Assembly (NCBI RefSeq): GCF_013410345.1
Contig: NZ_JACCFJ010000001.1
Span: 186,001-250,000, forward strand
Direction of reading: 5' to 3'
Length of the DNA stretch: 64,000 bases
Source: Saccharopolyspora hordei
GTDB lineage: Bacteria > Actinomycetota > Actinomycetes > Mycobacteriales > Pseudonocardiaceae
A model generated the notes under the pieces. It saw nothing but the letters and a program-made list of their open reading frames with translations, had not been told where the DNA came from and searched no databases. A program made the position numbers and the translations under genes. Shown piece after piece: positions 1 through 64,000 of the stretch; the first letter of the stretch is position 1; every line of letters begins with the position of its first letter.

Positions 1-208
1 GCTGCGGGACCACCACGCGAACCTGTCGATCGCGACCACGCCGCTGCTGGTGTTCGACATCTGGGAGCACGCCTACTACTTGCAGTACCGCAACGTGAAG
101 GCGGACTACGTCAAGAACCTGTGGAACGTCGTCAACTGGGACGAGGTCTCCCGGCGCTTCGCCGACGCCCGGGCCGGCCACAACGGCCTGCGCCTGCCCA
201 CCGCCTGA
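1..208 (+). CDS. sodA: Superoxide dismutase (Fe/Mn type), C-terminal part
   Basis: This is the last 68 residues of an Fe/Mn superoxide dismutase, which converts superoxide to oxygen and hydrogen peroxide in the cytoplasm. Reading from base 2, the frame contains [13 protein letters not shown] followed by KNLWNVVNW, the hallmark C-terminal block of the family, in which the Asp and His of DxWEH are metal ligands. The N-terminal domain lies outside the window. The frame ends with TGA at 206-208 and a strong hairpin follows about 50 bp downstream. The metal preference (Fe or Mn) cannot be read from this fragment. Confidence 0.93.
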
Positions 209-256
209 GCGACCCCGACCTCGGCAGCGAGTGCTCCGACAAGCCGGCTGCCGACA

Positions 257-296
257 GATCGAGCCCCGGCCACCGCGAGGAGGCCGGGGCTCGATC
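257..296 (+). terminator. Terminator hairpin after superoxide dismutase
   Basis: Perfect 15-bp inverted repeat (257-271 with 282-296) around a 10-nt loop. There is no T-tract, as is usual for actinobacteria. It sits between the convergent sodA and MFS genes and could act on both strands. Confidence 0.75.
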
Positions 297-335
297 CGTT
301 CCCGAACTGACTGCCGCTCCCACCACGAAGCGGAC

Positions 336-354
336 GAAAGTTAGGCTAGCCTCA
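336..354. promoter_or_regulatory. IdeR/DtxR iron-box-like sequence in a convergent gap
   Basis: GTTAGGCTAGCCT with its flanks matches the 19-bp IdeR/DtxR consensus (TTAGGTTAGGCTAACCTAA) at about 14 of 19 positions. It lies between two convergent gene ends, just after the MFS stop codon, which is an odd place for an operator. It may be a relic or may control an unseen transcript. Confidence 0.3.
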
Positions 355-355
355 C

Positions 356-1666
356 CTACGAGGTCTGTGCAACCCCGCGGCGCCGGACGGCCAGCACCGC
401 GGCCCCGACCACCGCCGCGGCCAGCGACACCAGCCCGCCGAGCAGGATCGGCCAGCGCGCCCCCAGCAGCTCGGCCAGCCACCCGGACGCCAGCCCGCCC
501 AGCGGCTTGCCGCCCAGGAACAGCAGCATGTACAGGCCCATCACGCGGCCGCGCATGGTCGGCTCCACGGACAGCTGCACGGTGGCGTTCGCCGTGGTGG
601 TGAAGGTCATGACCGCAATGCCGACCGGGACCAGCGCCCCCGCGAACAGCTCGTAGGTCGGCATCAGCGACGCCCCGGCCTCCAGCAGGCCGAACACCGC
701 CGCGCCCACCAGCAGCAGCCGCATCCGCGGCCCACCACGACCGCTCCGCCGCGCCGCCAGCGCCGCGCCGCTCAGCGTGCCCACGGCCAGCATGGTGATG
801 AGCAGCCCGTAGCCGTCGGCGTCGCGGCCGAAGACGTTGCGCGCGATCACCGCGAAGGAGTTCTCGAAGTTCATGCCGAAGGTGCTGACGAAGAACACCA
901 GGGCCAGCACCACGAGCAGGTCCGGACGGCCGAGCACGTACCGCAGGCCGGCGCGCAGCTGGCCGCGCTCCTTCGGCGCGGGCTCGGAGCGGTGCAGCGC
1001 CGCGACGTCCATGAGCAGCAGCCCGCCGACCACGGCGGCCGAGCTGATCCCGTTGAGCAGGAAGACCCAGCCGGTGCCGATGGCGGTGATGAGCACGCCC
1101 GCGATGGCCGGCCCGACGATCCGGGCCAGGTTGAAGGTCATCGAGTTGAGCGCGACGGCGTTGGTGAGCTGCTTGGGGCCGACCATCTCGACGACGAAGG
1201 ACTGCCGCACCGGCGCGTCGACGGCCGCGAAGCAGCCCAGCACGAAACACAGGACGTAGACGTGCCAGAGCACCGCGACGCCGGTGACGTCGAGCAGCCC
1301 CAGCACCAGCCCGCACCCGCCGAGGGCGCTCTGGGTGGCGATGAGCACGCGCCGCTTGTCGAAGCGGTCGGCCACGACACCCGCCCACAGCGTGAACAGC
1401 AGCGTGGGGAGGAACTGCAGCGCGACCGCCACGCCGAGGGCCGCGGGGCTCCCGCCGGTCAGCTCCAGGACCAGCCAGTCCTGCGCGGCGCGCTGCATCC
1501 AGGTCCCGGTCAGGGACACGACCTGGCCGGAGGCGTAGTAGCGGTAGTTGCGCTCGCGCAGCGAGCGGAACATGCCGCCGCGGGTGTCCGATGTGGACAC
1601 CTCCGTGCGGTTGACCTGCTCCTCGTCGGGGTGGCTTCCGACGCTGGAGCGAGGTTGGTCAACCAC
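356..1666 (-). CDS. MFS transporter (MFS_3 / EntS-like exporter family)
   Basis: A 436-residue integral membrane transporter with about 12 hydrophobic segments. The N-terminal block FRSLRERNYRYYASGQVVS followed by GTWMQRAAQDWLV is typical of the MFS_3 group of drug and siderophore exporters. GVVADRFDKRRVL is the loop 2-3 signature of the superfamily. It starts 31 bp downstream of a MarR-type regulator on the same strand, so the two probably form an operon in which the regulator controls its own exporter. The substrate cannot be inferred. An iron-box-like sequence lies just beyond its 3' end, and siderophore export is one possibility among several. Confidence 0.85.
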   Translation of the reverse strand: MVDQPRSSVGSHPDEEQVNRTEVSTSDTRGGMFRSLRERNYRYYASGQVVSLTGTWMQRAAQDWLVLELTGGSPAALGVAVALQFLPTLLFTLWAGVVADRFDKRRVLIATQSALGGCGLVLGLLDVTGVAVLWHVYVLCFVLGCFAAVDAPVRQSFVVEMVGPKQLTNAVALNSMTFNLARIVGPAIAGVLITAIGTGWVFLLNGISSAAVVGGLLLMDVAALHRSEPAPKERGQLRAGLRYVLGRPDLLVVLALVFFVSTFGMNFENSFAVIARNVFGRDADGYGLLITMLAVGTLSGAALAARRSGRGGPRMRLLLVGAAVFGLLEAGASLMPTYELFAGALVPVGIAVMTFTTTANATVQLSVEPTMRGRVMGLYMLLFLGGKPLGGLASGWLAELLGARWPILLGGLVSLAAAVVGAAVLAVRRRGVAQTS

Positions 1667-1697
1667 TCTGGTGCTTACCGCCTCTCCGTGGGGTCGC

Positions 1698-2132
1698 TCA
1701 TCGTCCCGCCAGCCTGTCGATGATCTCCGCGGCCTGGCACAGCACCGCGCGTTCCTCCTCGGTGAGGTCGGCGAGCTGCTGGTCCAGCCAGCGCTCGCGG
1801 GCGGAGACCTCTTCCTCGATGCGGGCCCGGCCCGCGTCGGTCACCTCGACGATGGCTTGGCGGCCGTCGGTGGGGTGGGCGCGGCGGACGACCAGCCCGG
1901 CGTCTTCCAGGGCAGCGATCACCCGGGTCATCGACGGCGGCTGGACACCTTCCCGCGCGGCCAGCTCACCCGGCGTCAGCGCCCCCGCCTTGTGCAGGCA
2001 GGAGAGCGCGGACAGCTGGGAGAGCGTGATCTTCGAGCCACTGCTCTGCGCACGCAGCCGCCTGTTCAGGCGGACCACCGCGAGCCGCAGCCGGCTCGCC
2101 AGGGTGCGCTCGCGTTCCGCGATGTCGGACAC
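1698..2132 (-). CDS. MarR-family transcriptional regulator
   Basis: A 144-residue winged-helix regulator. The middle of the protein shows the MarR DNA-binding domain: LSQLSALSCLHKAG, then LTPGELAAREGVQPPSMTRV as the helix-turn-helix, then the wing RRAHPTDGRQAIVEVTDAG, in which the DxR pattern is characteristic. It starts with GTG at 2132 and is the first gene of a probable two-gene operon with the MFS exporter. MarR proteins are usually released from DNA by small phenolic or drug-like ligands. The palindrome immediately upstream is a likely autoregulatory site. Confidence 0.9.
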   Translation of the reverse strand: MSDIAERERTLASRLRLAVVRLNRRLRAQSSGSKITLSQLSALSCLHKAGALTPGELAAREGVQPPSMTRVIAALEDAGLVVRRAHPTDGRQAIVEVTDAGRARIEEEVSARERWLDQQLADLTEEERAVLCQAAEIIDRLAGR

Positions 2133-2137
2133 GTCGT

Positions 2138-2152
2138 TAGTCTACCAAACTA
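2138..2152 (-). promoter_or_regulatory. Probable MarR operator and -10 region
   Basis: Imperfect palindrome with half-sites of the form TAGTYTR (TAGTCTA and, on the other strand, TAGTTTG) 6 bp before the GTG start of the MarR gene. Read on the minus strand it includes TAGACT, a good -10 hexamer placed as in leaderless actinobacterial transcripts. A bound regulator would cover the promoter. Confidence 0.4.
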
Positions 2153-2265
2153 TCTCGGGGGAATCGGACAAACTGATCAGATCAGTGGCCCAACACCCTA
2201 GTCACCGGGCCCGCCGAAGTCCCGCGTTCAGGGCGGACCGGCGCCCGGAGCGCGCACCGCCCGGG

Positions 2266-3732
2266 TCAGATGCCGAAGACCGCGCTGATCGGGTCCGCGG
2301 CGAAGTAGAGCACGAACGCCGCCGAGACGACCCACATCAGCGGGTGCACCGTGCGCACCTTGCCGGTGAACACCCGCAGCAGCACGTAGCTGATGAAGCC
2401 CGCCCCGATGCCGTTGGCGATCGAGTAGGTGAACGGCATGACCACGATGGTCAGGAACGCGGGCAGCGTGATGGTGAAGTCCGACAGGTCGATCTGCTTG
2501 ATCTGGCCGATCATCATCGCCCCGACCACGATCAGCGCCGGAGCCGCCGCCTCCACCGGGATGACCTGGTAGAGCGGGGTGAAGAACATCGCCGCCAGGA
2601 ACAGCAGGCCGGTGACCACGTTCGCCAGGCCGGTCCGCGCGCCCTCCGCGATGCCCGACGCCGACTCCACGAACACCGTGTTGGAGCTGGCCGAGCCGAG
2701 CCCGCCGGCGACCGCGCCGAGGCCCTCCACCGCCAGCGCCTTGCCGATGCCGGGCAGGTTGCCGTCCTTGTCGGCCAGCTGCGCCTCCTTGCCCAGCCCG
2801 GTCATGGTGCCCATCGCGTCGAAGAAGTTCGCCAGCACCAGCGTGAACACCAGCAGCGCGGCGGCCAGCGCGGGCAGCCGGGTGAAGGCCCCGAAGGAGA
2901 CGTCACCGACCAGCGACAGGTCCGGCAGCCCGGCGACCTGGTCCGGCACCGCCGGGTAGCCCAGGTTCCAGCCGTAGGGGTTGGTGCCCTCGGACGGACC
3001 GGCGTGGAAGACCGACTCGATGATGATCGACACCACCGTGGTGACCGCGACGCTGATCAGGATCGCGCCGCGCACCCCGCGCGCCACCAGCACCGAGGTC
3101 AGCACCAGGCCGAAGACGAACACCGCGGTCGGCCACGAGGCGATGGAGCCGTCGATGCCCAGGCCCACCGGCACGGTGGTGTTCGCCTCGTCCGGCAGCC
3201 GCCGCACGAAACCGGAGTCGACCAGCCCGACGAAGCTGATGAACACGCCGACGCCGACCGCGATCGCGGCCTTGAGCTCGGGCGGCACCGCGTTGAACAC
3301 CGCGGTCCGGAACCCGGTGGCGACCAGGACGAGGATGACGATGCCGTCGACGACCACCAGGCCCATCGCTTCCGGCCAGGTCACCTGCGGCGCGATGGTC
3401 ACCGCCAGCAGCGTGTTGATGCCGAGCCCCGCGGCGATCGCGAACGGGTAGTTGGCGATCAAGCCGAACAGGATGGTCATCACACCCGCGACCAGCGCGG
3501 TCGCCGCCGCGACCTGCGGGACGGGCAGGATGTTGCCCAGCACGTCGCGCTTGGCGCTGGCGTCGGTGGCGGACGTGCTGCCCAGGATCAACGGGTTCAG
3601 CACGATGATGTAGGCCAGCGCGACGAACGTGACGATGCCGCCGCGCACCTCGCGGGACACGCTGGACCCACGCTCAGTGATCTTGAAGTAGCGGTCCAGC
3701 AGCGACTTCTTGCTCTCGGTCTCGTCCACCAT
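2266..3732 (-). CDS. NCS2-family purine permease (AzgA/GhxP-like)
   Basis: A polytopic transporter of about 488 residues that probably takes up guanine, hypoxanthine or adenine by proton symport. Family marks are LLDRYFKITERGSS at the start, EVRGGIVTFVALAYIIVLNP in the first helix, and later SASSNTVFVESASGIAEGARTG, the conserved segment of the AzgA branch. ATG codons at 3744 and 3732 are both possible. I chose 3732 because GGGAAG precedes it and MVDETESKKSLLDRYF fits family length. It is divergent from a DUF2530 gene 59 bp away, a pairing often seen in actinobacteria. The exact purine cannot be assigned from sequence. Confidence 0.88.
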   Translation of the reverse strand: MVDETESKKSLLDRYFKITERGSSVSREVRGGIVTFVALAYIIVLNPLILGSTSATDASAKRDVLGNILPVPQVAAATALVAGVMTILFGLIANYPFAIAAGLGINTLLAVTIAPQVTWPEAMGLVVVDGIVILVLVATGFRTAVFNAVPPELKAAIAVGVGVFISFVGLVDSGFVRRLPDEANTTVPVGLGIDGSIASWPTAVFVFGLVLTSVLVARGVRGAILISVAVTTVVSIIIESVFHAGPSEGTNPYGWNLGYPAVPDQVAGLPDLSLVGDVSFGAFTRLPALAAALLVFTLVLANFFDAMGTMTGLGKEAQLADKDGNLPGIGKALAVEGLGAVAGGLGSASSNTVFVESASGIAEGARTGLANVVTGLLFLAAMFFTPLYQVIPVEAAAPALIVVGAMMIGQIKQIDLSDFTITLPAFLTIVVMPFTYSIANGIGAGFISYVLLRVFTGKVRTVHPLMWVVSAAFVLYFAADPISAVFGI

Positions 3733-3791
3733 CGTGCTTCCCATCACCGCGCCGAAGCGCGCGTCCTCCAACCGGGGGTAGCCTGCCTGAC

Positions 3792-4079
3792 GTGGCAGAG
3801 GAGAGCGAATCCACCCCCACCACGGCAGGCCACCGTCCGGTCCCCCACCTGCCGCGCAGGCTGGCGGACCCGACCCCGGTGGTCCTCACCGGCACGGCGC
3901 TGTGGCTCATCGGTGCGGTGGCGTTCGCCCTGCGCGGCAGCATGCACGTCGAGTTCTGGACGTGCGTCGCCGGGGTCGTCCTGGGTGTCGTGGGTTACGG
4001 GATCTTCCGGTGGCAGCGCTCGGCGGCCCGCCGCGGCTCCCGCGGCGCCTGGCGCGGCCTGTCCGGCCTCGACGGCTGA
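3792..4079 (+). CDS. DUF2530 small membrane protein
   Basis: A 95-residue protein with two hydrophobic helices (about residues 32-48 and 52-70) joined by the short loop RGSMHVEFWT. It ends in FRWQRSAARRGSRGAWRGL, a basic C-terminus typical of DUF2530. It starts with GTG and is transcribed away from the NCS2 permease. The conserved pairing suggests a role linked to the transporter, but the function is unknown. Confidence 0.8.
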   Translation: MAEESESTPTTAGHRPVPHLPRRLADPTPVVLTGTALWLIGAVAFALRGSMHVEFWTCVAGVVLGVVGYGIFRWQRSAARRGSRGAWRGLSGLDG

Positions 4080-4159
4080 TTCCACCCCAGCGCACTCCCG
4101 CAACCGGCTAGCCTGCGAAGCTGCCACCTGAACACGGAACTCGCGGGAGCGCAGCGACA

Positions 4160-4948
4160 GTGCCCAAGCTCGACGTCGACCGTCTCGAATACATGATCTT
4201 GGCCGGGTGGGCTGGTATCAGCCGGGTCCCGACTGTCGCCTCCTACGCCAACTACGGAACACCTGTCCAAGACCTCAACGAGGAACTCGAAGCAGCTGAC
4301 GCACGCTGCCGCCAGCGCGGGCTCGTAGGGCGTGACAACAGCGTGAACGACGTCGTGTGGGACCTGATGGGCGTCTATCCCGTCGGCTCTCTCGAGTTCG
4401 ATCTGCGGTTCTCCCGGCAGAAGGGCACCGAGCTGCGCGCCTGCGTGACGCAGTCCGCCAAGTCCGCGACCCGGACCGTGGTCAACGGTGACCGGATCAT
4501 CCTGGAGAAGGTGCGGCCGGGCGACGCGATCCCGGCACTCGCTTCGCTCCTGCCGGAGCACCCGCCGCTGAAGATGCAGCCGCTGCAGATCGACCTGGCC
4601 GAACTGCGCGCGGCACGTGCCCAGGTGGCGAAGAACGGCGATACCGACGAACGCGCACTGGAAGACGCCCTCCGCTCACGCGGCGTGAACATCGCGGAGT
4701 ACCGGAAGGCGACCCGCATGCTCGACGGCCCGAAGCTGGGCGTCGGCGAGATCGGCGTGACGGTGTGGTCACCGACCCGCAAGGAGATCCGCGGCGAGCA
4801 AACCCTGCGGATCATCGACCTGGAGCAGGGGCGCGTGGCGGTGTACAACAGCCGCAGCCAGCGCATGGTGGCGGGCTGTGACATGGGCACCTACCGCCGT
4901 GTGCTCGGCGACATCGCCACCGCAGCCCAACGCGAGGTGGCGTGGTGA
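4160..4948 (+). CDS. espG: ESX secretion-associated protein EspG-like
   Basis: A 262-residue cytoplasmic protein of the EspG family, chaperones that bind PE-PPE type substrates of type VII (ESX) secretion and keep them soluble. The N-terminal half has EYMILAGWAGISRVPTVASY and a region ending LEFDLRFSRQKGTELRA; the C-terminal half ends RMVAGCDMGTYRRVLGDI. It starts with GTG at 4160. A small helical protein, a DUF3558 lipoprotein and a PPE/WXG-like protein follow on the same strand. No ESX membrane components lie in the window, so this is a satellite substrate locus served by a machine encoded elsewhere. Confidence 0.82.
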   Translation: MPKLDVDRLEYMILAGWAGISRVPTVASYANYGTPVQDLNEELEAADARCRQRGLVGRDNSVNDVVWDLMGVYPVGSLEFDLRFSRQKGTELRACVTQSAKSATRTVVNGDRIILEKVRPGDAIPALASLLPEHPPLKMQPLQIDLAELRAARAQVAKNGDTDERALEDALRSRGVNIAEYRKATRMLDGPKLGVGEIGVTVWSPTRKEIRGEQTLRIIDLEQGRVAVYNSRSQRMVAGCDMGTYRRVLGDIATAAQREVAW

Positions 4949-5082
4949 GCGGTCTGCTCCGAACAGGGCAAGTCATCCGGATCGTGGAACCGAGGTCGCT
5001 CTTGATGCGCCAAAGCACTAGGGCAGTCGGCGCGGACCTGGCAAGCTGACACCGATCACGCAGTGACTGTGGAGGGAAGTCC

Positions 5083-5484
5083 GTGATTCCAGATGGAGCT
5101 AGTAGGCCTGCCGGTGCAGCCGCCGGCCGGGCGGTCGTGAACACCTTCGTCAACACTGCTGGGATGGGCGTCCAGCAGGCGTCGTTCTCCGTTGACCTTG
5201 AGCAGATCCCGAGGCTGATCGCCAAGTACGAAGAAGCGATCGGAGAGCTTCGAGGAGTCAGCCGAAAAGCCCGCCAGCTGGAGAACATCGGCGCTCCTGG
5301 CGAAGACGAGGTCAGCAAGAATCTCGCGCGCTCCCTGGGGAAGATGGCAGGCGACGGCGACGGCAACCTCGCCTGGGTCGTGACGAAGTGCATCGAACGC
5401 TTGCAGAACCAGATCGATCAGCTCAAGGCGGCTCAAAGCGGCTACCGCACCGCTGACGAGAACGCGACTCCCACCCAGGTCTAA
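5083..5484 (+). CDS. Small helical protein of the EspG/DUF3558/PPE-like locus
   Basis: A 133-residue protein with GTG start at 5083 and a clear ribosome binding site GGAGGG at 5071-5076. After a Gly/Ala-rich leader it is almost entirely helical, with IPRLIAKYEEAIGELRGVSR and CIERLQNQIDQLKAAQ predicted as long amphipathic helices. This resembles the PE/WXG100 partner class by size and position, but it has no WxG motif. It lies between espG and a DUF3558 lipoprotein gene and is probably co-transcribed with the latter, 11 bp downstream. I do not recognise a named family. A partner of the downstream PPE-like protein is the best guess. Confidence 0.65.
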   Translation: MIPDGASRPAGAAAGRAVVNTFVNTAGMGVQQASFSVDLEQIPRLIAKYEEAIGELRGVSRKARQLENIGAPGEDEVSKNLARSLGKMAGDGDGNLAWVVTKCIERLQNQIDQLKAAQSGYRTADENATPTQV

Positions 5485-5495
5485 GGAAGAAGATC

Positions 5496-6056
5496 GTGCT
5501 ACGACGCCCCACCATCACCGCACTTCTTGGAATCGTGCTCCTCGGAGCCGCAGCGTGCTCCCAACCCGAGACTCCGGACCAGGGGACTCCTGAGCAGACC
5601 ACGTCATCGGCCCCTACCTCCACAGCTCAGGGAAGCCAGATTCCCAACCCGAAGAACCTGAAGGCCGTCACGGACGCTTGCACGCTGCTGACGCCCAACG
5701 ACCTGTCCGAGATCGGAGGTGGAGGCGAGCCCGAAGCGCAGACCTCCTCCTACGGGGAGACGCAGTGCGACTGGCAGGGCGAGAACTACGGTGTCGGAGT
5801 TGCCGTGAACACCAAGTTCGGCGGCCCCGAGAAGATCTTCAGCAAGAGCGGCGTCACACAGATCGAGGTAGCTGGCTACCCGGCGGGGAAGATGGACGAA
5901 ACCACCTCGCTCTGCCGCATCGAAGTCGCTGTTGCCGATGACCAGAACGTGGAGATCGACTACACGAAGCTGGGCGGCAAGTCTCCTGAGATGCAGGACA
6001 CCTGCGGATACGCGCAGCGACTTGCAGAGGCCGTCCTGAAGAACATTCCGGCCTAG
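5496..6056 (+). CDS. DUF3558 lipoprotein
   Basis: A 186-residue secreted lipoprotein. The signal peptide ends in the lipobox LGAAAC, with lipidation at about Cys21, followed by a Thr/Ser/Pro-rich linker. The globular domain carries DACTLLTPNDLSEIGG and later ETQCDWQGENYGVGV, both characteristic of DUF3558, with Cys pairs likely to form disulphides. GTG start at 5496 with AAGGAAG just upstream. DUF3558 lipoproteins regularly sit beside EspG and PPE-like genes in Pseudonocardiaceae, so a cell-surface role linked to secretion is plausible. Their biochemical function is not established. Confidence 0.82.
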   Translation: MLRRPTITALLGIVLLGAAACSQPETPDQGTPEQTTSSAPTSTAQGSQIPNPKNLKAVTDACTLLTPNDLSEIGGGGEPEAQTSSYGETQCDWQGENYGVGVAVNTKFGGPEKIFSKSGVTQIEVAGYPAGKMDETTSLCRIEVAVADDQNVEIDYTKLGGKSPEMQDTCGYAQRLAEAVLKNIPA

Positions 6057-6100
6057 CGCTGCAACCGAGAATCACTGGACACCACAACCAGGGGGATGAG

Positions 6101-7378
6101 ATGCCGCTTCCACTTGCCATTCCCATCGGTGCTGCGGTCGGCGGCTTCCTGCTGTCGCCGACGGACAGCAGCAGCACCGACGAGGTCATGAAGAAGGTGG
6201 GCTTCAACCACCCGGAGAAGTACAAGCAGATCAAAGAAGGCAATGGAGTGCCGGCATTGGAACCGGCGATCCGCGGATGGCAGGACGAGGTCGCCTCCGA
6301 CTTCGAGCGAGTCGCCAGCCTCCTGCAAGAGGCCAACACCACGGCCGGGGTCATGTGGGAAGGCCAGGCGGCGGAACAACACGGTACTTCGCTAGCTCCG
6401 ATGACCCAGTTCATCCACGACGCGAAGGACGTCTCGACGGCAGTCGGGAAGATCGCGACAGATCAGGCGGACGAGTTCAGCAGGATCAACCACTCGATGC
6501 CGGAACCGGTCGAGGTCACCGCGACGGACAGCCTTCTGGAGAAGGGCGGCGCGTGGCTGACCGGCACTGAGACGGACCTGCAGCAGCAGGAGCGCGAGGC
6601 GCAGGAGAGGGCTGAGGAAGCCAAGCGCTACTACGAGAACTACGACCGGGCGGCGAGTGCCACGTCCGCTAGCTTGCCGTCGTTCCCCGTGCCGCCGGAA
6701 ATGGCTTACGACCAAGGTTCTCAGGAGTCCACCGAGCGCGCCACGGTGAACACTCCGACCAACCCGTCGTCCATCGGTTCTCGAAGTCTTGGTGGCGACA
6801 ACTACGGCATCGGCAGCGTCACCCCTGGCGGCAACCCTGGCGGCGGGAGCGAGCTGCCCGGCGGCGGGTACACCGGCACGCCGAGCGGGAGCACGTCGCA
6901 GTGGACTTCGCCGTCTCCGGTGGGTGGCGGCCAGGGAGTGCCGAACCTGCCCGGCACGACGCCTGGCGGTCCAGGCCCCAACGGCCCAGGGATCGGCCTC
7001 GGCATGATGCCGCCCGGTGGCGGTTCGGGCACCGGCCTGGGTGCTGGCGGTCGTGGCCTGGGCGCCGGGGGCGCAGGGGGCCGTGGGGTCGGCGGGCTCG
7101 GCAGTGGTAGTGGCTCCGGCAACGGTCTGGGCGCTGGTGGTCGCGCTGGTGCGGGCGGTTTGGGCGCAGGCGGCGCGGGCGGTGCCTCTGGCAGTGGCGC
7201 TGCTGGTGCGGCTGGTCGCGGTGGCGCGGCGGCTGCGGGCGCTGGTGCCGCTGGTCGCGGCCGAGGCCAGGAGGGCGAGGACGACCTGGAGCACGAGAAC
7301 AAGTACATGATCGACACGGACGAGGCCTGGGAGGACTTGGGGCTCCCCCGGGTCGCCCCGCCGGTCTTCGGCGAGTGA
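6101..7378 (+). CDS. PPE/WXG-like ESX substrate with Gly-rich C-terminus
   Basis: A 425-residue protein. The N-terminal 180 residues are a helical hairpin with a WxG motif (W86-E87-G88). At the end of the helices is YENYD (178-182), which fits the YxxxD/E export signal of ESX substrates. After residue 190 it becomes Pro/Ser/Gly-rich, then a long Gly-Ala tract (roughly 300-390), and ends with an acidic conserved-looking tail, DTDEAWEDLGLPRVAPPVFGE. A strong Shine-Dalgarno (GGGGGAT) precedes ATG 6101. With EspG as chaperone upstream it is probably exported through an ESX system. The Gly-rich segment recalls PE_PGRS proteins in composition only. Confidence 0.75.
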   Translation: MPLPLAIPIGAAVGGFLLSPTDSSSTDEVMKKVGFNHPEKYKQIKEGNGVPALEPAIRGWQDEVASDFERVASLLQEANTTAGVMWEGQAAEQHGTSLAPMTQFIHDAKDVSTAVGKIATDQADEFSRINHSMPEPVEVTATDSLLEKGGAWLTGTETDLQQQEREAQERAEEAKRYYENYDRAASATSASLPSFPVPPEMAYDQGSQESTERATVNTPTNPSSIGSRSLGGDNYGIGSVTPGGNPGGGSELPGGGYTGTPSGSTSQWTSPSPVGGGQGVPNLPGTTPGGPGPNGPGIGLGMMPPGGGSGTGLGAGGRGLGAGGAGGRGVGGLGSGSGSGNGLGAGGRAGAGGLGAGGAGGASGSGAAGAAGRGGAAAAGAGAAGRGRGQEGEDDLEHENKYMIDTDEAWEDLGLPRVAPPVFGE

Positions 7379-7404
7379 GCAGCACTTCCTGACGTTCGAC
7401 AGCG

Positions 7405-7440
7405 GACTGGCCGCGCACCGGACCTGGTGCGCGGCCAGTC
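7405..7440 (+). terminator. Terminator hairpin of the ESX-like locus
   Basis: Perfect 15-bp stem (7405-7419 with 7426-7440) and 6-nt loop, 26 bp after the PPE-like stop codon. It closes the transcription unit ahead of the insertion sequence. Confidence 0.8.
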
Positions 7441-7575
7441 CGCGTTCCGGGGTGTTCCTGAGGTGATCGGTGGCCGGGCGCGGGGAGGGACACGCCCGGC
7501 CACCGGGGAAGGCCGGTGCGGCTGGTCGCCGGGGGAAGTCGAGCCGCACCAACCCATTCGGGTGGATTTTTCGAG

Positions 7576-8933
7576 GTGAAGGGCACCTTTCACCAACTGG
7601 GGGCGGTTTCGGGGGGTCGTTGCAACGCGGTTGATCAATTGGTTTGGGTCAGGAGTTTAGTCAGGCGCTCGGCTGGGGTGTCCCAGCCGAGCGTTTTGCG
7701 TGGTCGGCGGTTGAGTTGGGCGGCGACGGCGGCGAGGTCGTCGGGGGTGTGGACAGAGAGGTCGCTGCCTTTGGGGAAGTACTGGCGGAGCAGGCCGTTG
7801 GTGTTTTCGTTGCTGCCGCGTTGCCAGGGCGAGTGAGGGTCGCAGAAGTAGACCGGGATGTTGGTGGCGAGGGTGAACTCGTGGTGGCGGCTCATCTCAG
7901 CGCCTTGGTCCCAGGTCAGGGACCGTTTCAGGTGGGTGGGCAGTGTCTGGATGGTGGTGATGAGGCCGTCGCGGACGGTTTCGGCGTCGTGTCGTTCTGG
8001 CAGGTGGACCAGCAGCACGTAGCGGGTGGTGCGCTCGACCAGTGTGCCGATCGCGGATGCCCCGCCGGCACCGAGGATCAGGTCACCTTCCCAGTGGCCG
8101 GGCACGGCCCGGTCCGCGACCTCGGCCGGGCGGTCGCTGATCATCAGCATCGGTGCGGTGAAGCGGGACTGGCGTTGCTCGGTGGTCCGGCGGGGTCGGC
8201 GCACCGTACGGCCGGTGCGCAGCGCCCGGGCCAGTTCACGACGCAGTCCGCCGCGACCTTGGACATAAAGGGCCTGGTAGATCGTCTCGTGGGTCACGTG
8301 CAGCTCCGGGCGGTCGGGATGGTCCCGGCGCAGCCGATGGCTGATCTGCTCCGGGCTGTACCGGTCGTCGAGCATGCCCTGCACCCGTTCACGCAATTCG
8401 GGATGGGCGGCGATCTTGCCGGTCTTCGGCCGGGCGCGGCGCGCCTCGGCGCGAGCCTGAGCGGCATAGGGCCGGTAGTCACCGCTACCGGGATGACTGT
8501 TGCGCCGCAGCTCCCGGCTGATCGTGCCAGGATCACGCCCCAGCTCGCCTGCGATGGCCCGCACACCCAGGCCGGCCCGACGCAGGTCAGCGATCACCAG
8601 CCGCTCGTCCTGAGACAAAAACCGGGACGACACCTCGGGCCGGGCACGAGCCGGAGGTGACGGCGGGGCGCAAGAACACGTGGTCCCACGCCCCGCCCGT
8701 CGGCCGAATCGCCACCGATACCCGGTCGTGCGGCTGACCCCCACGATCCGGCATGCCTCAACCGTGCCCACACCCCGCGCCACAAGATCAAAATAGACCT
8801 CGCGCTCAGCAAGCAACTTCTTACACCCCTGAGGCGACCTGTCCTGACGGATCTCGAACACCGCAACCCCTGAACAAATCAGGCGTTGCAACCACCGCTA
8901 GAACCCGAGGGGTTGGCGAAAGGTGCCCTTCAC
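7576..8933 (-). mobile_element. IS30-family insertion sequence
   Basis: The element is 1,358 bp long, bounded by 22-bp terminal inverted repeats (7576-7597 and 8912-8933) that differ at one position; the core is GTGAAGGGCACCTTTC. A second, inner inverted pair GTTGCAACGC lies at 7619-7628 and 8883-8892. One transposase gene fills the interior. No 2-3 bp target duplication is evident at the borders, so the insertion may be old, recombined, or its true edge may be off by a base or two. Confidence 0.85.
7635..8861 (-). CDS. IS30-family transposase
   Basis: A DDE transposase of about 408 residues. The N-terminus has a helix-turn-helix region with GVGTVEACRIVGVSRTTGYRW and a second one with RAIAGELGRDPGTISRELRR, the IS30 signature. 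The rve-type core contains GHWEGDLILG (first Asp), LTWDQGAEM (second Asp) and WQRGSNENTNGLLRQYFPKG (Glu), so the catalytic triad is intact. The frame can be extended to TTG at 8891, but GTG at 8861 (FEIRQDRSPQGCKKLL) matches the usual start of actinobacterial IS30 proteins. The gene looks complete and potentially active. Confidence 0.93.
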   Translation of the reverse strand: MFEIRQDRSPQGCKKLLAEREVYFDLVARGVGTVEACRIVGVSRTTGYRWRFGRRAGRGTTCSCAPPSPPARARPEVSSRFLSQDERLVIADLRRAGLGVRAIAGELGRDPGTISRELRRNSHPGSGDYRPYAAQARAEARRARPKTGKIAAHPELRERVQGMLDDRYSPEQISHRLRRDHPDRPELHVTHETIYQALYVQGRGGLRRELARALRTGRTVRRPRRTTEQRQSRFTAPMLMISDRPAEVADRAVPGHWEGDLILGAGGASAIGTLVERTTRYVLLVHLPERHDAETVRDGLITTIQTLPTHLKRSLTWDQGAEMSRHHEFTLATNIPVYFCDPHSPWQRGSNENTNGLLRQYFPKGSDLSVHTPDDLAAVAAQLNRRPRKTLGWDTPAERLTKLLTQTN

Positions 8934-8969
8934 TCCTCACCTGATCGGGTGGGACGGGGGCGGTCGGGT

Positions 8970-9019
8970 GGGTCGTGAGTGCGTAGGCCGGTTGGAGCCG
9001 GTTTTCGCACTCACGACCC
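8970..9019. repeat. 50-bp dispersed palindromic repeat, copy 1
   Basis: Hairpin with outer arms GGGTCGTGAGTGCG / CGCACTCACGACCC and an inner CCGG...CCGG stem. It begins 1 bp after the stop codon of the small membrane gene of cassette A. The same 50-mer, in reverse orientation and about 44/50 identical, recurs at 36747-36796. It probably serves as a terminator here. Confidence 0.8.
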
Positions 9020-9020
9020 G

Positions 9021-9290
9021 TTAGGTGCGGAGGTGGTGGCGGCCGGTGGGGTGGTCGTCGGGATCGAGGTCGGGGAAGCGCGGTGGGGGTGCGGGAGGGG
9101 TCGGAGGTTGCTCGCGGGCGCGTTCGGCTTCGACGTGGGCGATGAGGTGCCAGACCGTGTGGTCGCCGTTCCCGGTTCCGGCGTGGCGTCCGGTGGCGAA
9201 GATCAGGCCGGTGATCGGGAGGCGGGTGGTGAGCAGGGCGAGGATGAGCAGGTCGAACAGGACGAAGGTGCTCAGCTGGAGCCAGAACAC
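9021..9290 (-). CDS. Cassette A small membrane protein with VWHLIAHVEAER motif
   Basis: An 89-residue protein starting at GTG 9290, with GAGAGG about 8 bp upstream. One hydrophobic helix (about residues 5-24, FVLFDLLILALLTTRLPITG) is followed by VWHLIAHVEAERARE and a Pro/His-rich tail. The same motif, VWQLIAHVEAERQRE, occurs in the protein at 52252-52578, which also follows a zinc-finger gene divergent from an XRE regulator. The two are clearly paralogues in the same genetic setting. No named family is recognised. A membrane-anchored partner of the adjacent regulators is an inference from context. Confidence 0.68.
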   Translation of the reverse strand: MFWLQLSTFVLFDLLILALLTTRLPITGLIFATGRHAGTGNGDHTVWHLIAHVEAERAREQPPTPPAPPPRFPDLDPDDHPTGRHHLRT

Positions 9291-9349
9291 GGCGGTGGGT
9301 TCCTCTCGGTCGGTCGGTTCGGGGATGAGCTGCCGCGGCTCGTGAGGTC

Positions 9350-9562
9350 TCAGGAGCGGTCGGCCAGTCGGCGCCAGCAGTCCATGCAGGTGTGCTCGCG
9401 GATCCAGTCCACTTCGGACCGGTCGTGCAGCTCGGCGGCGTCGGCCTCGACCCCGCAGTAGGCCGTGACCCGTTCGTCGTGCGGGGCTCTCGTTGCTGCG
9501 ATGGGAAAAGCGTGGCGGCCACCCGTGACCGGCCGCCACACGTAGGTCAAGGAACCGAACAT
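9350..9562 (-). CDS. Cassette A zinc-finger-like small protein
   Basis: A 70-residue protein starting at ATG 9562 with AAGGAG upstream. It carries WRPVTGGRHAF near the N-terminus, then VTAYCG, and ends WIREHTCMDCWRRLAD. The spaced His, Cys and CxxC residues would make a single zinc site. The paralogue at 52014-52250 has the same arrangement (WVPAAGRRHA, VTTLC, WPTCAEC). Both are divergent from an XRE/DUF5753 gene. Such small zinc-finger proteins are common in Pseudonocardiaceae beside XRE regulators. Their role is unknown. Confidence 0.72.
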   Translation of the reverse strand: MFGSLTYVWRPVTGGRHAFPIAATRAPHDERVTAYCGVEADAAELHDRSEVDWIREHTCMDCWRRLADRS

Positions 9563-9591
9563 CGGGACTCCTTCCGGGTTTCTGCCGTCGA

Positions 9592-9654
9592 TGAGACAGT
9601 CCAAAAAACTTCTACGCAATCTTGTTCACCAGTTTGTGTAATGGCGCTGTCTCA
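9592..9654. promoter_or_regulatory. Divergent control region of cassette A
   Basis: The 114 bp between the zinc-finger gene and the XRE gene contains an exact 8-bp inverted pair, TGAGACAG (9592-9599) and CTGTCTCA (9647-9654). The centres are 55 bp apart, close to five helical turns. The stretch is notably AT-richer than its surroundings and must hold both divergent promoters. A regulator binding both half-sites and looping is possible but unproven. Confidence 0.4.
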
Positions 9655-9676
9655 GGCCCTGAAATAGCGTGGGTAT

Positions 9677-10525
9677 ATGACGACGGCACGTTCACGCGGT
9701 CTTGGCGCCGAAGTTCGCAAATTGCGAAAGGATGCCGGCCTGAAGCTCGAAGAACTGGCGGAACTGTGCGGATGGTCGCGCGCGACGTTCGGCCGCATCG
9801 AATCCGGCGACAAGGTCCTCACCGAGGCTGAGGCAGCGATCATCCTCGGAACCCTCGGCGTCAAAGGAAGTGAGCGCAAACGACTGCTCGAGCTCGCACG
9901 CGACGCCCATCAACCGCACTGGTGGGAGGTCGGGCATTCTGACCTGCCGCACCTACTGGTAGGCCTGCTGGAGTTCGAGCGCATAGCTACGCAGATCACC
10001 GACGTGGCTCTCGGTTTCGTCCCGGGCCTGCTGCAAACCGCTGACTACGCGAGAGCCGTGATCAGTGCTGGGAATGTGACGGAGGCTCAGCTCGAATCCA
10101 GGGTCTCACTGCGTCTCGGTAGGCAAAGCGTCCTGACTCGCCAGAACCCGGTCGCGTTTCGGGCGCTGATCGATGAGTCTGTGCTGCACCGCCCCATCGG
10201 CGGCTACGACGTGATGGCCGAGCAGCTGAGACAGATCGTCCGGGTGTCTCGTCGCCCGCACATCACCGTGCAGGTGCTCCCCTTCTCTGCTGGAGCGCAC
10301 GTCGGCCTGAACGGGAGTCACCTCATCCTCGAGTTCCAGCGGCAACGACCCATCGTCCACCTGGAGCATCGGCGTTCCAGCGTCTTCCTCGACGACCCTG
10401 CGGACACCGCCCCGTTCCTGGAGGCCATACCTACTCTGGCCGAGGCGGCGTTGACGCCAGAGGAGTCAGTCGAGCTGATCGCGAGCCACGCAGAAGCCAT
10501 GGAGGCAGAGCATGAGGTCGTTTGA
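9677..10525 (+). CDS. XRE-family regulator with DUF5753 domain (cassette A)
   Basis: A 282-residue regulator. Residues about 8-65 form the XRE helix-turn-helix (LGAEVRKLRKDAGLKLEELA, then WSRATFGRIESGDKVLT). The remainder is the DUF5753 (Scr1-type) domain, with QITDVALGFVPGLLQTADYAR, LTRQNPVAFRALIDES and VQVLPFSAGAHVGLNGSHL. Its end overlaps the start of a DUF397 gene by 14 bp. XRE-DUF397 pairs include WhiJ-like and Scr1/Scr2 systems of Streptomyces, where the small protein counteracts the DNA-binding protein. Here the operon is divergent from the zinc-finger/membrane pair. Confidence 0.9.
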   Translation: MTTARSRGLGAEVRKLRKDAGLKLEELAELCGWSRATFGRIESGDKVLTEAEAAIILGTLGVKGSERKRLLELARDAHQPHWWEVGHSDLPHLLVGLLEFERIATQITDVALGFVPGLLQTADYARAVISAGNVTEAQLESRVSLRLGRQSVLTRQNPVAFRALIDESVLHRPIGGYDVMAEQLRQIVRVSRRPHITVQVLPFSAGAHVGLNGSHLILEFQRQRPIVHLEHRRSSVFLDDPADTAPFLEAIPTLAEAALTPEESVELIASHAEAMEAEHEVV

Positions 10526-10751
10526 CAACTGGCGGAAGTCCAGTCACAGCGGAGAGGAGACCAATTGCGTCGAGGTCGGCTGGCGGAAGTCGAGCTACAG
10601 CGGTGAAGAAGGCGACTGCGTCGAGGTCGGCGCCGGCGTTGACCTCGTCGGGGTCCGGGACACCAAGGACCGCGACGGCGGGACGCTGACCTTCCCACCG
10701 CGGGCCTGGTCCTCGTTCCTGCACCGCCTGAAGGCCGACCAGCTCGGCTGA
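10512..10751 (+). CDS. DUF397 protein with internally duplicated motif (cassette A)
   Basis: A 79-residue DUF397 protein, the usual partner of XRE/DUF5753 regulators. The family motif W-RKSS-S-G...CVEVG appears twice in a row (residues 7-23 and 24-40) before the single C-terminal part VGVRDTKDRDG...WSSFLHRLKA. The normal family has one copy, so a 17-codon tandem duplication has occurred. It overlaps the XRE gene by 14 bp, which implies translational coupling. Its stop codon abuts the stop of the convergent sacsin-type gene with no spacing. Whether the doubled motif changes partner binding is unknown. Confidence 0.85.
   Translation: MRSFDNWRKSSHSGEETNCVEVGWRKSSYSGEEGDCVEVGAGVDLVGVRDTKDRDGGTLTFPPRAWSSFLHRLKADQLG
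10530..10631 (+). repeat. 51-bp tandem duplication inside the DUF397 gene
   Basis: Two adjacent in-frame 51-bp units (10530-10580, 10581-10631) each encode WRKSS(H/Y)SGEE followed by CVEVG. They have diverged mainly at third positions and around the TN/GD codons, so the duplication is not brand new and has been kept in frame. Confidence 0.85.
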
Positions 10752-13730
10752 TCAGCGCAGCAGCGTCGTCGCCTCCGGGTCCGCCAGCAGGGCCGTCAGC
10801 GCGAAGCGCTCGTGCCACGCTCCGGCCGCCCAGGCCAGGGCGCGGGCCAGGCCGTCCGGGGTCCGCTCCGCGTGCACCGCACCGGTGCTCGTGACCCACC
10901 AGTGCACCCGGTGCTCCCCCGACGACGAGCGCACGCGCAGGCCGTCGTGGAGCGTGACCTCGCCGGTCGGCACCGGGATCCCCAGCAGCTCGCAGGACGC
11001 CGGGACACGCCCGACCTCCGGCCAGCTCTGGGTGCGCCCCTCGCCGACCACCTGCATCGTGTTCTCCTCCGACGCCAGCGGCAGGTCGAGCAGTTCCGCG
11101 AGGGCTTCGGCGTCGAACTGGTCCGGGCTGCCACCGGCGACCACCAGCGGGGCCTCCAGGACGCTGAGCATCCACGGCTCGTCCAGCACCACCGCCCGGC
11201 CCGTGCTCACCACCGCGCCGGAGACCGAGCGCACCGTCTCCGGCGGGTCGATCTCGGCCGGGTCGATCGTCCGGCTGGCCACCGCGTCCGCCAGCGCCTG
11301 GTGCGCGCGCAGGGCGGTCCCCGCGCGCACCGTGCGGTCCGGGTCGCCCAGGCGCTCCAGGATGTCCGCGGCGTCGTCGGTGTCCGCGATGCGCAGCTCG
11401 CCCCGCACGCCCGCCAGCTCCAGGTGCTGGGCGTCCAGGCCCACGTCCGGCACCGGGTCGTACAGGCCCGCCAGCTCCTCGGCCTCCGGGAGCCGCCAGG
11501 AGCGCGGCGGAGCGCCCGCGAGCAGCGCGTAGCGCTCGATCCACCAGGCCGAGTAGCTGCCCGGTTCCCGCAGCGCGCGCAGGGCGTCCGGGGACCGGGC
11601 CAGCAGGCGCAGCGCGGCGGGCCAGCCGTCGTCGGCCACCAGGTCCAGGTCGCGGATGCCGACGAACCTCGGCGGCGGCCAGCTCTCCGGCTGCGCCGCC
11701 TCCTGCTCGGCCCACCACAGGTGGACGTCCGGGAAGCCCTCGTCCGGCTCCACCGGGTCTTCCTCGACCCGCACCGCGAACCCGTTCAGCACGCCGATCG
11801 CGCGCAGCAGGTCGGCCGGCCACTCGGCCGCGAAGTCCTCGTCGAGCACGCCCAGCGGCCCGTCCTCGCCGACGTACTCCTCGTCCAGCACGTCCAGCAG
11901 GGCGGCGTCCGGCAGCAGCAGCTCGTCGGCGCGGCGGAAGTCGCCGTCGGCGTCGGGCAGCGCGAGCGCGCCGATCCAGTCCCGCGGCTGGGTGCTCGCG
12001 ACCAGTTGCAGCACCGCCTCGGCCAGCGGGCGCACGTCGACGCCGGAGCGGGCGTCGGCGACGCTGCGCCGCACCGCGTCCTCCAGCGGTGGTGCGTCCA
12101 GCAGTTCCGTCGGTCCCGCGGGGTGCGCGCCGAGCTTCTCCAGCAGCGGGTGGGTGGCGTCGGGGTGCGCGATGCGCAGCCCCGAGATGTCCAACGTGGA
12201 CAGCAGCGCGGCCGGGTCGGGGTCGGCGCCGGGGCGGCTGAGCAGCACGTCACGCACGCCGCTGACGGTGCGCCCGTCGGCCAGCGGCACGGGCAGCGCG
12301 GTGAACTCCTCGCGGGCGGCCGGGTCCGCGCCCTCGACCGGCGCCAGCGCGTCGTAGAGGCGGTACCACCACTCCGGTGGGCGCTCCAGCCCGGTCACCG
12401 CTTCCACGATCTCCGCCGCGGCCAGCCTGCGGACCTCCAGCACGTGCAGCGACCGGCGGTGGCGCGTGTCGGAGAGGTCGGCCTCCAGCAGGCCGGGGAC
12501 CACGTCGGCCAGCAGCTCCACCAGTTCCGGCGAGACGTGCTCGAGGACCTTGGACTCCAGCGGGGCGACCAGCTTCCCGCTCGCCGCGGGCAGCCACGCC
12601 GCGACGCGCAGCCGGTCGGTCACGCCCTGCCGCAGCTTGTCGTCCACATCGGACAGCGGGAACCCGGCCAACGGCACCAGCGAGGTCCGGTGCGCCGGGT
12701 CGACCTTGCCGACCAGCGCCGGGTAGCACTCGGCGGCGTAGGTCAGCACCGCGTCCGCCGCGGCGGAGGCCGCGACCCGCCGACGGTCCGGTTCCACCGG
12801 CACGCTGGCCAGCAGCCGCGCCGGCAGCGACAGCCGCTCCTCGGTCGGCGTCGGCGCGTGCAGCACGTCCTCGGCCAGCGCGATCGGCACGCCCTCGTCG
12901 TCCAGCGGGACCGCCCAGGTCACGCGCCACTCCGCGGCGTGCCGGGCCTCCACGCCGAGCCCGGCCAAGGCCGCCTCGCTCAACCTGCCCGACGCGCGGT
13001 GCACCAGCCACCGGTCGCTGCGGAACGGGCCGTGCACCACCAGGCGGTCGGCGTCCAGGTCCTCGCGGCGCCAGGCCTGCTCGCCGATCCGGATCTCGGT
13101 GAGCGCGGGCAGCGCGAGCAGCAGGTCGGGCGCCTGGCCGGTGAACTCGGCCAGCAGCGCGTCGACGTCCACGTCCGCGCGCAGCGGCAGCCGCACCTCG
13201 GTGTCGTAGCCCGCGGGCGGCTCCCCGGTCGTCGGCCACGGCAGCCGCAGCACCGGGACCTCCCCGGACCGCTTCGCCAGCTCCTCCGCCGGGCCCGGCA
13301 GCTGCGCCACCGCGTCGCGGGTGCGCGCGGCCGAGAACGCCACACCGCCGGTCGTGGACACCACGCTCGGCTCGTCGGAGACCGCCAGCACGGCGGCGAA
13401 CCCGACGCCGAACCGGCCGACCGAACCGCCCTCGCGCTTGGCCGACGCGCGCAGCGACGCCAGGGCCGCCACGCCCTCGGCGGTCAGCGGCGCACCGGTG
13501 TTGGCGACCCGCAGCTCACCGTCGCGGACCTCGACGCGCAGCACCCCGCACGAGCCCGCGGCGTCGGCGGCGTTCTGCGCCAGCTCGACCAGCAGGCGTT
13601 CGCGGTAGCCGCCGAGCCGGAGGTCCTCCTCGGCGTTGGCGTCCTCGCGGAACCGGGTCGGCGAGGCCTCCCAGGACTGCAGCACGGCCTGCCGGAGCTC
13701 GGCCGCGCCGAACACGTCCGGCTCGGTCAC
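10752..13730 (-). CDS. Sacsin-type GHKL ATPase domain protein
   Basis: A very large (about 992 residues) protein with an N-terminal HSP90-like ATPase domain of the sacsin type. Residues about 30-60 contain YRERLLVELAQNAADAAGS (ATP-binding Asn). VRDGELRVANTGAPL gives the Asp/Gly motif and VGRFGVGFAAVLAVSDEP the Gly-rich lid. The long remainder has no recognised domain. Start GTG 13730 overlaps the stop of the upstream DUF3027 gene (GTGA), so the two are translationally coupled. A chaperone-like or stress role is suggested by the fold, but the function is unknown in actinobacteria. Confidence 0.8.
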   Translation of the reverse strand: MTEPDVFGAAELRQAVLQSWEASPTRFREDANAEEDLRLGGYRERLLVELAQNAADAAGSCGVLRVEVRDGELRVANTGAPLTAEGVAALASLRASAKREGGSVGRFGVGFAAVLAVSDEPSVVSTTGGVAFSAARTRDAVAQLPGPAEELAKRSGEVPVLRLPWPTTGEPPAGYDTEVRLPLRADVDVDALLAEFTGQAPDLLLALPALTEIRIGEQAWRREDLDADRLVVHGPFRSDRWLVHRASGRLSEAALAGLGVEARHAAEWRVTWAVPLDDEGVPIALAEDVLHAPTPTEERLSLPARLLASVPVEPDRRRVAASAAADAVLTYAAECYPALVGKVDPAHRTSLVPLAGFPLSDVDDKLRQGVTDRLRVAAWLPAASGKLVAPLESKVLEHVSPELVELLADVVPGLLEADLSDTRHRRSLHVLEVRRLAAAEIVEAVTGLERPPEWWYRLYDALAPVEGADPAAREEFTALPVPLADGRTVSGVRDVLLSRPGADPDPAALLSTLDISGLRIAHPDATHPLLEKLGAHPAGPTELLDAPPLEDAVRRSVADARSGVDVRPLAEAVLQLVASTQPRDWIGALALPDADGDFRRADELLLPDAALLDVLDEEYVGEDGPLGVLDEDFAAEWPADLLRAIGVLNGFAVRVEEDPVEPDEGFPDVHLWWAEQEAAQPESWPPPRFVGIRDLDLVADDGWPAALRLLARSPDALRALREPGSYSAWWIERYALLAGAPPRSWRLPEAEELAGLYDPVPDVGLDAQHLELAGVRGELRIADTDDAADILERLGDPDRTVRAGTALRAHQALADAVASRTIDPAEIDPPETVRSVSGAVVSTGRAVVLDEPWMLSVLEAPLVVAGGSPDQFDAEALAELLDLPLASEENTMQVVGEGRTQSWPEVGRVPASCELLGIPVPTGEVTLHDGLRVRSSSGEHRVHWWVTSTGAVHAERTPDGLARALAWAAGAWHERFALTALLADPEATTLLR

Positions 13731-14590
13731 CCCCGCTCCGAGGTGCGCGACTCGTAGTCGAGGGTCGCGTCGTCGTAGACGACCTCGGCCACCGGCACCG
13801 TGGAGGAGACGTCCACCTCGACCTCGGAGTGCGCGCCGCAGCCGAACTCGACGCTGACCACGCGGCCGTCGGCGGGCGCGTACTCGTTGGCGCACACGCC
13901 GAACGCGCCACCCATCGACCCGGCCAGCTTCAGGAAGAACCCGCAGGTCCCGCAGGCCGCCGGGGCGGAGCGGGCCATCTCGGAACGCGGCCCGAACTCG
14001 CCGCCGTACCAGCGCTCCGCGGCCTGCAGGCGGCCCTCGTGGCTGAGCACCCGCTTGCGGCCCAAGCCGACCTCGCGGGCGACGTCCTCCACCGCGGGGT
14101 CGTCGCTGGCGAGGTACCCGGGGGCCAGCCGCGGGTCGTCGGGGCGGGTCGGCAGCAGGTCACCGGGACCGACGTCGCCCGGCCGGACCCGCTCGGCCCA
14201 CGGCACCCACTCGGGTGCGGTGAGCGCGTTCGGTCCCGGCAGCAGCACGACCTCGCTGACGGTGACCGGCTCCCCCGGCCCGACGCTGGCGACGGTGACC
14301 GCCCACCGCCAGCCGACGTAGCCCGGGTAGTTCGACTCGAAGTAGTGCGTCGCCGCGTGCGGGCCCTCCGGCTCCACGCCGACGTGCGCCCCCACCGGGT
14401 CCGCCGCCTCGGGGTCCACGGTCAGCACGGGCGAGCCGATCGGGTCCGCCCCCGGCCTGGCCTCGTCCTCCGCCGCAGCTCGCGCGACGTCCACAGCCGC
14501 GGCGAGCTCCGGGTTCACGGGCTCCGGCTCGGGCTGCCCGGTGTCCCCGGACGGGGCGTCCGCGCCTGGGCTGGTCATCGGAGCAGGCAT
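13727..14590 (-). CDS. DUF3027 protein
   Basis: A protein of about 287 residues found throughout actinobacteria (Rv0883c type). A low-complexity acidic N-terminus leads into the conserved body with THYFESNYPGYVGWRWAVTV, VLLPGPNALTAPEWVPW and RVRPGDVGPGDLLPT. The C-terminal part has ACGTCGFFLKLAGSMGGAFG, CANEYAPADG and FGCGAHSE, four well-spaced cysteines that could bind zinc. ATG at 14590 or 14578 are both possible; no clear Shine-Dalgarno decides. It is coupled to the sacsin-type ATPase and divergent from a glutaminyl cyclase gene. The function is unknown. Confidence 0.82.
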   Translation of the reverse strand: MPAPMTSPGADAPSGDTGQPEPEPVNPELAAAVDVARAAAEDEARPGADPIGSPVLTVDPEAADPVGAHVGVEPEGPHAATHYFESNYPGYVGWRWAVTVASVGPGEPVTVSEVVLLPGPNALTAPEWVPWAERVRPGDVGPGDLLPTRPDDPRLAPGYLASDDPAVEDVAREVGLGRKRVLSHEGRLQAAERWYGGEFGPRSEMARSAPAACGTCGFFLKLAGSMGGAFGVCANEYAPADGRVVSVEFGCGAHSEVEVDVSSTVPVAEVVYDDATLDYESRTSERG

Positions 14591-14656
14591 AGGCGTCACG
14601 GGCTCGATTGTGCCGTACGCGGTCGTCGGCGCAGTCGGCCGTGTCAAGCTTTCGGG

Positions 14657-15493
14657 GTGCGACTGCTGCTGGCTCGACGTGTTCTCTGTGGCGTTGTGCT
14701 CGCTCTCGGGGTGGTGGCGTGTGCGCCGTCGGTACCAGCGCAGCACGACGGCCAGCACGACAGCGAGCAGACCGATCAGGGCGTTGGGCACGCGGGAAGC
14801 CTGCCACACCTTCGACCTGAGGTGATCCGCGTGCTCCCGCACGACCGCTCCTCGTTCACTCAGGGACTGGAGGTCTCCGACGGCACCCTCTACGAGGGCA
14901 CCGGCCTGCGGGGCGAGTCGCTGCTGCGCGCCACCGATCTCGCCACCGGCCAGGTGCGCCGCGAGGTCCGCCTCCCGGGCGACCTCTTCGGTGAGGGCAT
15001 CACCGTCACAGGTGACCGTATCTGGCAGCTCACCTGGCAGGAAGGGGTTGCGCTGGAGCGGGACCGGGAAACCCTGGCCGAGTTGCGCCGAGTGGAGTAC
15101 TCCGGCGAGGGCTGGGGGCTGTGCTTCGACGGGACGCGCCTGGTGATGAGCGACGGCAGCGACCGGTTGACCTTCCGCGACCCGGCGACGTTCGCGCCCA
15201 CCGGCTCGGTGGAGGTGCGGGCGGAGGGCTCCCCGGTCGAGGAGCTCAACGAGCTGGAGTGCGTCGACGGCCAGGTGTGGGCCAACGTCTGGCGCAGTGA
15301 CCAGATCGTGCGCATCGACCCGGCGTCCGGGCAGGTCACGGCGGTGGTCGACGCCTCCGGCCTGTTGAGCCCGCAGCAGCGGGCGGGCACTGACGTGCTC
15401 AACGGCATCGCCGCCGTGCCGGGCACCGACGAGTTCCTGCTCACCGGCAAGCTCTGGCCGGCAGTCTTCCGAGTTCGCTTCGTACCGGCGTGA
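14657..15493 (+). CDS. Glutaminyl-peptide cyclotransferase, lipoprotein
   Basis: A 278-residue plant/bacterial-type glutaminyl cyclase, a five-bladed beta-propeller that converts N-terminal Gln to pyroglutamate on exported proteins. The signal peptide ends in the lipobox LGVVAC, so it is probably anchored outside the membrane. Family motifs are LPHDRSSFTQGLEVSDGTLYE, TWQEG, GEGWGLCFDG, LNELECVDGQVWANVW and LNGIAAVPGTDEFLLTGKLWP. Start GTG 14657 lies 66 bp from the divergent DUF3027 gene. Identification is firm because the propeller motifs are all present. Confidence 0.9.
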   Translation: MRLLLARRVLCGVVLALGVVACAPSVPAQHDGQHDSEQTDQGVGHAGSLPHLRPEVIRVLPHDRSSFTQGLEVSDGTLYEGTGLRGESLLRATDLATGQVRREVRLPGDLFGEGITVTGDRIWQLTWQEGVALERDRETLAELRRVEYSGEGWGLCFDGTRLVMSDGSDRLTFRDPATFAPTGSVEVRAEGSPVEELNELECVDGQVWANVWRSDQIVRIDPASGQVTAVVDASGLLSPQQRAGTDVLNGIAAVPGTDEFLLTGKLWPAVFRVRFVPA

Positions 15494-15514
15494 TCGTCGG
15501 TACGGTCTGTGCGC

Positions 15515-16267
15515 ATGGATGACCAGGACGGCGCCGTCCAGCCGCTGCACGTGCTCTGCGTGCTGGGTTCCGGCATGGACCCGGACCTGGTGGAGTCGGC
15601 CGTGCGGGCGATCGGCGGGCCGTTCTTCGCCCTGGACCGGGACGAGTTCTCCGCCGAGCACGACCCGCGCATGCCGGGGGCGTTCGAGGCGAGCGTGGCG
15701 GACCTGAGCTTCACCGAGGCCGACTGGGAGGCGGTGGCCGAGCACGACTCCGTGGCCTACGTGCTGGCCAAGGGCGTGCACCGGGAGCACGCGGCGCACA
15801 TCTCGGAGCGGATGCTGGCGGTGGTCGCGGAGCTGTTCGAGCGCTGCGGCGCGACGGCGGTCAAGTGCGAGAGCAGCGGGCTCGCGCACGGCCGCGAGAC
15901 CTGGCTGACCCTGGCCGCGGCCGCCGACGAGCCGGTGGCGCTGCGGCAGGCGTGGGTGAAGCGGCCGATCGTCGACGGGGACGTGCTCCACACCTGCGGG
16001 ATGCACCTGCTGGGGGCCCCGGACGTGGAGCTGGCGCCGGGAGGGGAGCGCGACGTGGACCGCCTCGGCGAGTGGGTGGAGCTCATCGACGGCCTGACCG
16101 GCTACCTGCTCACCGAGGCCCGGGCGGCGGAGATCCGCGACGGGGAGGGGTTCCGGCTGGCCGAGGACGCGCCGCGCTGGGTGCTGCGCCAGCAGAGCTG
16201 CGAGCGCTACCCGGACGACGACATCTTCTTCAACCCCTACGGCTACTGGCGGCTCACACCCGCGTGA
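15515..16267 (+). CDS. Uncharacterised protein (possible DUF4261-like)
   Basis: A 250-residue soluble protein. It opens with a hydrophobic strand (LHVLCVLGS) and contains DSVAYVLAKG, MLAVVAELFERCGATAVKCES and a C-terminal block WVLRQQSCERYPDDDIFFNPYG. The middle, ELIDGLTGYLLTEARAAEIRDG, looks like a conserved core. It lies 21 bp after the cyclotransferase gene, so co-transcription is likely. ATG 15515 is chosen over the in-frame GTG 15509. I do not recognise a characterised family; the order of conserved blocks faintly recalls DUF4261. No function is proposed. Confidence 0.6.
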   Translation: MDDQDGAVQPLHVLCVLGSGMDPDLVESAVRAIGGPFFALDRDEFSAEHDPRMPGAFEASVADLSFTEADWEAVAEHDSVAYVLAKGVHREHAAHISERMLAVVAELFERCGATAVKCESSGLAHGRETWLTLAAAADEPVALRQAWVKRPIVDGDVLHTCGMHLLGAPDVELAPGGERDVDRLGEWVELIDGLTGYLLTEARAAEIRDGEGFRLAEDAPRWVLRQQSCERYPDDDIFFNPYGYWRLTPA

Positions 16268-16476
16268 CCTGGGGTCTGGGGGGGGGTGGGGCGCGGGTAC
16301 CCGTGGGTTCCGGGCCGGTGCCTCGGCCTGATCACCCGGACGGTTGAGGTTTGGGCCGTGGAGCCCACCTCTCCGGGTGACAGCTGTCTCTGACGGACGG
16401 GTTCGCCCCTCTTCCACCGTGGAGCCGCGCGGACGGGCGGCTGATCGCCATCGCGGTGGGAGCGGGGTGAGGCAGG

Positions 16477-18183
16477 ATGACGAGCATGGGTTTGCGACGC
16501 CACGACCAGCGCTCGGGCTCGGCGCGCGCAGGCTGGGGCGCCGGGCAGCGCGGCAAGCGCGGCGCCTACGCCGAGGGCGGAGCCGCGGCGCGCTGGGGCG
16601 CGCACGGGGCCGACGAGGCGCCGGAGCGGGCGGAGCCCGAGCGCGGGCGGGCGGAGCACCGGTTCGAGGCCGCGGACGCGACGCGCACCAGCAGGCAGGC
16701 GCGGCGCTACCCGTGGGAGGAGGACCCGGACTACGAGCCGGCGCGCAGCCGGTCACGGCGCCTGCCCCCACTGCCCGAAGACCACCCGTCGCGCGAGGAG
16801 GAGCCCCCGTCCCACCAGGAGGGACCGCGACCGCGCGGGACCGCGCCGCCGACCAAGCTCACGGTGACGCGGGTGGCCGCGTGGCGCAGCCGGGACCTGA
16901 CGCAACGCGCTATGCGGTTGTTCTTCTCGCTCGCGCACGCCGACGGCGCCGACCGGTCGGGGCTGGCCCGGTTCACCTACGCCGTGATGGGCAACTACGC
17001 GGTGGACGCCGCGATGGCGGTGGCGCTGGCCAACACGCTGTTCTTCTCCGCCGCCACCGGCGAGAGCAGGGACAAGGTCGCGCTCTACCTGCTCATCACG
17101 GTCGCGCCGTTCGCGGTGATCGCGCCGGTCATCGGCCCGGCGCTGGACCGGTTGCAGCAGGGCCGCCGCTACGCGCTGGCCGCCTCGTTCGCCGTCCGCG
17201 TGGCGCTGGCCGCCGTGATGGCGCTGAACTTCGACAGCTGGCTGCTGTACCCGGCCGCGCTGGGCTGCATGGTGCTGTCCAAGTCGTTCGGCGTGCTCAA
17301 GGCGGCGATGACCCCGCGGGTGCTGCCCTCGCAGATCACCCTCACCAAGGCCAACTCCCGGCTGACCGCGTTCGGCATGGCGGCCGGTGGCGTCGTCGGC
17401 GCGATCGCCTCGGGCTTCGCCTGGCTGCTCGGGTCCGAGGGCGCGCTGTGGTTCATGGCCGCGATGGCCGCGGGCGGCGTGTGGCTGTGCCTGCGGATCC
17501 CGGGCTGGGTGGAGAGCACCGAGGGCGAGGTGCCGACGTCGATCAGCGCCCGCCCGCAGACCACGAAGGTGCCGCTGAGCGCGCACGTCGTGGTCGCGCT
17601 GTGGGGCAACGGCGGCATCCGGCTGCTCACCGGCTTCCTCACCCTGTTCGCCGCGTTCGTGATCAAGCAGAGCACGCAGCACGAGCCGTTCGTGCAGCTC
17701 GTGGAGCTGGGACTGGTCGGTGGTGCCGCCGGGGTCGGCAGCTTCCTCGGCAACGCGCTGGGCTCGAAGGCGCACTTCGGCAAGCCGAACCGGGTGATCA
17801 TCGGGTGCCTGGGCGGCGCGCTGGCCGTGGTGGTGTGCGCCGCGCTGCTGGCCGGGCTCCCGCTGGCGGTGGTGGTCGGCCTGGTCGGGGCGACGGCGAG
17901 CGCGCTGGCCAAGGTCTGCCTCGACGCGGTCGTCCAGCACGACATGCCGGAGGAGTCGCGGGCCTCGGCGTTCGGCCGCTCGGAGACGATCCTGCAGCTC
18001 AGCTGGGTCTTCGGCGGCGCGCTCGGGGTGCTGCTGCCACCCGTGTACTGGATCGGCTTCACCGTGGTGGCCGCCCTGCTGGCGGTCGTGCTGGCCCAGA
18101 CCGTCATCGCGGGCCGCGGCGGCACCCTGGTGCCCCGGCTGCGGCGGCGGACGCGACCAGCCCAGGCGGCCGCCGGGTCGTAG
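16477..18183 (+). CDS. MFS-type membrane protein with long charged N-terminus
   Basis: A 568-residue protein. The first 125 or so residues are charged, Arg/Glu/Pro-rich and probably disordered in the cytoplasm. Twelve hydrophobic segments follow, with RFTYAVMGNYAVDAAMAVAL, IAPVIGPALDRLQQGRRYAL and GVLKAAMTPRVLPSQITLTK, the pattern of the actinobacterial family that includes Rv0876c. A DUF2771 lipoprotein gene follows 55 bp downstream, as in M. tuberculosis (Rv0875c), which supports a conserved partnership. The substrate is unknown. Confidence 0.82.
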   Translation: MTSMGLRRHDQRSGSARAGWGAGQRGKRGAYAEGGAAARWGAHGADEAPERAEPERGRAEHRFEAADATRTSRQARRYPWEEDPDYEPARSRSRRLPPLPEDHPSREEEPPSHQEGPRPRGTAPPTKLTVTRVAAWRSRDLTQRAMRLFFSLAHADGADRSGLARFTYAVMGNYAVDAAMAVALANTLFFSAATGESRDKVALYLLITVAPFAVIAPVIGPALDRLQQGRRYALAASFAVRVALAAVMALNFDSWLLYPAALGCMVLSKSFGVLKAAMTPRVLPSQITLTKANSRLTAFGMAAGGVVGAIASGFAWLLGSEGALWFMAAMAAGGVWLCLRIPGWVESTEGEVPTSISARPQTTKVPLSAHVVVALWGNGGIRLLTGFLTLFAAFVIKQSTQHEPFVQLVELGLVGGAAGVGSFLGNALGSKAHFGKPNRVIIGCLGGALAVVVCAALLAGLPLAVVVGLVGATASALAKVCLDAVVQHDMPEESRASAFGRSETILQLSWVFGGALGVLLPPVYWIGFTVVAALLAVVLAQTVIAGRGGTLVPRLRRRTRPAQAAAGS

Positions 18184-18238
18184 GCCACCGGCGCCGCCAC
18201 GCGCGATCCCGCGAACGGGTGACTTGTAGGCTCGGACC

Positions 18239-18715
18239 GTGCATCGTGGACTGAAGTCGCTGCTGGCGGCGGCGGGCGTGGCGCTCGTCGCCGGCTGTGC
18301 CGCGCCGAGCGAACCGCAGGTCACCTTCTACTCCCACGGCCGGTCGGTGCAGGTCGCGCCGGCCCAGTACTGCGACCCGACCGGGGAGGACTGCACGACC
18401 TCGCCGGACGCCGTCCGCGACCTGCGGGTCCCGCCCCGCGCACCGCTGCAGGTCTCGGTGCCCGGTGAGGTCGCCGAGACGCCGTGGCAGGTGGTGTTCC
18501 TGTACCGCGGGGTCAACGGCGAGGAGCTGGACGGGCGCAGCCCGGTCTTCGCCCCGGGCGAGCGGCACGCGTACACGCTGCAGCTCCCGCCGGACGGCGC
18601 GCACCTGGAGCACGTCGAGGTCCAGCAGTTCTCGGCGGTGCTCACCCAGGGCGTCGACGGCGGCGTGGACTTCGGCATCGGCGGCAGCTGGGTGCTCGAC
18701 GTCCACCAGCGGTGA
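18239..18715 (+). CDS. DUF2771 lipoprotein
   Basis: A 158-residue exported lipoprotein starting at GTG 18239. The signal sequence ends in LVAGCAAP, giving a lipidated Cys near residue 20. The mature domain includes VTFYSHGRSVQVAPAQYCDP and SVPGEVAETPWQVVFLYRG and ends FGIGGSWVLDVH, matching the DUF2771 family (Rv0875c type). It follows an MFS-type membrane protein in the same direction, an order conserved across actinobacteria. It is probably displayed at the outer face of the membrane next to that transporter. Activity is unknown. Confidence 0.85.
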   Translation: MHRGLKSLLAAAGVALVAGCAAPSEPQVTFYSHGRSVQVAPAQYCDPTGEDCTTSPDAVRDLRVPPRAPLQVSVPGEVAETPWQVVFLYRGVNGEELDGRSPVFAPGERHAYTLQLPPDGAHLEHVEVQQFSAVLTQGVDGGVDFGIGGSWVLDVHQR

Positions 18716-18722
18716 CCGCGGC

Positions 18723-19376
18723 TCAGCCCTCGACCAGCCCCGCCTCGTAGGCGGTGATCGCGGCCTGGACCCGGTTGCTCGCGCCCAAGCGCTGCAGGAT
18801 CGTGCTCACGTGCGCCTTGACGGTGCCCTCCGCCACGTGCAGCCGCCGCGCGATGTCCTGGTTCGACAGCCCGGACCCGACCAGCGCGAGCACGTCGCGT
18901 TCGCGCGGGGTCAGCGTCGCCACCCGCTCCCGGGCGGTGGAGCGCCGGGACAGGGCGCCGGTGTCCACCGCGGTGATCACCCGGTGCGCGATCCGCGGTG
19001 ACAGGTACGCGGCACCGTCGGCGACCGCGCGGACGCCGATGATGAGCTCGCGCGGGTCGGACGCCTTGAGCAGGAAGCCGCGGGCGCCGTCGCCGAGCGC
19101 CCGCGCCACGAACTCGTCCTCGTCGAAGGTCGTGAGCACGACGACCGCGACCTCGGGCTGCGTCCGCGCCAGCTCGGCAGCGGCGGCCAGGCCGTCGAGC
19201 TGCGGCATCCGGATGTCGAGCAACGCCACGTCCGGCTGGTGGCGGGCGGCCAGCTCCACGGCCTCGCGCCCGTCCGCGGCTTCCGCGACCACCTCGATGT
19301 CCGGCTCGGTCGTCAGGATCGAGCGCACACCGGCGCGGACCATCGCCTCGTCGTCGGCCACCAGCACGCGGATCAT
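18723..19376 (-). CDS. NarL/LuxR-family response regulator
   Basis: A 217-residue two-component response regulator. The receiver domain has the acidic pair in VADDEAMVRAG, the phosphorylated Asp54 in ALLDIRMPQLDG, Thr82 in VVLTTF and Lys104 in FLLKA. The C-terminal LuxR helix-turn-helix is LTPRERDVLALVGSGLSNQD followed by VAEGTVKAHVSTILQRLG. ATG 19376 overlaps the stop of the kinase gene (ATGA), so both are translated together. It is the last gene of a three-gene operon that opens with a serine hydrolase. The regulon is unknown. Confidence 0.93.
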   Translation of the reverse strand: MIRVLVADDEAMVRAGVRSILTTEPDIEVVAEAADGREAVELAARHQPDVALLDIRMPQLDGLAAAAELARTQPEVAVVVLTTFDEDEFVARALGDGARGFLLKASDPRELIIGVRAVADGAAYLSPRIAHRVITAVDTGALSRRSTARERVATLTPRERDVLALVGSGLSNQDIARRLHVAEGTVKAHVSTILQRLGASNRVQAAITAYEAGLVEG

Positions 19377-20368
19377 CGGCTCTCCCCCTCCGTCGGACGC
19401 CCTGATCCTGCCGGACAGGGCAGGCGCGCGGTGACGGTGAACCCCTCCCCCGGCTCGGCGTGGAACGTGCCGCCCAGCAGCCCGACGCGTTCGGCCAGCG
19501 CCACCAGCCCGGTCCCGCTGCCGGTGAGCATCGGCTCCGTGTCCACCTCGGTGTTGTGCACCACGACCAACAGCTCCCGCGCGGACCGCTCCAGGCGGAC
19601 CGTGACGTGCGCGCCCGGTGCGTACCGGGCGGCGTTGGTCAGCGCCTCCTGCACCACGCGGTGCGCGGCGCGGTCCACCGCGGACGGGACCGCGAGCGGT
19701 GCTCCGCTGCGCACCAGCTCCACGTCCATGCCCGCGGCGCGGGCCCGGTCGACCAGTGCCTCCACCGGTTCGTCCGGCGGCTCCAGGGAGCGCTCCGGGC
19801 CCTCGCGCAGCAGCCCGATCGTCTGCCGCAGCCGGTCGGTGGCCGCTACGGCGGTGGCGCGCAGCGCGGCCGCGGCCCGCCGGTTCTCTTCGGTCATGTC
19901 GGCGGCCAGCTCCAGCGACCCGGCGCGCAGCGCGATGAGCGCCAGCGCGTTGCCGAGCGCGTCGTGCATGTCCGAGGCGATCCGGGTGCGCTCGCGCAGC
20001 CGGGCGCGCTCGGCGACGAACTCCTGCTCCCGCTCCAGCTGCGCCACGCGCTGCCTGCCGGACTCCACCAGCTCGGCCTGCTGGCGGCGGAACCGTCCGG
20101 CCAGCCACGGCAGGCCGACGAACACCGCCAGCAGCCCCAGCAGGCCGACCGCGCGTCCCGGGTAGACGGCGAGGTCGACCACGCCCGGCACGGCGGCCAG
20201 CGCGAACACGACCCAGCCGTGCCGCACCGGGAGGTGGCGGCCGTGCAGGTACCCCGCCACGGCCAGCACCACGAACAGCGCTTGCCGCCACAGCGGGACC
20301 GCGTCCTGGTCGATCGAGTTGGCCAGGCACGCGCCGACGATGACGAGCAGGACCGCGGTGTTCCTCAT
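19373..20368 (-). CDS. Sensor histidine kinase, HisKA_3 (NarL-partner) type
   Basis: A 331-residue membrane kinase with four or five short hydrophobic helices in the first 90 residues and almost no extracellular domain. A coiled segment follows, then the HisKA_3 box RTRIASDMHDALGNAL with His135 as phosphoacceptor, and the ATPase N-box VVQEALTNAARYAPG with the later GTGLVALAERVGLLGG. Its start overlaps the serine hydrolase stop and its stop overlaps the regulator start. With so little outside the membrane, the signal may come through the coupled membrane-anchored hydrolase, which is an inference from context. Confidence 0.92.
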   Translation of the reverse strand: MRNTAVLLVIVGACLANSIDQDAVPLWRQALFVVLAVAGYLHGRHLPVRHGWVVFALAAVPGVVDLAVYPGRAVGLLGLLAVFVGLPWLAGRFRRQQAELVESGRQRVAQLEREQEFVAERARLRERTRIASDMHDALGNALALIALRAGSLELAADMTEENRRAAAALRATAVAATDRLRQTIGLLREGPERSLEPPDEPVEALVDRARAAGMDVELVRSGAPLAVPSAVDRAAHRVVQEALTNAARYAPGAHVTVRLERSARELLVVVHNTEVDTEPMLTGSGTGLVALAERVGLLGGTFHAEPGEGFTVTARLPCPAGSGRPTEGESR

Positions 20369-21795
20369 CGCGCCACCCCCAGAGCCCGGTCCCGGCCCGC
20401 TCGCCGCAGGTTCACCACCCGGAACAGCGCGGTGCTCACCCCGGCCAGGGCGGCGACCAGCAGCGTGATGGTCAGCGGCAGCGGGAAGTAGGTCAGCTGC
20501 GCCCAGGTGATCGTGCGGCCGTTGCTGAGCAGCGAGACCAGGTCCGGGTAGGCGGCGAAGACCGCGAGCGGGACCAGCAGCGGCAGCAGGCGCAGGCCGG
20601 TCCCCCACGCCGACCTCCCGGCGCGCCGGGCCGCCCACCGGCGCGCACGCACGGCGCCGAGCACCCCGGCGGCGACCGCCCCCACCGTGACCGCACCCAG
20701 CACCAGCTCGGTCTGCTGCCTGCCGCCGCCCGGCACCGCGGGGGTCGTGCCCTCGCTCAACGCGATCAGCCCGGTCAGGATGTCGTAGGTGCTGTCGTGC
20801 AGCGAGGCGCTGCCGGTCATCACCGCGAACCCGTACCCGGTCTCCGGCACGAGCGCCTGCACCGCGGTGTGGGTGAACAGGTTGCCGGAGTGCATCACCA
20901 GCTCCGGGCTCGACTCCGGGTGCTCGACGCTCCAGCCCATGCCGTAGTCCGACACCGCCGACGGGCTGTGCATGAGCCGGAGGCTGTCCGGGCCCACCAG
21001 CTGCGGGCCCGCGCCGCTCTGCGCGATCAGCCACCGCCCCATGTCGGCGGCGGTGGTGATCACCCCGCCGCTGCCGCTGCCGTCGAGGAACCCGGGCAGC
21101 TCCGCCCGCGGGACCCACGCGCCGAACACCGAGATCTGCCCGTCGGCCGGGGGGACCACGTCGTCGCTGACCGCGCTGGAGCGCATCCCCAGCGGCGCGA
21201 ACACGTGCTGCTGGAGGTAGTCGCCGAAGTCCTGCCCGCCGGCGACCTCGACGAGCCGGGCCGCCAGGTCGTAGTTGGCGTTGCAGTACTCCCAGCGCGT
21301 GCCCGGGTCGGCGGCCAGCGATCCGGTCCGCAGCCGCGCCGCGTGGTCGGCCAGCGAGCCGGCCTCCTCCAGCGAGCCGATGTCGACGGTCGTGTCCGAC
21401 AGCCCCGAGGTCTGGTTCAGCAGCTGGCGCACGGTGATCCGCTGCGCGCGCGGATCGGCCATCGTGAACCCCGGCAGCTGTTCGGCGACCGGGCGGTCCA
21501 GCGCGATCCGCCCGGCGTCGACCAGCGTCATGACCGCCATCGCGGTGAACGACTTGCTCACCGACGCGACCCGCACCGGGGTGTCCGCGGTGACCGGTCG
21601 GCCGGTGGAGTCCTGGCCGTAGCCCGCGGCGTGCACCACCTCGCCCCCGCGGGTGACGACGACCGAGAAACCGGGCAACCCGGTCGACTCCAGCGCGCTG
21701 GACAGGTACTCGTCGAAGGACGGTGTGGAGGCGGCTGCCGCGGGCGACGAGGTCAGGCCGAGGACCGCTGCCAGCACGACGATCATGGCTCTCAT
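20365..21795 (-). CDS. Serine hydrolase (beta-lactamase class C / PBP-like) with membrane anchor
   Basis: A 476-residue exported protein. After a signal peptide ending ...SPAAAAST, the beta-lactamase class C fold shows SxxK in RVASVSKSFTAM (nucleophile near Ser78), YxN in WEYCNANYDL and HSG in ELVMHSGNLF. The C-terminal 130 residues add three or four transmembrane helices. ATG 21795 is preferred to the upstream GTG 21822. Its stop overlaps the start of a histidine kinase, so hydrolase, kinase and regulator are made together. It could be a DD-peptidase or esterase. Ligand sensing for the kinase is an attractive inference. Confidence 0.88.
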   Translation of the reverse strand: MRAMIVVLAAVLGLTSSPAAAASTPSFDEYLSSALESTGLPGFSVVVTRGGEVVHAAGYGQDSTGRPVTADTPVRVASVSKSFTAMAVMTLVDAGRIALDRPVAEQLPGFTMADPRAQRITVRQLLNQTSGLSDTTVDIGSLEEAGSLADHAARLRTGSLAADPGTRWEYCNANYDLAARLVEVAGGQDFGDYLQQHVFAPLGMRSSAVSDDVVPPADGQISVFGAWVPRAELPGFLDGSGSGGVITTAADMGRWLIAQSGAGPQLVGPDSLRLMHSPSAVSDYGMGWSVEHPESSPELVMHSGNLFTHTAVQALVPETGYGFAVMTGSASLHDSTYDILTGLIALSEGTTPAVPGGGRQQTELVLGAVTVGAVAAGVLGAVRARRWAARRAGRSAWGTGLRLLPLLVPLAVFAAYPDLVSLLSNGRTITWAQLTYFPLPLTITLLVAALAGVSTALFRVVNLRRAGRDRALGVAR

Positions 21796-21895
21796 GCTCG
21801 GCAACGCTAGGGATCCGGGCACCCGCCGCGGATCTGCTGACCGGCCACGACCACCCCTGACGAAAGGCGGAGTCGGCCCCTCGACCCGGACCTCG

Positions 21896-22291
21896 TCAGC
21901 TGCCGCTCGGGTCGAGCTCGCGGGCCACCGCGCGGACGACCTCGCCGATGCGCTTGGCGGTCTTGCGGTCGGGGTACCGACCGCGGCGCAGGTCGGGCTG
22001 GACCTTCAGCTCCAGCAGCTTGATCATGTCCTCGACCATGCCGTGCAACTCGTCGGCGGGACGCCGGCGGGCCTCGGCGACCGAGGGCAGCGGGTCCAGC
22101 AGCTTGACCTTCAACGCCTGCGGGCCGCGACGCCCCTGGGCCATGTCGAAGTCGACGCGCTGGCCGGTCTTCAACGACTCCACACCGGAGGGCAGCGCGG
22201 AAGCGCGCACGTAGACGTCTTCCCCGTTGTCCTGGGTGAGGAAGCCGAAGCCCTTGTCCGCGTCGAACCACTTGACCCTGCCGGTCGGCAC
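21896..22291 (-). CDS. cspB: Cold-shock domain protein, long form (CspB/Rv0871 type)
   Basis: A 131-residue protein beginning at GTG 22291. The first 65 residues are a cold-shock domain: [18 protein letters not shown] contains RNP1 and VYVRASAL is RNP2. The C-terminal half is a conserved charged extension with [20 protein letters not shown] and [20 protein letters not shown]. That length and tail match mycobacterial CspB (Rv0871) and not the short CspA type. It should bind single-stranded nucleic acid. It belongs to the set of genes shared with the M. tuberculosis Rv0861c-Rv0883c region. Confidence 0.88.
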
Positions 22292-22533
22292 TGTCCTCAC
22301 CGTTCCCTGTCGATGCACTGGCCCGGTTCTCAGGGCCTCCGTCGTCCTTGCATGTCGATCCGCCGCGCGGAACCACCGGCCCCGGCACGACGAAAGCGCC
22401 CCGACTACGCTACGCAGTTGCACGTGCCGAGACGCGTCATCCAAGCGTACCGCGTACTGGCCAGGGTAGACCCTGCCTCATCGCACGAGGGTCGCTGCGA
22501 CACCTGGCGCAGCGCGCGAATACGCTGCTGGCC

Positions 22534-22740
22534 ATGGCAGATTCCGCGCGCCGGTCCGCACTCCTCCCGGTCTCGGTGGTCATGTTCGCCCTGGGACTGC
22601 TGGCCATCGTCGCGATCTTCGTGCTGTTCGCCCTCGGTTACCAGGACCTACCCGTCTGGCTGAACCTGACCACGCTGTTGTGCCCGGTCGGGCTGGCCGT
22701 CGGCGTGGTCGGAGCCATCGCCACCGCCCGCCGCCGCTGA
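22534..22740 (+). CDS. Small two-helix membrane protein
   Basis: A 68-residue protein with two hydrophobic helices (about residues 10-34 and 42-62) and a basic end TARRR. ATG 22534 is preceded by a region that could hold the promoter between it and cspB. Its last 93 bp overlap, on the opposite strand, the 3' end of the convergent HAD phosphatase gene. The clean hydrophobic pattern and short length look like a genuine gene, but no family is recognised. Confidence 0.6.
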   Translation: MADSARRSALLPVSVVMFALGLLAIVAIFVLFALGYQDLPVWLNLTTLLCPVGLAVGVVGAIATARRR

Positions 22741-23349
22741 CCGCTCCAACCAGGCCGGGAACTCGGTGAGGTCGCGCAGCACCACGTCCGCCCCGGCCTC
22801 GGCGAGCTGCGCGGCGTCGTACGGCCCGGTGGCCACCGCGACGGCCGTCGCGCCCGCGGTCCGCGCCCCGACGATGTCGCCGAGGTGGTCGCCGACGTAG
22901 CCGGCCGCGCCCTCCTGCCGCAGCACCTCGCCCTTCGCGGTGGCGAACACGTCGCCGACCAGCCGGTCCACCTCCCAGCCGAGGGCCTTGAGGTGCAGCT
23001 CCGCGTTCGGCTGGTGCTTGCCGGTGATCACCAGCGTCCGCCCGCCCAGCTCGCGGACCGCCGCGAGCGCCTCGGCCGCACCCGGCAAAGCGGTGGTCGC
23101 CTCGATCACCACCGACGGGTAGACGGCCCGGAAGTGGCGGACCAGCCGCTGCGCCATCGCGTCGTCGAACCCGTGGCCGCGCATCACGTCGTACAGCGGC
23201 GGGCCGAGGTTCGCGGCGAAGTGCTCGCCGTCGAGGGCCAGGCCGAACTCGCGGTTCAGCTCCTCGATCGCGCGGACCATGCCGGGACGCGGGTCGATCA
23301 GCGTCATGTCCAGGTCGAATCCGACGGTCGGTCCGTTGCGCTCAGCCAC
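22648..23349 (-). CDS. HAD-family hydrolase (phosphoglycolate-phosphatase-like)
   Basis: A HAD phosphatase of about 233 residues, beginning at GTG 23349. Motif I is VGFDLDMTLIDPRPG (DxDxT), motif II lies in LVITGKHQPNAELHL (Thr and Lys), and motif IV is AGYVGDHLGDIVGAR. These suggest hydrolysis of a small phosphorylated metabolite. The last 30 or so residues (AAAGGGDGSDHADGQ onward) are low complexity and run antisense through the convergent small membrane gene, so the original stop may have been lost. The substrate is not deducible. Confidence 0.85.
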   Translation of the reverse strand: MAERNGPTVGFDLDMTLIDPRPGMVRAIEELNREFGLALDGEHFAANLGPPLYDVMRGHGFDDAMAQRLVRHFRAVYPSVVIEATTALPGAAEALAAVRELGGRTLVITGKHQPNAELHLKALGWEVDRLVGDVFATAKGEVLRQEGAAGYVGDHLGDIVGARTAGATAVAVATGPYDAAQLAEAGADVVLRDLTEFPAWLERSAAAGGGDGSDHADGQPDRAQQRGQVQPDG

Positions 23350-23454
23350 GCCCACCACCCTACGGAGCGGCCGCGGCACCCTTGACGCGGAACTGTTCAG
23401 TATCGAAAACTCGGACTGGTAATCCTCCTCACACCGGCGAGCTGGAGTCGTCCC

Positions 23455-24420
23455 ATGACGAGCACGACCGCGCACCCCGCCCACCGCGAAGGCTTCCACT
23501 CCCTCAAGGCCAGCGGCCTGAACTGGGACTCCCTGCCGTTGCGGCTGTTCACCAAGGGCAACGCCAAGTTCTGGAACCCCACCGACATCGACTTCAGCCA
23601 GGACGCCGAGGACTGGCAGCAGCTCACCGAGGACGAGCAGCGCAGCGTGGCGGGGCTGTGCGCGCAGTTCGTCGCCGGCGAGGAGGCCGTCACCCAGGAC
23701 CTCCAGCCGTTCCTGGCCGCCATGGCCGAGGAGGGCCGCTTCGGCGACGAGATGTACCTGACCCAGTTCGTCTTCGAGGAGGCCAAGCACACCCAGGTCT
23801 TCCGGCTGTGGATGGACGCCGTCGGCCTCACCGAGGACCTGCACGGACTCGTCGAGGACAACCCCGGCTACCACGAGATCTTCTACAAGCTGCTGCCCGA
23901 GGCGCTGCACGCGCTGCACGAGGACCCCAGCCCGGAGAACCAGGTCCGCGCCTCGGTCACCTACAACCACGTCGTCGAGGGCACCCTCGCGCTGACCGGC
24001 TACTTCGCCTGGAACAAGATCTGCGTCAAGCGCGGCATCCTGCCCGGCATGCAGCAGGTCATCCGGCACATCGGTGACGACGAGCGCCGGCACATGGCGT
24101 GGGGCACCTTCACCTGCCGCCGCCACGTCGCCGCCGACGAGCGCAACTGGGCGGTGGTGGAGGACCAGATGAACCGGGTGCTGCCGCACGCGGTCGCGCA
24201 GGTCCAGTGGCGCCCGGACGACGCCCCCGAGGTGCTGCCGTTCGAGCTGGACAAGGACGAGCTCACCGCCTACGCCACCGACCGGGCCACCCGCCGGCTC
24301 GGCGCGATCTCCAGCGCCCGCGGCATGCCGCTGGCCCAGATCGACGTCGACGCCACCCCGGAGACGCTGGAGGAGCAGTTCGGCGAGGAGGACGACGCCG
24401 AACTCGCCAAGCTCCGCTGA
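23455..24420 (+). CDS. R2-like ligand-binding oxidase (R2lox)
   Basis: A 321-residue ferritin-like Mn/Fe protein homologous to M. tuberculosis Rv0233, not a true ribonucleotide reductase R2. The numbering is shifted by +8 from Rv0233 and every metal ligand is present: Glu76 (AGEEAV), Glu109 and His112 (EEAKH), Glu175 (VVEG), Glu210 and His213 (DERRH). Val79 and Tyr170 match the pair that forms the tyrosine-valine crosslink in R2lox. It binds a long-chain fatty acid in known structures; the reaction is unknown. It is convergent with an acyl-CoA synthetase gene. Confidence 0.93.
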
Positions 24421-24428
24421 GCCGTGCC

Positions 24429-24461
24429 GCGGCGCAGCCCCGCGGCCGGGGGCTGCGCCGC
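24429..24461. terminator. Bidirectional terminator between R2lox and acyl-CoA synthetase
   Basis: Perfect 13-bp stem (24429-24441 with 24449-24461) and 7-nt loop in the 46-bp gap between two convergent stop codons. Confidence 0.8.
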
Positions 24462-24466
24462 GCGGG

Positions 24467-26083
24467 TCACTCCAGGCCCAGGATCTCCTTGGCCCTCTCC
24501 CGCATCTCGACCTTGCGGATCTTGCCGGTGACGGTCATCGGGAACTCCTCCACCACGTGCACGTAGCGGGGGATCTTGTAGTGCGCCAGCTTGCCGGTGC
24601 AGAACTCCCGCAGCGACTCGGCGGTCATCGGCTCCGCGCCCTCGCGCAACCGGACCCAGGCCATCAGCTCCTCGCCGTAGTGGGCGTCCGGGACCCCGAT
24701 GACCTGCGCGTCGACCACGTCGGGGTGGGTGTAGAGGAACTCCTCGATCTCCCGCGGGTAGATGTTCTCGCCGCCGCGGATGACCATGTCCTTGATCCGC
24801 CCGGTGATGCTGACGTAGCCGTCAGCGTCCATCACCGCCAGGTCGCCGGTGTGCATCCAGCGGGCCGCGTCGATGACCTCCGCGGTGCGGTCCGGCTGCT
24901 CCCAGTAGCCCAGCATCACCGAGTACCCGCGGGTGCACAGCTCGCCCGGGGTGCCGCGGGGCACGGTCAGCCCGGTCGCCGGGTCGACGATCTTGATCTC
25001 CAGGTGCGGGCCGACCCGGCCGACGGTGGACACCCGGCGCTCCAGCGAGTCGTCCGCGCGGGTCTGCGTGGACACCGGCGAGGTCTCGGTCATGCCGTAG
25101 CAGATCGCCACCTCCCGCATGCCCATGCGGTCGATGACCTGCTTCATCACCTCCACCGGGCACGGTGAGCCCGCCATGATGCCGGTGCGCAGCGAGGACA
25201 GGTCGAAGCTGTCGAAGTCCGGGTGCTCCAGCTCGGCGATGAACATGGTCGGCACCCCGTACAGCGAGGTGCACCGCTCGGCGGCCACCGCGCCCAGCGC
25301 CGCGGCCGGGTCGAAGCCCTCCGACGGGATCACCATCGCCGCGCCGTGGCTGGTGCAGGCCAGGTTGCCCATCACCATGCCGAAGCAGTGGTAGAAGGGC
25401 GGCACGATCGCCACCCGGTCCTGCTCGGTGTAGCCGCACAGCTCACCGACGAAGAACCCGTTGTTGAGGATGTTGTGGTGCGACAGCGTCGCGCCCTTCG
25501 GGAACCCGGTCGTGCCCGAGGTGTACTGGATGTTGATCGGGTCGTCGGCGGACAGCTGGATGGCGGCGAGCCGCTCCGGGTCCGCGGTGGCCCCGGCCAT
25601 CCGCTCCCACTCCGGGGCGTCCAGGAACACCACCTGCTCCAGGCCGGCGCACTTCGGGCGCACCTGCTCGACCATCGCGACGTAGTCGGAGGTCTTGAAC
25701 GTCTTCGCCGAGACGAGCATCCGGATCCCGGCCTGGTTGAGCACGTACTCGAGCTCGTGCGCCCGGTAGGCGGGGTTGATGTTGACCAGGATCGCGCCGA
25801 TCTTCGCGGTCGCGTACTGGACCAGCGTCCACTCGGCGCGGTTGGGCGCCCAGATCCCGACCCGGTCGCCCTTGACGATCCCGGCGTCGAGCAGGCCGGT
25901 CGCCAGCGCGTCCACGTCGGCCACGAACTGCCGGTAGGTCCAGCGGCGACCGGTCGCGCACTCCACCAGGGCGTCGCGGTCGGGGAACCGCGCGGCGATC
26001 CGGTCGAGGTTCGCCCCGATCGTCTCCCCCAGCAAGGGGACGTCCGAGACACCCGAGTCGTAGCTGAGCTGGACGGCATCCAC
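24467..26083 (-). CDS. Acyl-CoA synthetase (FadD-type AMP-dependent ligase)
   Basis: A 538-residue adenylate-forming enzyme that activates a carboxylic acid to acyl-AMP and then acyl-CoA. The P-loop is [49 protein letters not shown] and [20 protein letters not shown] are the A5-A8 motifs, and [12 protein letters not shown] carries the catalytic Lys. GTG 26083 is chosen because GGGGAGGT (26091-26098 on the minus strand) is well placed before it. The pocket fits medium or long chains by family resemblance only. R2lox, a fatty-acid-binding oxidase, is its convergent neighbour. Confidence 0.93.
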
Positions 26084-26317
26084 GTCGACTACCTCCCCGA
26101 CGAACACGTGAGACGGATCACCCATCTTGTCCACACGCTGCGCCGTCCGGCCACCCCCGAACGCGGGTACCGCCACACCCCGACGTCCCACCCCCGGCGG
26201 GGTGCGGTCCCGAGGGGAACCAGACGTCCGACCTCCACGGGAGTCGCGCCCCCAGGCACCGCGAGAGCCCCTGGTCCGGGTGGGCCGGGGGTGCCCGGGG
26301 GCTCGTAGGGTCGGTGG

Positions 26318-27106
26318 GTGCGTGCTTTCGTCGTGGACTCCTTCACCGACACCGCCTTCGCCGGGAACCCCGCCGGGGTCGTGCTGCTGGACTCCCCCGC
26401 CGACCCGGCGTGGATGCAGTCGGTGGCCGCCGAACTGCGGCACTCCGAGACCGCGTTCGTCGTGGTCGGCGGCCCGGAGGACGAGCCGAAGCCGCTGCGC
26501 TGGTTCACCCCGACCACCGAGGTCCCGCTGTGCGGGCACGCGACGCTGGCGACCGCGCACGTGCTCGGCGGCGACCAGCGCTTCGACACCCGCAGCGGCG
26601 TCCTGACCTGCACCGCGCTGGACGACGGCTGGATCGAGATGGACTTCCCCACCGACCCGCCCGAACCGGTCGACCCGCCCGAGGCGCTCGCCGCGGGCCT
26701 GCCCGGCGTCACCGTCGAGGCGACCGCGCGGGCGGCCACCAAGGTCCTGGTGCGGGCGGCTTCCGCGGCCGAGGTCCGCGCGGTGCAGCCGGATCACGCG
26801 GCACTGGCCGCCGTCCCCTCCCGCGGCGTGGTCCTCACCGCCCGCGGCGACCGGCCGGGCGGAGACTTCGTCAGCCGGGTGTTCGCCCCGCAGGTCGGCA
26901 TCCCGGAGGACCCGGTGACCGGCTCCGCGCACTGCGCGCTCGCGCCGTGGTGGGCCGCGGAGCTCGGCCGCGATCCGCGCGAGGCGACCTTCGTCGGCGA
27001 GCAGGCCTCCGCCCGCGGCGGCGTGGTGCGGATGGCGCTGCGCGGTGATCGCGTCGGTCTGCGCGGCCGGGCCGTCACCGTTCTGCGCGGCGACCTGGTG
27101 ATCTGA
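26318..27106 (+). CDS. PhzF-family isomerase/epimerase
   Basis: A 262-residue protein of the PhzF fold (two diaminopimelate-epimerase-like halves). The first half has [11 protein letters not shown] and RHSETAFVV with the catalytic Glu, then [14 protein letters not shown]. The second half has [16 protein letters not shown]. The start is GTG 26318, divergent from the acyl-CoA synthetase across 234 bp. PhzF itself isomerises an intermediate of phenazine synthesis, but there are no other phenazine genes nearby, so the substrate here is unknown. Confidence 0.9.
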
Positions 27107-27189
27107 ACCGCTGGTCAGGAGCCTGCGCGGCAGCCGATCTCCGCTCCGCCACCGCTCCGAACCTTGCGCTGAACTGGCACGGTGGAAGG

Positions 27190-27585
27190 ATGCGGTTGTT
27201 GCTGAACGTCATCTGGCTGGTGTTCGGGGGCCTGGTGATGGCCCTCGGGTACGCGGTCGCGGGCGTCGTGCTGGCGATCACCGTCGTCGGCATCCCGTTC
27301 GCGATCGCCTCGTTCCGGATGGCGAACTTCGCGCTGTGGCCGTTCGGCCGGCGTCTGGTGGACGTGCCGACGTCGGGGGCCATGGCGGGCATCGGCAACG
27401 TCCTGTGGCTCGTGCTGGCCGGGTGGTGGCTGGCGCTCGGGCACGTCCTCACCGGCATCGCCCAGTGCATCACGGTCATCGGCATCCCGCTGGGCATCGC
27501 GAACTTCAAGCTGGTGCCGGTCTCGCTGCTGCCACTGGGCAAGGAGGTCGTGGACGCCGACGACCCCTACGCCTTCACGCGGTGA
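27190..27585 (+). CDS. YccF-domain inner membrane protein
   Basis: A 131-residue membrane protein made of two YccF repeats, each with the signature [20 protein letters not shown] or [20 protein letters not shown]. About four hydrophobic helices are present. It has the length of mycobacterial Rv0870c, which lies next to cspB and moaA2 in M. tuberculosis, so it probably belongs to the same conserved gene set. Function unknown. It begins at ATG 27190. Confidence 0.88.
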
Positions 27586-27638
27586 CCTCCACCGCCCACC
27601 CCACGGCCACGTCGGAACCCCCTCGTCAAGGAGTGCCC

Positions 27639-27911
27639 ATGATCACCGAACTGGAACTGGAGCGCACAGCGGCAGCACTGGACCGCGCGTTCAGGGAACC
27701 CGAGACCACGGACTGGACCACGGTGGAGCGGCTGCGGCTGCACGCCGACCTGCTCGACCGGCTGGCCGCCGCCCAGCGCCACTGGTCCGGCCCGGTGAGC
27801 AGGCGGGCGGAGCTGGTGCGCGACTCGGCCGAGCGCATGGCCGACGAGCTCACCAACGTCACGAGCAGCATCGACCTCGACCTCCCGCACCAGGCGACCA
27901 CCCGCCGCTGA
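27639..27911 (+). CDS. Small helical protein, unknown
   Basis: A 90-residue cytoplasmic protein with ATG 27639 and a good Shine-Dalgarno (AAGGAG, seven bases upstream). The sequence is strongly helical: ELELERTAAALDRAF and VERLRLHADLLDRLAAAQRH, with SAERMADELTNVTSSID near the end. It follows the YccF gene by 54 bp and is convergent with the HAD-IIA phosphatase. No family is recognised. Confidence 0.6.
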   Translation: MITELELERTAAALDRAFREPETTDWTTVERLRLHADLLDRLAAAQRHWSGPVSRRAELVRDSAERMADELTNVTSSIDLDLPHQATTRR

Positions 27912-27955
27912 CCGGCCCCTCGCCCCGGCCGCACCCACGGGCGCGCCACCGGGCC

Positions 27956-28750
27956 CTACGCCTTGAACGGGTCCAGCACGTTGTCGACCAGGTCGGCGAC
28001 GGAGTTGACGACCTTCGTCGGGCGGTACGGGAACAGCTCGGCGGTCTTCTCGTCGGAGATGCCGGACAGCACCAGGATCGTCTGCAGCCCCGACTCCAAC
28101 CCCGAACGCACGTCGGTGTCCATCCGGTCGCCGATCATCAGCGTGTTCTCCGAATGCACTCCCAGGTGCCGCAGCGCCGACCGCATCATCAGCGGGTTCG
28201 GCTTGCCCACGTAGTACGGCGCGCGCCCGGTGACCCGCTCGATCAGCGCGGCGACCGCGCCGGTGGCCGGCAGCGTGCCCTCGCGGCTCGGCCCCTTCTC
28301 GTCCGGGTTCGTGGCGATGAACCGCGCCCCGGCCTCGACCAGCCGGATGGCCTTGGTGATCGCCTCGAAGCTGTAGGTGCGGGTCTCACCGAGGATGACG
28401 TAGTCCGGGTCGCGGTCGGTGAGCACGTAGCCGATGTTGTGCAGGGCCGTGGTCAGGCCCGATTCACCGACCACGTAGGCCGAGCCGCCCGGTCGCTGGT
28501 TCTCCAGGAACTGCGCGGTGGCCAGCGCTGAGGTCCAGATCGCCTCCTCCGGGACGTCCAGCCCGGTCCTCAGCAGCCGGGCCCGCAGGTCGCGCGGCGT
28601 GTAGATCGAGTTGTTGGTGAAGACGAGGAACGGGATGCGGTTCTCCCGCAACGCCGCGAGCAGGGCGTCGGCGCCGGGCACCATGTGCTCCTCGTGGACG
28701 AGCACGCCGTCCATGTCCATCAGGTAGGTCCAGGGGGATGGCTCAGTCAC
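27956..28750 (-). CDS. HAD-IIA family phosphatase (NagD-like)
   Basis: A 264-residue HAD hydrolase of the NagD/AraL class. Motif I is WTYLMDMDGVLVHEE (DxDG), FLVFTNNSIYTPRD is motif II with the cap approach, YYVGKPNPLMMRSAL supplies the motif III Lys, and TLMIGDRMDTDVRSGL is motif IV. Its GTG start overlaps the modC stop (GTGA), so it is translated as the last gene of the molybdate operon. NagD-type enzymes act on small sugar or nucleotide phosphates. A link to molybdenum metabolism is suggested only by this coupling. Confidence 0.9.
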   Translation of the reverse strand: MTEPSPWTYLMDMDGVLVHEEHMVPGADALLAALRENRIPFLVFTNNSIYTPRDLRARLLRTGLDVPEEAIWTSALATAQFLENQRPGGSAYVVGESGLTTALHNIGYVLTDRDPDYVILGETRTYSFEAITKAIRLVEAGARFIATNPDEKGPSREGTLPATGAVAALIERVTGRAPYYVGKPNPLMMRSALRHLGVHSENTLMIGDRMDTDVRSGLESGLQTILVLSGISDEKTAELFPYRPTKVVNSVADLVDNVLDPFKA

Positions 28751-29835
28751 GCCCCCGATGATCCTCCGGACAGCGGGTGGACCGCTACCTCGGCCGCCTT
28801 GACCGCGAACCACACCTCGTCGTCGGGCACGAGCTGCAGGTCGGCGACCGCGGCCGGGGTGATGTCCGCGGCCAGCCAGCAGTCCCGCACGACCCCGCGC
28901 ACCCGCACCACGTCGCCGCGCGGCTCCAGCCCGGCCAGCCGCACCCGCAGCGCGTTGCGCGGGCTGCCGCCCGGCGGTTCCCGGTGCACCGCGACCGCGC
29001 TCGGCGCGAACACCGCCGCCGCGGCCTCCCCCTGCGCCACGTCCTCGGCGACCCGGCCGCTGAGCACGGCGTCGCCGAACTCCACGCCGTGGTCGAGGGC
29101 CACCCCCGGCACCAGGTTGAGCCCGGCGACGCGCGCGGTGAACGGCTCCTTCGGCCGGGACAGCACCTCGCGGGTCGGTCCCTGCTCCACGACGCGGCCG
29201 TCGAGCAGCACCACGAGCCGGTCGGCCAGCACGACCGCGTCCAGCACGTCGTGCGTGACCAGCACGGTCGGGCCCGGCTGCCGCCGGAGCACCTGGTGCA
29301 GCAGGCCGCGCATCGCCGGTGCGGCGTCGACGTCGAGCGCGGCCAGCGGCTCGTCGAGCATGAGCAGCTTCGGGTCGGCCGCCAGGGCGCGCGCCAGCGC
29401 GACGCGCTGCGCCTGACCGCCGGAGAGCTGGCTCGGACGCCGGCCCGCGAGGGCGGCGACGCCCACGTCGTCCAGCCACCGCGCGGCGATCTCCCGCGCC
29501 CGCGCCTTGCGAACACCGGCCGCGCGCGGTCCGAACGCGACGTTGTCCAGCGCGGTGAGGTTCGGGAACAGCAGGGGCTTCTGCGCGAGCAGCCCGACGC
29601 CGCGGCGGTGTGTGGGCACCGCGATGCCGCGCTCGGTGTCCAGCCACGGCACGCCGTCGAGCTCGACCCGACCCCGGTCCGGGACCAGCTGCCCGGCCAG
29701 CACCGACAGCAGGGTCGACTTGCCCGCGCCGTTCGGGCCGAGCACCGCCAGCACCTCGCCGGGCGCGACCTCGAGCTCCACGCGCAGCGCGAACTCCGCG
29801 CGGCGCAGCTCCACGTCGGTCCGCAACCCGCTCAC
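28747..29835 (-). CDS. modC: Molybdate ABC transporter ATP-binding protein
   Basis: A 362-residue ATPase that powers molybdate import. Walker A is LGPNGAGKSTLL, the ABC signature QLSGGQAQRVALARAL, Walker B LLMLDEPLAALD and the switch His VTHDVLD. The C-terminal 120 residues are a TOBE/Mop domain (WLAADITPAAVADLQLVPDD followed by VWFAVKAAEVAVHP) that binds molybdate and can trans-inhibit transport. The GTG start overlaps the modB stop. It is part of a five-gene block in which each neighbouring pair overlaps. Confidence 0.93.
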   Translation of the reverse strand: MSGLRTDVELRRAEFALRVELEVAPGEVLAVLGPNGAGKSTLLSVLAGQLVPDRGRVELDGVPWLDTERGIAVPTHRRGVGLLAQKPLLFPNLTALDNVAFGPRAAGVRKARAREIAARWLDDVGVAALAGRRPSQLSGGQAQRVALARALAADPKLLMLDEPLAALDVDAAPAMRGLLHQVLRRQPGPTVLVTHDVLDAVVLADRLVVLLDGRVVEQGPTREVLSRPKEPFTARVAGLNLVPGVALDHGVEFGDAVLSGRVAEDVAQGEAAAAVFAPSAVAVHREPPGGSPRNALRVRLAGLEPRGDVVRVRGVVRDCWLAADITPAAVADLQLVPDDEVWFAVKAAEVAVHPLSGGSSGA

Positions 29836-30686
29836 AGCTGTCCTTCCACCGCCTTGGGCCGGGCCACCACGATCACCACGAGGGCCACCACCACCAGCAG
29901 CAACGACATCGCCACCGCAGCGTCCACATCGGACTGAGCGGTGGTGTAGACGGCCAGCGGCAGGGTGCGCGTGGTGCCCTGCAGGCTGCCGGCGAAGGTG
30001 ATCGTGGCGCCGAACTCGCCCAGCGCCCGCGCGAAGGTGAGCACCAGGCTCGACCCCAGCGCGGGCAGCAGCAGCGGCACGGTGACCCGCCGGAACGTCA
30101 GCCAGGGACCAGCGCCGAGCGTGGCGGCGACCTGCTCGTAGCGCCCACCCGCGGTGCGCAGCGCGCCCTCCAGGCCGACCACCAGGAACGGCATCGCCAC
30201 GAACGTCTGGGCCAGCACCACGGCCGTCGTGGTGTAGGGCAGGCGCAGGCCGACGACGTCGAGCAGCTGCCCGAGCGGTCCGGTGCGGCCGAGCAGGTAG
30301 AGCAGCGCCAAGCCGCCGACCACCGGAGGCAGCACCAGCGGTAGCAGGACGAACGCGCGCACCACGCGCAGACCGCGCATCCGGGACCGGGCGAGCACCA
30401 CCGCGAGCGGGCCGCCGAGCAGCAGCGACAGGCCGGTGGAGATGAGTCCGGTGACCACCGAGAGCCGCAGCGCGTCGAGGGCGGCCGGGCTGGTCAGCAG
30501 CCCCGGCAGTGCGGTGGGGTCCACCCTGGTCAGCAGCCCGAGGACGGGCAGCACCACCAGCGCCAGCGCCACCACCGCAGGCACCCACAGCACCACCGGG
30601 ACCTGGGGTGGACGCGATCTCCAGTGAAATCGCGTCTTCGATTTCAGCGGAAGTTGCGTCTGGGACTGCGGTGGGGTCCTGGTCAT
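29832..30686 (-). CDS. modB: Molybdate ABC transporter permease
   Basis: A 284-residue permease with about five or six transmembrane helices. The family marks are FVLLPLVLPPVVGGLALLYL near the middle and the EAA loop region AATLGAGPWLTFRRVTVPLL, which docks onto ModC. RALGEFGATITFAGS is the classic ModB/CysT end signature. The start ATG 30686 overlaps the modA stop and its own stop overlaps the modC start. It imports molybdate (or tungstate) delivered by ModA. Confidence 0.93.
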   Translation of the reverse strand: MTRTPPQSQTQLPLKSKTRFHWRSRPPQVPVVLWVPAVVALALVVLPVLGLLTRVDPTALPGLLTSPAALDALRLSVVTGLISTGLSLLLGGPLAVVLARSRMRGLRVVRAFVLLPLVLPPVVGGLALLYLLGRTGPLGQLLDVVGLRLPYTTTAVVLAQTFVAMPFLVVGLEGALRTAGGRYEQVAATLGAGPWLTFRRVTVPLLLPALGSSLVLTFARALGEFGATITFAGSLQGTTRTLPLAVYTTAQSDVDAAVAMSLLLVVVALVVIVVARPKAVEGQL

Positions 30687-31429
30687 GGGGTGCCGAAGCC
30701 GTGGTGGGTGAGGATCTCGCGGCCGACGGGGCCGCGCGCGAAGTCGACGAACTGGGCCGCCAGCTCGGGTTCCGGGGCGCCGTTGACGGTCGCGATCGGG
30801 TAGGTGTTCACCGCCTGCTGGGACTCCGGGAAGTCGATCCGCTGCACCCGGTCCCCGGCCGCCTGGGCGTCGGTGACGTACACCAGCCCGGCGTCGGCCT
30901 CGCCCGCGACCACCTTGTTCAGCACGGACTTGACGTCGTTCTCCTCGCTGACCGGCGCGAGCCGCACCCCGGCCGCCTGCGCCACCCGCTGCGTGGCCGA
31001 CCCGCACGGCACCTGCGGCGCGCACACCACCACGGCGTGGTCGCCGGCCAGGTCGGCCAGCGAGGTGATGCCCGCCGGGTTGCCGGGCGGGACCACGATG
31101 GTCAGCCGGTTGGTCGCGAAGGTCTGCGGACCGCCGACGAGGTCGCGCACCTTCGCCATGTTCCCCTCGTCCGCCGAGGCGAAGACGTCCGCCGGCCGCC
31201 CCTGCTGGATCTGCTCGGCCAGCGTCGCGGAGCCCTGGTAGTCGAACTGCACCCGCACGGCCGGGTGCTCGGCGGTGAACCGGGCGCCCAGCTCGTCGAA
31301 GGACTCGGTCAGCGACGCGGCGGCGAGCACGGTGAGCGTGCGCTGCTGCTGGGTCTCCGCCTGGCCGCACCCGGCCAGCAGCACCAGCGCCAGCAGCGCA
31401 CCGGCGATCGTCCTGAGCTTCGGCATCAT
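30683..31429 (-). CDS. modA: Molybdate-binding lipoprotein
   Basis: A 248-residue solute-binding lipoprotein. The signal sequence ends in the lipobox LLAGC (Cys21 from the MMPKL start). The ModA fold shows LTVLAAASLTESFDELG, QFDYQGSATLAEQIQQG and ADVFASADEGNMAKV, then TFATNRLTIVVPPGNP and DAGLVYVTDA, the conserved oxyanion-binding loops. ATG 31429 overlaps the stop of the upstream regulator (ATGA). It captures molybdate outside the membrane for ModBC. Confidence 0.93.
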   Translation of the reverse strand: MMPKLRTIAGALLALVLLAGCGQAETQQQRTLTVLAAASLTESFDELGARFTAEHPAVRVQFDYQGSATLAEQIQQGRPADVFASADEGNMAKVRDLVGGPQTFATNRLTIVVPPGNPAGITSLADLAGDHAVVVCAPQVPCGSATQRVAQAAGVRLAPVSEENDVKSVLNKVVAGEADAGLVYVTDAQAAGDRVQRIDFPESQQAVNTYPIATVNGAPEPELAAQFVDFARGPVGREILTHHGFGTP

Positions 31430-31827
31430 GCTCCCCCCGGCGTCTCCACCACCACGTTGGTCGACTTGACCACGGCCACCGCCAGCACCCCCGGCCGCAG
31501 GCCCAGGTCGCGCACCGCTTCGGTGCTCATCAGCGACACCACCCGGTGCGGGCCGCACTGCATCTCCACCTGGGACATGACCCGGTCCGAGACCACTGCG
31601 GTGACCAGGCCGACCAACCGGTTGCGGGCCGAGCGGCCGACACCGGAGGGGTCGGGCGTGGAGCGCGCCTGGTCGCGGGCGAACTCGGCGAGCTCGGCAC
31701 CGTCCACGACGAGCCGACCGGAGGAGTCCCGCTGCGCGTGCAGCTGGCCACCGTCGACCCACCGGCGCACGGTGTCGTCGCTGACCCCGAGAAGGCGGGC
31801 TGCTTCGGCGATCCGATAGTGCGGCAC
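31426..31827 (-). CDS. ModE-like regulator: MerR-type HTH fused to a TOBE (Mop) domain
   Basis: A 133-residue protein, first in the molybdate operon. Residues 1-50 are an excisionase/MerR-like DNA-binding module (YRIAEAARLLGVSDDTVRRW). Residues 65-130 are a Mop/TOBE molybdate-binding domain (SARNRLVGLVTAVVSDRVMS, then VVSLMSTEAVRDLGL). It lacks the usual ModE winged helix, so it is an actinobacterial alternative architecture. GTG start at 31827. Molybdate-dependent control of mod genes is the likely role, inferred from domains and position. Confidence 0.85.
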   Translation of the reverse strand: MPHYRIAEAARLLGVSDDTVRRWVDGGQLHAQRDSSGRLVVDGAELAEFARDQARSTPDPSGVGRSARNRLVGLVTAVVSDRVMSQVEMQCGPHRVVSLMSTEAVRDLGLRPGVLAVAVVKSTNVVVETPGGA

Positions 31828-31987
31828 GGTGGGGACGATACGTCCGAAAGTGCGGCGGGATCCAGCACCTAATCCCCGCAGATCTGGATCTGCTGTTGGA
31901 CCTGGACCTCCGCCGTCCGCTGCGCACGCGCAGAAAAACCCCTCGCCACGATCGAAATCGACCCGTGCGGCGGGTTAGGGTCGTGGG

Positions 31988-33046
31988 GTGAGCGCGGTGG
32001 ACCTGGGAATTCCGTTCGTGCATCGCACGATCGACACGTCCGCACGTCCGGACACGCCGCACCTGGTGGACCGGTTCGGGCGGGTCGCCACCGATCTGCG
32101 GGTGTCGCTGATCGACAAGTGCAACCTCCGGTGCACGTACTGCATGCCGGCCGAGGGCCTGCCCTGGCTGAAGCGGGACGAACTGCTCGACACCGCCGAG
32201 ATGAACCGGCTGATCCGCATCGCCGTCGAGGAGCTCGGGGTGCGCGCGGTCCGCTTCACCGGCGGCGAACCGCTGCTGCGGCAGGACCTGGTGGACATCA
32301 TCAGCACGACCGCCGCGCTGCCCAGCCGCCCGAAGACCTCGCTGACCACCAACGGGATCAACCTCGGTGACCACGCCGAAGCCCTGGTCCGCGCCGGGCT
32401 GGACCGGGTCAACGTCTCGCTGGACACCCTCGACCGCGCGGTGTTCAAGACGCTGACCAGGCGCGACCGGCTCGACGACGTGCTGGCCGGCCTCGCCGCG
32501 GCCAAGCGGATGCGGCTGGAGCCGGTCAAGGTCAACGCCGTGCTCATGCGCGGGGTCAACGACCACGAGGCCTGCGACCTGCTGCGCTACTGCATCGAGC
32601 ACGGCTACCAGCTGCGCTTCATCGAGCAGATGCCGCTGGACGCCCAGCACGAGTGGGACCGCGGGCGGATGATCACCGCCGAGGAGGTCCTGGACCGGCT
32701 CAGCGCCGAGTTCGACCTCACCCCGGACGTCGCCGAGCGCGGCTCGGCACCCGCGGAGCGCTGGCTGGTCGACGGCGGGCCCGCCACCGTGGGCGTGATC
32801 GCCTCGGTCACCCGGCCGTTCTGCGCGGCCTGCGACCGCACCCGGCTCACCGCCGACGGCCAGCTCCGCTCCTGCCTGTTCTCCACGACGGAGACGGACC
32901 TGCGGGGGCCGATGCGCGCCGGGGCCGACGACGCGGAACTGGTCCGGCTCTGGCAGGCGACGATGTGGGCGAAGGCCGCCGGGCACGGCATGGACTCGGG
33001 CGGGTTCGCCCAGCCTGCCCGGCCGATGAGCGCTATCGGGGGTTGA
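31988..33046 (+). CDS. moaA: GTP 3',8-cyclase MoaA
   Basis: A 352-residue radical-SAM enzyme that converts GTP to 3',8-cH2GTP, the first step of molybdenum cofactor synthesis. The SAM cluster is bound by C45, C49 and C52 in CNLRCTYC. RFTGGEPLLRQDLV is the SAM/GTP strand, and RPFCAACDRTRLTADGQLRS with the following CLF holds the second 4Fe-4S cluster. The chain ends in the flexible AIGG tail needed for activity. moaD follows 3 bp later. It is divergent from the mod operon, a logical supply arrangement. Confidence 0.95.
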   Translation: MSAVDLGIPFVHRTIDTSARPDTPHLVDRFGRVATDLRVSLIDKCNLRCTYCMPAEGLPWLKRDELLDTAEMNRLIRIAVEELGVRAVRFTGGEPLLRQDLVDIISTTAALPSRPKTSLTTNGINLGDHAEALVRAGLDRVNVSLDTLDRAVFKTLTRRDRLDDVLAGLAAAKRMRLEPVKVNAVLMRGVNDHEACDLLRYCIEHGYQLRFIEQMPLDAQHEWDRGRMITAEEVLDRLSAEFDLTPDVAERGSAPAERWLVDGGPATVGVIASVTRPFCAACDRTRLTADGQLRSCLFSTTETDLRGPMRAGADDAELVRLWQATMWAKAAGHGMDSGGFAQPARPMSAIGG

Positions 33047-33049
33047 GCG

Positions 33050-33325
33050 ATGACGACGTCGGCGGAGCAGGTCGCGACGGTGTCGGTGCGCTACTTCGCG
33101 GGTGCGCGCGCCGCGGCCGGGGTCGCGGAGGAGGCGGTGCGCCTGGCGAGCCCGGCGACCGTCGACGACGTCCTCGCGGCGGTGCGGGAGCTGCACGACG
33201 AACGCCTGGCGAAGGTGTTGCCTGCCTGCAGCTTCCTGCTCGACGGGGTGGCCGTCCGGGACCGCGGGACAGAGGTCCCCGCGGAGGCGACGCTGGACGT
33301 CCTGCCGCCGTTCGCAGGCGGCTGA
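33050..33325 (+). CDS. moaD: Molybdopterin synthase small subunit MoaD
   Basis: A 91-residue ubiquitin-like sulphur carrier. The beta-grasp pattern (VRYFAGARAAAGVAEEAVRL, VDDVLAAVREL) ends in the diagnostic FAGG, where the terminal Gly is thiocarboxylated to donate sulphur. Immediately downstream of moaA. Its partner MoaE is encoded as the C-terminal half of a fusion at 35227-36141. Confidence 0.92.
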   Translation: MTTSAEQVATVSVRYFAGARAAAGVAEEAVRLASPATVDDVLAAVRELHDERLAKVLPACSFLLDGVAVRDRGTEVPAEATLDVLPPFAGG

Positions 33326-33351
33326 ACCCCGCTCTCCGACACCTCATTGCT

Positions 33352-33379
33352 GCGCACGCGTGCGGGCGCGCGCGTGCGC
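33352..33379 (+). terminator. Hairpin after moaA-moaD
   Basis: Perfect 9-bp stem (33352-33360 with 33371-33379) and 10-nt GC-rich loop, 26 bp past the moaD stop. Confidence 0.5.
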
Positions 33380-34649
<1,270 letters not shown>

Positions 34650-34653
34650 CTCG

Positions 34654-34679
34654 GTCGGCCGGCGCTGCCGCCGGCCGAC
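34654..34679 (+). terminator. Hairpin 1 of 3 after rpf
   Basis: Perfect 11-bp stem (34654-34664 with 34669-34679), 4-nt loop, beginning 4 bp after the stop codon. Confidence 0.75.
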
Positions 34680-34681
34680 GA

Positions 34682-34718
34682 GGAGCACGTGTCGTACCCC
34701 CGACACGACACGTGCTCC
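34682..34718. terminator. Hairpin 2 of 3 after rpf
   Basis: Perfect 14-bp stem (34682-34695 with 34705-34718), 9-nt loop. Its arms read GGAGCACGTGTCGT and its complement. It is only 2 bp from the previous hairpin. Confidence 0.7.
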
Positions 34719-34726
34719 CCATTCCC

Positions 34727-34762
34727 GGGACCCCCACCGCACGCCCCAGCGGTGGGGGTCCC
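34727..34762. terminator. Hairpin 3 of 3 after rpf
   Basis: Perfect 14-bp stem (34727-34740 with 34749-34762), 8-nt loop, arms GGGACCCCCACCGC and complement. It could also stop transcription arriving from the right. Confidence 0.7.
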
Positions 34763-34783
34763 GCCACTCCCGGCCCGGGGCGA

Positions 34784-34980
34784 TCACTGGGCCTTCCTGC
34801 TGAGGTGCTCCCACCTCGCCAGTTCGGCCGCGCGAGCGCGGTCGGCCTCCTGGCGCCGCCGAGGACCAGGCACTCCGGCGGTTCCACCAGGTCCACCACC
34901 TCGGCCGACCGGCGCGGGTCGCAGTCCTCCGAGGCGGCCCACCTGCCCTGCACCCACTCGCGCAGCGGCGCGCACGCGCT
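34784..34980 (-). pseudogene. Frameshifted C-terminal gene remnant, unknown family
   Basis: On the minus strand one frame reads REWVQGRWAASEDCDPRRSA and then EVVDLVEPPECLVLGG. After a shift near 34855 the neighbouring frame continues RRQEADRARAAELARWEHLS to a stop at 34784. Both halves have protein-like composition and normal GC bias, whereas neither frame is open across the whole piece. I take it as the tail of a decayed gene. The family is not recognised. The 5' boundary is uncertain because it runs into the TetR remnant on the other strand. Confidence 0.4.
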
Positions 34981-35223
34981 CCACACCGAGGTCAGCAACG
35001 CCCCGGAGCGGCGGTCTACCGCGAGAAGGTGGGAGCGCCGATGCGCGCGACGAAGGAGCGGCTGCGCAGCGGGCAGCGCGCGGGCCGGCTGGCCACCGAC
35101 GCCGACCTGGACCTCGTCGTGGACTTCCTCCACGCGCCGCTGACCCAGCGGTGGCCGAACCGCTCCGGCCCCCTCGACGACGCCTCCGCCGACGCCACCC
35201 TGCGGGCCTTCGGCCCGAGGTGA
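34970..35223 (+). pseudogene. TetR-family regulator, C-terminal remnant
   Basis: The frame ending at 35223 reads AVYREKVGAPMRATKERLRS followed by GRLATDADLDLVVDFLHAPL and TQRW, the classic end of TetR regulators (the DxDLxLxxDxLxGPLxxRW pattern). Just upstream, ALHTEVSNAPE, which fits the preceding TetR helix, lies in a different frame, so a frameshift occurs near 35005. The N-terminal DNA-binding domain is absent. An internal ATG at 35041 could start a 60-residue peptide, but it would lack DNA-binding ability. Confidence 0.55.
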
Positions 35224-35226
35224 CCG

Positions 35227-36141
35227 TCAGGGGCAGTTGACCCACTCCTCGGTGCCGTCGTCGAAGACCTGGCGCTTCCAGATCGGCAGCCGGCGCTTGA
35301 CCTCGTCCACCAGCTCCGAGCAGGCGGTGAAGGCCTGCTTGCGGTGCTCGGCCGCCACCGCGCAGCCCAGCGCCACGTCGCCGATCGCGAGCAGGCCGGT
35401 GCGGTGCGAGACCGCGATCGCGCGCACCCCGTCGAAGCGCTTCGCCACGTCCTGCGCGACCCCGGTGATCACCTCGGAGGCGGTGGGGTGGCCGGTGTAC
35501 TCCAGCTCCCGCACGCCGCGCCCGCCGTCGTGGTCGCGGACCACGCCGCTGAAGGTCACCACCGCGCCCGCCGCGCGGTGCTCCACCGCGCGGGCCAGCT
35601 CGTCGACGTCGATCGGCTGCTCGGTCACGTCGGCGCGCAGCACGTCCGCCGGGGCCCGCTCCGGGGCCACGTGGTCACCGCCGTGCAGCTGGTCGAGGGC
35701 GTGCTCCAGCACCCCGTCCAGCACTCCCAGGCCGTCCTTGACCCCGCCGCGCGAACCCGGCAGGTTCACGACCAGCGTCTTCCCGCTGACCCCGGCCAGT
35801 CCGCGGGAGAGCACCGCGGTCGGCACCTCCGGCAGACCCGCGGAGCGGATCGCGTCGGCCAGCCCGGGGATCGGGTAGTCCAGCACCGCCGCGGTGACCT
35901 CGGGGGTGCGGTCGTTCGGGTTGATCCCGGTGCCGCCGGTGGTGATCACCACGTCCGCGCCGTCGGCGACCGCGCGGCGCAGCTCCTCCCCCACCGGGTC
36001 GCCGTCGGGCACCACGACGGGGTCGGGCACCTCGAAACCGCGGCCGCGCAGCCACTCGACGATCACCGGCCCGGTGCGGTCCGGGTACACCCCGGCCGCG
36101 GCGCGGTTGGACGCGGCGATCACCCGCGCTGTCCTCGTCAT
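35227..36141 (-). CDS. MogA/MoaB - MoaE fusion protein
   Basis: A 304-residue two-domain protein. Residues 1-155 are a MogA/MoaB molybdopterin adenylyltransferase domain (ITTGGTGINPNDRTPEV, LVVNLPGSRGGVKDGL). Residues about 165-304 are MoaE, the large subunit of molybdopterin synthase (TFSGVVRDHDGGRGV, IAVSHRTGLLAIGDV, AAEHRKQAFTACSELVDEVK, PIWKRQVFDDGTEEWV with the catalytic Lys). In M. tuberculosis these are adjacent separate genes, mog and moaE2. ATG 36141 has AGGAGGT at the right distance. MoaD to pair with it is encoded 2 kb away. Confidence 0.92.
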   Translation of the reverse strand: MTRTARVIAASNRAAAGVYPDRTGPVIVEWLRGRGFEVPDPVVVPDGDPVGEELRRAVADGADVVITTGGTGINPNDRTPEVTAAVLDYPIPGLADAIRSAGLPEVPTAVLSRGLAGVSGKTLVVNLPGSRGGVKDGLGVLDGVLEHALDQLHGGDHVAPERAPADVLRADVTEQPIDVDELARAVEHRAAGAVVTFSGVVRDHDGGRGVRELEYTGHPTASEVITGVAQDVAKRFDGVRAIAVSHRTGLLAIGDVALGCAVAAEHRKQAFTACSELVDEVKRRLPIWKRQVFDDGTEEWVNCP

Positions 36142-36218
36142 GGAGACCTCCTGTGTGTTGCGCGCGCCCGGCGACCGGGCCGTCGTCGAGGGAGCTGCTC
36201 CCCGGGGATGATCGCCGG

Positions 36219-36698
36219 TCAGGGCTCGCGGGTCCAGGTGCCGGTCTTGCCGCCTTCCTTGCGCTCCACACGGACCTCGTCGAGCACCGCGGCCGGGTCG
36301 ACGGCCTTGATCATGTCGTGCAGGGCGAGCCCGGCGCCCGCGACCGCGGTGAGCGCCTCCATCTCCACCCCGGTCCGGTCGGTGGTCTTCACCGTCGCGG
36401 TGATCCGCACCTCGGTCTCGCCCAGCTCCAGGTCGACCTTCGTGCCGGTGATCGCGATCGGGTGGCAAAGCGGGATGAGGTCGGGTGTGCGCTTCGCGGC
36501 CATGATGCCCGCGATGCGGGCGGTGGCGAGCGCGTCGCCCTTGGGCAGCCCGTCCCGGCGCAACAGGCCGATCACCTCGGCGGTCGTGCGCACGACGCCG
36601 GTGGCGACGGCCCGGCGGGCGGTGGCCTCCTTCGCGGACACGTCGACCATGCGCGCGGCACCGGCCTGGTCGACGTGCGTGAGCTCTTCCTGCGCCAT
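36219..36698 (-). CDS. moaC: Cyclic pyranopterin monophosphate synthase MoaC
   Basis: A 159-residue enzyme that rearranges the MoaA product to cyclic pyranopterin monophosphate. Family motifs: RMVDVSAKEATARRAVATG, KGDALATARIAGIMAAKRT, DLIPLCHPIAITGTKVDLEL, TDRTGVEMEALTAVAGAGLA (catalytic Lys and Asp region) and LHDMIKAVD. It lies upstream of the MogA-MoaE fusion gene on the same strand, 77 bp apart, so an operon is likely. Together with moaA-moaD it completes the early cofactor pathway. Confidence 0.95.
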   Translation of the reverse strand: MAQEELTHVDQAGAARMVDVSAKEATARRAVATGVVRTTAEVIGLLRRDGLPKGDALATARIAGIMAAKRTPDLIPLCHPIAITGTKVDLELGETEVRITATVKTTDRTGVEMEALTAVAGAGLALHDMIKAVDPAAVLDEVRVERKEGGKTGTWTREP

Positions 36699-36746
36699 GC
36701 GTCGAGCCTAGAGCACCGCGCAGCGGCCCCGGGCTCCGCAGCTAGC

Positions 36747-36796
36747 GGGTCGTGAGCGGGAAGACCGGCTCCAGCCGGTCCACGCACTCACGACCC
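36747..36796. repeat. 50-bp dispersed palindromic repeat, copy 2
   Basis: About 44 of 50 positions match the reverse complement of copy 1 at 8970-9019, with identical outer arms GGGTCGTGAG / CTCACGACCC and a conserved inner GGAGCCGGT. It lies 22 bp downstream of the malic enzyme stop codon, again in terminator position. Confidence 0.8.
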
Positions 36797-36818
36797 ACGC
36801 GACCGCGAGGGGTGGGGG

Positions 36819-38273
36819 TCAGAAGTCGATGTCTTCGGCCATGCTCCAGGGGAGGGAGGAGCCGCCCGCGTGGGCGGGTTCGCCGACCTTGGCCGCCAGC
36901 GCCGCCTTCTTCACCGCGTCGGCCACCGCCGGGGACACCGCCGAGTCGAACACGCTCGGCACGATGAACGAGGCGTTCAGCCGCTCGCCGTCCACCACGT
37001 CCGCGATCGCGTTGGCGGCCGCGATCATCATGTCGTCGGTGATCTGGTGCGCGTGCGCGTCGAGCAGACCGCGGAAGAAGCCCGGGAACGCCAGCACGTT
37101 GTTGATCTGGTTCGGGTAGTCGCTGCGGCCGGTCGCCACGACCTTGGCGTGCTTCTGCGCGTCGAGCGGGTCGATCTCCGGGTCCGGGTTGGCCAGCGCG
37201 AAGACGATGGCGTCGTCGTTCATCGTCGCCACGTCGTCGGCGGACAGCAGGTTCGGCGCGGAGACGCCGATGAAGACGTCGGCGCCGCGCACCGCGTCGG
37301 CGAGGGTGCCGGTGCGGCCCTCCTTGTTGGTGCTCGCGGCGATGGACTGCAGGTTCCGGTCGGTGTCGCCGCGTCCTTCGTGGACGATGCCGTCGACGTC
37401 GACCGCGATGATGTCGGCGGGCGCCTTGTGCTGCAGCAGCCGGATGATCGCCGACCCGGCCGCGCCCACGCCGCACACCACGATGCGGCAGTCGGTGATG
37501 TCCTTGTCCACCACGCGCAGCGCGTTGCGCAGCGCGCCGACCACCACGATCGCGGTGCCGTGCTGGTCGTCGTGGAAGACCGGGATGTCGAGCTTCTCCC
37601 GCAGCCGCGCCTCGATCTCGAAGCAGCGCGGGGCCGCGATGTCCTCCAGGTTGATGCCGCCGTAGACGGGGGCGATGAGCTCGACCGCGCGGATGATCTC
37701 CTCGGTGTCCTGGGTGTCCAGGCACACCGGCCAGGCGTTGACGCCGGCGAACTTCTTGAACAGCGCCGCCTTGCCCTCCATCACCGGCAGCGCCGCCTCC
37801 GGCCCGATGTTGCCCAGGCCGAGCACGGCGGAGCCGTCGGTGACCACCGCGACGGCGTTGCGCTTGACGGTGAGGCGCCGGGCGTCCTCCGGGTTCTCCG
37901 CGATGGCGGTGCACACCCGGGCCACGCCCGGGGTGTAGGCGCGGGACAGGTCGTCGCGGTTGTTCAGGGCGACCCGCGAGCCGACCTCGATCTTGCCGCC
38001 GAGGTGGACCAGGAACGTCCGGTCGGAGATCTTGCGGACCCGCACCCCGGGCAGCCCGCTGAGCACCTCGGCGAGGTCGTTGGCGTGGTCGGCGGACCGC
38101 GCGTTGCAGGTGATGTCCACGACGATGCGGTCGGCGTGCGACTCGACCACGTCGAACGCGGTGATGACCCCGCCTGCGCGACCGACGGCGCTGGTCAGAT
38201 CGCCCGCTGCGGTCGTCGACGGCGGAGCCTCGACGCGCACGGTGATCGAGTAACCCGGACCTGGAACCGGCAT
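36819..38273 (-). CDS. NAD(P)-dependent malic enzyme with N-terminal ACT domain
   Basis: A 484-residue enzyme that decarboxylates malate to pyruvate. Residues 1-80 form an ACT-like regulatory domain ([19 protein letters not shown]). The catalytic part has [16 protein letters not shown] (Tyr), [20 protein letters not shown] with the catalytic Lys, [20 protein letters not shown] with metal-binding Asp, and the dinucleotide loop [34 protein letters not shown] is the C-terminal signature. An ACT domain suggests allosteric control by a small ligand. Cofactor preference (NAD or NADP) cannot be fixed here. Confidence 0.93.
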
Positions 38274-38487
38274 GGCACACCCCTGTCGAGCGGTACGGCT
38301 GTGGACTTGTGTCGGGTGCCGTTCTCCGGCGGTCGGCCGACCGCCGGAGTGGATCGCTCATCCGGGATGCAAGCCCTTCGGGCCTGCTAAGCGACCGGAA
38401 CTTCACCCAGCACGAAAAATCCTAGAACTTTCGCCTGTGTGATCGACGTCCGGTCCCGTTACCAGCCGGTTGCCCTTGACAGGCGGG

Positions 38488-38667
38488 TCACTTGTTGATG
38501 CGCGTGACCGGGTGGACGTACGGCACGGTGTCCAGCGGGAACGTGGTGCTGCCGAACGGCGACTCCGCGCCTTGCTTGCCGGCCAGGAACTCGCTCACGG
38601 CGTGCTCGCCGTCGCTGACCTTCGGCCACGTCGGGTCGATGCGGTCCTTCTTGGTCTTGCCGGCCAC
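38488..38667 (-). CDS. Small conserved-context protein (Rv0863-like position)
   Basis: A 59-residue basic protein starting at GTG 38667 with GGAGG nine bases upstream. It reads AGKTKKDRIDPTWPKVSDGE, then HAVSEFLAGKQG and FPLDTVPYVHPVTRINK; no domain is recognised. It lies between the Rv0862c-type gene and the moaC operon and faces the same way as moaC, which is also the position and relative orientation of Rv0863 in M. tuberculosis. The homology itself is not demonstrated. Confidence 0.65.
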   Translation of the reverse strand: MAGKTKKDRIDPTWPKVSDGEHAVSEFLAGKQGAESPFGSTTFPLDTVPYVHPVTRINK

Positions 38668-38825
38668 GTCGTCCTCCTGTGCTCTCCGGGCTGACACTCC
38701 AGGTCCAGTTTGCCGGACGCGGTGGTCGACCTCATCCAAGGGTGTGCATGCCCATAGTCCGCGTGCGCTGCGCGACCGGCGTCGACGGGCCCGTCGAGCG
38801 GGGTCCGCTGGGTATCGTGGTGGGG

Positions 38826-41078
38826 ATGTCCCCGCTAGCGGAATGGCTGCGCGCACGCAGCGACGAGGCCCTCGTGGCGCTGCTGCGCGCTCGCCCCGAC
38901 CTCGCGACCCCACCGCCCGCGGACACCTCGGTGCTGGCCACCCGCGTCGGGGTGCGCTCCTCGGTGGCACGGGCCTGCGAAGACCTGGACTCCTTCGCCC
39001 TCTCCACGCTGGAAGCCCTGGTGCTGCTCGACGCCGACCAGGCGCCGGTCACGCTGGAGGCGGTGGCCGGGATGCTGGGCGGTGACATCACCCCGCCGCA
39101 GGCCCGGCGCGCGGTGGACCGGCTGCGCGACCTGGCGCTGGCGTGGGGTGACGACGACGCGCTGGCCGTGCCGCCCGCCGTCCGCGAGGTGCTGCCCACC
39201 TTCCCGGCCGGGCTCGGGCGGCGGGCCGAGCACCTGACCGAGGACGCCGCGAAGGCCGCGCTCGCCGAGCTGGACGAGGAGGAGCGGCGGCTGGTGGACA
39301 AGCTCGCCGCGGGCTCCCCGATCGGCCGGACCAAGGACGCCGCCAAGCAGGTCCCGCTCGAGCGCGCGACGAACCCGGTCCAGCGGATGCTGGCCAAGGG
39401 ACTGCTGCTGCGCCGCGACGCGGAGACCGTGGAACTGCCCCGGCAGCTCGCGCTCGCCGTGCGCGGGGAGCACCCGATGGGCGAGGTCGAGGCGGAGGAA
39501 CCGATCCCGGACCTGACCTCGACCGCGCAGTCCGATGTGGACAGCACCGGCGCCGGTGCGGTGCTGGAGCTGCTGCGGCACCTGGAGGACCTGCTCGGCG
39601 CCTGGGGCGAGGAGCCGCCGGACGTGCTGCGCTCCGGCGGTGTCGGGGTGCGCGAACTCCGCCGCACCGCCAAGGCCATCGAGGTGGACGAGACCCGGCT
39701 CGCGCTGCTCGTGGAGCTGGCCGTCGCGGCGAACCTCATCGCCCACGACGAGTCCGCCGAACCGCAGTGGGTGCCCACCTACCAGTCCGACACCTGGCTG
39801 GCGTCCCCGCCCGAGCAGCGCTGGGCCACGCTGGCGCAGGCCTGGCTGGACCTGCCGCGCCTGCCCGGCCTGATCGGCGCCCGCGACGAGAAGGACCGCC
39901 TGCTCGGCCCGCTGTCGGAGGACCTCCGCCGCCCGCTCGCGCCGAAGGACCGCCGCCGCGTCCTCGACTACCTGGACGAGCTGCCCGGCGGCCACGGGGC
40001 GCGCCCCGACGACGTCGCCGCGGTGCTCGCCTGGCGGGCCCCGCGGCGCGGCGGTCGGCTGCGCGACGACCTGGTGCGCTGGACCCTCGCCGAGGCCACC
40101 ACGCTCGGCGTGGTGGCGCTGCACGCGCTGACCAGCGCCGGGCGCGCGCTGCTCGCCGACGGCCCGGCCGAGGCGGCCCGCCTGCTCGCCGACGCGCTGC
40201 CGGAGCCGCTGGACCACGTGCTGGTGCAGGCCGACCTGACGGTCGTCGCGCCCGGGCGGCTGGAACCGGACCTGGCGGCCGAGATGAAGCTGGTCGCGGA
40301 CGTGGAGTCCGCGGGCAGCGCCACGGTCTACCGGATCAGCGACAGCAGCGTCCGCCGCGCGCTCGACGCCGGCCACACCGCCGACGACCTGCACGCGCTG
40401 TTCCGCACCCGCTCGCGCACCCCGGTGCCGCAGTCGCTGACGTACCTCATCGACGACGTGGCGCGCCGGCACGGGCGGCTGCGCGCGGGCACCGCGGCGG
40501 CCTTCCTGCGCTGCGACGACCCGCTGCTGCTGGCCGAGGTGATGGCCAAGCCGGAGAGCGAGCAGCTGGAGCTGCGCCGCATCGCGCCGACGGTCCTGGT
40601 GAGCCCGCTGCCGCTGGCCGACGTGGTGGAGACCCTGCGCGCGGCCGGGTTCACCCCGGTCGCCGAGGGACCCGACGGCAACGTCCTCGACCTGCGGGAG
40701 AGCGGGCGCCGCGTGCGCGGCAAGAACCGCCCGGCGCCGCCGGCGGGGCTCGCGCGGCCCGGCGACGAGCAGCTCGCGGAGATCGTGGGCCAGCTGCGCG
40801 CGGTGGACCGCGCGGGCACGGCGCGGCGCGGCAGCGCGGTGAGCCCCGAGCGCGGACGTCCCAGCGCGGAGGCGACGCTGCAGCTGTTGCGCGACGCGGC
40901 GCGGGAGCAGCGGAGCGTCTGGCTGGGCTTCGTGGACACGCACGGCGTGCGCAGCGAGCGCGTGGTGCGCCCGGTCACCGTCGGCGGCGGCGTGCTGCAG
41001 GGCGTCGACACCGCGACCGACGAGCTGGGCCGCTTCCCGCTCCACCGCATCATGGCCGTCGCCCTCGTCGAGGACTGA
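38826..41078 (+). CDS. Helicase-associated domain protein (Rv0862c type)
   Basis: A 750-residue protein conserved in actinobacteria. It starts MSPLAEWLRARSDEALVALL, the typical opening of the Rv0862c family. The N-terminal half is a series of winged-helix-like segments. The C-terminal part carries the XPB/Ssl2-type helicase-associated domain with HVLVQADLTVVAPGRLEPDL and VYRISDSSVRRALDAGHTAD. It ends in a WYL-like stretch (QRSVWLGFVDTHGVRSERVV). In mycobacteria it lies beside the XPB helicase (Rv0861c); here that helicase is 15 kb away. It probably helps DNA repair or regulates the helicase, but no activity is proven. Confidence 0.85.
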   Translation: MSPLAEWLRARSDEALVALLRARPDLATPPPADTSVLATRVGVRSSVARACEDLDSFALSTLEALVLLDADQAPVTLEAVAGMLGGDITPPQARRAVDRLRDLALAWGDDDALAVPPAVREVLPTFPAGLGRRAEHLTEDAAKAALAELDEEERRLVDKLAAGSPIGRTKDAAKQVPLERATNPVQRMLAKGLLLRRDAETVELPRQLALAVRGEHPMGEVEAEEPIPDLTSTAQSDVDSTGAGAVLELLRHLEDLLGAWGEEPPDVLRSGGVGVRELRRTAKAIEVDETRLALLVELAVAANLIAHDESAEPQWVPTYQSDTWLASPPEQRWATLAQAWLDLPRLPGLIGARDEKDRLLGPLSEDLRRPLAPKDRRRVLDYLDELPGGHGARPDDVAAVLAWRAPRRGGRLRDDLVRWTLAEATTLGVVALHALTSAGRALLADGPAEAARLLADALPEPLDHVLVQADLTVVAPGRLEPDLAAEMKLVADVESAGSATVYRISDSSVRRALDAGHTADDLHALFRTRSRTPVPQSLTYLIDDVARRHGRLRAGTAAAFLRCDDPLLLAEVMAKPESEQLELRRIAPTVLVSPLPLADVVETLRAAGFTPVAEGPDGNVLDLRESGRRVRGKNRPAPPAGLARPGDEQLAEIVGQLRAVDRAGTARRGSAVSPERGRPSAEATLQLLRDAAREQRSVWLGFVDTHGVRSERVVRPVTVGGGVLQGVDTATDELGRFPLHRIMAVALVED

Positions 41079-41187
41079 CCGAGCGGCACGGGCCGGGCCA
41101 CCGCTCCGGACGGCACTGCCACACCCACCAGCCACCTGCGGGACGCCGGGTCCGAGCAGGACGGCCGCTGTGGGCAGCCTGCGGCGT

Positions 41188-41213
41188 CCACCCGCCCCCT
41201 GGGGGGCTGGTGG
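41188..41213. terminator. Possible bidirectional terminator
   Basis: Imperfect GC-rich hairpin (CCACCCGCCCCC against GGGGGGCTGGTGG) in the 157-bp gap between two convergent genes. Confidence 0.4.
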
Positions 41214-41235
41214 GTGCGCCGTCAGCCGGGGTGGG

Positions 41236-41805
41236 TCAGCGGGTGGCGGCCATGCGCTGGCGCATGGCGTGCTCGACCAGGGTGATCAGGGCCTGCTTGG
41301 TGCTCTCGCGGTTGCGGGCGTCGCAGGTGATCATCGGGACCGAGGGCTCGATGGTCAGCGCCTCCCGGACGTCCTCCATGCGGTGGTGCAGCACCCCGTC
41401 GAAGGTGTTCACCGCCACGATGTAGGGCAGTCCGCGGTCGTCGAAGAAGTCGATGGACCCGAAGGCGTCCGCCAACCGGCGGGTGTCGACCAGGACCACC
41501 GCGCCGATCGCGCCCTTGACCAGGTCGTCCCACATGAACCAGAAGCGGTGCTGGCCCGGGGTGCCGAACAGGTAGAGGATCAGCTCCTCGTCCAGCGACA
41601 CCCGGCCGAAGTCCATCGCGACGGTGGTGGTGACCTTGCCGGGCGTGGCGCTGAGGTCGTCGACCCCGACGCTGGCCTCGGTCATCACCGCTTCCGTGGT
41701 CAGCGGCACGATCTCGGAGACCGAACCGACGAACGTCGTCTTCCCGACGCCGAACCCACCGGCGACCACGATCTTCGTCGAAGTCTTCCGGCCACCCGGC
41801 GTCAT
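41236..41805 (-). CDS. cvnD: Conservon small GTPase CvnD
   Basis: A 189-residue Ras/MglA-like GTPase, the output member of the conservon signalling set. The P-loop is KIVVAGGFGVGKTTFVGSVS, switch regions include TVAMDFGRVSLDEELILYLF, then GTPGQHRFWFMWDDL (DxxG-type region), VNTFDG in place of NKxD and a final helix ending RQRMAATR. It starts at ATG 41805, 7 bp after the cvnC stop. In Streptomyces these proteins associate with CvnA-C at the membrane. Here the four genes lie in order A-B-C-D. Confidence 0.93.
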   Translation of the reverse strand: MTPGGRKTSTKIVVAGGFGVGKTTFVGSVSEIVPLTTEAVMTEASVGVDDLSATPGKVTTTVAMDFGRVSLDEELILYLFGTPGQHRFWFMWDDLVKGAIGAVVLVDTRRLADAFGSIDFFDDRGLPYIVAVNTFDGVLHHRMEDVREALTIEPSVPMITCDARNRESTKQALITLVEHAMRQRMAATR

Positions 41806-41812
41806 GCGGGGA

Positions 41813-42553
41813 TCAGAGCCTGCGAAGCCCACTGAGCACCCTCTCCAAGAACTCCATGGACGGCCGATCACCGACGACCATGCCACTGTCGTGAATCAAG
41901 ACCAGGCCGGTGTCGGCCATGTCGCCGATGAGCACCCGCACCACCCCCAGGGGCAGGCGCAGGTGTGCGGCGACTTCTGCGACCGATCGGGCTTCCACGC
42001 ACAGCTCGGAGATCGAGCGGTGCTCCGACCTGGCCTGGGCCGCCTGCTTGCGACCGCGTTCGCTGGTGGTCACCAGCGTCTCGATAGCAAGATCATAATC
42101 GGTGCGCGTCCGTCCCCTGGTGCGGGCGTACGGCCGCACCAGCGAACCGCTGTCGAGCTCGTCGTCCTCGGCGTCGGCGCTCGGGATGGCCGGCATCGAC
42201 CCGGAGATCGACGGCATGGACTGCGAGATCGGTGCCATCGGCTGCGAGATGGACGGCATCGACTGCGAGATCGGGGACATCGACTGCGAGATCGACGGCA
42301 TCGAAACCGAGGGCGGGCCGCCGCCGTCGGACGGGCGGGGCGCAGCCGGCGGCTCCGCGGACGTGTCGTAGCCAGAACCGAACAGGTCGGCCCCGGGACC
42401 GCCGAACAGCGCCCGGTCGTACTCGCCGTACGACTCGGTGTCCTGCCCGGACTCGTCGTCCACGAGATCGTCCTGCCAGGACTCGGTGCTCAGCCTCTTG
42501 TTGTAGAGGCGGAACAGGTCACCGTCCCAGCTCGGCTCCGAACCGGTGGTCAT
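41813..42553 (-). CDS. cvnC: Conservon protein CvnC (DUF742) with heptapeptide repeats
   Basis: A 246-residue protein. The C-terminal 125 residues are the DUF742 domain (SLVRPYARTRGRTRTDYDLA, SISELCVEARSVAEVAAHLR, LPLGVVRVLIGDMADTGLVL), which has a winged-helix look. The N-terminal half is acidic and disordered, and between residues 84 and 124 it holds six units of about seven residues related to SMPSISQ. CvnC proteins usually lack this repeat. It links the roadblock protein CvnB and the GTPase CvnD in the signalling complex. Confidence 0.9.
   Translation of the reverse strand: MTTGSEPSWDGDLFRLYNKRLSTESWQDDLVDDESGQDTESYGEYDRALFGGPGADLFGSGYDTSAEPPAAPRPSDGGGPPSVSMPSISQSMSPISQSMPSISQPMAPISQSMPSISGSMPAIPSADAEDDELDSGSLVRPYARTRGRTRTDYDLAIETLVTTSERGRKQAAQARSEHRSISELCVEARSVAEVAAHLRLPLGVVRVLIGDMADTGLVLIHDSGMVVGDRPSMEFLERVLSGLRRL
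42182..42304 (-). repeat. 21-bp tandem repeats in cvnC
   Basis: About six 21-bp units encode SMPSISQ, SMSPISQ, SMPSISQ, PMAPISQ, SMPSISG and SMPAIPS. Third-position changes are few, so the array is fairly recent or under constraint, and its copy number may vary by slippage. Confidence 0.85.
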
Positions 42554-42585
42554 CGCGAGCTCCCCTCAGCGTTCTCCTGCCCCAG

Positions 42586-43017
42586 TCACCGGCGCCCCAT
42601 GCCCTGCAGCTGCGCGCGCAGTTCCGGTGTGAGCTGACGCCCGACCCGCTCGACGAGCAGGGTCATCTCGTAGGCGATCAGGCCGATGTCGGCGTTGGGC
42701 GCGGCCAGGACCGCGAGGCAGGAACCGTCGCTGATGGACATCAGGAACAGGTAGCCCTGCTCCATCTCCACGACGGTCTGGGTGACCTCACCGGCTTCGA
42801 AGCAGCGCGCTGCCCCCTGGGTGAGGCTGACCAGACCGGAGGCGACCGCGGAAAGCTGCTCGGCGCGGTCCCGCGGCAATCCCTGTGATCCGGCGAGCAG
42901 CAGGCCGTCCGCAGACACGACCACCGAGTGCGCCACGCCGGGGACCCGACGCACGAAGTCGGTGATCAGCCAACTGAAGCTGTTGCTGCTCATCGGTTGC
43001 TGCACGGACCCGTTCAC
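42586..43017 (-). CDS. cvnB: Conservon roadblock/LC7 protein CvnB
   Basis: A 143-residue roadblock/LC7-domain protein, the likely regulator or exchange factor of the CvnD GTPase. Typical blocks are FSWLITDFVRRVPGVAHSVV, VSADGLLLAGSQGLPRDRAE, QLSAVASGLVSLTQGAARCF, and VEMEQGYLFLMSISDGSCLA. The GTG start 43017 overlaps the cvnA stop (GTGA), giving coupled translation with the kinase-like sensor. A second in-frame ATG eight codons in is also possible. Confidence 0.92.
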   Translation of the reverse strand: MNGSVQQPMSSNSFSWLITDFVRRVPGVAHSVVVSADGLLLAGSQGLPRDRAEQLSAVASGLVSLTQGAARCFEAGEVTQTVVEMEQGYLFLMSISDGSCLAVLAAPNADIGLIAYEMTLLVERVGRQLTPELRAQLQGMGRR

Positions 43018-46000
43018 TCCTGCTCCTCGGGACGGCTCGAATTCGAGCGAGGTTCGGTGGAAACCGGTTCGGCTCTGGAGTGCCTACCCCGTTTGACACC
43101 CTGCTGGAAGTTCGTCATCCGGCCGCGCACCGCATCGGCCGAACGCGAGGTGGCGGGCTTGCGGCGGGGAGCCTGCGACGAACGCGGGGTCGCCGAGCCC
43201 GGCACCAGGTTCGTCTTGGGCACCCGCTTGGGCAGCCCGGCCGCAGTGGTCTCGTGGACCTGCGGGGCTTGCAGCAGCGCTTCGGCCGCCTTCCAGCCGA
43301 CGTCGGCACCACCCCACCCCGGGTCGGGGGTGGTGGTGCGCGGGACCTCGGCACTGGGTTCTGCCGCGGTCTCCGCCTGTCCCGCCGCCGACTGGGAGGT
43401 CGAGGTCTCGGCCGGCCCCGGCTCCGCACCCAGCGACGGTTCGTCCACATCGGACTCGCGGAACCACTGCGAGAGCACGGCTTCGTAGATCGGCAGGCGT
43501 TGCGTCGGCGCGTCGTCCATGTCCCAGGAGGCCCCTCTCGGCTCGTCGTCGGCGAACGCCGGCGGCTGGCCTTGGGCGCCCTGATCCGGGCTCCCCCCTG
43601 GGGTCGAGGCGTCCGAGACCGCGTCCTGCCGGGTTCCGTTGTCCGCGGCGCGCTCGGAATCGGTCCTGCTCTCGGTGCCGTACCCGGCCCCGTTCAACGC
43701 ACTCCCGTTGTGCGCCGGCTCGTCCCGCTCGTCCGGGAACTCCGTCGGCGTGAACTGAGCGGTCTTCTCCGCTTCGAACGGGCTGTGGAACAGATCGGTC
43801 GTGGCGGCGGGGACCCCGCACCGGCCGTCGAAGCCGTTCGGGTCCTCGCCGCTCGGCCATTCCTCAGCGCGGACGTCGTCGTCCGCGGGCGCCGTCCGCT
43901 CATCCTCCCACCGAGGGACGTCAGTCGCCCCCAACGAATCGCCGGACGACAGCGTGACGGAGTACTCGGTCGGCAGCGCGGTGCCCTGCTCGTCCGGTTC
44001 CGGCTCCGGCTCGTCCTGCGGCTGCGGGGCGGGCGCAGCGGGCTGGTCGAGGTCGAGCTTCGGCAGCGGGGCGCGCTCGGTGGGCGGCTCGGCAGCCCGC
44101 TCGCTGCGCCCACCGCCGAAGGCGGCGGCCAGGCCGAGGTGCGAGCCGGTCTCGCTGACCGCGTCGCGCCGGTCGTCACCGCGGCCGGTGCGCGGCACGT
44201 CGGGCATCGGCATCGGGCCGTCCGGGGTGAGCTGGACGACGTGCTCGCCGGAGAGCCGGACGGTGGCGGTGGCACCGCCCTCCAGGCCGTCGTTGTTGTG
44301 CAGCTCGACGCGGATGTCGTGGCGCCGGGCCAGCTGGCCGACCACGAACAGACCCATCCGGCGGGACACCGAGACGTCGATCTCCGGCGGGCGGGTGAGC
44401 CGCTCGTTGATCTCGTCGATCTCCTCGGCGTCGATGCCCACGCCGCGGTCGCGGATCTCGATGACGAGCTCCTGCCTGCGGTAGGCGGCGCGGACGGTGA
44501 CCTCGGTGTCCGGGTTGGAGAACACCGTGGCGTTCTCCAGCAGCTCGGCGACCAGGTGCACGAAGTCGTTGACCACGCGGCCCTGGATGGCCAGGTCCAG
44601 CGTGTCGACCACGTTGATCCGCGCGTACTGCTCGACCTCGGACACCGCGGCGCCGAGGACCTCGTTGAGCGGCACCGGGCGCATCATCCGGCGGGTGAGG
44701 TCGGTGCCACCGAGGATCAGCAGGTTCTCGTTGTTCCGCCGCATGCGGGTGGCCAGGTGGTCCAGCTCGAACAGGCTGCTCAGCTGGTCCGGGTCCTGCT
44801 CGTCCTGCTCCAGGCGGTCGATCAGGGACAGCTGGCGCTGCACCAGGGTCTGGCTGCGGCGGGCGAGGTTGACGAACAGGTCGTTGATGTTGGTGCGCAG
44901 CAGCGCCTGCTCGGAGGCCAGCCGCAGCGCCTGCTGGTTGACCGTGTCGAAGGTGCGGGCGACCTGGCCGATCTCCTCGCTGGTGTGCACCGGGACCGGC
45001 GGCACGGTGATCTGGCTCGCGGCGGTGGGGTTCTCGTTCACCCGCTTGATCGCGTCCGGCAGGCTCTGCTGCGCGATCTCCAGGGCGCCGTAGCGCAGGG
45101 TGCGCAGCGGGCGGAGCATCGAGCGGGCGATGAAGGCCGCCACGCCGAAGGCGACCACCAGCAGCAGCGCCAGCAACGCGGAGTCGCGGACCAGCGACCA
45201 CCACGCGGAGTCGGACAGTTCGGCGGCGTCGTCGTGGAAGTCGGTGAGCACCGCGTCCTCGACGGAGCGCACCAGGTCGGTCCGCTCCCCGGCGACCTGG
45301 CCCCAGGTCTGGGCCGGGACGGACAGCGAGGCGGACTGGTCGCGCTCGGCGCGGATCAGCGCGGTCTGCCGGATCTGCTCGGAGGCGTCGACCGCGGCGC
45401 CGGCGACGCGGGCCGCGTAGAGGGACTGCTGCTCGGGGTTCGCCGCGTTCTGGAACTCGCTGTAGGCGGCGTCGAACCGCGCGTCGGCGGCGCGCATCTC
45501 CTCGGTCTGGCCGGTGAGGAACCGGTCGCGGAGCGCGGCGCTGAGCAGGATGGAGCGCTGCTGGGCGAGCTGCTCCTTGGCGCGGCCGAGCGCTTCGGAC
45601 GCCCGCGCGGTCTCGCTGAGCTCCGTGTTCGTCGCGGAGGTCGCGACCGTGCGGTTGACCTGGAGCAGCGTGTCGATGACCGAGTTGTAGGCGACCAGCG
45701 TCTGGGGGCTGGTGAAGCTGCTGTTGACGGTGTCGCGCAGTGCGCCGAGGCTGCCGACGCGGTGCACCGCGCTCCGGTAGGCCTGGCGGACTTCTGGCGA
45801 GAAGTCGCCAATCCGGCTCTCGAAGTCGCGCAACTGCTGCACGGCGCTGTCGACCGTCCCGGACTGCGCCGCGTAGTCCTCAGCGGACTTGGAGCCGCGG
45901 ACCGTGGTGTACACCACCGCGAAGTCGCGTTCGCGCTGCAGTTCGTGGGTGAGGCCGGCCGCCTGCTGGGCCAGCTCGACCTGCTCGACGATGGTGCTGA

Positions 46001-46190
46001 GCCGGCTCTGGGTGGTCACGCCGTCGTAGACGCGGATACCACCGACGGCCAGCGCGGCCAGCGTCGGGACGAGCAGGACGGCGGCCATCTTGTACCGGAG
46101 GCGCCAGTTGCGCAGCCACCACCGCTTGGTGCGGGTGGCTCCCAGCTGGTCGGGCCCGTCGGCTCCGGTCGCGGGGTCGTTGTTGAGCAT
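43014..46190 (-). CDS. cvnA: Conservon sensor kinase CvnA with nitrate/nitrite-sensing domain
   Basis: A 1,058-residue membrane sensor. The first helix is at 33-53 (YKMAAVLLVPTLAALAVGGI), an extracellular helical NIT domain spans about 60-298, a second helix lies at 337-357, then a HAMP-like linker and a GHKL ATPase (538-648) with HLVAELLENATVFS as N-box and RDRGVGIDAEEIDEINERL. There is no clear phosphoacceptor His box. The last 400 residues are Pro/Glu-rich and disordered. ATG 46190 has AGGAAACAGGG before it; ATG 46217 is an alternative. It should sense an oxyanion or similar outside signal. Confidence 0.9.
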   Translation of the reverse strand: MLNNDPATGADGPDQLGATRTKRWWLRNWRLRYKMAAVLLVPTLAALAVGGIRVYDGVTTQSRLSTIVEQVELAQQAAGLTHELQRERDFAVVYTTVRGSKSAEDYAAQSGTVDSAVQQLRDFESRIGDFSPEVRQAYRSAVHRVGSLGALRDTVNSSFTSPQTLVAYNSVIDTLLQVNRTVATSATNTELSETARASEALGRAKEQLAQQRSILLSAALRDRFLTGQTEEMRAADARFDAAYSEFQNAANPEQQSLYAARVAGAAVDASEQIRQTALIRAERDQSASLSVPAQTWGQVAGERTDLVRSVEDAVLTDFHDDAAELSDSAWWSLVRDSALLALLLVVAFGVAAFIARSMLRPLRTLRYGALEIAQQSLPDAIKRVNENPTAASQITVPPVPVHTSEEIGQVARTFDTVNQQALRLASEQALLRTNINDLFVNLARRSQTLVQRQLSLIDRLEQDEQDPDQLSSLFELDHLATRMRRNNENLLILGGTDLTRRMMRPVPLNEVLGAAVSEVEQYARINVVDTLDLAIQGRVVNDFVHLVAELLENATVFSNPDTEVTVRAAYRRQELVIEIRDRGVGIDAEEIDEINERLTRPPEIDVSVSRRMGLFVVGQLARRHDIRVELHNNDGLEGGATATVRLSGEHVVQLTPDGPMPMPDVPRTGRGDDRRDAVSETGSHLGLAAAFGGGRSERAAEPPTERAPLPKLDLDQPAAPAPQPQDEPEPEPDEQGTALPTEYSVTLSSGDSLGATDVPRWEDERTAPADDDVRAEEWPSGEDPNGFDGRCGVPAATTDLFHSPFEAEKTAQFTPTEFPDERDEPAHNGSALNGAGYGTESRTDSERAADNGTRQDAVSDASTPGGSPDQGAQGQPPAFADDEPRGASWDMDDAPTQRLPIYEAVLSQWFRESDVDEPSLGAEPGPAETSTSQSAAGQAETAAEPSAEVPRTTTPDPGWGGADVGWKAAEALLQAPQVHETTAAGLPKRVPKTNLVPGSATPRSSQAPRRKPATSRSADAVRGRMTNFQQGVKRGRHSRAEPVSTEPRSNSSRPEEQE

Positions 46191-46788
46191 CCCTGTTTCC
46201 TGCGCTGCGGCGGACATGTGCGTCACCGCCACGGCCGACTCGCTCTTCGCGCCACGGCGGTGTTGATCATGGTGCTGGGAGTGTGCCCGCGAACCGGCGT
46301 CGCCACGCCGAGGACCCACGAGCGGATCCACGAATCCTCGACTCCCGTCGAGCAGCCGCAGACCCAGACTCTGTCAGCCGGGCTTGCCATCACACTCCCT
46401 GGTCACAACGTGCATCCCCCGAAGCAAGAGGCCAGTCACCTCGACGGGCGAGACTATACTTAACTGGGCGTCACAAGTCAGGCCCCCGACGCTGGCGTTC
46501 GTCACACGGTTGAGTGGTATGGACAACATTTGGGCCAATAGTGTGACAACGAGCTAGTTACAGCTGGTTGTGGGCATTTCGGCGACGTCCTAGAGTTCGG
46601 GTGCCCCGCCACCGAACCGCACCGTCGGGGTGCACCGACTGACCGCGAACCCGCAGCCGCGCAGCCGGTGGTCGCCAGTGCCACGAACCGTCCACAGCGC
46701 ATCCAACGGGCACGCATGCGCTCGGTCGTCGAGCATCGGGCACCGGTCCGTTCTCGACCAGTCCCACCCCGCATCCGAGGAGGAACAC
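46191..46788. other. Divergent regulatory region between conservon and ABC operon
   Basis: About 600 bp without a convincing gene. The middle (46440-46600) is AT-richer than the surroundings and probably carries both promoters. An exact inverted pair GTCACAC (46501-46507) and GTGTGAC (46541-46547) brackets it and might be an operator. Confidence 0.45.
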
Positions 46789-47796
46789 ATGAGCCCCGTA
46801 CCCCGCGCCCTCCCTCGCAGGAGCCTGCTGAAGATGGCGGGTGGAGCCGTCACCGCCGGTGCCCTGCTGGGGACGAGCGGCTGCGGACTCCTCGGCGGGT
46901 CGCAGGGTGACAGCGGCGGCAACGAGCTGGTGGAGAAGCAGAACCTGCGGGTCGGCGCGCTGCCGATCAACGACCTGGCCCCGCTGCACCTGGCCGTGAA
47001 GAACGGCTACTTCGAGGAAGTGGGGCTCAAGGTCGAGATCGTCAACGCCAGTGACGGCAGCGCGGCCCTGGCCAGCACCATCGGCGGGGACTACGACATC
47101 ACCTACAGCAGCTACGTGCCGTTCTTCGCCGCCCAGGCCAGCGGCACCGCGCAGCTGAGGATCGTGGCGGACTGCGCCTCGGCCGCGCCGAACACCACGG
47201 TCATCATGACCTCGAGCAAGACCGACGTCCGGCAGCCGCAGGACCTGGCGGGCAAGAAGATCGCCATCAGCGGCCCGAACACCATCACCGAGCTGCTGGT
47301 CAAGGCCACGCTGGACGCGCACGGCGTGGACTACAGCGAGACCGAGCTCACCCCGGTGCCGTTCATCAACATGCCGGCCGCGCTGGACCAGGGCCGCGTG
47401 GACGCGGCGATCGTCACCGAGCCGTTCCTCACCATGGCCGCCCGCAACGGTGCGATCCCGGTCGTCGACACCGCCACCGGGCCGCTGGAGGACCTGCCGC
47501 TGACCGGCTACGGCGCGACGGCGAAGTTCTGCGAGGAGAACCCGAAGACCGTGGCCGCGTTCCAGAAGGCCATGGACCGCGCGGTCACCGAGGCCCAGGA
47601 CCGCAGCAAGATCGAACCGCTGCTGCCCGAGTTCGCCAAGATCGACAAGGAAACGGCCGCCATCATCACGCTGCTGAAGTTCAACTCGCGCGCGGACGCC
47701 ACGCGCCTGCAGCGGGTGCCGCGGCTGATGAAGCAGTACGGCTTCATCGACGCCGACATCAACGTCGAAGAGATGATCGTGGCCCCGAAGGCCTGA
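46789..47796 (+). CDS. SsuA/TauA-type ABC substrate-binding lipoprotein
   Basis: A 335-residue solute-binding protein of the NMT1/SsuA family (sulphonates, nitrate or pyrimidine precursors). The N-terminus has a twin-arginine start PRRSLLKMAGGAVTAGALLG followed by the lipobox TSGC, so Tat export and lipidation are both likely. The fold shows LPINDLAPLHLAVKNGYFEE, DITYSSYVPFFAAQASG and DAAIVTEPFLTMAARNG. ATG 46789 has GAGGAG upstream. Two permeases and an ATPase follow. The ligand is not predictable. Confidence 0.9.
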   Translation: MSPVPRALPRRSLLKMAGGAVTAGALLGTSGCGLLGGSQGDSGGNELVEKQNLRVGALPINDLAPLHLAVKNGYFEEVGLKVEIVNASDGSAALASTIGGDYDITYSSYVPFFAAQASGTAQLRIVADCASAAPNTTVIMTSSKTDVRQPQDLAGKKIAISGPNTITELLVKATLDAHGVDYSETELTPVPFINMPAALDQGRVDAAIVTEPFLTMAARNGAIPVVDTATGPLEDLPLTGYGATAKFCEENPKTVAAFQKAMDRAVTEAQDRSKIEPLLPEFAKIDKETAAIITLLKFNSRADATRLQRVPRLMKQYGFIDADINVEEMIVAPKA

Positions 47797-47806
47797 CCCG
47801 GTGGGC

Positions 47807-47839
47807 GGTGAGCGCGGGACCACGGGTCGTGCGCTCACC
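47807..47839 (+). terminator. Hairpin between binding-protein gene and permease genes
   Basis: 9-bp stem (47807-47815 with 47831-47839), 15-nt loop, 11 bp after the stop codon. It may partly stop transcription or protect the upstream mRNA so that more binding protein than permease is made. Confidence 0.5.
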
Positions 47840-47988
47840 GTCACCCGCGGTTCACCGCGGGTTCGGCGCGCGGTCACGCGCGCCGACCGCCAGCGGCCCC
47901 GCACGACCGTCCGCCCACCGCGGGTGGTGCAATCCGGTCACACCAACCACGAGCGCCGCGTCGCACCGTCACAGAGCTGGATCGGGTC

Positions 47989-48756
47989 ATGACGAAAACT
48001 CTCCGGGGACTGCTCGGACTGCTGGTCTTCCTGGTCGCCTGGGAACTGTTCAGCTGGTCCGGGACCGTTCCCCAGCAGTACTTCCCCCCACCGTCCACGG
48101 TGTTCCAGCGCCTCTTCGAGCTGCTCGGCGACCAGGCGTTCTTGCTCGACGTCATCGCCAGCGTGCTGGCCTGGGCCATCTCGCTGGGCATCGCGATCGC
48201 CCTCGCGGTCCCGGCCGGACTGCTGCTCGGCAGCGTCCGCAGCATCCGGACCGCCACCCGCGCGATCATCGAGTTCCTGCGCCCGATCCCCTCGGTGGCG
48301 CTGATCCCGCTGGCGATCGTGCTGGTCGGGGCGGGCCCGGAGACCAAGATCTCGCTCGCGGTCTACGCCGCGGTCTGGCCGATCCTGTTCAACACCATCT
48401 ACGCGCTGGACGAGATCGACCCGGTGATGGTCGACACCGCGCGCTCCTTCGGCCTCGGCCGCGGCCGCGTCATGTTCACCGTGGCGCTGCCGAACGCGGC
48501 GCCGTTCGTGCTCACCGGCGTCCGGATGTCCGCCGCGGTCGCGCTGATCCTGGTGGTCAGCACCGAGTTCCTGGCCGGCGGCAGCAGCGGGCTGGGCAGC
48601 TTCGTGCTGGACGCCAGCTCGGGTGCCGGGCGGATGGACCTGGTGCTGGCCGGGACGCTGGTCGCGGGCGTCATCGGCTACCTGATCAACGAGGCGCTGG
48701 AGCTGCTGCACCGGCGCGGTCTGCGCTGGAGCACGGTCGACCGGGAGGCAGCATGA
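47989..48756 (+). CDS. ABC transporter permease 1 (SsuC/TauC type)
   Basis: A 255-residue inner-membrane permease with five to six helices. The EAA-type loop appears as DTARSFGLGRGRVMFTVALP followed by NAAPFVLTGVRMSAAVALIL, the coupling helix for the ATPase. FLRPIPSVALIPLAIVLVGAG is a family landmark. The last bases overlap the next permease (ATGA), so two different permeases would form a heterodimeric channel, which is less usual than the SsuC homodimer. Confidence 0.9.
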   Translation: MTKTLRGLLGLLVFLVAWELFSWSGTVPQQYFPPPSTVFQRLFELLGDQAFLLDVIASVLAWAISLGIAIALAVPAGLLLGSVRSIRTATRAIIEFLRPIPSVALIPLAIVLVGAGPETKISLAVYAAVWPILFNTIYALDEIDPVMVDTARSFGLGRGRVMFTVALPNAAPFVLTGVRMSAAVALILVVSTEFLAGGSSGLGSFVLDASSGAGRMDLVLAGTLVAGVIGYLINEALELLHRRGLRWSTVDREAA

Positions 48757-49646
48757 GCAGCCCGCACCACCCCGAGTCCGGCGCCACCGCGGTCCAGGCG
48801 CGCCCGGACGACGAGACCACCGCTCATCGTGAGGAGGCGGGACGAGTGACGAGCCGGGTCCGCGAGTTCGTGCGCCGCTGGCTGGTGTTCGTCATCGCGG
48901 TCGTGCTGTGGGAGCTGGTCACCCGCCTGGTGCAGAACCCGTTCTTCCCGCCGCCGACGGAGATCGCGGCCGCCGCCGGGCGGAAGTGGTTCAGCGGCCC
49001 GGCTTCCTCGCTGTTCCTGACCGAGGAGGTCCACACCGACCTGCTGGTCAGCCTCGGGCGCGTGTTCGGCGGCTGGCTCATCGCGGTGGTCCTCGGCGTC
49101 GGCCTGGGCACGCTGCTCGGCCGGTCCCGGACCGGCATGGACTACGTCGGCCCGTTGATGGCGTTCGTGCGGGCCATCCCGCCGCCGGTGCTGGTCCCGG
49201 TGTTCCTGGTGCTGCTGGGCATCGGCTCGGAGATGCAGATCACCGTCATCGTCTTCGGCGTGGTGTGGCCGATCCTGCTGAACACGGTGGACGGCGTCCG
49301 GTCGGTCGACCAGGTCAAGGTCGACACCGCGCGGTCGTTCCGCATCCCCCGCGGGCAGTGGGTGTTCGGCGTGGTGCTGCCCGCCGCGACCCCGAAGATC
49401 TTCGCCGGGCTGCGGGTGAGCCTGTCGCTGGCGCTGGTGCTGATGGTCGTCTCGGAGCTCGTGGGCTCCACCAACGGCATCGGCTACCGGTTGATCTTCG
49501 ACCAGCGCGCGTTCGACCTGCCCGGCATGTGGGCGGGCATCGTGCTGCTGGGCGTCCTCGGGTACCTGCTCAACACGCTGTTGCTCGCCGTGGAACGCCG
49601 CGCGCTGAGCTGGCAACCGTCGTCGGCGAACGCAGTCGGAGGCTGA
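48753..49646 (+). CDS. ABC transporter permease 2 (SsuC/TauC type)
   Basis: A 297-residue permease with a 40-residue hydrophilic N-terminus rich in Glu, His and Ala, then about six helices. The coupling loop is DTARSFRIPRGQWVFGVVLP followed by AATPKIFAGLRVSLSLALVL. FVRAIPPPVLVPVFLVLLGIG matches permease 1. ATG 48753 overlaps the previous stop codon. The ATPase gene begins 7 bp after its end. It is a paralogue of the first permease and probably its partner. Confidence 0.9.
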   Translation: MSSPHHPESGATAVQARPDDETTAHREEAGRVTSRVREFVRRWLVFVIAVVLWELVTRLVQNPFFPPPTEIAAAAGRKWFSGPASSLFLTEEVHTDLLVSLGRVFGGWLIAVVLGVGLGTLLGRSRTGMDYVGPLMAFVRAIPPPVLVPVFLVLLGIGSEMQITVIVFGVVWPILLNTVDGVRSVDQVKVDTARSFRIPRGQWVFGVVLPAATPKIFAGLRVSLSLALVLMVVSELVGSTNGIGYRLIFDQRAFDLPGMWAGIVLLGVLGYLLNTLLLAVERRALSWQPSSANAVGG

Positions 49647-49652
49647 ACTGAC

Positions 49653-50519
49653 ATGAACCGAACCGAGACCATGCTGGACGTCTCCGGGCTCGGCCACCGC
49701 TACGGCGGACCGAGCGGCCACCAGGCCATCGCCGACCTGACGTTCCAGGTGCGCAGCGGTGAGCTGGCCTGCATCGTGGGCCCGTCCGGCTGCGGCAAGT
49801 CGACCCTGCTGCGCTCCATCTCCGGGCTGATCGAGCCGACCAGCGGCGAGGTGAAGCTCAAGGGATCGCCGGTGCAGGGCGTGCCGGAGGACCTGGCCGT
49901 GGTGTTCCAGGACTACAGCCGGTCGCTGTTCCCGTGGCTGTCGGTGCGCTCCAACGTCGAGTTCCCGCTGCGCTCGCGCGGGATCGGGAAGGCCGAGCGG
50001 CGCCGGCGCGCCGACGAGGTGCTCGAGTGGGTGGGGCTGTCGGAGGCGGCGAAGAAGTACCCGTGGCAGCTCTCCGGCGGCATGCAGCAGCGGGTGTCCA
50101 TCGCCCGCGCGCTGGCCTGCCGGCCGGCCCTGCTGCTCATGGACGAGCCGTTCGCCTCGGTGGACGCCCAGACCCGGTTCGAGCTGGAGGACCTGCTGCT
50201 GCGCGTGCGCAAACAGTACGACAGCACGGTGCTGCTGGTCACCCACGACATCGACGAGAGCATCTACCTGGCGGACCGCGTGTTCGTGCTGTCGAAGTCG
50301 CCGGCGAACATCGTGGCCGACCTGGAGGTCCCGCTCGGCGACCAGCGCGACCAGATCACCACGCGCGAGTCGGAGACCTTCGTGCACCTGCGCAGCGAGG
50401 TCGCCCGCCTCCTCGACGTCCGCACCGCCGCCGCACCGGCAGCGGCGTCCGATGTGGACGGTTCTGGCGGCTCGACGGCCCAGCAGTGGGCCGAGGCCGA
50501 ACGCGCCCTCCACAGCTGA
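49653..50519 (+). CDS. ABC transporter ATP-binding protein (SsuB/TauB type)
   Basis: A 288-residue ATPase. Walker A is VGPSGCGKSTLLRSI, Q-loop VVFQDYSRSLFPWLSV, signature QLSGGMQQRVSIARAL, Walker B LLLMDEPFASVD and switch LLVTHDIDESI. These match the nitrate/sulphonate/taurine group. The last 40 residues are an Ala/Ser-rich tail. It is followed by a very strong terminator, so the four-gene transporter unit ends here. Confidence 0.92.
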   Translation: MNRTETMLDVSGLGHRYGGPSGHQAIADLTFQVRSGELACIVGPSGCGKSTLLRSISGLIEPTSGEVKLKGSPVQGVPEDLAVVFQDYSRSLFPWLSVRSNVEFPLRSRGIGKAERRRRADEVLEWVGLSEAAKKYPWQLSGGMQQRVSIARALACRPALLLMDEPFASVDAQTRFELEDLLLRVRKQYDSTVLLVTHDIDESIYLADRVFVLSKSPANIVADLEVPLGDQRDQITTRESETFVHLRSEVARLLDVRTAAAPAAASDVDGSGGSTAQQWAEAERALHS

Positions 50520-50525
50520 CGAGGC

Positions 50526-50568
50526 GAAGGGCGCCGCCCGCCGGCCCAGCTGGCGGGCGGCGCCCTTC
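50526..50568 (+). terminator. Strong terminator of the ABC operon
   Basis: Perfect 17-bp stem (50526-50542 with 50552-50568), 9-nt loop, 6 bp after the ATPase stop; it also faces the convergent DUF397 gene. Confidence 0.85.
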
Positions 50569-50589
50569 ACTCCTCCCCAGCTCGAGGGC

Positions 50590-50832
50590 TCACCGCTCGA
50601 AGCGACCAGCCTTGATCGCGGCGATGAACGCCGACCACTGCGCCTGATCAGCGACGAAGTACCCGGCGGCGCGGTCCTTGGAGTCCCGCACCGCGGCACC
50701 GTCGGCCACCGCGCCGACCTCGACGCAGGCGGTGTTCTGCCCTGACCGACTCGACTTCCGCCACGACTGGGGCTGCCCGTCGGCGCGGCAGGCGGAGCGA
50801 AGCGACAACTCGTGAGCATCGCGTGACGTCAT
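50590..50832 (-). CDS. DUF397 protein 2 (cassette B)
   Basis: An 80-residue DUF397 protein starting at ATG 50832. After a leader it has WRKSSRSGQNTACVEVGAVA, then VRDSKDRAAGYFVADQAQWS and AFIAAIKAGRFER. The C-terminal 39 residues match those of DUF397 protein 1 just upstream almost completely, and 92 bp of DNA are identical, so one arose from the other recently or by gene conversion. It is the last gene of the XRE operon of cassette B. Probably another partner or antagonist of the XRE regulator. Confidence 0.85.
   Translation of the reverse strand: MTSRDAHELSLRSACRADGQPQSWRKSSRSGQNTACVEVGAVADGAAVRDSKDRAAGYFVADQAQWSAFIAAIKAGRFER
50603..50694 (-). repeat. 92-bp perfect direct repeat, copy 1
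   Basis: Identical to 50875-50966, offset 272 bp; both code the C-terminal half of a DUF397 protein. A single exchange between copies would delete or duplicate one DUF397 gene. Confidence 0.9.
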
Positions 50833-50861
50833 GTGACTCAGCGTACTCACTGAGTGCGGTG

Positions 50862-51059
50862 TCAGCGCTCGAAACGACCAGCCTTGATCGCGGCGATGAA
50901 CGCCGACCACTGCGCCTGATCAGCGACGAAGTACCCGGCGGCGCGGTCCTTGGAGTCCCGCACCGCAGCGCCGTCCGCCAACGCACCGACCTCGACACAA
51001 GTCTGCGTGGCCGTGGTGTAGCTACTCGTCCGCCACCTGCTGACGTCGTCGTTCTTCAT
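50862..51059 (-). CDS. DUF397 protein 1 (cassette B)
   Basis: A 65-residue DUF397 protein: SRWRTSSYTTATQTCVEVGA, then VRDSKDRAAGYFVADQAQWS and the same AFIAAIKAGRFER end as its neighbour. ATG 51059 lies inside the end of the XRE gene (38-bp overlap), so translation is coupled. It differs from DUF397 protein 2 mainly in the first 25 residues, which may set partner specificity. Together with the regulator it forms the usual XRE-DUF397 pair. Confidence 0.87.
   Translation of the reverse strand: MKNDDVSRWRTSSYTTATQTCVEVGALADGAAVRDSKDRAAGYFVADQAQWSAFIAAIKAGRFER
50875..50966 (-). repeat. 92-bp perfect direct repeat, copy 2
   Basis: Identical to 50603-50694. Divergence begins abruptly on both sides, which favours gene conversion or recent duplication over strong selection, because third codon positions are also unchanged. 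Confidence 0.9.
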
Positions 51060-51897
51060 CAGCTTTGCTCTCCCACTCGTCAGCGCTCCGTGACAACAGC
51101 GCCACGGACTCGTCGGCGCTGAGTGCTGTTGAGAGAACGGTATCCCGCAGCTGCATGTATGCGGAAACGTCTTCAGGTTCGTCGAGGAAGCCCGATGACC
51201 TGTGGTGTTCCAGGTGAACGACAGCGGGCGCCTTGGGGAACTCGAACAACGAGAAAGAGCCATCGATGCCGGGGTGGACGCCGAAAGGCAAGATGCGGAT
51301 CTCCACGTTCGGCATGGCAGCTACCTTGATCAGGTGCTGCATCTGCTCGGCCATGACTCCGGCGTCGCCGACCGGACGCATCAACGCACCTTGGTCGATG
51401 ATGGCCACGAACGTCGCCGGATTCCGTCGAACCAAGACGTCTTGCCTGCCACGCCTGATAGCTACGCGCGCTTCCACGTCGGGTTCCGGCACCCCACCAC
51501 CGATCATGAGCGCACGTGCGTAGTCGTAGGTCTGGAGCAAACCTGGCACCAAGCTGATCGCCAGCTCCGTGATGCGACAGGCATCGCGTTCGAAACCCAG
51601 CACGGCAGTCAGCTGCGCAGGCAAGCCAGTCGGCGCAGGAGTCTCCCACCAGACCGACTGATCGAGCTCACGAGCAAGGGTGAGCAGCCTCTCGCGCTCG
51701 TCTCCGGTGACGCCGAGGACAGCGAGGATCGCTGAAACATCGGCTTCGTCGACACGCCTCGTGCCGCTCTCGATCCGACTCATGGTCGACTTCGACCAGC
51801 CGAGCTTCTTCCCCACCGCCTGAGCCTCAAGGCCTGCTCGCAAACGTGCGGCGCGCAGCTCGGCACCCAAACCACGCGCACGTGCACTCCTCGCCAT
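51022..51897 (-). CDS. XRE-family regulator with DUF5753 domain (cassette B)
   Basis: A 291-residue regulator, paralogous to that of cassette A. The HTH is LGAELRAARLRAGLEAQAVG then GWSKSTMSRIESGTRRVDEA. The DUF5753 part has CRITELAISLVPGLLQTYDY, RRNPATFVAIIDQGALMRPV and EIRILPFGVHPGIDGSFSLF, aligned block by block with cassette A. Charged C-terminus ESKADEERRRQ. ATG 51897. The stop lies inside the first DUF397 gene. It is divergent from the zinc-finger gene across 116 bp that carries 30-bp-spaced repeats. Confidence 0.92.
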   Translation of the reverse strand: MARSARARGLGAELRAARLRAGLEAQAVGKKLGWSKSTMSRIESGTRRVDEADVSAILAVLGVTGDERERLLTLARELDQSVWWETPAPTGLPAQLTAVLGFERDACRITELAISLVPGLLQTYDYARALMIGGGVPEPDVEARVAIRRGRQDVLVRRNPATFVAIIDQGALMRPVGDAGVMAEQMQHLIKVAAMPNVEIRILPFGVHPGIDGSFSLFEFPKAPAVVHLEHHRSSGFLDEPEDVSAYMQLRDTVLSTALSADESVALLSRSADEWESKADEERRRQQVADE

Positions 51898-51910
51898 GGG
51901 GCCAGCCTAG

Positions 51911-51970
51911 ATCGAGGATCAGCTCGGTTGCGTGCACTCGATCGAGGAATTGTGCGGTTGCCGCAACTCT
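51911..51970. promoter_or_regulatory. Two 30-bp direct repeats in the cassette B control region
   Basis: ATCGAGGA-N6-CGGTTG occurs twice, at 51911 and 51941, exactly 30 bp apart (about three helical turns), so bound proteins would sit on the same face of the DNA. It lies between the divergent XRE and zinc-finger genes and is a good candidate for the XRE operator. Confidence 0.55.
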
Positions 51971-51998
51971 CTTAGTTTCTGAAATCGAAGAAACTGAG
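51971..51998. promoter_or_regulatory. Inverted repeat before the cassette B zinc-finger gene
   Basis: AGTTTCT (51974-51980) and AGAAACT (51989-51995) with an 8-bp spacer; the arms extend to 9 of 10 matches. It lies 16 bp before the ATG and just ahead of the ribosome binding site AGGAG, so a bound factor or the RNA hairpin could limit expression. Confidence 0.5.
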
Positions 51999-52013
51999 CG
52001 TAGGAGCGCAACT

Positions 52014-52250
52014 ATGTACCCCTTCCACTGGGTTCCGGCTGCTGGGCGGCGGCATGCGAGCACGGATCGGCGGCCGGAGGGGGCGTTGGCCTATCCGAGC
52101 GGGACGTCCGTGACGACCCTGTGCCGGGAGCGGCTGACCGCCGACAACTCCGAGATCGGGTGGCTGTGGCCCACCTGCGCCGAGTGCAACGGCGAGGCGC
52201 ACCGGATCGTCCGCGACCTGCCCGCGTCGTCGACCGGGTGGAGCGCCTGA
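52014..52250 (+). CDS. Cassette B zinc-finger-like small protein
   Basis: A 78-residue protein, ATG 52014 with AGGAG upstream. Key positions are HWVPAAGRRHASTD, then VTTLCRERLTADNSE, WLWPTCAECNGEAHRIVRD: His, Cys, CxxC and a further His able to bind one zinc ion. The same arrangement occurs in the cassette A paralogue. It is followed immediately by the small membrane protein gene. A role in sensing or in holding the regulator is possible, but nothing is established. Confidence 0.75.
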   Translation: MYPFHWVPAAGRRHASTDRRPEGALAYPSGTSVTTLCRERLTADNSEIGWLWPTCAECNGEAHRIVRDLPASSTGWSA

Positions 52251-52251
52251 G

Positions 52252-52578
52252 ATGACCACCGCACTGCCCGGCATCATCATGATCAGCAGCGGCGTCCTCT
52301 GCTACCTCTTCGCGCTCTGCTGGAACACCCGCGGTCCGCAGCACGCCGGTGGCCGCGAGGGCGCGCTGCCCGTGTGGCAGCTCATCGCGCACGTCGAAGC
52401 CGAACGACAACGGGAACCCACCGGACGACACCGGCTCCGCGAACCCCGCACCGGACCACCGTCCACTCAGGACGACCCCGCGCCGCCGACCGCAGAGGCA
52501 CCGACCTCAGCACCACCGATCACGGCGCCACCGGTCGAACTCCAGCGCCGGGTCCTCGACGCGCTCCGCCGCCTCTAG
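52252..52578 (+). CDS. Cassette B small membrane protein with VWQLIAHVEAER motif
   Basis: A 108-residue protein with one hydrophobic helix (about 5-24, LPGIIMISSGVLCYLFALCW), then VWQLIAHVEAERQREPTGRH and a Pro/Thr-rich tail ending VELQRRVLDALRRL. It begins one base after the zinc-finger stop, so the two are co-translated. The motif is 13 of 15 identical to that of the cassette A protein. Apart from the motif, the two proteins share only the single helix and Pro-rich tail. Probably N-out or N-in with the motif facing the cytoplasm; topology is not fixed by the sequence. Confidence 0.75.
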   Translation: MTTALPGIIMISSGVLCYLFALCWNTRGPQHAGGREGALPVWQLIAHVEAERQREPTGRHRLREPRTGPPSTQDDPAPPTAEAPTSAPPITAPPVELQRRVLDALRRL

Positions 52579-52710
52579 AGACGAAAAGCCCCACCAGGGC
52601 AGAGATTTCCCGACCTCGGCCCGGCCGCGACCGCGCCCCCGACGATGCGGGCGGGCCCTGCGGGCCGGTCGGTGCTGCGCCCCTCCCCACAGCGCCGACC
52701 GGCCACCCCC

Positions 52711-52730
52711 GGCACCGGCGTGCCGGTGCC
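52711..52730. terminator. Short perfect palindrome between convergent genes
   Basis: GGCACCGGC-GT-GCCGGTGCC, 9-bp arms, in the 277-bp gap between the cassette B membrane gene and the convergent decarboxylase gene. It could terminate both. No gene is seen in this gap. Confidence 0.45.
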
Positions 52731-52855
52731 CGACACACCGACACCCCGCAACTCCCACCGGAGTTGGACGTGCCACTTCCATGGGAATCGCACGCCCGGC
52801 CTCCCTTGACGTCGCGCCCAGAGCACTGGCGTGCGCCCCCAGGGTGCGTGCCCGG

Positions 52856-54454
52856 TCAGTACAGGTAGCGCTGGCCGGGGTCGACCTTGACGTGCAGCAG
52901 GGTGGGGCCCTGCTTGCCCTCGGCGAACTCCTCGGCCAGGGCGGCGTTGAGGTCCTCCGGGGTCTCCACCCGCTTCGCCGGGCAGCCCATGCTGGTCGCC
53001 AGGGCGGTGAAGTCGATGCCGCCGAGCTCCACGCCGGGGAGCTTGTCGCCGCCCGCCGCTTCGCCGAGCACCGCCACCGCCGCGTAGCGGGCGTTGTCCA
53101 GGATCACGAAGGTGACCGGGGCCTGCTCCTGCACCGCCGTCCAAACCGCCTGGATGCCGTACATGCTGGAGCCGTCGCCCAGCACCGCCACGGTGCGCCG
53201 GTCCGGGTCCGCCATCGCGACCCCGACCGCGGCGCAGATGCCGTAGCCCAGCGCACCCGACGAGCCGGTGAAGAACCCGCCGTCGGTGGAGCGGATCGGG
53301 AAGAACTCGTGCAGGTCGTTGCGGTGGCTCGGCGTCTCCTCCACCACCGCCGCGTCCGCGGGCAGCGCGTCGGCGATCCGGTCGAACACGTACGCCGCGG
53401 TCAGCGGCGTGCTCGGTTCCGGCTTCGGCGGCCGCTCGTAGGTCTTCGGCGCGGGACGCGGCACGTCCTCGACCTGCGCGTTGACCTGCCGCACCGCGTG
53501 CCCGAGGCTGCCCAGCACGCCGCGGCCCCGGCGGGCGCGGGCCAGCACCTCCGGGTCGTCGTGCACCAGGAACACCTCCGGCAGCTCGACGTCGCTCTCC
53601 CCGCGGTACACGTGGTAGGTGAACGCCGGAGCGCCCCACACCACGACCAGGTCGTGGTCGGCCAGCTCCGCGCTCAGCGACCGCTGCTCGGGCTGCAGGA
53701 AGCCGGCGAACTGCGGGTGGTCCTCCGGGAAGGAGCAGCGCGGCGACATCGGCGCCACCAGCACCGCCGCCTTCGTCTTCTCCGCCAGCTCCACCATCTC
53801 GTCGACGACGTTGTCGTGGTCCACGGCCGGGCCGACCACGAACGCCGGCCGCTGGCAGCTGCGCAGCGCCTCGACCAGCTCGAACACCGCCGTCGGGTCC
53901 GGCGCGAACGCCGGGGTGCGCGGCCGCGCGGGCACCGGGACGCCCGGCTGGTCCCAGTCGTCGGCCGGGACGGACAGGAAGACCGGCCCGTACGGCGGTG
54001 TGGTCGCCAGCTGGTAGGCGCGCACCAGCGCGGCCGGCACGTCCTCGGCGCGCGCGGGCTCGTAGCTCCACTTCACGTACGGCTGCGGGAAGGTCGGCGC
54101 GTCGGTGGCCCCGAGGAAGGGCTCGCCGAACATCAGCGTGCGGGTCTGCTGGCCCGCCGTGACGATCATCGGCGTGCGGTTGCGGTAGGCCGTGAAGATC
54201 GCGCCCAGCGCGTGCCCCACACCGCCCGCGGAGTGCAGGTTGACCAGCACCGGTTCGCGGCGCGCCTGCGCGAACCCGTCGGCCATCGCCACCACCGCGG
54301 ACTCCTGCAGGCCGAGCACGTACCGGAAGTCGTCGGGCCAGTCCGTCAGGAAGGGCACCTCGGTCGTGCCCGGGTTGCCGAACACGGTGGTCAACCCGAG
54401 TTCCCGCATCAGCGTCCGGACGTTGTTGCGGACCGTGCGGTCCTCGCTGCGCAT
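52856..54454 (-). CDS. mdlC: Benzoylformate decarboxylase-like ThDP enzyme
   Basis: A 532-residue thiamine-diphosphate enzyme most similar in pattern to benzoylformate decarboxylase. It has the opening FGNPGTTEVPFL, Glu51 in GLQESAVV (cofactor activation), His74 in NLHSAGGVGHALG and a second catalytic His in GAPAFTYHVY, plus the ThDP motif VLGDGSSMYGIQAVW. The usual active-site Ser of GNPGS is Thr30 here. GGGAGG lies 5 bp before ATG 54454. No other mandelate genes are nearby, so the true 2-keto acid is uncertain. Confidence 0.87.
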   Translation of the reverse strand: MRSEDRTVRNNVRTLMRELGLTTVFGNPGTTEVPFLTDWPDDFRYVLGLQESAVVAMADGFAQARREPVLVNLHSAGGVGHALGAIFTAYRNRTPMIVTAGQQTRTLMFGEPFLGATDAPTFPQPYVKWSYEPARAEDVPAALVRAYQLATTPPYGPVFLSVPADDWDQPGVPVPARPRTPAFAPDPTAVFELVEALRSCQRPAFVVGPAVDHDNVVDEMVELAEKTKAAVLVAPMSPRCSFPEDHPQFAGFLQPEQRSLSAELADHDLVVVWGAPAFTYHVYRGESDVELPEVFLVHDDPEVLARARRGRGVLGSLGHAVRQVNAQVEDVPRPAPKTYERPPKPEPSTPLTAAYVFDRIADALPADAAVVEETPSHRNDLHEFFPIRSTDGGFFTGSSGALGYGICAAVGVAMADPDRRTVAVLGDGSSMYGIQAVWTAVQEQAPVTFVILDNARYAAVAVLGEAAGGDKLPGVELGGIDFTALATSMGCPAKRVETPEDLNAALAEEFAEGKQGPTLLHVKVDPGQRYLY

Positions 54455-54623
54455 CGAAGCCTCCCTCATCGTGCCGACACCCCCGCTCACCAGCGAGGTT
54501 GCCCTGCAACGACACCACATCGAGCAGGTCTGGACCAGGTCGCGTCCATCACCCGCCAACAGCGGCGCACAGCGAGGTGACCGGGACCACCCGGCGAGCG
54601 GTCTCGCCGGGTGGCCCCGCGGG

Positions 54624-55292
54624 TCACACGGACTTCACGCACACGGTGAGCGGCGGCTCGTCCCAGGTCAGGTACTGCTCGGAGTCCTCGCGGCACGCGG
54701 CCTCACCGCTGCTGTTGTTCACCGCGGTGGTCACCTGCTGCGCGGCGTCCGGGTCCGAGCACGGCACCTTCGTGGAGATGTCCAGCGCCGGCGCGGTCAG
54801 GCAGTCGCCGACCGAGACGTCCGGCACCATGCACATGGTGTAGTCACCGGACTTGGTCAGCGAGTCGTAGTCGCTGCCGCAGCTCTTCATCCCGTCGAGC
54901 TGCTTGGCCACCTTGAAGTCGGACTGCGGCGACCCGCACGGGGCGGTTTCCCACTCCGGCGCGGTCGTGCTCGGGTTGGTGAGGTCGATGCACTCGCCCA
55001 CGGCGATCCCGCCACCGTCGACGGTGCGCAGCAGGGCCACGACCACCACGACGATGATGCCGACGACCACGGTGCCGACCAGTCCCAGCACCTTCTGCAC
55101 GACGCCGTTCCCCTTCGGCGCCTGCGGCGGCGGACCACCCGGGAAGCCCTGCGGCTGGCCGCCCGGGTAGCCGCCCTGCGGCGGCATCGGCGGCGCGCCG
55201 GCCGGGGCACCCTGCGGAGGCACCTGGGGCGGCGGGCCCCACTGCGGTTGCTGCTGCTGCGGGTACTGACCGAATTGCTGTGGATGAGTCAC
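54624..55292 (-). CDS. LppU/SCO3897-family membrane protein 1
   Basis: A 222-residue protein: a cytoplasmic Pro/Gln/Gly-rich N-terminus (about 60 residues), a hydrophobic helix (VLGLVGTVVVGIIVVVVVAL) and an extracellular domain with eight cysteines, including VGECIDLTNP, APCGSPQSDFKVAK and VGDCLTAPALDISTKVPC. These spacings match the LppU/SCO3897 family. GTG 55292 follows GGGGGAG. A second family member lies just upstream on the same strand, 104 bp away. The function is unknown; the Cys pairs suggest two related half-domains. Confidence 0.83.
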   Translation of the reverse strand: MTHPQQFGQYPQQQQPQWGPPPQVPPQGAPAGAPPMPPQGGYPGGQPQGFPGGPPPQAPKGNGVVQKVLGLVGTVVVGIIVVVVVALLRTVDGGGIAVGECIDLTNPSTTAPEWETAPCGSPQSDFKVAKQLDGMKSCGSDYDSLTKSGDYTMCMVPDVSVGDCLTAPALDISTKVPCSDPDAAQQVTTAVNNSSGEAACREDSEQYLTWDEPPLTVCVKSV

Positions 55293-55395
55293 GGACTCCC
55301 CCAGTCGGTGGATCTTGGACCCGCGAGAAACTAGCGAACCCGGTGCCACCGCGTGATCAGGTCAACCGCTTCGCAACGCAGGTCACGTCGCGGTC

Positions 55396-56130
55396 TCACG
55401 CACCCCGGACGTTGTTGAAGCAGAACGTCTTCTCGGCGAAGGTGTAGTACCCGTCGCCCTCGCCGCACACCTGCGCCGGCTCACCGCGCGGCGCGACCCG
55501 GGTGATCTGGTCCTCCGCCACGGCGCAGTCCAGCTTGAGCGGGATCCGGTCGCTCGCCTCGCTGTAGGGCGTGATGCAGTCGCCCACCTCGACGTCGAGC
55601 ACGATGCAGTAGGTCTTGCCGTCGATGACGTTGCTGTAGTCGTCCCCGCACACCGAGCGGTCGGTGCCGTTGGCGACCTTGACGACCTGGTAGTCGGAGT
55701 CGAGCGTCCCGCAGGTCTCCTCGGTCATCTCGCCGCCGCGCTCGTCCAGCAGCCCGATGCAGTCCCCCGCGGTGACGGAGCCGCTGCCGGACTCCGAGGT
55801 GCGGCTCGTCGTCTGCTCGGCGGGGACGGTCCGCTGCTGGTCGGCCTCGTCGCGGCTGTTGACGTTGATGATCATGACCACGACCAGCGTGATGACCGCG
55901 AGCACCGCGACCCCGCCACCGACCAGGCCGAGGACCATGCCGGTGGACTTCTTCTTCGGCGGCATCGGCGGCTGGCTCCCGGCGACCTGGCGCCAGAAGT
56001 CCTCCGAACCGCCCTGGGGGTAGCCGCCGGTCGGGTAGTTCCCGGTCGGGTACTGCCCACTGGGGTACTGCTGGCCCGAGTACGGCCCCGACTGCGAACC
56101 GTAGGGATCAGGCTGCGGTGGGTAGCTCAC
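55396..56130 (-). CDS. LppU/SCO3897-family membrane protein 2
   Basis: A 244-residue paralogue of the downstream protein. The N-terminus contains short Tyr-Pro repeats (QYPSGQYPTGNYPTGGYPQG), then a helix (VLGLVGGGVAVLAVITLVVV) and an extracellular domain with GDCIGLLDERGGEMTEETC, SVCGDDYSNVIDGKTYC and VGDCITPYSEASDRIPLKLD. The same Cys positions occur in both proteins. ATG 56130 lies 230 bp from the divergent XPB helicase. The two genes probably arose by tandem duplication and are likely co-transcribed. Confidence 0.83.
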   Translation of the reverse strand: MSYPPQPDPYGSQSGPYSGQQYPSGQYPTGNYPTGGYPQGGSEDFWRQVAGSQPPMPPKKKSTGMVLGLVGGGVAVLAVITLVVVMIINVNSRDEADQQRTVPAEQTTSRTSESGSGSVTAGDCIGLLDERGGEMTEETCGTLDSDYQVVKVANGTDRSVCGDDYSNVIDGKTYCIVLDVEVGDCITPYSEASDRIPLKLDCAVAEDQITRVAPRGEPAQVCGEGDGYYTFAEKTFCFNNVRGA

Positions 56131-56360
56131 TGCTCCTCCGTCTCTCCGTTCACCGTGAGCAGGCTATCCGCCCGCCCGAGCCGCGGTGGCTGAACGGCGG
56201 ATCTCGGACACGCCCCACACCGGCGGGCGGCCGCGAGCTCGGTCACCCGCACCGTCGGCCGTGGCCAGTACCCTCGTCGGTGGCGCGTGACCAGCGCACG
56301 CAGGCCGCCCGCTGCCGGCGACCTCACTGAACGCCTGCGGACCCGAGGGAGCTCGCACCC

Positions 56361-58022
56361 GTGACCGACGGACCCCTGATCGTCCAATCCGACAAGACGC
56401 TGCTGCTCGAGGTCGACCACGCCCTCGCCGAGGAAGCGCGCACCGCGATCGCGCCGTTCGCGGAGCTGGAGCGCGCCCCCGAGCACGTGCACACCTACCG
56501 CATCACGCCGCTGGCGCTGTGGAACGCGCGCGCCGCCGGGCACGACGCGGAGCAGGTGGTGGACGGCCTGGTGCGCTTCTCCCGCTACCCGGTGCCGCAG
56601 CCGCTGCTGGTCGACATCGTCGAGACGATGGGCCGCTTCGGCCGGTTGCAGCTGGTCAACCACCCCGCGCACGGGCTGGTGCTGAAGTCCCTCGACCGCG
56701 CGGTGCTCGAAGAGGTGCTGCGCAACAAGAAGATCAAGCCGATGCTGGGCCAGCGCATCGACGACGACACCGTCGTGGTGCACCCCAGCGAGCGCGGCCG
56801 GCTCAAGCAGATGCTGCTCAAGGTCAGCTGGCCCGCCGAGGACCTGGCCGGGTACGTCGACGGCGAGGCGCACCCGATCACGCTGGAGCAGAACGGCTGG
56901 CAGCTGCGCGACTACCAGGCGCAGGCGGTGCAGTCGTTCTGGGCCGGCGGCTCCGGCGTCGTGGTGCTGCCCTGCGGCGCGGGCAAGACGCTGGTCGGCG
57001 CGGCGGCCATGGCCGAGGCGCAGGCCACCACGCTCATCCTGGTCACCAACACCGTCGCCGGCCGGCAGTGGAAGCGGGAGCTGGTCGAGCGGACCTCGCT
57101 GACCGAGGACGAGATCGGCGAGTACTCCGGCGAGAAGAAGGAGATCCGCCCGGTCACCATCGCCACCTACCAGGTGATCACGCGCAAGTCCAAGGGCGAG
57201 TACAAGCACCTGGAGCTGTTCGACTCCCGCGACTGGGGCTTGGTCATCTACGACGAGGTGCACCTGCTGCCCGCCCCGGTGTTCCGGATGACCGCCGACC
57301 TGCAGTCCCGGCGGCGCCTGGGGCTCACCGCGACGCTGGTCCGCGAGGACGGCCGCGAGGGCGACGTGTTCTCGCTCATCGGCCCCAAGCGCTACGACGC
57401 GCCGTGGAAGGACATCGAGTCGCAGGGCTGGATCGCCCCGGCCGAGTGCGTCGAGGTCCGGGTGACGCTCACCGACGACGAGCGCCTGCAGTACGCCACC
57501 GCGGACGCCGAGGAGCGCTACAAGTTGTGCTCCACGGCGCGCACCAAGACCCCGGTGGTCAAGGCGATCCTGGACCGGCACCCCGGCGAGCCGGCCCTGG
57601 TCATCGGCGCCTACCTGGAGCAGCTGCACGAGCTCGGCGAGGCGCTGGACGCCCCCATCGTGGAGGGCTCGACGAAGAACAAGGAGCGCGAGGCGCTGTT
57701 CGACGCGTTCCGGCGCGGGGAGATCAACCGGCTGGTGGTGTCGAAGGTCGCGAACTTCTCCATCGACCTGCCGGAGGCGTCGGTGGCGGTGCAGGTGTCC
57801 GGCACCTTCGGCTCGCGCCAGGAGGAGGCGCAGCGGCTCGGCCGGCTGCTGCGGCCGAAGGCCGACGGCAAGCAGGCGCACTTCTACTCCGTGGTCTCGC
57901 GGGACACGCTCGACACCGACTACGCGGCGCACCGGCAGCGGTTCCTCGCCGAACAGGGCTACGCGTACCGGATCGTCGACGCCGACGACCTGCTCGGTCC
58001 CGCGGTCCCGGAGGTCGGGTGA
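56361..58022 (+). CDS. XPB/Ercc3-type DNA helicase
   Basis: A 553-residue SF2 helicase homologous to M. tuberculosis Rv0861c and to eukaryotic XPB. GAGKT (206-210) is Walker A, DEVH (298-301) Walker B, and RED (328-330) the XPB-specific motif needed for strand opening. SKVANFSIDLPEASVAVQVS and GSRQEEAQRLGRLLRPKADG are motifs V and VI. The first 180 residues are the damage-recognition-like N-domain. Start GTG 56361. It probably unwinds DNA in nucleotide-excision repair. Its usual neighbour, the Rv0862c-type gene, is far away here. Confidence 0.93.
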   Translation: MTDGPLIVQSDKTLLLEVDHALAEEARTAIAPFAELERAPEHVHTYRITPLALWNARAAGHDAEQVVDGLVRFSRYPVPQPLLVDIVETMGRFGRLQLVNHPAHGLVLKSLDRAVLEEVLRNKKIKPMLGQRIDDDTVVVHPSERGRLKQMLLKVSWPAEDLAGYVDGEAHPITLEQNGWQLRDYQAQAVQSFWAGGSGVVVLPCGAGKTLVGAAAMAEAQATTLILVTNTVAGRQWKRELVERTSLTEDEIGEYSGEKKEIRPVTIATYQVITRKSKGEYKHLELFDSRDWGLVIYDEVHLLPAPVFRMTADLQSRRRLGLTATLVREDGREGDVFSLIGPKRYDAPWKDIESQGWIAPAECVEVRVTLTDDERLQYATADAEERYKLCSTARTKTPVVKAILDRHPGEPALVIGAYLEQLHELGEALDAPIVEGSTKNKEREALFDAFRRGEINRLVVSKVANFSIDLPEASVAVQVSGTFGSRQEEAQRLGRLLRPKADGKQAHFYSVVSRDTLDTDYAAHRQRFLAEQGYAYRIVDADDLLGPAVPEVG

Positions 58023-58278
58023 CGAAATTCCCCGACACACACGGTCACCTGTCACCCAAATGTGTCCACGGTGGGGCTGGCAGCCGCTACGGTTGCGGTG
58101 ACGCACGCGAGCTGACCAGGCACGTCGGACCCCGGCCCCGGTCGCCGCGGCCGCGCGGCACCGCAGCCCCCACCGCACTGCGGTCCGCGCACACTGCGGG
58201 TGACCGGGCGATCGCGGGCGACGCCGGGAGCAGGACGAGTGCGCCGCGCGCACCGCAGGCAGGGACACTGGAGAGCGG

Positions 58279-58872
58279 ATGACCACCGAGCAGGAACGCA
58301 CCGCCATGGGCGGGGCGCACCGGTTCGTCGGACTCGCGGAGAACCTCGAACGCCACGCCGGCACCCCGACCGGCGCCGAACCGCCGAACGTGCGCGGCAC
58401 CAACCGCGGCTACGGGCTCGTCTTCTTCTACCTCGAGCGCTACCACCTGACCACGGTGATCAGCAGCGGCCTGCGCTTCCAGCCGCTGGGCGCCGACCCG
58501 GCCCAGGAGCTGGCCTGCACCGTCTACAAGGAGCAGGCCGAGGCGGCGCGGCACCTGGTCGACCTCACCGCCGAGGTGCTGGTGCAGCAGCGCACCCACC
58601 TGGTGCCCGACCAGATCGTGCCGAACGAGCAGCCGCTGCTGCCGGGCACCGAGTTCCACGGCGTGCTGGCCAGCGGCCACCCGATGTTCCCGCCGGAGTT
58701 CACCCGGTTCACCGACCAGGACGGCGTCGAGCAGCTCCAGGTCTTCACGCTGCTGCCGGTGACCCTCGGCGAGCTCAACTACATCCTCGACCACGGCGTC
58801 ACCGCGCTGCGCCAGCAGTGGGCGCGCTTCGAGGTCGACGTCTTCGACCTCGGCCGCCCGAGCGTCGCCTGA
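58279..58872 (+). CDS. Suppressor-of-fused-like protein (tentative)
   Basis: A 197-residue soluble protein. RGYGLVFFYLERYHLTTVIS suggests a beta-alpha start, and the end FTLLPVTLGELNYILDHGVT followed by ALRQQWARFEVDVFDLGRPS resembles the SUFU-domain close, in which a helix with EL...HG..AL precedes a basic stretch. No catalytic motif is visible. It lies 256 bp after the XPB gene and 52 bp before menC. The family assignment is weak and rests on order and length only. Confidence 0.5.
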   Translation: MTTEQERTAMGGAHRFVGLAENLERHAGTPTGAEPPNVRGTNRGYGLVFFYLERYHLTTVISSGLRFQPLGADPAQELACTVYKEQAEAARHLVDLTAEVLVQQRTHLVPDQIVPNEQPLLPGTEFHGVLASGHPMFPPEFTRFTDQDGVEQLQVFTLLPVTLGELNYILDHGVTALRQQWARFEVDVFDLGRPSVA

Positions 58873-58924
58873 CCGGCGTCCCCTCGGCCCGCCGGCCCGG
58901 GGGCGGGGTGACAGGATCGAGGGC

Positions 58925-59911
58925 ATGGACCCTGCGGTGATCGACCTGGCGGACCTGGACGCGGTGCGGGTGTACGCGCTGCCGATGCGCAACGAGTTCC
59001 GCGGGGTCACGGTGCGGCGCGGGGTGCTGCTCAGCGGTCCGGCCGGGTGGGGCGAGTTCTGCCCGTTCGAGGACTACGACGACGCACAGGCGGTGCCGTG
59101 GCTCACCGCCGCGCTGGAGGCGTGCACCCAGGAGTGGCCGGAGCCGGTGCGCAGCAGCGTCCCGGTGAACTGCACGGTCCCGGCGGTGCCCGCGGAGAAG
59201 GCGCACGCCATCGTCGCCGCCTCCGGCTGCCGCACCGCGAAGGTCAAGGTCGCCGAGCCCGGGCAGAGCGCGGGCGAGGACGTCGAGCGCGTCGCCGCCG
59301 TGCGGGACGCGCTGGGGCCCGGCGGCGCGATCCGCGTGGACGCCAACGCCGCCTGGGACGTCGACACCGCGGTCGCCCGGATCCGCGAGCTGGACCGGGC
59401 CGCAGGCGGCCTGGAGTACGCCGAGCAGCCCTGCCCGTCGGTGGACGAGCTCGCCGCGGTCCGGCGCCAGGTGGACGTGCGCATCGCGGCCGACGAGAGC
59501 ATCCGGCGTGCCGAGGACCCGCTGCGCGTCGCGGTGGCCGAGGCGGCGGACGTGGCGATCATCAAGGCCACGCCGCTGGGCGGGGTGCGCCGCGCGCTGC
59601 GCGTGGCCGAGGCGTGCGGGTTGCCGTGCGTGGTGTCGTCGGCGGTGGAGACGAGCATCGGCCTCTCCGCGCAGCTCGCCCTGGCCGGGGCGCTGCCGGA
59701 GCTGCCGTTCGCCTGCGGCCTGGGCACGGTGGCGCTGCTGGACGGCGACGTCGTCGCGGACTCCCTGCTCCCGGTCGACGGGCGGCTCCCGGTGCCGCGC
59801 CGCCCGCCGGAACCGGCCCCGGCGCTGGTCGCCGCGGCCACCCCCACGGCGGAGGTGCAGCAGTACTGGCTGGAACGCCTCCGCCGGGTCAACGCCCTGC
59901 GCCGCGCCTGA
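58925..59911 (+). CDS. menC: o-Succinylbenzoate synthase
   Basis: A 328-residue enolase-superfamily enzyme of menaquinone synthesis that dehydrates SHCHC to o-succinylbenzoate. The barrel shows the catalytic Lys in TAKVKVAEPG, metal ligands in IRVDANAAWD, YAEQPCPS and AADESI, and the second Lys in VAIIKATPLGG. VSSAVETSIGLSAQLALAGA is the family close. ATG 58925. The related menaquinone genes are not in the window. It ends exactly at a strong shared terminator. Confidence 0.92.
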   Translation: MDPAVIDLADLDAVRVYALPMRNEFRGVTVRRGVLLSGPAGWGEFCPFEDYDDAQAVPWLTAALEACTQEWPEPVRSSVPVNCTVPAVPAEKAHAIVAASGCRTAKVKVAEPGQSAGEDVERVAAVRDALGPGGAIRVDANAAWDVDTAVARIRELDRAAGGLEYAEQPCPSVDELAAVRRQVDVRIAADESIRRAEDPLRVAVAEAADVAIIKATPLGGVRRALRVAEACGLPCVVSSAVETSIGLSAQLALAGALPELPFACGLGTVALLDGDVVADSLLPVDGRLPVPRRPPEPAPALVAAATPTAEVQQYWLERLRRVNALRRA

Positions 59912-59943
59912 CGGGCACGGTGGGGCGGGCCCACCGTGCCCGT
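59911..59943. terminator. Bidirectional terminator between menC and coxG
   Basis: Perfect 14-bp stem (59911-59924 with 59930-59943) and 5-nt loop in the 39-bp gap between convergent stops. Confidence 0.85.
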
Positions 59944-59950
59944 GACGGTC

Positions 59951-60757
59951 TCAGCCGCGACGGCGGCGGCGACGGCGGACGAGCCGGAAGACCACGCCGA
60001 GCACGACGACCGCCACCGCGATCGGGGCGAACCGCTTGAGCACCGGGGCGCCCGCGGTGCCGAGCAGGTCGATCGCCTCGTCCGAGGAGGTCTCGCCACC
60101 GGTGACGATCGCGTCCGCGCGGCGCGACGGCTGCTCCTTCGCCGAGCTGGAGAAGTCGCTGCCCCCGGCCGCCGGCGTGACCCGCCAGCTCGGCTCCTCC
60201 TTCTTGCTCGCGGGACCCGACCCGTCGGTGGAGCCGGCCTCCGCGGCCGCGGGCTTCGCCGCGGCGGGCTCGGCTGCGGCGGCCTCGGCGGGCTTGCTGG
60301 CCGCCGGGGCGCCCTCCTCGGTGAGCTGCTTGGCGAGGTTCGCCGCGAACTGGTCGATGATCTTGCCGCCGACCTCGGAGATCAGGCCGCGGCCCAGCTG
60401 CGCGGGCTTGCCGGTGACCTTGAGGTCGGTGTCGACGGTGACCGCGGTGCCCTCGCCCTCCTCGGTGAGGACCGCGGTGACGGTCGCCGCGGCGGTCCCG
60501 CTGCCGCGGGAGTCCTTGCCGCTGGCGTCGATGACCACGCGCCGGGCCTTCTCGTCGACCTCCTTGAACGTGCCGGTCCCCTTGTACAGCAGGGTCACCG
60601 GTCCGAGCTTGACCTTCACCGAGCCGGAGAACTCGTTGCCCTCGGCCTTGGTGAGCTTGGCACCGGGCATGCACGGTGCGACCCGCTCCGGGTCGAGCAG
60701 CGCCTGCCACGCCACCTCGACCGGTGCCGGAACGCTGAACTGGTGCTGCATCTGCAC
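59951..60757 (-). CDS. coxG: CoxG-like SRPBCC protein with C-terminal anchor
   Basis: A 268-residue protein. Residues 1-150 are the CoxG (SRPBCC) fold: HQFSVPAPVEVAWQALLDPE, VAPCMPGAKLTKAEGNEFSG, GPVTLLYKGTGTFKEVDEKA, then TAVTVDTDLKVTGKPAQLGR. A long Ala/Glu-rich linker follows, then a hydrophobic helix (FAPIAVAVVVLGVVFRLV) with an Arg-rich end. CoxG recruits CO dehydrogenase to the membrane in Oligotropha. GTG 60757 is chosen because GGAGG fits it better than ATG 60751. It is separated from coxM by a terminator. Confidence 0.88.
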   Translation of the reverse strand: MQMQHQFSVPAPVEVAWQALLDPERVAPCMPGAKLTKAEGNEFSGSVKVKLGPVTLLYKGTGTFKEVDEKARRVVIDASGKDSRGSGTAAATVTAVLTEEGEGTAVTVDTDLKVTGKPAQLGRGLISEVGGKIIDQFAANLAKQLTEEGAPAASKPAEAAAAEPAAAKPAAAEAGSTDGSGPASKKEEPSWRVTPAAGGSDFSSSAKEQPSRRADAIVTGGETSSDEAIDLLGTAGAPVLKRFAPIAVAVVVLGVVFRLVRRRRRRRG

Positions 60758-60917
60758 GGGGATGTCCTCCTGGTTCGAACTCGGCCCGGCGGGCCGTCCT
60801 TGTGCTGAGGCGTCTCCCTCCAGCTTCCCAGCCCGAGCGCCCCACCGATACCCCGTTCGGATCATCGGGGAGTTCGCCTCCGCGGCGGCGTGCCCGGGTC
60901 CGACCGGCCGCCCCGGG

Positions 60918-60953
60918 GCCGGGCCGGCCGCGGCTCGCCCCGCGGCCGGCCCG
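60918..60953 (-). terminator. Hairpin between coxM and coxG
   Basis: Perfect 15-bp stem (60918-60932 with 60939-60953), 6-nt loop, all GC, 11 bp after the coxM stop; it should reduce read-through into coxG. Confidence 0.75.
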
Positions 60954-60963
60954 GGGCTCGCGC

Positions 60964-61818
60964 CTACCCGCCCGCGGCGGTGAGCACCGCCCGGCCGGTG
61001 AGCACCTCGGCGAGGTGCTTGCGGTAGTCGACGTCGGCGCTGGCGTCGGCGGTCGGGCTGGTGCCCTCGGTGGCGTGCCGCGCCGCCTCGCGCACGGCCT
61101 CCGCCGTCGCGGGCCGGCCGACCAGGGCCTGCTCCACCCCGGTCGCGCGGACCGGCGTCGGCCCCATGTTGGTCAGCCCGATGCGGGCTTCGGCGATCTG
61201 CCCGTCCTCGACCCGCACCGCGGCCGCCACGCCGACGATGGACCACGCCTGCGCCACCCGGTTGAACTTCTCGTAGTGCGCGCGCCAGCCGGTCCACTTC
61301 GGCAACCGCACCTCGACCAGCAGTTCGCCCGGTTCCAGCACGGTGGTGAAGTAGTCGACGAAGAACTCCGACGCCGGCACGGTGCGCCGACCGGACGGCC
61401 CGGCCAGCACCATCTCCGCGTCCAGCGCGAGCGCCGGGGCGGGCAGGTCACCGGCCGGGTCGGCGTGCGCGAGCGACCCGCCGAAGGTGCCGCGGTGCCG
61501 CACCTGCGGGTCGGCGACGGTGCGGGTGGCCAGCGCGATGAGCTCGGCGTGCTGCTGCACCAGCGGGTCCCGCAGCACGTCGTGGTGGGTCGTCATCGCG
61601 CCGATGACCAGCGCGTCGCCGTCCTCGCGGACGCCGCGCAGCTCCTCGATGCGGTTGAGGTCGACCAGCAGCTGCGGGTCGGCCAGCCGCATCCGCAGCA
61701 CCGGCAGCAGGCTCTGCCCGCCGGCCAGCACCTTGCCCTCGTCACCGACCTGGGCCAGCGCCGTGACCGCTTCCTCCACTGTGGAGGGTGCGACGTACTC
61801 GAACTGGGCGGGGATCAC
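60964..61818 (-). CDS. coxM: CODH/xanthine-dehydrogenase-type FAD subunit
   Basis: A 284-residue FAD-binding subunit. VLAGGQSLLPVLRMRLADPQ holds the flavin loop and HRGTFGGSLAHADPAGDLPA the second FAD motif. The C-terminal CO-dehydrogenase flavoprotein domain includes YEKFNRVAQAWSIVGVAAAV. GTG 61818 overlaps the coxL stop (GTGA), so the subunits are made together. It passes electrons from the iron-sulphur subunit to an acceptor. The 2Fe-2S subunit gene (coxS) is not in the window and is expected beyond base 64000. Confidence 0.92.
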   Translation of the reverse strand: MIPAQFEYVAPSTVEEAVTALAQVGDEGKVLAGGQSLLPVLRMRLADPQLLVDLNRIEELRGVREDGDALVIGAMTTHHDVLRDPLVQQHAELIALATRTVADPQVRHRGTFGGSLAHADPAGDLPAPALALDAEMVLAGPSGRRTVPASEFFVDYFTTVLEPGELLVEVRLPKWTGWRAHYEKFNRVAQAWSIVGVAAAVRVEDGQIAEARIGLTNMGPTPVRATGVEQALVGRPATAEAVREAARHATEGTSPTADASADVDYRKHLAEVLTGRAVLTAAGG

Positions 61819-64000
61819 CGGGCACCTCCCTGGGGGTCGACCGAACCGAGTCCGCCACCGGCTTCCGGTGCGGTGGCACCGCTCGCGCGGGCGCCGGTGA
61901 TGGCGCGCCACACCCGCTGCGGCGAGCACGGCATCTCCACGTCGGAGACGCCCATCGGCCGCAGCGCGTCCACGATCGCGTTCACCACGGCCGGGGTCGA
62001 GGCGATGGTGCCCGCCTCGCCGACGCCCTTGACGCCCAGGACGTTCGAGGTCGCCCGCGTCTCGGTGCGGTCGGTGGTGAACTCCGGCAGGTCGGCCGCC
62101 GACGGCACCAGGTAGTCGGCCAGCGTGCCGGTGGTGAGGGTGCCGCTCTCGTCGTACACGGCCTCCTCGAACAGCGCCTGCGCGATGCCCTGCGCGAGCC
62201 CGCCGTGCACCTGGCCCTCCACGATCAGCGGGTTGACCACGGTGCCGATGTCGTCCACGCAGACGTACTCGCGGATCTTCACCTGCCCGGTCTCGGTGTC
62301 CACCTCGGTCGCGCACAGGTGGGTGCCGTGCGGGAAGGAGAAGTTCTCCGGGTCGAAGGTGGCCTCGGCGTCCAGGTTCGGCTCGACCCCGTCGGGCAGG
62401 TCGTGCGCGGCGAACGCGGCGAGCGCCACCTCGCCGAGCGCGGTGCCCCGGTCGGTGCCGCGGACCCCGAAGCGCCCGGAGGTGAACTCCACGTCGTCCT
62501 CGCTGCACTCCAGCATGTGCGCGGCGATCTTCTTGGCCTTCTCGATCACCTTGTCGGCCGCCTGCACCACCGCCATGCCGCCGACGGCCAGCGACCGCGA
62601 CCCGTAGGTGTCCAGGCCCTTCGGCGAGACCTGGGTGTCGCCGTGCAGCACCTCGACGTCCTCGAACGGCACGCCCAAGCGGTCGGCCACGATCTGGCTC
62701 CACGCCGTCTCGTGCCCCTGCCCGTGCGGCGAGGACCCGGTGACGACCTCCACCTTGCCGGTCGGCAGCACGCGGATCGAGGCGTGCTCCCACCCGCCCG
62801 CGCCGTAGGACAGCGAGCCCAGCACCCGCGACGGGGCCAGGCCGCACATCTCGGTGAACGTCGAGATGCCGATGCCCAGCTGCACCGTGTCACCCCGGCG
62901 GCGCCGCTCCTCCTGCTCCTCGCGCAAGCCCTGGTAGCCGAACAGCTCCAGCGCCTTGTCGGTGGCGGCCTCGTAGTTGCCGGAGTCGTAGGTCAGCCCG
63001 GCGACCGTGGTGTACGGGAACTCGTCGTGGTTGATCCAGTTCTTGCGCCGCAGCTCCACCGGGTCCATGCCGAGCTCGGCGGCGAGCTCGTCCACCATCC
63101 GCTCGATGGCGAAGGTCGCCTCCGGGCGTCCGGCGCCGCGGTAGGCGTCCGTCGGCGTCTTGTTGGTGAACACGTTGGTGCAGCTGAAGTGGTACGCCGG
63201 GATCTTGTAGATCGCGTTGAACATGAAGGCGCCCAGGATCGGCACGCCCGGCGTGACCAGCCGCAGGTAGGCGCCCATGTCGGCGAGCAGCTCGACCTTC
63301 AGCCCGGTGATCGTGCCGTCCCGGGTGGCCGCCATCGACAGCTTCTGGACCTGGTCTCTGCCGTGGTGGGCCGACACCATCGTCTCGGAGCGGGTCTCGG
63401 TCCACTTCACCGGCCGGCCGAGCTTGCGGGCCAGCACGAAGGCGATGAACTCCTCCGGCGTCACCTGCAGCTTGCCGCCGAAACCGCCGCCCACGTCCGG
63501 GGCGATGACCCGGATCTTCTGCTCCGGCACGCCCAGCGACATGGCCAGCATCAGCCGCAGGATGTGCGGCACCTGGGTGGCCGACCACACGGTGATCTGC
63601 TCGCCGGTCGGGTCGACGACCACCGAGCGCGGCTCCATGAACGCCGGGATCAGCCGCTGCTGCCGGAAGGTCCGGTCGATGCGCACCTCGGCGTTGCGCA
63701 GCGCTTCCTCGACGTCCCCACCGGTGCCGGCCTCCGCCGAGTCGAAGGTCCAGGTGGCGTTGCGGTTGGTGCCCAGGTCCTCGTGCACCAGCGGAGAACC
63801 CGGCTGCAGCGCGGACTCCATGTCGAGCACCACCGGCAGGTCGTCGTAGTCGACGTCGATGGCGTCCAGCGCGTCGCGCGCCTCGGCCGCGCTGCGGGCG
63901 GCGACGACCGCGACCGCCTCACCGGCGAAGCGCACCTCGTCGACCGCCATCGGCGGGGCCGCCGGGGCCTTCATGTCCTCGGTGATCGGCCAGGCGCACG
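61815..64000 (-). CDS. coxL: Form II CODH-like molybdoenzyme large subunit, N-terminus outside window
   Basis: At least 728 residues of the molybdopterin subunit, open to the window edge. The active-site loop reads PTDAYRGAGRPEA, the form II signature (form I true CO dehydrogenases have AYRCSFR with a Cys). Molybdopterin contacts include VGGGFGGKLQ and SSPHGQGHETAWSQIVADRL, and the catalytic Glu is in GVGEAGTIAS. The substrate is therefore uncertain: CO oxidation is not assured, and an aldehyde or N-heterocycle may be used. It needs the molybdenum cofactor made by genes in this window. Confidence 0.92.
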   Translation of the reverse strand, partial: CAWPITEDMKAPAAPPMAVDEVRFAGEAVAVVAARSAAEARDALDAIDVDYDDLPVVLDMESALQPGSPLVHEDLGTNRNATWTFDSAEAGTGGDVEEALRNAEVRIDRTFRQQRLIPAFMEPRSVVVDPTGEQITVWSATQVPHILRLMLAMSLGVPEQKIRVIAPDVGGGFGGKLQVTPEEFIAFVLARKLGRPVKWTETRSETMVSAHHGRDQVQKLSMAATRDGTITGLKVELLADMGAYLRLVTPGVPILGAFMFNAIYKIPAYHFSCTNVFTNKTPTDAYRGAGRPEATFAIERMVDELAAELGMDPVELRRKNWINHDEFPYTTVAGLTYDSGNYEAATDKALELFGYQGLREEQEERRRRGDTVQLGIGISTFTEMCGLAPSRVLGSLSYGAGGWEHASIRVLPTGKVEVVTGSSPHGQGHETAWSQIVADRLGVPFEDVEVLHGDTQVSPKGLDTYGSRSLAVGGMAVVQAADKVIEKAKKIAAHMLECSEDDVEFTSGRFGVRGTDRGTALGEVALAAFAAHDLPDGVEPNLDAEATFDPENFSFPHGTHLCATEVDTETGQVKIREYVCVDDIGTVVNPLIVEGQVHGGLAQGIAQALFEEAVYDESGTLTTGTLADYLVPSAADLPEFTTDRTETRATSNVLGVKGVGEAGTIASTPAVVNAIVDALRPMGVSDVEMPCSPQRVWRAITGARASGATAPEAGGGLGSVDPQGGAR

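What the first reader, a model, noticed from the sequence alone, without database searches (positions are those of the whole stretch)
9021..10751. Cassette A: XRE-DUF397 pair divergent from a zinc-finger / membrane-protein pair
XRE-DUF5753 plus DUF397 is a known pairing (WhiJ, Scr1/Scr2). The arrangement here adds a divergent operon with a small zinc-finger protein and a one-helix membrane protein carrying VWHLIAHVEAER. A second locus 41 kb away (50590-52578) has the same four-part design. Two independent, strongly diverged copies in one window suggest a functional module not usually described as a unit. A membrane-linked regulator or partner switch would fit, but that is inference.
Basis: partly seen in the sequence, partly recalled or inferred. 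Interest (0 to 1): 0.75.

Follow-up and report, generated by a model that had tools for sequence, protein, structure and literature searches.

The report
Head-to-head WhiJ–BldB zinc-finger membrane cassette
A regulator pair known from Streptomyces development sits back to back, in many copies across a related bacterial family, with a small zinc-finger gene and often a one-helix membrane protein, which suggests a new membrane-linked version of a known regulatory locus.

Summary
Both loci encode XRE-DUF5753, DUF397, a zf-HC3 zinc finger and a one-helix membrane protein. They are two of about ten copies, some decayed, in this Saccharopolyspora genome. All 9 zf-HC3 genes over the cut-off lie head to head with a DUF5753 gene, one truncated. 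In eight relatives with complete sets, 53 of 71 zf-HC3 genes face a full-length XRE-DUF5753; from the membrane-motif side, 36 of 46 in four genomes. Outside the genus, 11 of 20 picked loci do. The membrane gene is optional: 23 of 71.

The parts co-vary. Intergenic dyads track the XRE recognition helix, but the non-cassette control is small. The zf/membrane operon was once exchanged beneath a different XRE. Streptomyces WhiJ-BldB loci flank abaA paralogues or iosA; here no AbaA-like match lies within 5 kb of any of 24 DUF5753 loci. Best reading: a new variant of the WhiJ-BldB locus. Effector function, operator binding and direction of control are inferred.

The parts
9021..9290 (-). Cassette A one-helix membrane protein, 89 aa; juxtamembrane motif GRHAGTGNGDHTVWHLIAHVEAER and C-terminal GRHHLR
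   Evidence: no family over its cut-off in Pfam or NCBIfam, none at E 0.1 in PADLOC or PHROGs; dN/dS 0.26 against the relative copy L109
9350..9562 (-). Cassette A zinc finger zf-HC3, 70 aa
   Evidence: PF16827 25.5 bits, cut-off 25; dN/dS 0.29
9563..9676 (.). Cassette A divergent promoter region with inverted repeat TGAGACAG (9592-9599) / CTGTCTCA (9647-9654); half-sites recognisable, with substitutions, in 7 of 7 aligned A-type loci
9677..10525 (+). Cassette A XRE-DUF5753 regulator (WhiJ-like), 282 aa
   Evidence: PF19054 7.4e-58, HTH_31
10512..10751 (+). Cassette A DUF397 (BldB-like), 79 aa, with a duplicated N-terminal WRKSS..CVEVG unit
   Evidence: PF04149 1.2e-28, two stretches
50590..50832 (-). 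Cassette B second DUF397 (start codon chosen by eye)
   Evidence: PF04149
50862..51059 (-). Cassette B first DUF397
   Evidence: PF04149
51022..51897 (-). Cassette B XRE-DUF5753 regulator, 291 aa
   Evidence: PF19054 1.8e-55
51974..51995 (.). Cassette B candidate operator AGTTTCT-N8-AGAAACT, 18 bp upstream of the zf start; arms kept and spacer changed in the relative locus L102
52014..52250 (+). Cassette B zinc finger zf-HC3, 78 aa
   Evidence: PF16827 8.6e-10
52252..52578 (+). Cassette B one-helix membrane protein, 108 aa; QHAGGREGALPVWQLIAHVEAERQRE, GRHRLR and C-terminal ELQRRVLDALRRL

Best explanation
Each cassette is a Pseudonocardiaceae version of the WhiJ-BldB locus. The XRE-DUF5753 protein, tuned by its DUF397 partner, binds dyad sites in the shared divergent promoter region and controls both its own operon and the opposite operon. 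That opposite operon is the effector: a zf-HC3 protein, in many Saccharopolyspora copies joined by a one-helix membrane protein whose conserved juxtamembrane tail probably recruits the zinc finger, or a common cytoplasmic partner, to the membrane. Shown here: gene content, orientation, recurrence, co-variation, purifying selection, exchange of the effector half in one case, and dyads that track the recognition helix. Inferred: DNA binding, direction of regulation, topology and the effector's action.
For: Head-to-head synteny: 9 of 9 in this genome, one XRE being truncated; 53 of 71 with a full-length XRE (48 within 700 bp, 52 with DUF397 beside it), 59 of 71 if HTH-only, cut or broken XRE matches are included; 36 of 46 from the membrane side, 38 with fragments; 11 of 20 in other genera. 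Distance correlations: XRE-ZF 0.38 and XRE-DUF397 0.43 (n = 91), XRE-TM 0.33 and ZF-TM 0.71 (n = 66), 0 of 2000 permutations each; still 0 of 2000 when shuffled only within genomes, for the loci of six genomes (n = 47-65). Dyads: AGTTTC/GAAACT pairs occur in 3 of 97 intergenics, and these are the only 3 of 97 XREs with the recognition helix SK(S/A)TMSR(I/V)E(S/N)GT (two of the three are orthologue-like). Locus pairs with similar recognition helices but HTH identity under 0.7 share a dyad arm in 31.8% of 88 pairs against 14.5%, 6 of 5000 permutations. dN/dS 0.10-0.35 for the four genes of A and B against orthologue-like copies L109 and L102. Cassette A's zf-TM operon is 81% identical at DNA level to that of paralogue L053, ending just upstream of the zf start, while the XREs are 44% identical. 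Precedent: WhiJ9 binds the iosA-whiJ9 intergenic region and is needed for iosA activation (PMC10294661, abstract, sections 10 and 14, passages). None of 25 HATPase_c_2 matches lies within 5 kb of any of 24 DUF5753 loci.
Against: No expression or binding data. 13 of 71 zf-HC3 genes have no divergent XRE match within 1.5 kb and 5 more only a partial one. The nearest neighbour by zf is also nearest by XRE in only 26% of loci, and one XRE subgroup can pair with several zf types, so partners are exchanged. A fourth XRE with a near-identical recognition helix (SKSTLSRLE, q53) lacks the AGTTTC pair. General dyad enrichment is modest against real non-cassette divergent regions (n = 14, p = 0.04), and only 21% of cassette regions have a dyad with p <= 0.05. 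Cassette A's own repeat has a 47-bp spacer, unlike B; its best short-spaced dyad is not above shuffles. The Streptomyces WhiJ9 consensus CGNNCTCAAC is absent from both intergenic regions. The structure job was never returned.
Confidence: 0.6

Rival explanations
1. Sensor reading: the membrane protein and the zinc finger are the input, not the output. The membrane protein holds or releases the zinc finger, which then binds DUF397 or XRE and changes their activity (a partner switch at the membrane).
For: ZF and TM co-vary most strongly (r 0.71); the membrane protein has a conserved juxtamembrane tail; a review noted that the known whiJ-cluster proteins are all predicted cytoplasmic, so that sensing would need uptake of signals (PMC4255298, passages).
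Against: Many cassettes lack the membrane protein (48 of 71 zf loci). ZF-DUF397 co-variation is the weakest measured (0.21). In the one case examined the zf-TM operon was exchanged independently of XRE-DUF397, which fits a target better than a dedicated interacting sensor.
Confidence: 0.2
2. Toxin-antitoxin or addiction cassette: the small membrane protein and/or zinc finger is toxic and the XRE-DUF397 pair keeps it off.
For: Many paralogues, decayed copies (L060, L061), a small hydrophobic protein, a divergent layout that suits autoregulation; XRE-DUF397 pairs were once proposed to be TA systems (PMC10364602, abstract).
Against: 14 XRE-DUF397 pairs of S. coelicolor did not behave as type II TA (PMC10364602, abstract); PADLOC matches fall only on the XREs; no match to the cassette B zinc finger in 72,556 plasmid or 50,697 phage records; the candidate toxic membrane gene is absent from 48 of 71 zf loci.
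Confidence: 0.1
3. Hitchhiking: the genes are neighbours only because the locus spreads as one piece; there is no functional link across the promoter.
For: Copy numbers vary widely (3-23 zf-HC3 per genome of the genus); the effector half was exchanged at least once.
Against: Head-to-head orientation holds in most loci of the genus (53 of 71) and in 11 of 20 loci picked from eleven other genera; in cassette A the exchange stops just upstream of the zf start and leaves the dyad-bearing region with its XRE; dyads follow the recognition helix.
Confidence: 0.1

Closest known systems
WhiJ-BldB-AbaA / WhiJ9-BldB9-IosA loci of Streptomyces
   Same: XRE regulator with a neighbouring DUF397 gene, beside a separately promoted neighbour; many paralogues per genome; intergenic binding of the XRE shown for WhiJ9 (PMC10294661, sections and passages)
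   Different: The neighbour is zf-HC3, with or without a membrane protein, instead of AbaA (HATPase) or IosA; no AbaA-like match near any of 24 DUF5753 loci; dyads instead of the WhiJ9 direct repeats
Scr1/Scr2 and the fourteen further XRE-DUF397 pairs studied in S. coelicolor
   Same: Same regulator pair families; reported not to act as TA systems (PMC6262351 and PMC10364602, abstracts)
   Different: Studied as pairs; 'zinc' and 'divergent' do not occur in the main text of PMC10364602
Pfam zf-HC3 (PF16827), with solved structures 3RMQ/3RMS
   Same: Both cassettes' zinc fingers are members; a 59-residue stretch of the PDB chain matches PF16827 at 5.9e-26
   Different: The PDB chain is 116 aa and 'uncharacterized'; 0 papers for 'zf-HC3' or 'PF16827' in the library
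VanZ-like protein of Saccharopolyspora (PF04892)
   Same: Its tail carries the same QH....TVW.LIA.(V/I)E.ER motif
   Different: VanZ-domain protein, found next to an SDR-like gene (named by eye) in the loci read, with no XRE match within reach of it in the own-genome locus scanned

Membership tests
WhiJ-BldB locus | XRE HTH fused to DUF5753 | tested here: met
   both cassettes
WhiJ-BldB locus | DUF397 gene beside the XRE on the same strand | tested here: met
   52 of the 53 zf loci with a full-length divergent XRE have a DUF397 beside it
WhiJ-BldB locus | Neighbouring AbaA-like HATPase gene (common, not universal: near five of ten bldB paralogues in S. venezuelae per PMC10294661) | tested here: not met
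   0 of 25 HATPase_c_2 matches within 5 kb of any of 24 DUF5753 loci
WhiJ-BldB locus | XRE binding in the divergent intergenic region | tested here: inconclusive
   Only sequence support: dyads that follow the recognition helix; the WhiJ9 consensus is absent
WhiJ-BldB locus | DUF397 protein acts together with the XRE | not testable with these tools
   -
zf-HC3 (PF16827) | Profile match above the gathering score with His and three Cys conserved | tested here: met
   (A 25.5, B 39.2 bits; cut-off 25); H14, C37, C55, C58 invariant in 10 sequences
Type II toxin-antitoxin | Toxic gene neutralised by its partner | not testable with these tools
   No TA family over its cut-off in Pfam or NCBIfam
Partner-switch signalling | Competing protein-protein interactions of anti-sigma/antagonist type | not tested
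   No HATPase or STAS match among the nine ORFs scanned

The most novel reading that the evidence does not exclude
The membrane protein's juxtamembrane segment is a docking motif shared with a VanZ-like envelope protein kept in the genus. The cassettes would then be interchangeable, XRE-DUF397-controlled adaptors that bring a zinc-finger protein to a common membrane partner, giving the WhiJ-BldB network the membrane link that its Streptomyces version lacks.
Probability: 0.2. Interest if true: 0.8.

Novelty: new variant of a known kind. Interest (0 to 1): 0.55.

Why it matters
BldB and WhiJ paralogues affect development and antibiotic production in Streptomyces, yet how their loci sense anything is open; a review remarked that the three known types of whiJ-cluster protein all look cytoplasmic (PMC4255298, passages). 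A recurrent version with a zinc-finger effector and a membrane protein, in a genus that includes antibiotic producers (recalled), makes both the effector and a possible membrane route directly testable, and the recognition-helix/dyad pairing gives concrete operator candidates.

Tried and rejected
Rejected: the ORF 9021-9539 as the membrane gene (over-long; overlaps the zinc finger; relatives start at the equivalent of GTG 9290). Phage or plasmid origin: no match to the cassette B zinc finger on plasmids or phages (only this protein was tried); PHROGs hits only for XRE and DUF397, plus one at E 0.05 for the A zinc finger. Defence system: PADLOC hits only on the XREs. Streptomyces WhiJ9 operator consensus: 7 in the window, none in either cassette. 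Two copies in one window as evidence of clustering: not needed, since the genome has about ten. A pattern search for the REP-like palindrome in the window found nothing because I mis-spaced it; the DNA search worked.

Limits: my in-script profiles for XRE, DUF397, ZF and TM were built iteratively from this genome and could miss diverged members or match HTH-only proteins; for that reason the counts were redone with a full-length requirement. Gene calls in relatives are a simple GC3 heuristic. In some searches the sets are complete for 8 of the 12 same-genus relatives; 17 further zf loci of G005, G006, G008 and G012 were annotated but not counted. In one search the G003 VanZ hit was counted as a miss without being fetched. 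Loci whose XRE sequences were identical were dropped before (106 kept). The 20 other-genus loci were hand-picked from the strongest zf-HC3 hits, whose list was cut; one of them (L221) was not recognised by my own zf profile. The 9 other-genus motif loci are those shown with a locus, whose list was also cut. Searches scored only 19-30 candidates per genome, so their absences are softer than those.
Full report
What is there. The window lies in a 5.78 Mb single-contig genome. The named relatives found with the membrane motif are all Saccharopolyspora (14 of 14 loci), and one relative used below, G002, has a contig of the same length (514,492) as one of S. kobensis there, so I take it for that species. 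Cassette A (9021-10751) holds a zf-HC3 zinc finger and a one-helix membrane protein on the minus strand, head to head with XRE-DUF5753 and DUF397 on the plus strand. Cassette B (50590-52578) is the mirror image with two DUF397 genes. The membrane proteins reach no family cut-off in Pfam or NCBIfam, and none at E 0.1 in PHROGs or PADLOC. Of 73 such proteins, 92% have a 19-residue stretch of mean hydropathy above 1.6; charges on the two sides were not decisive, so a cytoplasmic tail is an assumption.

How often. This genome has 24 DUF5753 loci (25 matches, two being pieces of one broken gene), 26 DUF397 matches, some partial, and 9 zf-HC3 genes over the cut-off. All 9 are head to head with a DUF5753 gene, one of which (5765k) is truncated. 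Three weaker zf-HC3 matches (of 12 at E <= 1) are not. Counting decayed copies, 10 of 24 DUF5753 loci carry the zinc finger and 7 the membrane protein. In the relatives, zf-HC3 occurs in 13 of 13 genomes of the genus (own included) and 0 of 8 from other families of the order; in 2 of 296 genomes of a class-wide draw, one of them this genome; and in 124 of 249 genomes and 28 of 46 genera of the family. For 8 relatives with complete sets, 53 of 71 zf-HC3 genes face a full-length XRE-DUF5753 within 1.5 kb (48 within 700 bp; 52 of the 53 with a DUF397 beside it), 5 face only a partial, cut or broken XRE match and 13 none; an earlier, looser count gave 59 of 71. A downstream membrane protein follows in 23 of 71, and in none of the 37 loci of five of these genomes. 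From the membrane side, in 4 genomes 36 of 46 matches have a full-length divergent XRE and 2 a fragment; 38 have the zinc finger.

Beyond the genus. Of 20 zf-HC3 loci picked from eleven other genera, 11 are head to head with XRE-DUF5753, 1 has it in tandem, 5 have only a short HTH-type XRE match and 3 have none; no membrane motif was found in them. A search with the motif alone finds it in 36 of 249 family genomes and 11 of 46 genera. Of 9 loci outside the genus that were read, 3 have all four parts, 3 have XRE and the membrane protein, 2 have the membrane protein only, and 1 is a VanZ-like protein (VanZ). So the core unit is zf-HC3 + XRE-DUF5753 + DUF397, and the membrane protein is an accessory that expanded mainly in part of Saccharopolyspora.

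Evidence for a unit. Pairwise distances of partners correlate: XRE-ZF 0.38 and XRE-DUF397 0.43 (n = 91), ZF-TM 0.71 and XRE-TM 0.33 (n = 66), ZF-DUF397 0.21 (n = 91); none of 2000 permutations reached these. For the loci of six genomes, shuffling only within genomes gave the same outcome (XRE-ZF 0.36, XRE-DUF397 0.36, ZF-TM 0.69, XRE-TM 0.28). XRE and ZF thus co-vary about as well as the accepted pair XRE and DUF397. The fit is loose: the nearest zf neighbour is the nearest XRE neighbour in 26% of loci, and subgroups mix. A clear case is cassette A. Its XRE is 90% identical to that of relative locus L109, but its membrane gene is closer at synonymous sites (dS 0.26 against 0.70) to paralogue L053 in the same genome, whose XRE is only 44% identical. 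The DNA match to L053 runs from 8962 to 9576 and stops 14 bp upstream of the zf start. The effector operon therefore appears to have been exchanged or converted beneath an unchanged promoter and regulator.

Evidence for operators. Cassette B has AGTTTCT-N8-AGAAACT at 51974-51995. In relative L102 the arms are kept while the spacer changes. The AGTTTC/GAAACT pair occurs in 3 of 97 cassette intergenics, and these are the only three of 97 XREs with the recognition helix SK(S/A)TMSR(I/V)E(S/N)GT; the third (L179) has a different zf type. Against this, a fourth XRE with SKSTLSRLE lacks the pair. Cassette A has TGAGACAG-N47-CTGTCTCA, with half-sites recognisable in all 7 aligned A-type loci. Over all loci, pairs with similar recognition helices but HTH identity under 0.7 share a dyad arm in 31.8% of 88 pairs, against 14.5% (6 of 5000 permutations). 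Longest dyads exceed shuffles (6.69 against 5.40 bp, n = 86; 21% individually at p <= 0.05), but against 14 other divergent regions the excess is only nominally significant (p = 0.04).

Comparison with what is known. In S. venezuelae each of ten bldB paralogues lies near a whiJ paralogue, five also near abaA; [quoted passage not shown]). The cassette has the same regulator pair and the same kind of slot, with a different occupant. No HATPase_c_2 match in this genome lies within 5 kb of a DUF5753 locus. Other occupants exist, for example a Methyltransf_19 gene divergent from the XRE at L041. XRE-DUF397 pairs were reported not to act as TA systems in S. coelicolor (PMC10364602 and PMC6262351, abstracts). 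[quoted passage not shown] both points differ here. In this library, 0 papers name zf-HC3 or PF16827, 0 hold WhiJ with Pseudonocardiaceae, and the 2 that hold Saccharopolyspora with DUF397 are the S. coelicolor study and a biosynthesis paper seen only in the listing. Other work may exist outside the library.

Mechanism. I take the zf-HC3 operon to be the regulated effector (0.6). The strongest co-variation, ZF-TM, suggests that the zinc finger and membrane protein work together where both exist. The membrane tail motif also closes a VanZ-like protein seen once in each of five Saccharopolyspora genomes read, next to an SDR-like gene (VanZ confirmed by Pfam for two of them; motif-only E 9e-7 in this genome). 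That suggests a shared cytoplasmic partner, which is speculation. A solved zf-HC3 structure exists (3RMQ/3RMS; E 0.25 with my alignment, and 5.9e-26 against PF16827 for the 59 residues shown), labelled uncharacterized; its organism I recall as Saccharomonospora viridis, not from a call. No fold was obtained here.

Noticed in passing
window 8972-9036 (genome 194972-195036): A roughly 48-bp palindromic, REP-like element just downstream of the cassette A membrane gene; 89 matches (both strands of a palindrome counted) in this genome, several beside or inside cassettes.
   Followed up: partly
window 7635-8891 (-): Transposase with HTH_38 and rve domains (IS30-like by recall) directly beside cassette A.
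   Followed up: no
L032 / L247, genome 5410966-5411058: VanZ-like membrane protein whose tail carries the QH....TVW.LIA.VE.ER motif of the cassette membrane proteins; similar proteins in four relatives read and one other genus, next to an SDR-like gene.
   Followed up: partly
L061 (genome 1007k), L062 (2212k), L060 (5765k): Decayed cassette remnants: a membrane gene with an in-frame stop and no XRE, a lone tail, and a zf with a truncated XRE.
   Followed up: partly
window 10512-10630: The cassette A DUF397 begins with a duplicated WRKSS-SGEE-CVEVG unit; L117 in a relative has five DUF397 matches in a row.
   Followed up: no
L041:2435-3268 and L237:3253-4092: Methyltransf_19 (PF04672) genes beside an XRE-DUF397 pair and beside a zf-HC3 gene respectively, another possible occupant of the same slot.
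   Followed up: no
L098, L130, L139, L144: In these relatives' loci the operon facing the zinc finger has DUF397 before XRE, the reverse of the usual order.
   Followed up: no
genome-wide: All ten cassette copies lie in the roughly 47% of the chromosome around the contig start (4.53 Mb through 0 to 1.45 Mb), while 7 of the 24 DUF5753 loci lie in the other part.
   Followed up: no
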